A stretch of DNA of 13,143 nt, from assembly GCA_013150955.1 (NCBI GenBank), contig JAADJD010000065.1, positions 1 through 13,143 of the forward strand, written 5' to 3'. Source of the stretch: Calditrichota bacterium (GTDB taxonomy: Bacteria; Calditrichota; Calditrichia; RBG-13-44-9; J042). This document shows positions 1 to 13,143 of the stretch, piece by piece (within the stretch, counting starts at the first letter, position 1; each line of letters opens with the position of its first letter). Under the pieces are notes generated by a model, which was not told the origin of the DNA, made no database searches, and worked only from the letters and a program-made list of their open reading frames with translations. Position numbers and translations under genes: made by a program.

Positions 1-112
1 CAGAATCCATTGATTTAGATCTGTATGAAAATTCGCTTCGAGGTTTATTCGTGATTTTATTGATATTTTTTGTGTTCATTCGCGTGATTCGCGGTTTAAT
101 GCATTATCTGGG
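1..112 (+). repeat. Family A element, right portion (cut by window edge)
   Basis: AT-rich repeat matching the better copies at 6195-6774. It shows the internal block reading TTATTCGTGATTTTATTGAT and then the right terminal inverted repeat, which contains CGTGATTCGCGG and ends with GCATTATCTGGG. The left terminus lies outside the window. No open reading frame of note is present. Confidence 0.75.
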
Positions 113-116
113 ATAA

Positions 117-234
117 AAATAATAAAATGCATTTGATTCTATCTGGATGAAAAATTTTCCCAGATATGTTAGCTATTTTGTTGATTTTTTTTCGAATTCA
201 TTCGCGTGATTCGTGGTGTAACGCACTATTTGGG
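117..234 (+). repeat. Family A element lacking its left terminus
   Basis: Second family A copy in the same orientation, directly after the first. It begins inside the element (AATAATAAAATGCATTTGAT) and runs to the right terminal inverted repeat ending in TATTTGGG. It is closer to the copy at 12916-13081 than to the copies near 6200-6770; both carry the TTGATTCTATCTGGATGAAA block, which suggests a subfamily. Confidence 0.75.
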
Positions 235-549
235 CTAAACCGCGATTCACCCAAATGAATCCATTCTCCTGGCTGAAGCCAGGAGTTAAAATTCATAACC
301 CGGATTAATCTGGGTGGACAACTCCAAAAAGTACAATAAGCGATAGGACTGTTTTAACGGTTTGTGTTGTCTAATTCACACAACGGATGATTTTTGTTTG
401 TGTTCACTCGTGTCATTCGTGGTTCAAGTATAATCGGGGCTGATCCGAGTAATTCGCCGGCGAATGCGTAATCCGGGGTTCTTGCAGTAATCCACCCCAA
501 TCCGTTTAGAAAAGAGCGCGATTAGTGGTAGTAAGGCACACTGCTGGTT
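235..549. other. Gene-free intergenic stretch with small palindromes and repeat fragments
   Basis: No credible gene. A perfect hairpin lies at 266-285: nine-base arms CTCCTGGCT and AGCCAGGAG around GA. A second near-palindrome, CCCGGATTAATCTGGG, lies at 299-314. Neither is followed by a T tract on either strand, so I do not call them terminators. Fragments of the family A right terminus (for example GTGTCATTCGTGG near 410) occur around 395-480. The 3' end of the HMG-CoA reductase gene adjoins at 550. Confidence 0.5.
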
Positions 550-2106
550 TTATCGATTGCGTCCGTACTTCTCGTGACTGGAAACCCATTCCCAGGATGA
601 AATGGCGCTGGCCAGAGAAATTTCACCGGCCAGAGCAACACCGGCCACGATTTCAGCAAACTTTTTCACCTTTCCCTTTCCATAACAGCCCATCAGCTCC
701 AGGCATTCCCGCTGGGTGGGCAGCCCCGTTCCCCCACCATAGGTTGCCACAATCAACGAAGGGATGGTCAAAGAAATGTACAGATCCCCTTCAGGGGTCA
801 ATTCCGTATACAGCAGCCCGGCAGAGGACTCCGCCACATTAGCCACGTCCTGTCCCGTGGCAATGAACATGGCCGTAATGGCGTTGGGAGAATGCAATCC
901 GTTGTTATTCGCTCCCGACAGTATGGATCCCACATTGGCCACATTATAGTGATAAAACAGGGCCTCCGGCTCCACCCGCATATACTGGATTAACACGTCG
1001 CGTTTGACCACCGCCTCTGCAGTGACTCGCTTACCACGGGTACGCATCATGTTCACCTGACTGGCCTTTTTGTCGGTAGCAAAATTGGACTCCAGATAAA
1101 AATGGCGAATATTAGGATAATTTTCCTGAATCCAGCTGCAGGCGGCAAAGGTGGCTCGTCCCACCATGTTTTGCCCGGCCGCATCCCCGGTTCGGAAATT
1201 GAAACGCAAGTAAGCAAACTTGTTGCTCAGGTATTTATCGATGTACACCAGTTTGGCCACGCTGGAGGTGGCCTCCGCTTCCTCCTTGATTTGCTCAAAA
1301 TGTTCATCCACCCAGCGGACAAAATCACGCGCCTCACGGGCATCATCAAACACAAACACAGGGGCGCGCTGCATCACGTCATCCACCACGGTGCACTTTA
1401 CCCCGCCCGACAGATTCACGACTTTGATGCCACGATTGTAGGACGCCACCAGCGTACCTTCCGAGGTGGCCAGGGGAATCAAAAATTCTCCTTTTGCGTG
1501 CTCGCCATTAACCTTCAATGGGCCGGCAATACCCAGCGGCACCTGAGCCACCCCGATGAAATTCTCGATATTCCCTTTGGTGACGTGGGGATCAAACGAA
1601 TAATGCGTCACATGATGCAAACGATGGCCGGTAAACTTCTCCACAAAGTCCCAGCGCTTTTTAATGATCGCTTCCGAGTAATTGTCCTCATCACTGCGGG
1701 GAATTTTGGGCAGGGTGATTTCTTCTTTGGGAATAGCATCTTCCACGTCAAAATGCAATTTGCCGTACTGCCGGGTCTCGATTTCGAAATCCAGCCGGTG
1801 TTTCCCCACGTCCAGATTCCCGGTGCGACAGATGATGTTGAATACCTGCCCCAGGGAAAATTCCAGCGGCCGATCCTCCGAGATGTCCCCCAGTGGCAAC
1901 AACCGACCATCTTCAAATTCAATCTGACACTGCTGCAAATCCATCGCCTGATCATCTATCTGAATGCGTCGAATCCGGGTAATGGTCACATCACTCAGCC
2001 GGTTTTTGATGGAGAATCGCACCCCGCGATCCGTATTGCGCAAACTCCCAAACGTGTACAGCTGCCGCAAGATCAATTTGGGAACTTTCATTTTAAAGCC
2101 AAACAT
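550..2106 (-). CDS. hmgA: Hydroxymethylglutaryl-CoA reductase, class I type, with extra N-terminal domain
   Basis: Reduces HMG-CoA to mevalonate with NADPH, the committed step of the mevalonate route to isoprenoids; soluble here, with no membrane helices. The 518 residues contain the class signatures in order: ENFIGVAQVPLGIAGPL (181-197), TSEG with catalytic Glu216, the nucleotide-binding DAAGQNM (308-314), DKK with catalytic Lys346, IATGQD with catalytic Asp420, GGGTGLPTQRECLELMG (457-473), and the C-terminal catalytic His511 in SSHEKYG. All four catalytic residues are present, so the enzyme should be active. Residues about 1-130 precede the usual catalytic region and look beta-rich; I cannot assign that domain. 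The ATG at 2106 is preceded by GGGAGG with an 8-base gap. It is divergent from the acyltransferase at 2460. Class is inferred from motif spelling. Confidence 0.95.
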   Translation of the reverse strand: MFGFKMKVPKLILRQLYTFGSLRNTDRGVRFSIKNRLSDVTITRIRRIQIDDQAMDLQQCQIEFEDGRLLPLGDISEDRPLEFSLGQVFNIICRTGNLDVGKHRLDFEIETRQYGKLHFDVEDAIPKEEITLPKIPRSDEDNYSEAIIKKRWDFVEKFTGHRLHHVTHYSFDPHVTKGNIENFIGVAQVPLGIAGPLKVNGEHAKGEFLIPLATSEGTLVASYNRGIKVVNLSGGVKCTVVDDVMQRAPVFVFDDAREARDFVRWVDEHFEQIKEEAEATSSVAKLVYIDKYLSNKFAYLRFNFRTGDAAGQNMVGRATFAACSWIQENYPNIRHFYLESNFATDKKASQVNMMRTRGKRVTAEAVVKRDVLIQYMRVEPEALFYHYNVANVGSILSGANNNGLHSPNAITAMFIATGQDVANVAESSAGLLYTELTPEGDLYISLTIPSLIVATYGGGTGLPTQRECLELMGCYGKGKVKKFAEIVAGVALAGEISLASAISSWEWVSSHEKYGRNR

Positions 2107-2278
2107 ACATTCATCCTCCCATTTTTCATTGACACGATCGATTCACAAAAATCCATCCCCCTCCACCTGCCATTGTGTGGATTCAAAGAACCCTTTGCCA
2201 GTAAAAAATCCCTTTATATCCTGTAGACCCACTCAGTGAGGTGGCATTCCGGGAAAACCCATTTCAACGGATTCATGA

Positions 2279-2310
2279 TTTGCAAAAATACATCGCATTC
2301 GATAAATTTG
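2279..2310 (+). promoter_or_regulatory. Possible Bacteroidota-style promoter for the acyltransferase
   Basis: TTTG at 2279-2282 and TAAATTTG at 2303-2310 are separated by 20 bases. This matches the TTTG / TAnnTTTG pattern known from Bacteroidota primary sigma factors. It would give a leader of about 140 bases. The organism's phylum is not certain and the motif is short and AT-rich, so chance is a real alternative. Confidence 0.25.
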
Positions 2311-2444
2311 CACATGTTGAATTTAGAAAACGGACATTTTTTATCCAAATAATTCTTTTTCACAAGGAATTATTTCGGAAGCCTTTCCGTTTGTTCGATT
2401 GGCCCGGCTTTTCAAGCACAGGGATTTTTCGTTTTACACGAAGT

Positions 2445-2451
2445 GAGGGGG
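2445..2451 (+). promoter_or_regulatory. Ribosome binding site deciding the WS/DGAT start
   Basis: GAGGGGG lies 8 bases before the ATG at 2460. It supports this start over the in-frame GTG at 2241, which would add 73 residues not typical of the family. Confidence 0.6.
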
Positions 2452-2459
2452 ATTTAACC

Positions 2460-3812
2460 ATGGCATCAACATCGCAGCGCATGTCCAATGTGGACACGGC
2501 ATGGCTCCGCATGGACGATCCCACCAATCTGATGATGATCTCCGGATTAATCCTGTTTAAAGAGCCGCTGGAAAAAGCGGATTTACGGCGAGTCATTGAA
2601 AATCGCTTGCTTAAATTCGACCGTTTTCGTCAGCGCATTGTGGGATTGGATCGCTTGTTTGGCAATCCCCGCTGGGAGGATGATCCGCATCTGGATCTGG
2701 ATTATCATATTCAGGAAATCACCCTCCCCGCCCCGGGTGATGCCACCGTTCTCCGGCACGTGGTGGGACAGTTCATGAGCCAGCCCCTGGATTTTGCCCA
2801 TCCATTATGGCAAATTCATTTGATTCGGAATTATCAGCAGGGTTGCGCCGTTCTGGTACGGATTCATCATTGTATTGCAGATGGGATTGCCCTGGTGCGC
2901 GTACTGTTGTCGTTAACAGATACCCAGGCTGATGCATCCGCCAGCACGACCCCTGCCCTTCAACACCCTTCCCGCAACAACACGGGAGGCGGATTGACCA
3001 ACGGGACTTCGGGATGGTTGCAATCCCTGAAAATGGGTGCGGTAAAACTTTACTCCCTGGCCCGATTGACCCTGCAAAAACCCGATCCTCGAACCCTGTT
3101 TAAAGGAAAGCTGGGGGTGGCAAAAATTCCCGCCTGGTCGGCCCCGCTCCCACTGGATGAGGTGAAGCAAATTGGAAAAACGCTGGGAGCCACGGTTAAC
3201 GACGTCCTCCTGAGCGTGGTCAGTGGCGCACTGCGTCAATATCTGTTGAAACGCGGGGAACAGATACCACCGGATTTAAACATTCGGGCAGCGGTGCCTT
3301 TTAATCTGCGGCCGCCGGAGGATGCCATTCGCCTGGGAAATGAGTTTGGATTGCTTTTTCTCTCCCTGCCACTCAGCATCGAGGATCCCGTGGAGCGGCT
3401 AAAGGAAGTCAAGCGGCGCTCTCTGGAATTGAAACGATCCGTACAAAGTCAGGTGGTATTTGGAGTGTTAAATCTGATTGGAATGGTACCCCGCGCCATT
3501 CAAAAGTTGGTGGTAAATTTTTTTGGCACCAAAATTACCGCCGTGATGACCAACGTACCCGGCCCTCAGCATCCCATTTATCTGGCCGGCAAAGAGGTGG
3601 AAACGATTTTATTCTGGGTGCCTCAATCCGGGCGGACAGGAATGGGGGTGAGCATTTTCAGCTACAATCACCATGTTTATATCGGTTTGGCCACCGACGC
3701 CGGCCTGGTGCCGGAGCCAGCGGAGATTATTCAGGAGCTTCATAATGAATATGATCGGTTGCGAGAGGCCACCCGGGCACAGGAGCACCTGCCGCCAGCG
3801 GAAACAGCGTGA
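2460..3812 (+). CDS. Wax ester synthase / acyl-CoA:diacylglycerol acyltransferase (WS/DGAT)
   Basis: Transfers an acyl group from acyl-CoA to a fatty alcohol or diacylglycerol, giving wax ester or triacylglycerol for storage; family members associate with the membrane or lipid droplets. The 450 residues are a normal family length. The active-site motif HHCIADG is at 136-142, preceded by PLDFAHPLW (109-117), the family's usual PLW region. TVNDVLL (245-251), the RAAVPFNLRP block (276-285), LGNEFG (292-297) and TNVPGP (364-369) mark the C-terminal WS/DGAT domain. The N-terminus SNVDTAWLRMDDPTNLMMIS is typical. The region 152-185, rich in Ser, Thr, Asn and Gly, looks like a flexible linker between halves. 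The preference for alcohol or diacylglycerol cannot be read from sequence. It is followed 43 bases after the stop by a family B repeat. Confidence 0.93.
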   Translation: MASTSQRMSNVDTAWLRMDDPTNLMMISGLILFKEPLEKADLRRVIENRLLKFDRFRQRIVGLDRLFGNPRWEDDPHLDLDYHIQEITLPAPGDATVLRHVVGQFMSQPLDFAHPLWQIHLIRNYQQGCAVLVRIHHCIADGIALVRVLLSLTDTQADASASTTPALQHPSRNNTGGGLTNGTSGWLQSLKMGAVKLYSLARLTLQKPDPRTLFKGKLGVAKIPAWSAPLPLDEVKQIGKTLGATVNDVLLSVVSGALRQYLLKRGEQIPPDLNIRAAVPFNLRPPEDAIRLGNEFGLLFLSLPLSIEDPVERLKEVKRRSLELKRSVQSQVVFGVLNLIGMVPRAIQKLVVNFFGTKITAVMTNVPGPQHPIYLAGKEVETILFWVPQSGRTGMGVSIFSYNHHVYIGLATDAGLVPEPAEIIQELHNEYDRLREATRAQEHLPPAETA

Positions 3813-3962
3813 AATGATTTTCCCGCAATGCAGAAGATGAAATGGGTATTCAGCCCCCCACGCGCTGCGTGGGGCTACCCTATTTTTGCCCTTCGGGCAA
3901 AAAACACCAGTCGGCACAGAAAAGTCATCAGCTGCCCCATTGTACCCCCATCCCCACACCCA

Positions 3963-4032
3963 AGTCCCAAATCCGCAATCCGAAATCCGACATTCGCAAT
4001 CCGACATCCGAAATCCCAAATCCGCCATCCCT
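3963..4032 (+). repeat. 7-bp tandem array, 10 units
   Basis: Ten consecutive heptamers in one phase fitting (A/C)AT(C/T)CG(A/C) with few deviations, for example AATCCGC, AATCCGA, CATTCGC, CATCCGA. Equivalent in position to the arrays at 7019-7067 (7 units) and 7744-7813 (10 units). Confidence 0.9.
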
Positions 4033-4080
4033 TCCCGCCCCGTAGGGGCAACATAGAACAGCCCGGGGCACCGCCCCTCA

Positions 4081-4115
4081 AATCCGACATCCGCAATTCG
4101 CAATCCGAAATCCAG
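4081..4115 (+). repeat. 7-bp tandem array, 5 units
   Basis: Five heptamers of the same consensus (AATCCGA, CATCCGC, AATTCGC, AATCCGA, AATCCAG), directly after a decayed CCCGGGGC hairpin. Position-equivalent to 7187-7221. Confidence 0.85.
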
Positions 4116-4433
4116 AATTGTTTCTGGTTGCCCTTCAGGCAACGAAGGGAATGATGGTGGCGCCACGTGTACCCCACGCGCTGCGTGGGGCTACCCTCTT
4201 GTTGTCCTTCGGACAACCAACGACCACAAAATCCCATAGGGGCGCCATTTGTGGCGAAAGAAATCACCCAGATGAAAAATCGCTTCCCCGTCAACCGTTA
4301 CGCCACGAAGGGGGAGATAGACCCTTCCCCATCGGGGTAAAATAGGACAGCCCGGGGCAGCGCCCCGGGAATCGGAACGCCCCACCACAAACAGATGCGC
4401 CCTGTAAGGGCACAAAAATAAAGACGCCCCCCA

Positions 4434-4517
4434 AATTCGACATTCGAAATCCGACATCCGAAATCCAACTCCCCAAATCCGACATCCGCAATCCGAAATC
4501 CGACATCCGAAATCCGA
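4434..4517 (+). repeat. 7-bp tandem array, 12 units
   Basis: Twelve heptamers in unbroken phase, including one diverged unit (CTCCCCA at 4469-4475) that still keeps the length of seven. The array at 7935-8025 has the same diverged unit at the same relative place, showing that the two share ancestry as whole arrays. Confidence 0.9.
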
Positions 4518-4662
4518 GAAAAATATTCCCCCTTGCAATGCATCCCTGAAAATTCGTATGATTTGATGGTTCATTTTCAGGTAAAGTTCCTCAGGTTTCG
4601 CCGATGACTATGATTGCCCGGTGATAGATGATAGGATCATAAATCCAAACGAGTGAAGCTCC

Positions 4663-6063
4663 ATGACCATTCAACGAAAGATCGTTTTTTATTCGTTTTT
4701 ATTCTTCACATTCCTGATCATCTACAACACCCTGATCCCCTTTCGATTCGACTACGGATTTCAGGATCTCCCCAACCTCATTCGCCAGATCGAATGGTTT
4801 CCCTATCACAGCACCCGCGTGGACATTTCGTTGACCGACATCGTGGGTAACATCCTGCTCTTTGTACCTTTTGGATTTCTGCTGTATACGCTGCTGAATC
4901 AAATGGGCATGGCTTATCCGTTCGGGCTCACGCTGCTTTGCGGTGCCGCATTAAGCTTTTCCATCGAATTCGTCCAGTTATTCATTAAAGCCCGCAACAC
5001 CGCTCCACACGATTTAATCAACAATACCCTGGGGACGGCACTGGGAGCACTGGTGGCCATGATTTATTCGATTCGATTGTCGGCGTTTCTGCGCACCCAG
5101 TTCTACTCCCTGCTGCAACGAAAGCCATTCCTGTTACTGCTCATCATCCTGGGCGGTGCCCAGGGAATGGCGGCGTTGATGCCCTTCACGGTGTCCATCA
5201 CGGTGTCCGATTTAAAAAAGAGTCTCAAGTCCACCAATCTTGTCCCTTTCGATTACGTTTCGATCGGGAAACTGTTTTTCCGCTCCCCCACTCCCCACGA
5301 TTCCCTTCCGTTTGATGTCTTTGCCTTTGTGGAAAATCTCCTGTTCTGGATGGTTATTGGATACCTGCTATTCATCTGTTACCGAATTTACTGGCGAAAG
5401 AAAACCTTTGGCAGGTGGTTGTTGATCGGACTGCCTTTAGTCTATTTCCCCTTGCTGGAATTTGCACAGCTGTTTATCACCTCACGGATCACGGATATTA
5501 ACGACATCCTGAGCGGCTACCTGGGGATTGCCCTGGGATTTGCATTGTATCAGCTCCTGCGCCCCATTCGCCGAAAACATTTTCACCATCACATCGATTT
5601 GCTACGGATCCCTCTCGTATTGTATGGGATATTCATCCTTTTTGCGGGACTCCAACCGTTTGACTGGACAACCTCCGCAGAAGTCATTCACCGCGATCTC
5701 CGCGCTGAAAACCTGATTCCCTTTTTCGCCTACTTTCGAAAAACCAGCCTGTGGAACCTGTACGATTTGCTCAATTCACTGACATATTTCCTGCCCATCA
5801 GCCTTTACTGGAGTTATCGACTGCGAGAGAAGGGGATTGGTTACTTCTCCATTTATTTGCGAACCGTTCCGGTGGGATTGGCCGTCGGGGGATTCATTGA
5901 GTTAAGCCAGATCTTTTCTCACGCCCGCATTGCCGAGATTACCGATGTTCTGGCATATGGAATGGGCGGTGCCGCCGGCACCTTTTTGATTTATTATTAC
6001 GAAACCCAGGTCAAACCCACCCTCGACGCCGTGCGCAATGGATTGCTGGAACTTTCCCATTAA
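4663..6063 (+). CDS. Multi-pass membrane protein with three VanZ-like repeats
   Basis: 466 residues, strongly hydrophobic, with roughly a dozen likely membrane helices. VanZ domains are normally single, in short proteins; the founding member gives low-level teicoplanin resistance by an unclear mechanism. Here the domain appears three times, about residues 16-137, 160-300 and 316-445. Each repeat carries the same polar signature at identical spacing: Glu, Gln at +3, Arg at +9, Asp at +15 (E102-Q105-R111-D117; E266-Q269-R275-D281; E413-Q416-R422-D428). Each is preceded by a hydrophobic helix with Asn (GNILLFVPFG, ENLLFWMVIG, NSLTYFLPIS) and by a P-F motif (IPFRF, MPFTV, QPFDW). The signature survives in all three, so each repeat is probably functional. 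The ATG at 4663 has only a weak GAGTGAAG ribosome site. It stands alone between repeat regions. Substrate unknown. Confidence 0.85.
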   Translation: MTIQRKIVFYSFLFFTFLIIYNTLIPFRFDYGFQDLPNLIRQIEWFPYHSTRVDISLTDIVGNILLFVPFGFLLYTLLNQMGMAYPFGLTLLCGAALSFSIEFVQLFIKARNTAPHDLINNTLGTALGALVAMIYSIRLSAFLRTQFYSLLQRKPFLLLLIILGGAQGMAALMPFTVSITVSDLKKSLKSTNLVPFDYVSIGKLFFRSPTPHDSLPFDVFAFVENLLFWMVIGYLLFICYRIYWRKKTFGRWLLIGLPLVYFPLLEFAQLFITSRITDINDILSGYLGIALGFALYQLLRPIRRKHFHHHIDLLRIPLVLYGIFILFAGLQPFDWTTSAEVIHRDLRAENLIPFFAYFRKTSLWNLYDLLNSLTYFLPISLYWSYRLREKGIGYFSIYLRTVPVGLAVGGFIELSQIFSHARIAEITDVLAYGMGGAAGTFLIYYYETQVKPTLDAVRNGLLELSH

Positions 6064-6194
6064 TCCGAATAAGCAGAAAACCGCGAATCACGCGGGTGAA
6101 TCCAGAACATTTCCACAAAATCGCGAATACCCCATGGAACTCATTTCCATTCAGATATCATCAAACGGATTTCATTATTTTCGTTCGCGTTAAT
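6064..6194 (-). repeat. Family A element, inverted and partial
   Basis: Begins within about 15 bases of the VanZ stop codon. It reads as the reverse complement of the family: the terminal block AACCGCGAATCACGCG comes first, then CACAAAATCGCGAAT, then the CATTCAGATATCATCAAACG block. It abuts the forward copy at 6195, giving a head-to-head junction. Confidence 0.7.
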
Positions 6195-6346
6195 CCCAGA
6201 TTATGCGATAGCCTGCGAATTACACGAATTAACACAAATAAAACCAATAAAATGCATTGGATTGTGTATGGATGAAAATGTGGTCCAGCGTTTATTCGCG
6301 ATTTTTTAGATATTTTTTGGTTTCATTCGCGTGATTCGCGATTTAA
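6195..6346 (+). repeat. Family A element, right tip missing
   Basis: Starts with CCCAGATTATGCGATAGCC and TTACACGAATTAA (left inverted repeat). It continues through GGATGAAAATG and TTTATTCGCGATTTTTTAGA, and reaches the right inverted repeat ATTCGCGTGATTCGCG before running straight into the next copy. The loss of the outer right tip suggests nesting or recombination at the shared terminus. Confidence 0.85.
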
Positions 6347-6528
6347 CCCAGATTATGCAATAGCCTACGAATTACACGAATTAAAACGAATAATAACAAT
6401 AAAATACGTTAGTTGTATCTGAATAAAAAATATTTTCGGGGATTATTCGCGATTTTGTTGATATTTTTTGGATTCATTCGTGTGATTCGTGGTTCGATGC
6501 ATTATTTGGATTTAATGCATTATTTGGG
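6347..6528 (+). repeat. Family A element, full, with duplicated right tip
   Basis: Both termini are present: CCCAGATTATGCAATAGCC on the left and TTCGTGTGATTCGTGG to TATTTGGG on the right. The right tip is tandemly duplicated: GATGCATTATTTGG followed at once by AATGCATTATTTGGG. It sits head-to-tail with the copy at 6195. Confidence 0.85.
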
Positions 6529-6595
6529 TTAATTCGTGTGATTTGTAGGACAATGTAAAACCGGGGTAAAATGGAGCATCCCGGGGAAGGATAAA

Positions 6596-6774
6596 CCCAA
6601 ATTATGCATTAACCTACAAATGACACGAATGAACACAAATAAAACCAATAAAATACTTTGGATTGTGTCTGGATGAAAATGTGTTCCGGGGTTTATTCGC
6701 GATTTTGTATTCGCGATTTTGTAGATATTTTTTGGTTTAATTCGTGTGATTCGCGGTTAAATGCACTTTTTGGG
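6596..6774 (+). repeat. Family A element, full copy, 179 bp
   Basis: The clearest complete copy. The left end CCCAAATTATGCATTAACC and the reverse complement of the right end, CCCAAAAAGTGCATTTAACC, match, and the inverted repeat extends about 38 bases with roughly three quarters identity by eye. Inside it a 14-base unit, ATTCGCGATTTTGT, is tandemly duplicated (6695-6708 and 6709-6722). There is no coding capacity. Confidence 0.88.
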
Positions 6775-7018
6775 ATAAACAACGGTTCCCTCACCTGTAG
6801 GGAGTAGGATAAGAAACAGAGGATATGGTTCAGGGAAATTTGTTCAATAACCACGTGGTGAGTATTGTAGCCCTTCAGGAAACCGGTGGTGCGTGAACCA
6901 TTCTCTGCATCCCCACGCGCTGCTTGGGGCTACCTTCTTTTTGCCCTCCGGGCAAAAAACACCAGTCGGTACAGAAAAGTCATCAGCTGCCCCATTTTGC
7001 CCCCTATCCCCACACCCA

Positions 7019-7067
7019 AGTCCCAAATCCACAATACCAAAGCCGAAATCCGAAATCCACAATCCGC
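7019..7067 (+). repeat. 7-bp tandem array, 7 units
   Basis: Seven in-phase heptamers, more degenerate than elsewhere (AATACCA, AAGCCGA), between the TTTTTGCCC and GCCCC hairpins. Three units fewer than the equivalent arrays at 3963 and 7744. Confidence 0.8.
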
Positions 7068-7186
7068 ATCCCTTCCCGCCCCGTAGGGGCACCATAAGGT
7101 AACCCGGGGCAGCGCCCCGGGAATGGGAACGATCCACCATAAAACAAATGCGCCCTGTAAGGGCACAATAATAAACAGGCCCCCCA

Positions 7187-7221
7187 AATCCGACATTCGC
7201 AATCCGCAATCCGAAATCCAA
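7187..7221 (+). repeat. 7-bp tandem array, 5 units
   Basis: Five in-phase heptamers (AATCCGA, CATTCGC, AATCCGC, AATCCGA, AATCCAA) before the GTTGCC hairpin. Confidence 0.85.
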
Positions 7222-7743
7222 AATCATTTCCGGTTGCCCTTCAGGCAACGAAGGGAATGATGGTGGCACCACCTGTACCCCACGCGCTGCGTGGGGCTAC
7301 CTTATTGTTGTCCTTCGGACAACAGGTGTACGCGGAATCTCATGTATTTCCTCAAAGGCGCCATTTTTGAAAAGGGAAATCATCGAGGTGAAAATTCATT
7401 TCTCCACTAACCGTTTCGCACGAAGGGGGAGGATAGACCATTCCCCATCGGGGTAAAATGGGACAGCCCGGGGCAGCGCCCCGGGTGAGGAATGAGCAAT
7501 CCTCCAAAGCCTCACTCGCCCTGTAGGGGCAGGACAAGAAACAAAGGATGTGGAATAGGGAAATTTATTAAATAACCACGTGGTGAGTATTGTAGCCCTT
7601 CAGGCAACCGATGGTGCATGAACTGTTCTCTGCATCCCCACGCGCTGCGTGGGGCTACCCCCTTTTTGCCCTTCGGGCAAAAAACACCAGTCGGTACAGA
7701 AAAGTCATCCGCCGCCCCATTGTGCCCCCCATCCCCACACCCA

Positions 7744-7813
7744 AGTCCCAAATCCGCAATCCGAAATCCGACATCCGAAATTCGCAATCCGAAATCCGAA
7801 ATCCACAATCCGC
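7744..7813 (+). repeat. 7-bp tandem array, 10 units
   Basis: Ten in-phase heptamers of the (A/C)AT(C/T)CG(A/C) type, position-equivalent to 3963-4032. Confidence 0.9.
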
Positions 7814-7934
7814 ATCCCTTCCCGCCCTGTAGGGGCACCATAAGGTAACCCGGGGCAGCGCCCCGGGAATCGGAACGACCCACCATAAAACAAATGCGCC
7901 CTGTAAGGGCACAATAATAAACAAGCGCCCCCCA

Positions 7935-8025
7935 AATCCGACATTCGAAATCCGAAATCCGAAATTCAACTCCCCAAATCCGACATCCGCAATCCGACAT
8001 CCGAAATCCGCAATCCCAAATCCAT
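7935..8025 (+). repeat. 7-bp tandem array, 13 units
   Basis: The longest array: thirteen heptamers in unbroken phase, with the same diverged CTCCCCA unit (7970-7976) as the array at 4434. It lies just beyond the beta-gamma stop codon, so transcripts of that operon would read into it. Confidence 0.9.
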
Positions 8026-8034
8026 CCCCAGGCT

Positions 8035-9297
8035 TCATCCCACGGGAGAAAGCTGCTGCCCCTTTGCGATCGCCGCCTCCAGTGCAGCGGCATATTTTCG
8101 ATTGCGAGAGACAAGGCGCAACGCCTCCAGCGGAAACCATTCTTCCTGTTGCAACCAGAACGCAATGGCTGCCAGCGCTGCACTGCGTCCCCCAACGGCA
8201 CCACGAAAATCCACCCGTACCATGGGCTGTTTTTTATCCACCGCCAGACTTTCATCAACAATCAGTCGCGTGGATGCGGAGAGTCGCGATTGAATTTTAT
8301 TCCATCCATCCGCGGATACCACAATGGCCACATCAGGAGTTTCAATACCGGTGTAATGAATGGGAGTGGGCGATAAAATCACCTCCGCCACCGAAAAGCC
8401 GGTGCCCACGGTAATGGGATACTCTCCTTTTTTGGTGCTGTATAACCCGGCAGCCATAGCGGCACTGGCCAGCAGTTCGCCAGCAGATTGAATTCCCTCA
8501 CCAGCAGACCCGGCGATCAGCACATGCAGTCGCTGTTCCAATCGATGGTTAAATTGCACCGGGATCGCGGTTATTGACTCCAGTAACGAGGCTTTCTGCT
8601 GAAATTGAACCCGTCGGATCGGCCGCGTCTGGCGTAACACCACTTCCGGATACGGCATGACCTCCTTTAATTCCTTCACCTTCCGAATCCCATAAGATGG
8701 GCACATCTCCACGATTTCCACCAGGGAAAATCCAGGCGTCTCTACCGCTTCACGAAGCACCTCTTTTACGCCAGCCCCCACGACCACCCGCGCACTAAAC
8801 ACGGCTCCTGCAGTATGTGCCAGCTGAACCAGATCAAACGCCGGTACCTGTTCCTCTTCGGGTAATCGATCCTGTTTCAGAGACTCCGGTGTCAGTCCAC
8901 TGACCTGTCCCCCGGTCATGCCGTACACCATATTATCCTGAACAATCACCGTCATATCCACATTTTGCCGGGCCGCCTCCAGGATGTGCTGTAATCCAAT
9001 GGTCGCCCCTCCGTCGCCCAATACCACAATGACCTTTTTACTGGGATTTTGCAGGCCCAGTGAAATCCCCACCGCCAACGCGGTAGAGCGCCCGTGCAAT
9101 CCATGAACCGTATGGCACCCCAAAACACCATCGACCAGGCCACAACAACCGATGTCGCTAACCACGATCACATCCAATGGGGAAATTCCCAACTCTCGAA
9201 CCACCTGATCCAGTTGCTTATTTACCACGGTATGGCCACATCCTGGACAATAAGGCATGGGCCGTTCCAGTAATATGCCACTTTCTACTGTTGCCAT
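8035..9297 (-). CDS. korB: 2-oxoacid:ferredoxin oxidoreductase, fused beta and gamma subunits
   Basis: Partner of the alpha subunit upstream; the family splits a 2-oxoacid oxidatively to acyl-CoA and CO2, reducing ferredoxin, and can run in reverse. Residues 1-235 are the beta subunit: CPGCGH (17-22), SDIGCCG (48-53) and EMCP (197-200) supply Cys17, Cys20, Cys51 and Cys199, the four expected ligands of a 4Fe-4S cluster. GDGG (94-97) to DNMVYGMTGGQ (121-131) is the thiamine diphosphate site. Residues 256-415 are a gamma domain, starting AGSAGEGIQSAGELLA. Beta and gamma are usually separate, or gamma is joined to alpha, so this arrangement is uncommon. The start has a strong AGGAGGTGG site four bases upstream and overlaps the alpha gene by 13 bases. 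Substrate (2-oxoglutarate or another 2-oxoacid) is not certain. No ferredoxin-like delta subunit is present. Confidence 0.9.
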   Translation of the reverse strand: MATVESGILLERPMPYCPGCGHTVVNKQLDQVVRELGISPLDVIVVSDIGCCGLVDGVLGCHTVHGLHGRSTALAVGISLGLQNPSKKVIVVLGDGGATIGLQHILEAARQNVDMTVIVQDNMVYGMTGGQVSGLTPESLKQDRLPEEEQVPAFDLVQLAHTAGAVFSARVVVGAGVKEVLREAVETPGFSLVEIVEMCPSYGIRKVKELKEVMPYPEVVLRQTRPIRRVQFQQKASLLESITAIPVQFNHRLEQRLHVLIAGSAGEGIQSAGELLASAAMAAGLYSTKKGEYPITVGTGFSVAEVILSPTPIHYTGIETPDVAIVVSADGWNKIQSRLSASTRLIVDESLAVDKKQPMVRVDFRGAVGGRSAALAAIAFWLQQEEWFPLEALRLVSRNRKYAAALEAAIAKGQQLSPVG

Positions 9298-10412
9298 GAT
9301 TCCACCTCCTGGACAATTTCCGACGGCGTAATTAATGCCCCAATGCGATTGACCCCGCGAATCTCCGGTCGGGACACCTGACCAAAAAAGAGCTCCCGTA
9401 ACAAACCGGTCAGGTTTTCTTCCACAATCACCACCCGTGGGTATTTTTGAAGGATGTCGAAAACCGCGGTTGGGACGGGTAGCAGGGTCTTGATGATCAG
9501 CAGAGAGATCGCTTTTCCGGACGTCCGCAATTTCTGCACCGCTTCCCGTGCCGCCTCACTGGAAATACCGTAACTAACGATCAGTACCGATGCACCGGGT
9601 GCGGGATCGTATTCCAGATGGGTGAATTCTTTGATGTGATGGTCAATTTTATCCCGCAGGCGTCGGGTGTTGCTTAGCGCTTCAGGGGTGGCTTTTCGGA
9701 TTAACCCTGTGGCATCGTGGGTGGAAGCATTCAAACGCACCTGATGGTGAGGATTCCCCACCGGTAAAAACGGAGGAGCCTCGGCCGGGGCCGCGGCGTA
9801 AGGCAAATATTCTCCATTCCCCTTGAACGTCTCCCGAGGTAAAGTCCGAATCGCTGGTAAGCAAGACAGATCGAAACTGTGATGGGTCATGACCATTTCC
9901 TTGGATGTCAATAGCACTACCGGTGTCCGCACTGTAAGGGCCATTCGCATGGCTTCAGCGGAAAGCTTCCAGCAATCCTCCAGATTCGAAGGACAAAAAA
10001 CTGGCAGGGGATATCCCCCCGAAATGGCGCCACGAAGCAGCAACACATCGCCCTGTGCTCCGGTGGTCGCCGACCCGGTGCTGGGGCCCATCCGCTGGGC
10101 TAAAATTATCACCATGGGCAATTCCATCATATAAGCCATGTTCACCGACTCCAGCATCAACGCGAATCCCGGAAAACTGGTGGCTGTGACCGGAAATCGA
10201 CCGGTTGCGGAAAATCCCGCCGCCCACTGAAGGGCTGTAATCTCATCCGGTGCGGGCAAAAAAAGCGGAAACCGCTGGCGGGCATATGCATAGAGCCAGT
10301 TGGACGGCGTAATGGGATAGCCCACATAGACATCGGCACCGGCTCGCGCCAGGGATTCAATGATCAATCGGGATCCATCAATCAATCCTCTTCTCTCAGG
10401 CTTGTTTTTCAT
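9285..10412 (-). CDS. korA: 2-oxoacid:ferredoxin oxidoreductase, alpha subunit
   Basis: 375 residues, first gene of a two-gene operon. Family motifs: GYPITPS (31-37), TSFPGFALM (78-86), QRMGPSTG (106-113) and GAQGDVL (118-124) form the N-terminal pyrimidine-binding domain. A C-terminal transketolase-like domain begins near 270 and includes IVEEN (329-333). The layout, without an N-terminal gamma domain, resembles the KorA type. I start at ATG 10412, not the in-frame TTG at 10430, because AAGGGAG sits six bases before the ATG and would fall inside the longer reading. The operon faces a divergent membrane-protein gene across 98 bases. The two proteins would assemble a cytoplasmic complex linking 2-oxoacids to low-potential electrons. 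Substrate assignment is by resemblance only. Confidence 0.9.
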   Translation of the reverse strand: MKNKPERRGLIDGSRLIIESLARAGADVYVGYPITPSNWLYAYARQRFPLFLPAPDEITALQWAAGFSATGRFPVTATSFPGFALMLESVNMAYMMELPMVIILAQRMGPSTGSATTGAQGDVLLLRGAISGGYPLPVFCPSNLEDCWKLSAEAMRMALTVRTPVVLLTSKEMVMTHHSFDLSCLPAIRTLPRETFKGNGEYLPYAAAPAEAPPFLPVGNPHHQVRLNASTHDATGLIRKATPEALSNTRRLRDKIDHHIKEFTHLEYDPAPGASVLIVSYGISSEAAREAVQKLRTSGKAISLLIIKTLLPVPTAVFDILQKYPRVVIVEENLTGLLRELFFGQVSRPEIRGVNRIGALITPSEIVQEVESWQQ

Positions 10413-10418
10413 TCCAAT

Positions 10419-10425
10419 CTCCCTT
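10419..10425 (-). promoter_or_regulatory. Ribosome binding site deciding the alpha-subunit start
   Basis: On the minus strand AAGGGAG lies six bases before ATG 10412. It rules against the TTG at 10430, which would make this site coding. Confidence 0.65.
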
Positions 10426-10441
10426 TCCAAATACCCTTCCC

Positions 10442-10470
10442 TTGAATTTATGCCCCAGAATGGTTAAAAT
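10442..10470 (+). promoter_or_regulatory. Candidate sigma-70-type promoter of the 182-residue membrane protein
   Basis: TTGAAT (10442-10447) and TAAAAT (10465-10470) are separated by exactly 17 bases, close to the TTGACA/TATAAT pattern. Transcription would start near 10477, leaving a leader of about 35 bases with AGGAGA (10500-10505) before ATG 10511. The TTG of the -35 box is in frame with the gene, but this makes it an unlikely start. Confidence 0.5.
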
Positions 10471-10510
10471 CTATCACATTCAAAGATTACCCATAACCAG
10501 GAGAATCTCG

Positions 10511-11059
10511 ATGATCCGATTCCTGAAGAAACTGGCCCACAAGCGTGTTCTGTTCGCCCTTTTCATAATTACATTCTTACTGGAATTGTGTTTGATCTAC
10601 ATTACCCACCAGATTGAATTGGTGTCCGGTAGCCGAACACTGCTGGACACTCAGCTCACTTACACCGCCCAGGAGGCCTATCAGATATTGGATCGGATGG
10701 GCGCGGAAGGCCGTTCGCTTTACCTGAAAGGCCTGGCGGTGGATATGATCTTTCCCCTGGCATATTCGCTGTTTCTGGCGGGAATGGTGTTTCGACTGCT
10801 CTGGAATCGGCATTTTCCATTGAAACACTCCGCCCTGATTTCAACTATTCCATTATTTACCGGGGTGTTCGATTACCTGGAAAATATTTTTGAAATTCAA
10901 CTGGTCACGCAGTTCCCTCCCCTTGCTGAACCTCTGATTTATTGGAGCTCCCGCTTTACCCTGCTGAAATGGATAACGCTATCAGTAAGCGTGACCGTTC
11001 TTTTGTTTTTATGGATTAGCCAGATTATCCGCGATCTGAAGCGGGGGACATTCAATTAA
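10511..11059 (+). CDS. Four-helix membrane protein of unknown function
   Basis: 182 residues. Predicted membrane helices at about 13-32, 78-98, 106-126 and 154-173, with a short polar loop at 34-76 containing YTAQEAYQILDRMGAEGR. Conserved-looking features are Asp78 and Pro82 opening helix 2 (DMIFPLAYSLFLAG) and DYLEN (121-125) at the end of helix 3. The style recalls small conserved hypothetical membrane proteins in many bacteria, but I know no function for them. The start is set by AGGAGA five or six bases before ATG 10511. It diverges from the oxidoreductase operon, and a family A repeat begins immediately after the stop. Confidence 0.8.
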   Translation: MIRFLKKLAHKRVLFALFIITFLLELCLIYITHQIELVSGSRTLLDTQLTYTAQEAYQILDRMGAEGRSLYLKGLAVDMIFPLAYSLFLAGMVFRLLWNRHFPLKHSALISTIPLFTGVFDYLENIFEIQLVTQFPPLAEPLIYWSSRFTLLKWITLSVSVTVLLFLWISQIIRDLKRGTFN

Positions 11060-11161
11060 TACCAGATTATGTTTCGTCCACGAATGGAGCGAATGCATCC
11101 AAAAGATTGTGAATAAACTCCGAAACACATTTTTATCCAGATATAATCAAACGGATTTTAT
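11060..11161 (-). repeat. Family A element, inverted and partial
   Basis: Begins at the base after the stop codon of the 182-residue gene. It carries the reverse-complement blocks CACATTTTTATCCAGATATA and CAAACGGATTTTAT and then abuts the full inverted copy at 11162. Its terminal part is heavily decayed. Confidence 0.6.
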
Positions 11162-11325
11162 CCCAAATATTGCATTAAACCGCGAATTACACGAATGAAT
11201 CCAAAAATATCTACAAAATCGCTAATCAACCACAAAACACATTTTCATCCAGATATCATCCAATGGATTTAATTATTTTTATTCGTTTTAATTCGTGTAA
11301 TTCGTAGGCTATTGAATAATCTTGG
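11162..11325 (-). repeat. Family A element, full inverted copy
   Basis: Starts CCCAAATATTGCATTAAACC and ends in the reverse complement of the family's left end (TTACACGAATTAAAACGAAT on the minus strand). Both termini are present, about 164 bp. It is opposite in orientation to the cluster at 6195-6774, so the two clusters bracket the operon as large inverted repeats about 4.5 kb apart. Confidence 0.82.
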
Positions 11326-11389
11326 TTTATTATTTTTGTTCGTGGGAATTGTGTCATTCGTAGGCGAATGCTTAATCCTGGATCATTAC
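11326..11389. repeat. Family A right-terminus fragment in the secernin gene leader
   Basis: TTGTTCGTGG, GTGTCATTCGTAGG and GCTTAATCCTGG resemble the family's right inverted repeat. It ends right before the ribosome site of the next gene, so that gene's leader, and possibly its promoter, is repeat-derived. A similar fragment occurs near 395-480. Confidence 0.5.
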
Positions 11390-11395
11390 AGGAGG
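11390..11395 (+). promoter_or_regulatory. Ribosome binding site deciding the secernin start
   Basis: A strong AGGAGG lies six bases before ATG 11402. It excludes the upstream in-frame TTG at 11312, which would place repeat sequence in the protein and bury the catalytic N-terminal cysteine. Confidence 0.85.
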
Positions 11396-11401
11396 AGCAC
11401 C

Positions 11402-12727
11402 ATGTGCGACACCATCGTTGCAACGGGGCAGATAACGCAGGACGGGATCGCTCTGTTCGCCAAAAATTCCGATCGGGAGCCCAACGAAGCGCAACTGATT
11501 CAACACATTCCCCCAGCTGATCATCCCTCAGGCAGCCAGGTTCAGTGTACTTACATTTCCATTCCTCAGGTTCGGCACACGTATGGGGCGATTCTATCCC
11601 GTCCCTTCTGGATGTGGGGTGCGGAAATGGGCGTGAATGAACATGGGGTGGCCATTGGCAACGAAGCGGTGTTCACCCGAATGCCCTATCAGAAAAGAGG
11701 GGGATTAACCGGAATGGATCTATTGCGGCTGGCTCTGGAACGTTCCCGCAACGCTGCGGAAGCGGTGGAAGTCATCACCTCGCTGCTGGAAACTTACGGA
11801 CAGGGGGGAAACTGCGGCTATCGTAAAAAATTTTATTACCACAACAGCTTTTTGATTGCCGATCCGCGGGAAAGCTGGGTGCTGGAAACGGCCGGTAAAG
11901 AATGGGCCGCTAAACAGGTAGCTGGCCTGTATGCCATTTCCAACAGCTTAACCATTGATCGGGATTGGGATAGGGCTTCTGCGACCCTCTTGCAAACTGC
12001 ATTACAGAACAAATGGTGTTCTCATGAAAAAAATTTCTCATTTGCACGCCATTATTCCGACAAATTTTACACCTTCTTCAGCCAATCCCGATACCGGCGC
12101 TCCTGTGCCATGCAGTCCCTGCAGCATCGACGGGGAAACATCCGCGTTCAGGACATGTTCGCTGCTTTACGTGATCACGGTGAAAGCGTCTCCTTTCGCC
12201 CTGACCATCACCTGCTTCGCTCCACGGTGTGTATGCATGCCAGTTATGGGCCGGTTCGCATGCACCAGACGACAGCTTCTATGGTGGCTTATTTGCATCC
12301 GGAACGCCCGATGGTGTTTGTAACCGGAACGGCTGCACCCTGCACCAGCATTTTTAAACCCCTGTGGTACGATATACCCATGGAATCCCACTTTGGATTG
12401 CCATCCGGACAGGCCGATTCCCACTCCCTTTTCTGGCGCCACGAACGGCTCCATCGAATGATCTTAATGGATTTTACAACACGACTGGCCATCATTCGGG
12501 AAGAGCGTGATTCACTGGAACGGCGTTTCATTGACCGGGCACTGGAATTAAATGCCGCCAGTCTCATTGAACGGAAAGAATTTACCGAAGCCTGCTTCCA
12601 TGAGGCGAATGAACAGGAACTGTCCTGGCTTAAACGAATTCAAAATACCGCCATCAAACATCCCCCATCCATGCTTTACCACATGCAATGGAAACGCTGG
12701 AACAACGAAGCCAATTTACGGCTTTAG
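11402..12727 (+). CDS. Secernin-like hydrolase of the C69 (Ntn) peptidase family
   Basis: 441 residues. In this family Met1 is removed and Cys2 becomes the N-terminal nucleophile; C69 members hydrolyse dipeptides or other amide bonds, while the true substrate of secernins is unclear. MCDTIVA gives Cys2, followed by FAKNSDREPNEAQ (19-31), GVNEHGVAIGNEAV (77-90), ISNSLTI (179-185), the HASYG..MHQTTASMVAYL block (279-298), TGTAAPCTSIFKP (308-320) and WRHERLHR (345-352), all typical of secernins. Length is close to that of animal secernins (a little over 400 residues). No signal peptide, so cytoplasmic. The C-terminal part (about 350-441) is charged and helical. It follows the 182-residue membrane gene in the same direction but is separated by 342 bases of repeats, so probably has its own promoter. 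Confidence 0.9.
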   Translation: MCDTIVATGQITQDGIALFAKNSDREPNEAQLIQHIPPADHPSGSQVQCTYISIPQVRHTYGAILSRPFWMWGAEMGVNEHGVAIGNEAVFTRMPYQKRGGLTGMDLLRLALERSRNAAEAVEVITSLLETYGQGGNCGYRKKFYYHNSFLIADPRESWVLETAGKEWAAKQVAGLYAISNSLTIDRDWDRASATLLQTALQNKWCSHEKNFSFARHYSDKFYTFFSQSRYRRSCAMQSLQHRRGNIRVQDMFAALRDHGESVSFRPDHHLLRSTVCMHASYGPVRMHQTTASMVAYLHPERPMVFVTGTAAPCTSIFKPLWYDIPMESHFGLPSGQADSHSLFWRHERLHRMILMDFTTRLAIIREERDSLERRFIDRALELNAASLIERKEFTEACFHEANEQELSWLKRIQNTAIKHPPSMLYHMQWKRWNNEANLRL

Positions 12728-12869
12728 AATAGGAATGGGCATTGGGTCGTTAATCATGAACTCCTGTCGATGTTCTTCATACCCCGATGGGCTTCATCTG
12801 CAACAAAATGCTTTATGGGAAAAATGTTCCCCCGAATACTGAATGGGAATTCGCTTGCGTCTAAATAAA

Positions 12870-12909
12870 CCCAAATTTTGCATTAGAACACGAATGACAC
12901 GCATTAAAA
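12870..12909 (+). repeat. Family A solo left terminus
   Basis: CCCAAATTTTGCATTAGAAC and CGAATGACACGCATTAA match the left inverted repeat only. It is followed within a few bases by a full copy, a second example of nesting at termini. Confidence 0.7.
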
Positions 12910-12915
12910 AATAAA

Positions 12916-13081
12916 CCCAGATTAAGCATTAGAATCACGAATTTCACGAATTAACACCAATAAAAATAATAAAATGCACTTGATTCTATCTGGATGAAAA
13001 TGCTTTCCCGGATATATTCGCTATTTTATTGATTATTTTAGAATTCATCCACGTGATTCGTGGTTTCATGCATTATTCAGG
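12916..13081 (+). repeat. Family A element, full copy
   Basis: Left end CCCAGATTAAGCATTAGAA, internal TTGATTCTATCTGGATGAAA, right end CACGTGATTCGTGG to GCATTATTCAGG; about 166 bp. Closest to the copy at 117-234. Confidence 0.85.
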
Positions 13082-13143
13082 ATAAAATATGCGTAAAATA
13101 TTGATGTTCTTGTTCTATTCGCGATGACCTTTTTATCCCAGAT

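Follow-up and report, generated by a model that had tools for sequence, protein, structure and literature searches.

Among known mobile elements, those closest to the hairpins studied here are the REP sequences and their RAYT transposases, together called REPtrons (PMC3733652, PMC6006769, PMC8266576). RAYTs belong to the HuH/Y1 transposases, which act on folded single-stranded DNA (PMC6006769, PMC8266576). Subclass 1.2 of the TnpA_Y1 family has been reported as lacking REP sequences (Quentin 2018, PMC6006769). For group 3 TnpA_REP, the hairpin loop is known to matter, being GCT in S. maltophilia and TTTA with a T-A pair in Marinomonas (PMC8266576). A further motif, Acido-Lenti-1 (Rfam RF01687), was rated "probably" RNA and not cis-regulatory (Weinberg 2010, PMC2864571). 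Like REPs, our elements are short perfect palindromes with loops of 2 to 4 nt and a 5' YAG/GTAG foot; they are dispersed, cluster in inverted pairs, flank a Y1 transposase gene and are largely private to one genome. They differ from REPs in having a second, small hairpin 17 nt upstream, in a foot looser than GT[AG]G and in their transposase, which is of class 1 (Y---Q--HH) instead of class 2 (Y---NP). Two REP criteria are met (a dispersed multi-copy palindrome that flanks a tnpA_Y1 gene) and two defining ones are not (a class 2 transposase and a single-hairpin unit), and we therefore consider the system REP/RAYT-like but not a plain REP system.

The window, that is, the whole stretch of 13,143 nt that was analyzed, is one entire contig (C26) of the 4.07-Mb genome of a Calditrichota bacterium (G000). 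The original prediction stated that the hairpins in its arrays close almost exclusively on three-base loops. The hairpins are indeed present at the positions given. Counting perfect stems of at least 6 bp in the two arrays (3830-4440 and 6780-8039), we found loops of 3, 4, 5, 6, 7 and 8 nt in 13, 1, 2, 0, 2 and 0 cases, compared to means of 0.55, 0.54, 0.40, 0.43, 0.44 and 0.43 in Markov shuffles. None of the 500 shuffles contained more than four 3-nt-loop hairpins. The same held in 2.64 Mb of the source genome, where 8-bp stems with 3-nt loops numbered 168 versus 39.5 expected and the excess at other loop lengths was far smaller. The predicted preference was thus borne out at both scales, with just five other loops in the window arrays. 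Two hairpins in the window are exceptions: GTTGCC-CTTCA-GGCAAC (4127-4143) has a 5-nt loop by strict pairing, which becomes a 3-nt loop only when a minus-strand T.G pair is counted, and in the first copy three of the eight pairs of the CCCGGGGC hairpin (4062-4080) are gone.

The same hairpins had been read as seven types with different stems. These are not independent: the ten hairpin pairs in the window are copies of one fixed two-hairpin module, accompanied by lone small hairpins, and their pairing at a fixed spacing rules out seven independent types. The module is 44 nt long. On the strand bearing the GTAG, it consists of a small hairpin with a GNA loop, then 17 nt from the end of this loop to the big stem, and then a big hairpin with an 8-bp stem and a 3-nt loop. 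The small stem measures 5 to 9 bp and its 3-nt loop, mostly GNA, is GAA, GTA, GCA or GGA, rarely others. The 17 nt comprise the small 3' arm and a linker ending in (G/A/T)(T/C)AG or GTAA, so that a longer small stem comes with a shorter linker and the sum stays at 17. In the window, type 1 modules on the minus strand alternate with type 2 modules on the plus strand (Table 1).

Table 1. Two-hairpin modules, lone hairpins and other repeats in the window. Stems and loops are written on the strand given, as 5' arm-loop-3' arm.
Feature	Positions	Strand	Small hairpin	Linker end	Big hairpin	Remarks
Type 1 module	3856-3903	-	TTTTTGCCC-GAA-GGGCAAAAA	GGTAG	CCCCACGC-AGC-GCGTGGGG	
Type 2 module	4037-4080	+	GCCCC-GTA-GGGGC	CAG	CCCGGGGC-ACC-GCCCCTCA	Big-stem 3' arm decayed, 5/8 pairs; RF01687 match at 4036-4067
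Lone small hairpin	4127-4143	-	GTTGCCT-GAA-GGGCAAC			One T.G pair
Type 1 module	4172-4217	-	GTTGTCC-GAA-GGACAAC	GGTAG	CCCCACGC-AGC-GCGTGGGG	
Type 2 module	4326-4369	+	CCCC-ATC-GGGG	CAG	CCCGGGGC-AGC-GCCCCGGG	
Lone small hairpin	4399-4411	+	GCCCT-GTA-AGGGC			
Type 1 module	6911-6958	-	Loop GGA (plus strand TCC)			Big stem 7/8 pairs
Type 2 module	7078-7121	+	GCCCC-GTA-GGGGC	GGTAA	CCCGGGGC-AGC-GCCCCGGG	RF01687 32.3 bits, E 3.6e-4, minus strand
Type 1 module	7278-7324	-	TGTTGTCC-GAA-GGACAACA	GGTAG	CCCCACGC-AGC-GCGTGGGG	
Type 2 module	7442-7485	+	CCCC-ATC-GGGG	CAG	CCCGGGGC-AGC-GCCCCGGG	
Type 1 module	7636-7683	-	TTTTTGCCC-GAA-GGGCAAAAA	GGTAG	CCCCACGC-AGC-GCGTGGGG	
Type 2 module	7824-7867	+	GCCCT-GTA-GGGGC	GGTAA	CCCGGGGC-AGC-GCCCCGGG	RF01687 30.6 bits, minus strand
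Tandem heptamers	3959-4032, 4434-4520, 7018-7066, 7741-7815, 7936-8020					AATCCGA, AATCCGC, ACATCCG
Other two-hairpin element	266-320					CTCCTGGCT-GA-AGCCAGGAG, 14-nt linker, CCCGGATTAATCTGGG
AT-rich dispersed repeats	4-118, 126-240, 6191-6780, 11092-11390, 12865-13087					"attcgcgtgattcgcggtttaa"

The window holds further repeats. Every array has the tandem heptamers, both in between its modules and next to them, a different two-hairpin element is found near the start, and a separate AT-rich dispersed family fills most of the other intergenic gaps. A VanZ homologue is present in a genome of the same genus (G001:C59, 78% identity).

C-GNA-G loops, which the original prediction had recognized, are very stable in DNA, and a literature on the GCGAAGC mini-hairpin exists. 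They fit the small hairpin only, and in other phyla AAA or AAC loops are used as well. The prediction had also pointed to one copy (6938-6958) in which only the loop changes, from TTC to TCC, with the stem intact. This change is real, but an uncompensated change in the partner 8-bp stem (6911-6929) had been missed, and the copy is thus weak evidence of selection.

The 17-nt register is a property of the whole genome. In the 2.64 Mb of sequence, 79 pairs of hairpins with 3-nt loops were spaced by 17 nt and no more than five by any other distance of 30 nt or less; neighbouring units joined to each other account for another, wider group at 33 to 39 nt. Of 89 big hairpins of this genome that we picked without regard to the small hairpin, 68 had one at spacing 17, and none had one at 6 to 16 or 18 to 24. 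The foot was less constrained: GTAG was the commonest (41/414), with TTAG, ATAG, GCAG and GTAA also occurring, so it is not strictly GT[AG]G. Other hairpins are repeated in the same sequence, namely 43 two-base-loop pairs at spacing 33 to 34, which, like the two-hairpin element at 266-320 of the window, look related to the module yet distinct from it, 11 copies of CGTCCCGC-AAA-GCGGGACG with a CGGT foot, resembling the CGTC-tagged REPs without known transposase, and 48 occurrences of CCGACTC-TCCA-GAGTCGG. Long open reading frames contained 34 of 98 modules, compared to 81% of the genome; since the repeats themselves generate false reading frames, this count was not taken as proof.

Arrays of this kind could be bidirectional transcription terminators or mRNA 3'-end stabilizers, kept for gene expression. 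Indeed, TTTTTGCCC-GAA-GGGCAAAAA resembles a bidirectional terminator, and the arrays lie downstream of genes (the WS/DGAT gene ends at 3812, and the second array occupies a convergent gap, 6063-8035). However, terminator-like sites between 3700 and 8100 were not in excess (9 versus 6.4 ± 2.3 in shuffles), and in most modules the big hairpin is not followed by a T-tract. As tandem arrays of four to six modules and the association with a transposase described below would also remain unexplained, we consider this function very unlikely as the reason for the arrays, although termination could be a secondary effect.

The source genome encodes two Y1 transposases, on contigs C35 and C13, and its densest module array encloses the first of them (C35:4810-5259). 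The C35 gene is present in a single copy, and its product of 150 aa matches Y1_Tnp with 89.7 bits. It carries the motifs DHVH, WQ and YVQNQEQHH (Y---Q--HH) and a C-terminal tail. These motifs and the length identify it as a TnpA_Y1 of subclass 1.2, an HuH enzyme with a single catalytic tyrosine; members of this subclass share DH[IV]H, WQ, Y---Q--HH, a size of about 148 to 150 aa, the C-terminal tail and a low copy number (PMC6006769). While the subclass is said to have no REP, a likely cognate element is identified here beside its genes. The C13 protein is a classical RAYT (NCBIfam REP_Tyr_transpos, 71 bits, slightly short of the curated cut-off, 80), and canonical single-hairpin REPs with a GGTAG foot and a TTTAC loop lie on either side of it. 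In the sequence examined from this genome, none of the 116 oriented sites of 58 canonical REP hairpins had a small hairpin at spacing 17, so that the classical RAYT with its REPs provides an internal control within the same genome. A viral origin was also considered, and no homologue could be confirmed in viral contigs.

The C35 protein also matches NCBIfam transpos_IS200, and the gene is flanked by hairpins, which raises the question of whether the modules are no more than the left and right termini of a conventional IS200/IS605 insertion sequence and of degenerate copies of it. The two groups are related in sequence (IS608 TnpA, PDB 2a6m; ISDra2, PDB 2vhg; E about 2e-5) and have recognition of single-stranded DNA hairpins in common. 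The Y---Q--HH motif and the C-terminal tail, however, point to subclass 1.2 and not 1.1. An ordinary insertion sequence would require several near-identical transposase copies, and here one gene copy stands against dozens of modules, with no multi-copy insertion sequence of this type in the genome. The end hairpins of IS200/IS605 elements are subterminal and lie on one strand, whereas the modules face each other as inverted repeats. Taken together, these data make it quite unlikely that the modules are insertion sequence ends.

To follow the association outside the source genome, we used transposase homologues found in 37 of 60 genomes, the source genome included (E ≤ 0.001), and 22 further loci from named species of Verrucomicrobia, Planctomycetes, Hydrogenedentes, Thermoflexales and Desulfococcaceae. 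Nearly all homologues have Y---Q--HH. The same module, with different stems, flanks the genes in Verrucomicrobia, Planctomycetes, Hydrogenedentes, Thermoflexales and Bacteroidota. On both strands of the flanks of around 50 homologues, we counted 57 modules with 3-nt loops in both hairpins, compared to 0.3 expected. When the small hairpin and YAG alone served as anchor, without use of the big hairpin in the selection, a big hairpin followed at spacing 17 in 48 of 96 cases and in at most two at each of 13 control spacings (11 to 24). The foot in these genomes was NYAG. Modules were found close to the gene (27 within 500 bp, one at 500 to 1000 bp and none in the 62 kb beyond), often facing inward from both sides.

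By strict criteria, about half of the transposase loci had no module, and a whole clade (L186, L187, L189, L192, L193, L196, L199 and L201) lacked a recognizable one; some flanks in this clade carry hairpins with GTA or 4-nt loops instead. At locus L179, a variant module with an 11-bp stem and a 7-nt loop (CCCAGGGTTCG-GCGGAGA-CGAACCCTGGG) lies next to a subclass 1.2 gene and keeps the 17-nt spacing. A Hydrogenedentota genome has two tandem subclass 1.2 genes (L214, 2764-4203) with repeated flanking hairpins. No module was found at the locus of the Bernardetia plasmid homologue (L234); the tnpA flanks there (4880-4990 and 5490-5570) contain repeats of GCAGCTAYGCAGCT with TTTGTAGAAATTGAATT, possibly a different recognition repeat.

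Type 2 modules are matched, on the opposite strand, by the RF01687 covariance model. Its consensus, an 8-bp hairpin, CUA, a 12-nt linker and a 5-bp hairpin with a UUC loop, is the module in reverse. Window copies score 24 to 32 bits, below the gathering score of 37, which other copies in the source genome exceed (C11:78996-79040, 40.7 bits, and others). Matches above the gathering score also flank subclass 1.2 genes at seven loci (L181, L184, L185, L206, L211, L212 and L219). In Persicobacter, a match of 35.7 bits is located some 75 bp upstream of the gene, with a mirror-image hairpin pair downstream; as this locus is on a finished plasmid, it is no binning artefact. Among 59 relatives, five or more RF01687 copies were present in 13 of 27 genomes with the gene (E ≤ 1e-20) and in none of 32 without it (Fisher 5e-6, an optimistic value given the shared ancestry of the genomes). 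In a second phylum, the corresponding numbers were 3 of 6 and 2 of 72 (p = 0.0025), and one match lay 52 bp away from the gene. Some gene-less genomes have one to four matches (G002, G003, G025 and G057).

Acido-Lenti-1 is listed in Rfam as an sRNA of unknown function from Acidobacteria and Lentisphaerae, while the module appears as a DNA element by a transposase. It remains possible that the modules encode a non-coding RNA, acting in trans or in cis, which the transposase merely spreads or neighbours. The covariance model does match successive modules, in line with the original rating (PMC2864571). On the other hand, one genome has 65 matches and its relatives up to 34, arranged as inverted pairs across both strands; their copy number goes with the transposase, and modules hug the gene in both orientations. 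Wobble pairs gave a further hint, as G.T pairs favoured the strand opposite to that of Rfam (33 G.T versus 19 A.C), but with p = 0.07 and copies that are not independent this is only suggestive. The inverted placement, the copy number and the transposase link argue against RNA as the primary function, which we regard as unlikely, although no expression data exclude an RNA. In the papers examined that mention the motif, including its main-text entry in PMC2864571, we found no link of Acido-Lenti-1 to a transposase.

Compensatory changes in the stems had been proposed as a check on structural selection. We gathered 98 distinct 44-mers from the source genome by a sequence-only profile search and found 94.9% of big-stem positions paired, compared to at most 54% when one arm was slid. 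The profile seed was chosen for perfect stems, which biases the 94.9% upward; the sliding control and the existence of differing stem families are unaffected. Six fully paired multi-copy stems (CCCCACGC, CCCGGGGC, CCAGGGGT, CCCGGAGC, CCAGGGGC and CCCGGTGC, with 31, 14, 9, 5, 4 and 3 distinct elements, respectively) imply compensatory changes at five of the eight pairs. Multi-copy stems were perfectly paired in six of nine types and 66 of 72 elements, whereas 25 of 26 single-copy variants had a mismatch. The check thus gave a mixed though informative outcome: multi-copy stems are mostly intact and single copies decay without compensation. These two patterns suggest that foldability is selected among spreading copies and that decay comes later; as far as sequences can tell, the geometry appears to be kept in this way and not by selection at each site.

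Stems are mostly private to one genome or common to genomes whose own gene has that stem. The hairpin CCCCACGC-NNN-GCGTGGGG occurs 50 times in the source genome and not at all in 59 others, the CCGTGGGC stem is present in 1 of 16 genomes, and CACAGGGC was found only in two, each with its own gene flanked by CACAGGGC. The CCCAGGGC stem, used in many genomes, is an exception. These data bear on whether the geometry was merely inherited in one recent burst of near-identical copies, without structural selection. The window copies are 80 to 94% alike and the single-copy variants have changed uncompensated, as a burst would predict. However, six different fully paired multi-copy stems coexist in one genome, other phyla have unrelated stems of the same lengths and spacing, and the loop class is tied to the transposase tree. 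Inheritance alone is contradicted by these cross-genome comparisons and is, in our opinion, barely tenable.

The loop of the big hairpin follows the enzyme. Close homologues of the C35 transposase are accompanied by an 8-bp stem and a 3-nt loop, and more distant ones by a 9-bp stem that closes on two bases as T-NN-A (TTTA, TTCA). Mapped onto the protein tree, the loop class requires two changes, compared to 4 to 11 in 300 label shuffles. The tree was built quickly, many of its branches are weak, and locus L175 does not fit; L205 was excluded from the test, as its labelled hairpin looks like the small one, and loops were labelled by a strict criterion, a looser one having given spurious cases. 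Both loop types have precedents, the GCT of S. maltophilia REPs, which is needed for cleavage, and the TTTA of Marinomonas REPs.

What was observed directly is the architecture with its fixed spacing, the link to the gene in several phyla, the covariation, a loop class matching the tree and the RF01687 match. On these grounds we propose, with a probability of roughly 0.8, that the module is a bipartite, REP-like single-stranded DNA recognition element of TnpA_Y1 subclass 1.2; binding, the strand used, cleavage and mobilization are inferred, in the absence of any biochemistry. The suggestion that the structure counts, perhaps in single-stranded DNA, is supported by two findings: from one subfamily or genome to the next, the stems have entirely different sequences but the same stem length, loop length and spacing, and the elements adjoin and track a HuH/Y1 class acting on folded single-stranded DNA. 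Whether DNA or RNA is the active molecule is not shown by these data. We hypothesize that both hairpins would fold in a single-stranded state, e.g., on the lagging-strand template, and that a TnpA dimer would bind the big hairpin at the stem and at the short loop. The choice of the cleavage site may then be guided by the YAG foot, like by GTAG in REPs, with the small hairpin at its fixed distance as a second required contact. The enzyme would copy or move inverted module pairs in trans, only properly folded copies would multiply, and fixed copies would decay later.

We did not find this pairing of an element with its likely enzyme in the literature examined, and the reclassification of RF01687 is probable. 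It is likely, overall, that a two-hairpin module in a rigid 17-nt register is recognized by a Y1 class thought to have no recognition sequence, that its loop type co-evolves with the enzyme and that Acido-Lenti-1 is a DNA element instead of an RNA. For an orphan subclass of Y1 transposases this provides a likely partner, and for REP elements a bipartite form. Annotations of "ncRNAs" still rely on this Rfam family, as do guesses at gene regulation, e.g., beside the Tannerella KLIKK proteases (PMC13298647), and the finding offers an explanation of the family in terms of DNA. Finally, many genomes supply transposase/element pairs, every pair having a stem of its own and either of the two loop types, and with them the co-evolution of enzyme and hairpin becomes directly testable in vitro.
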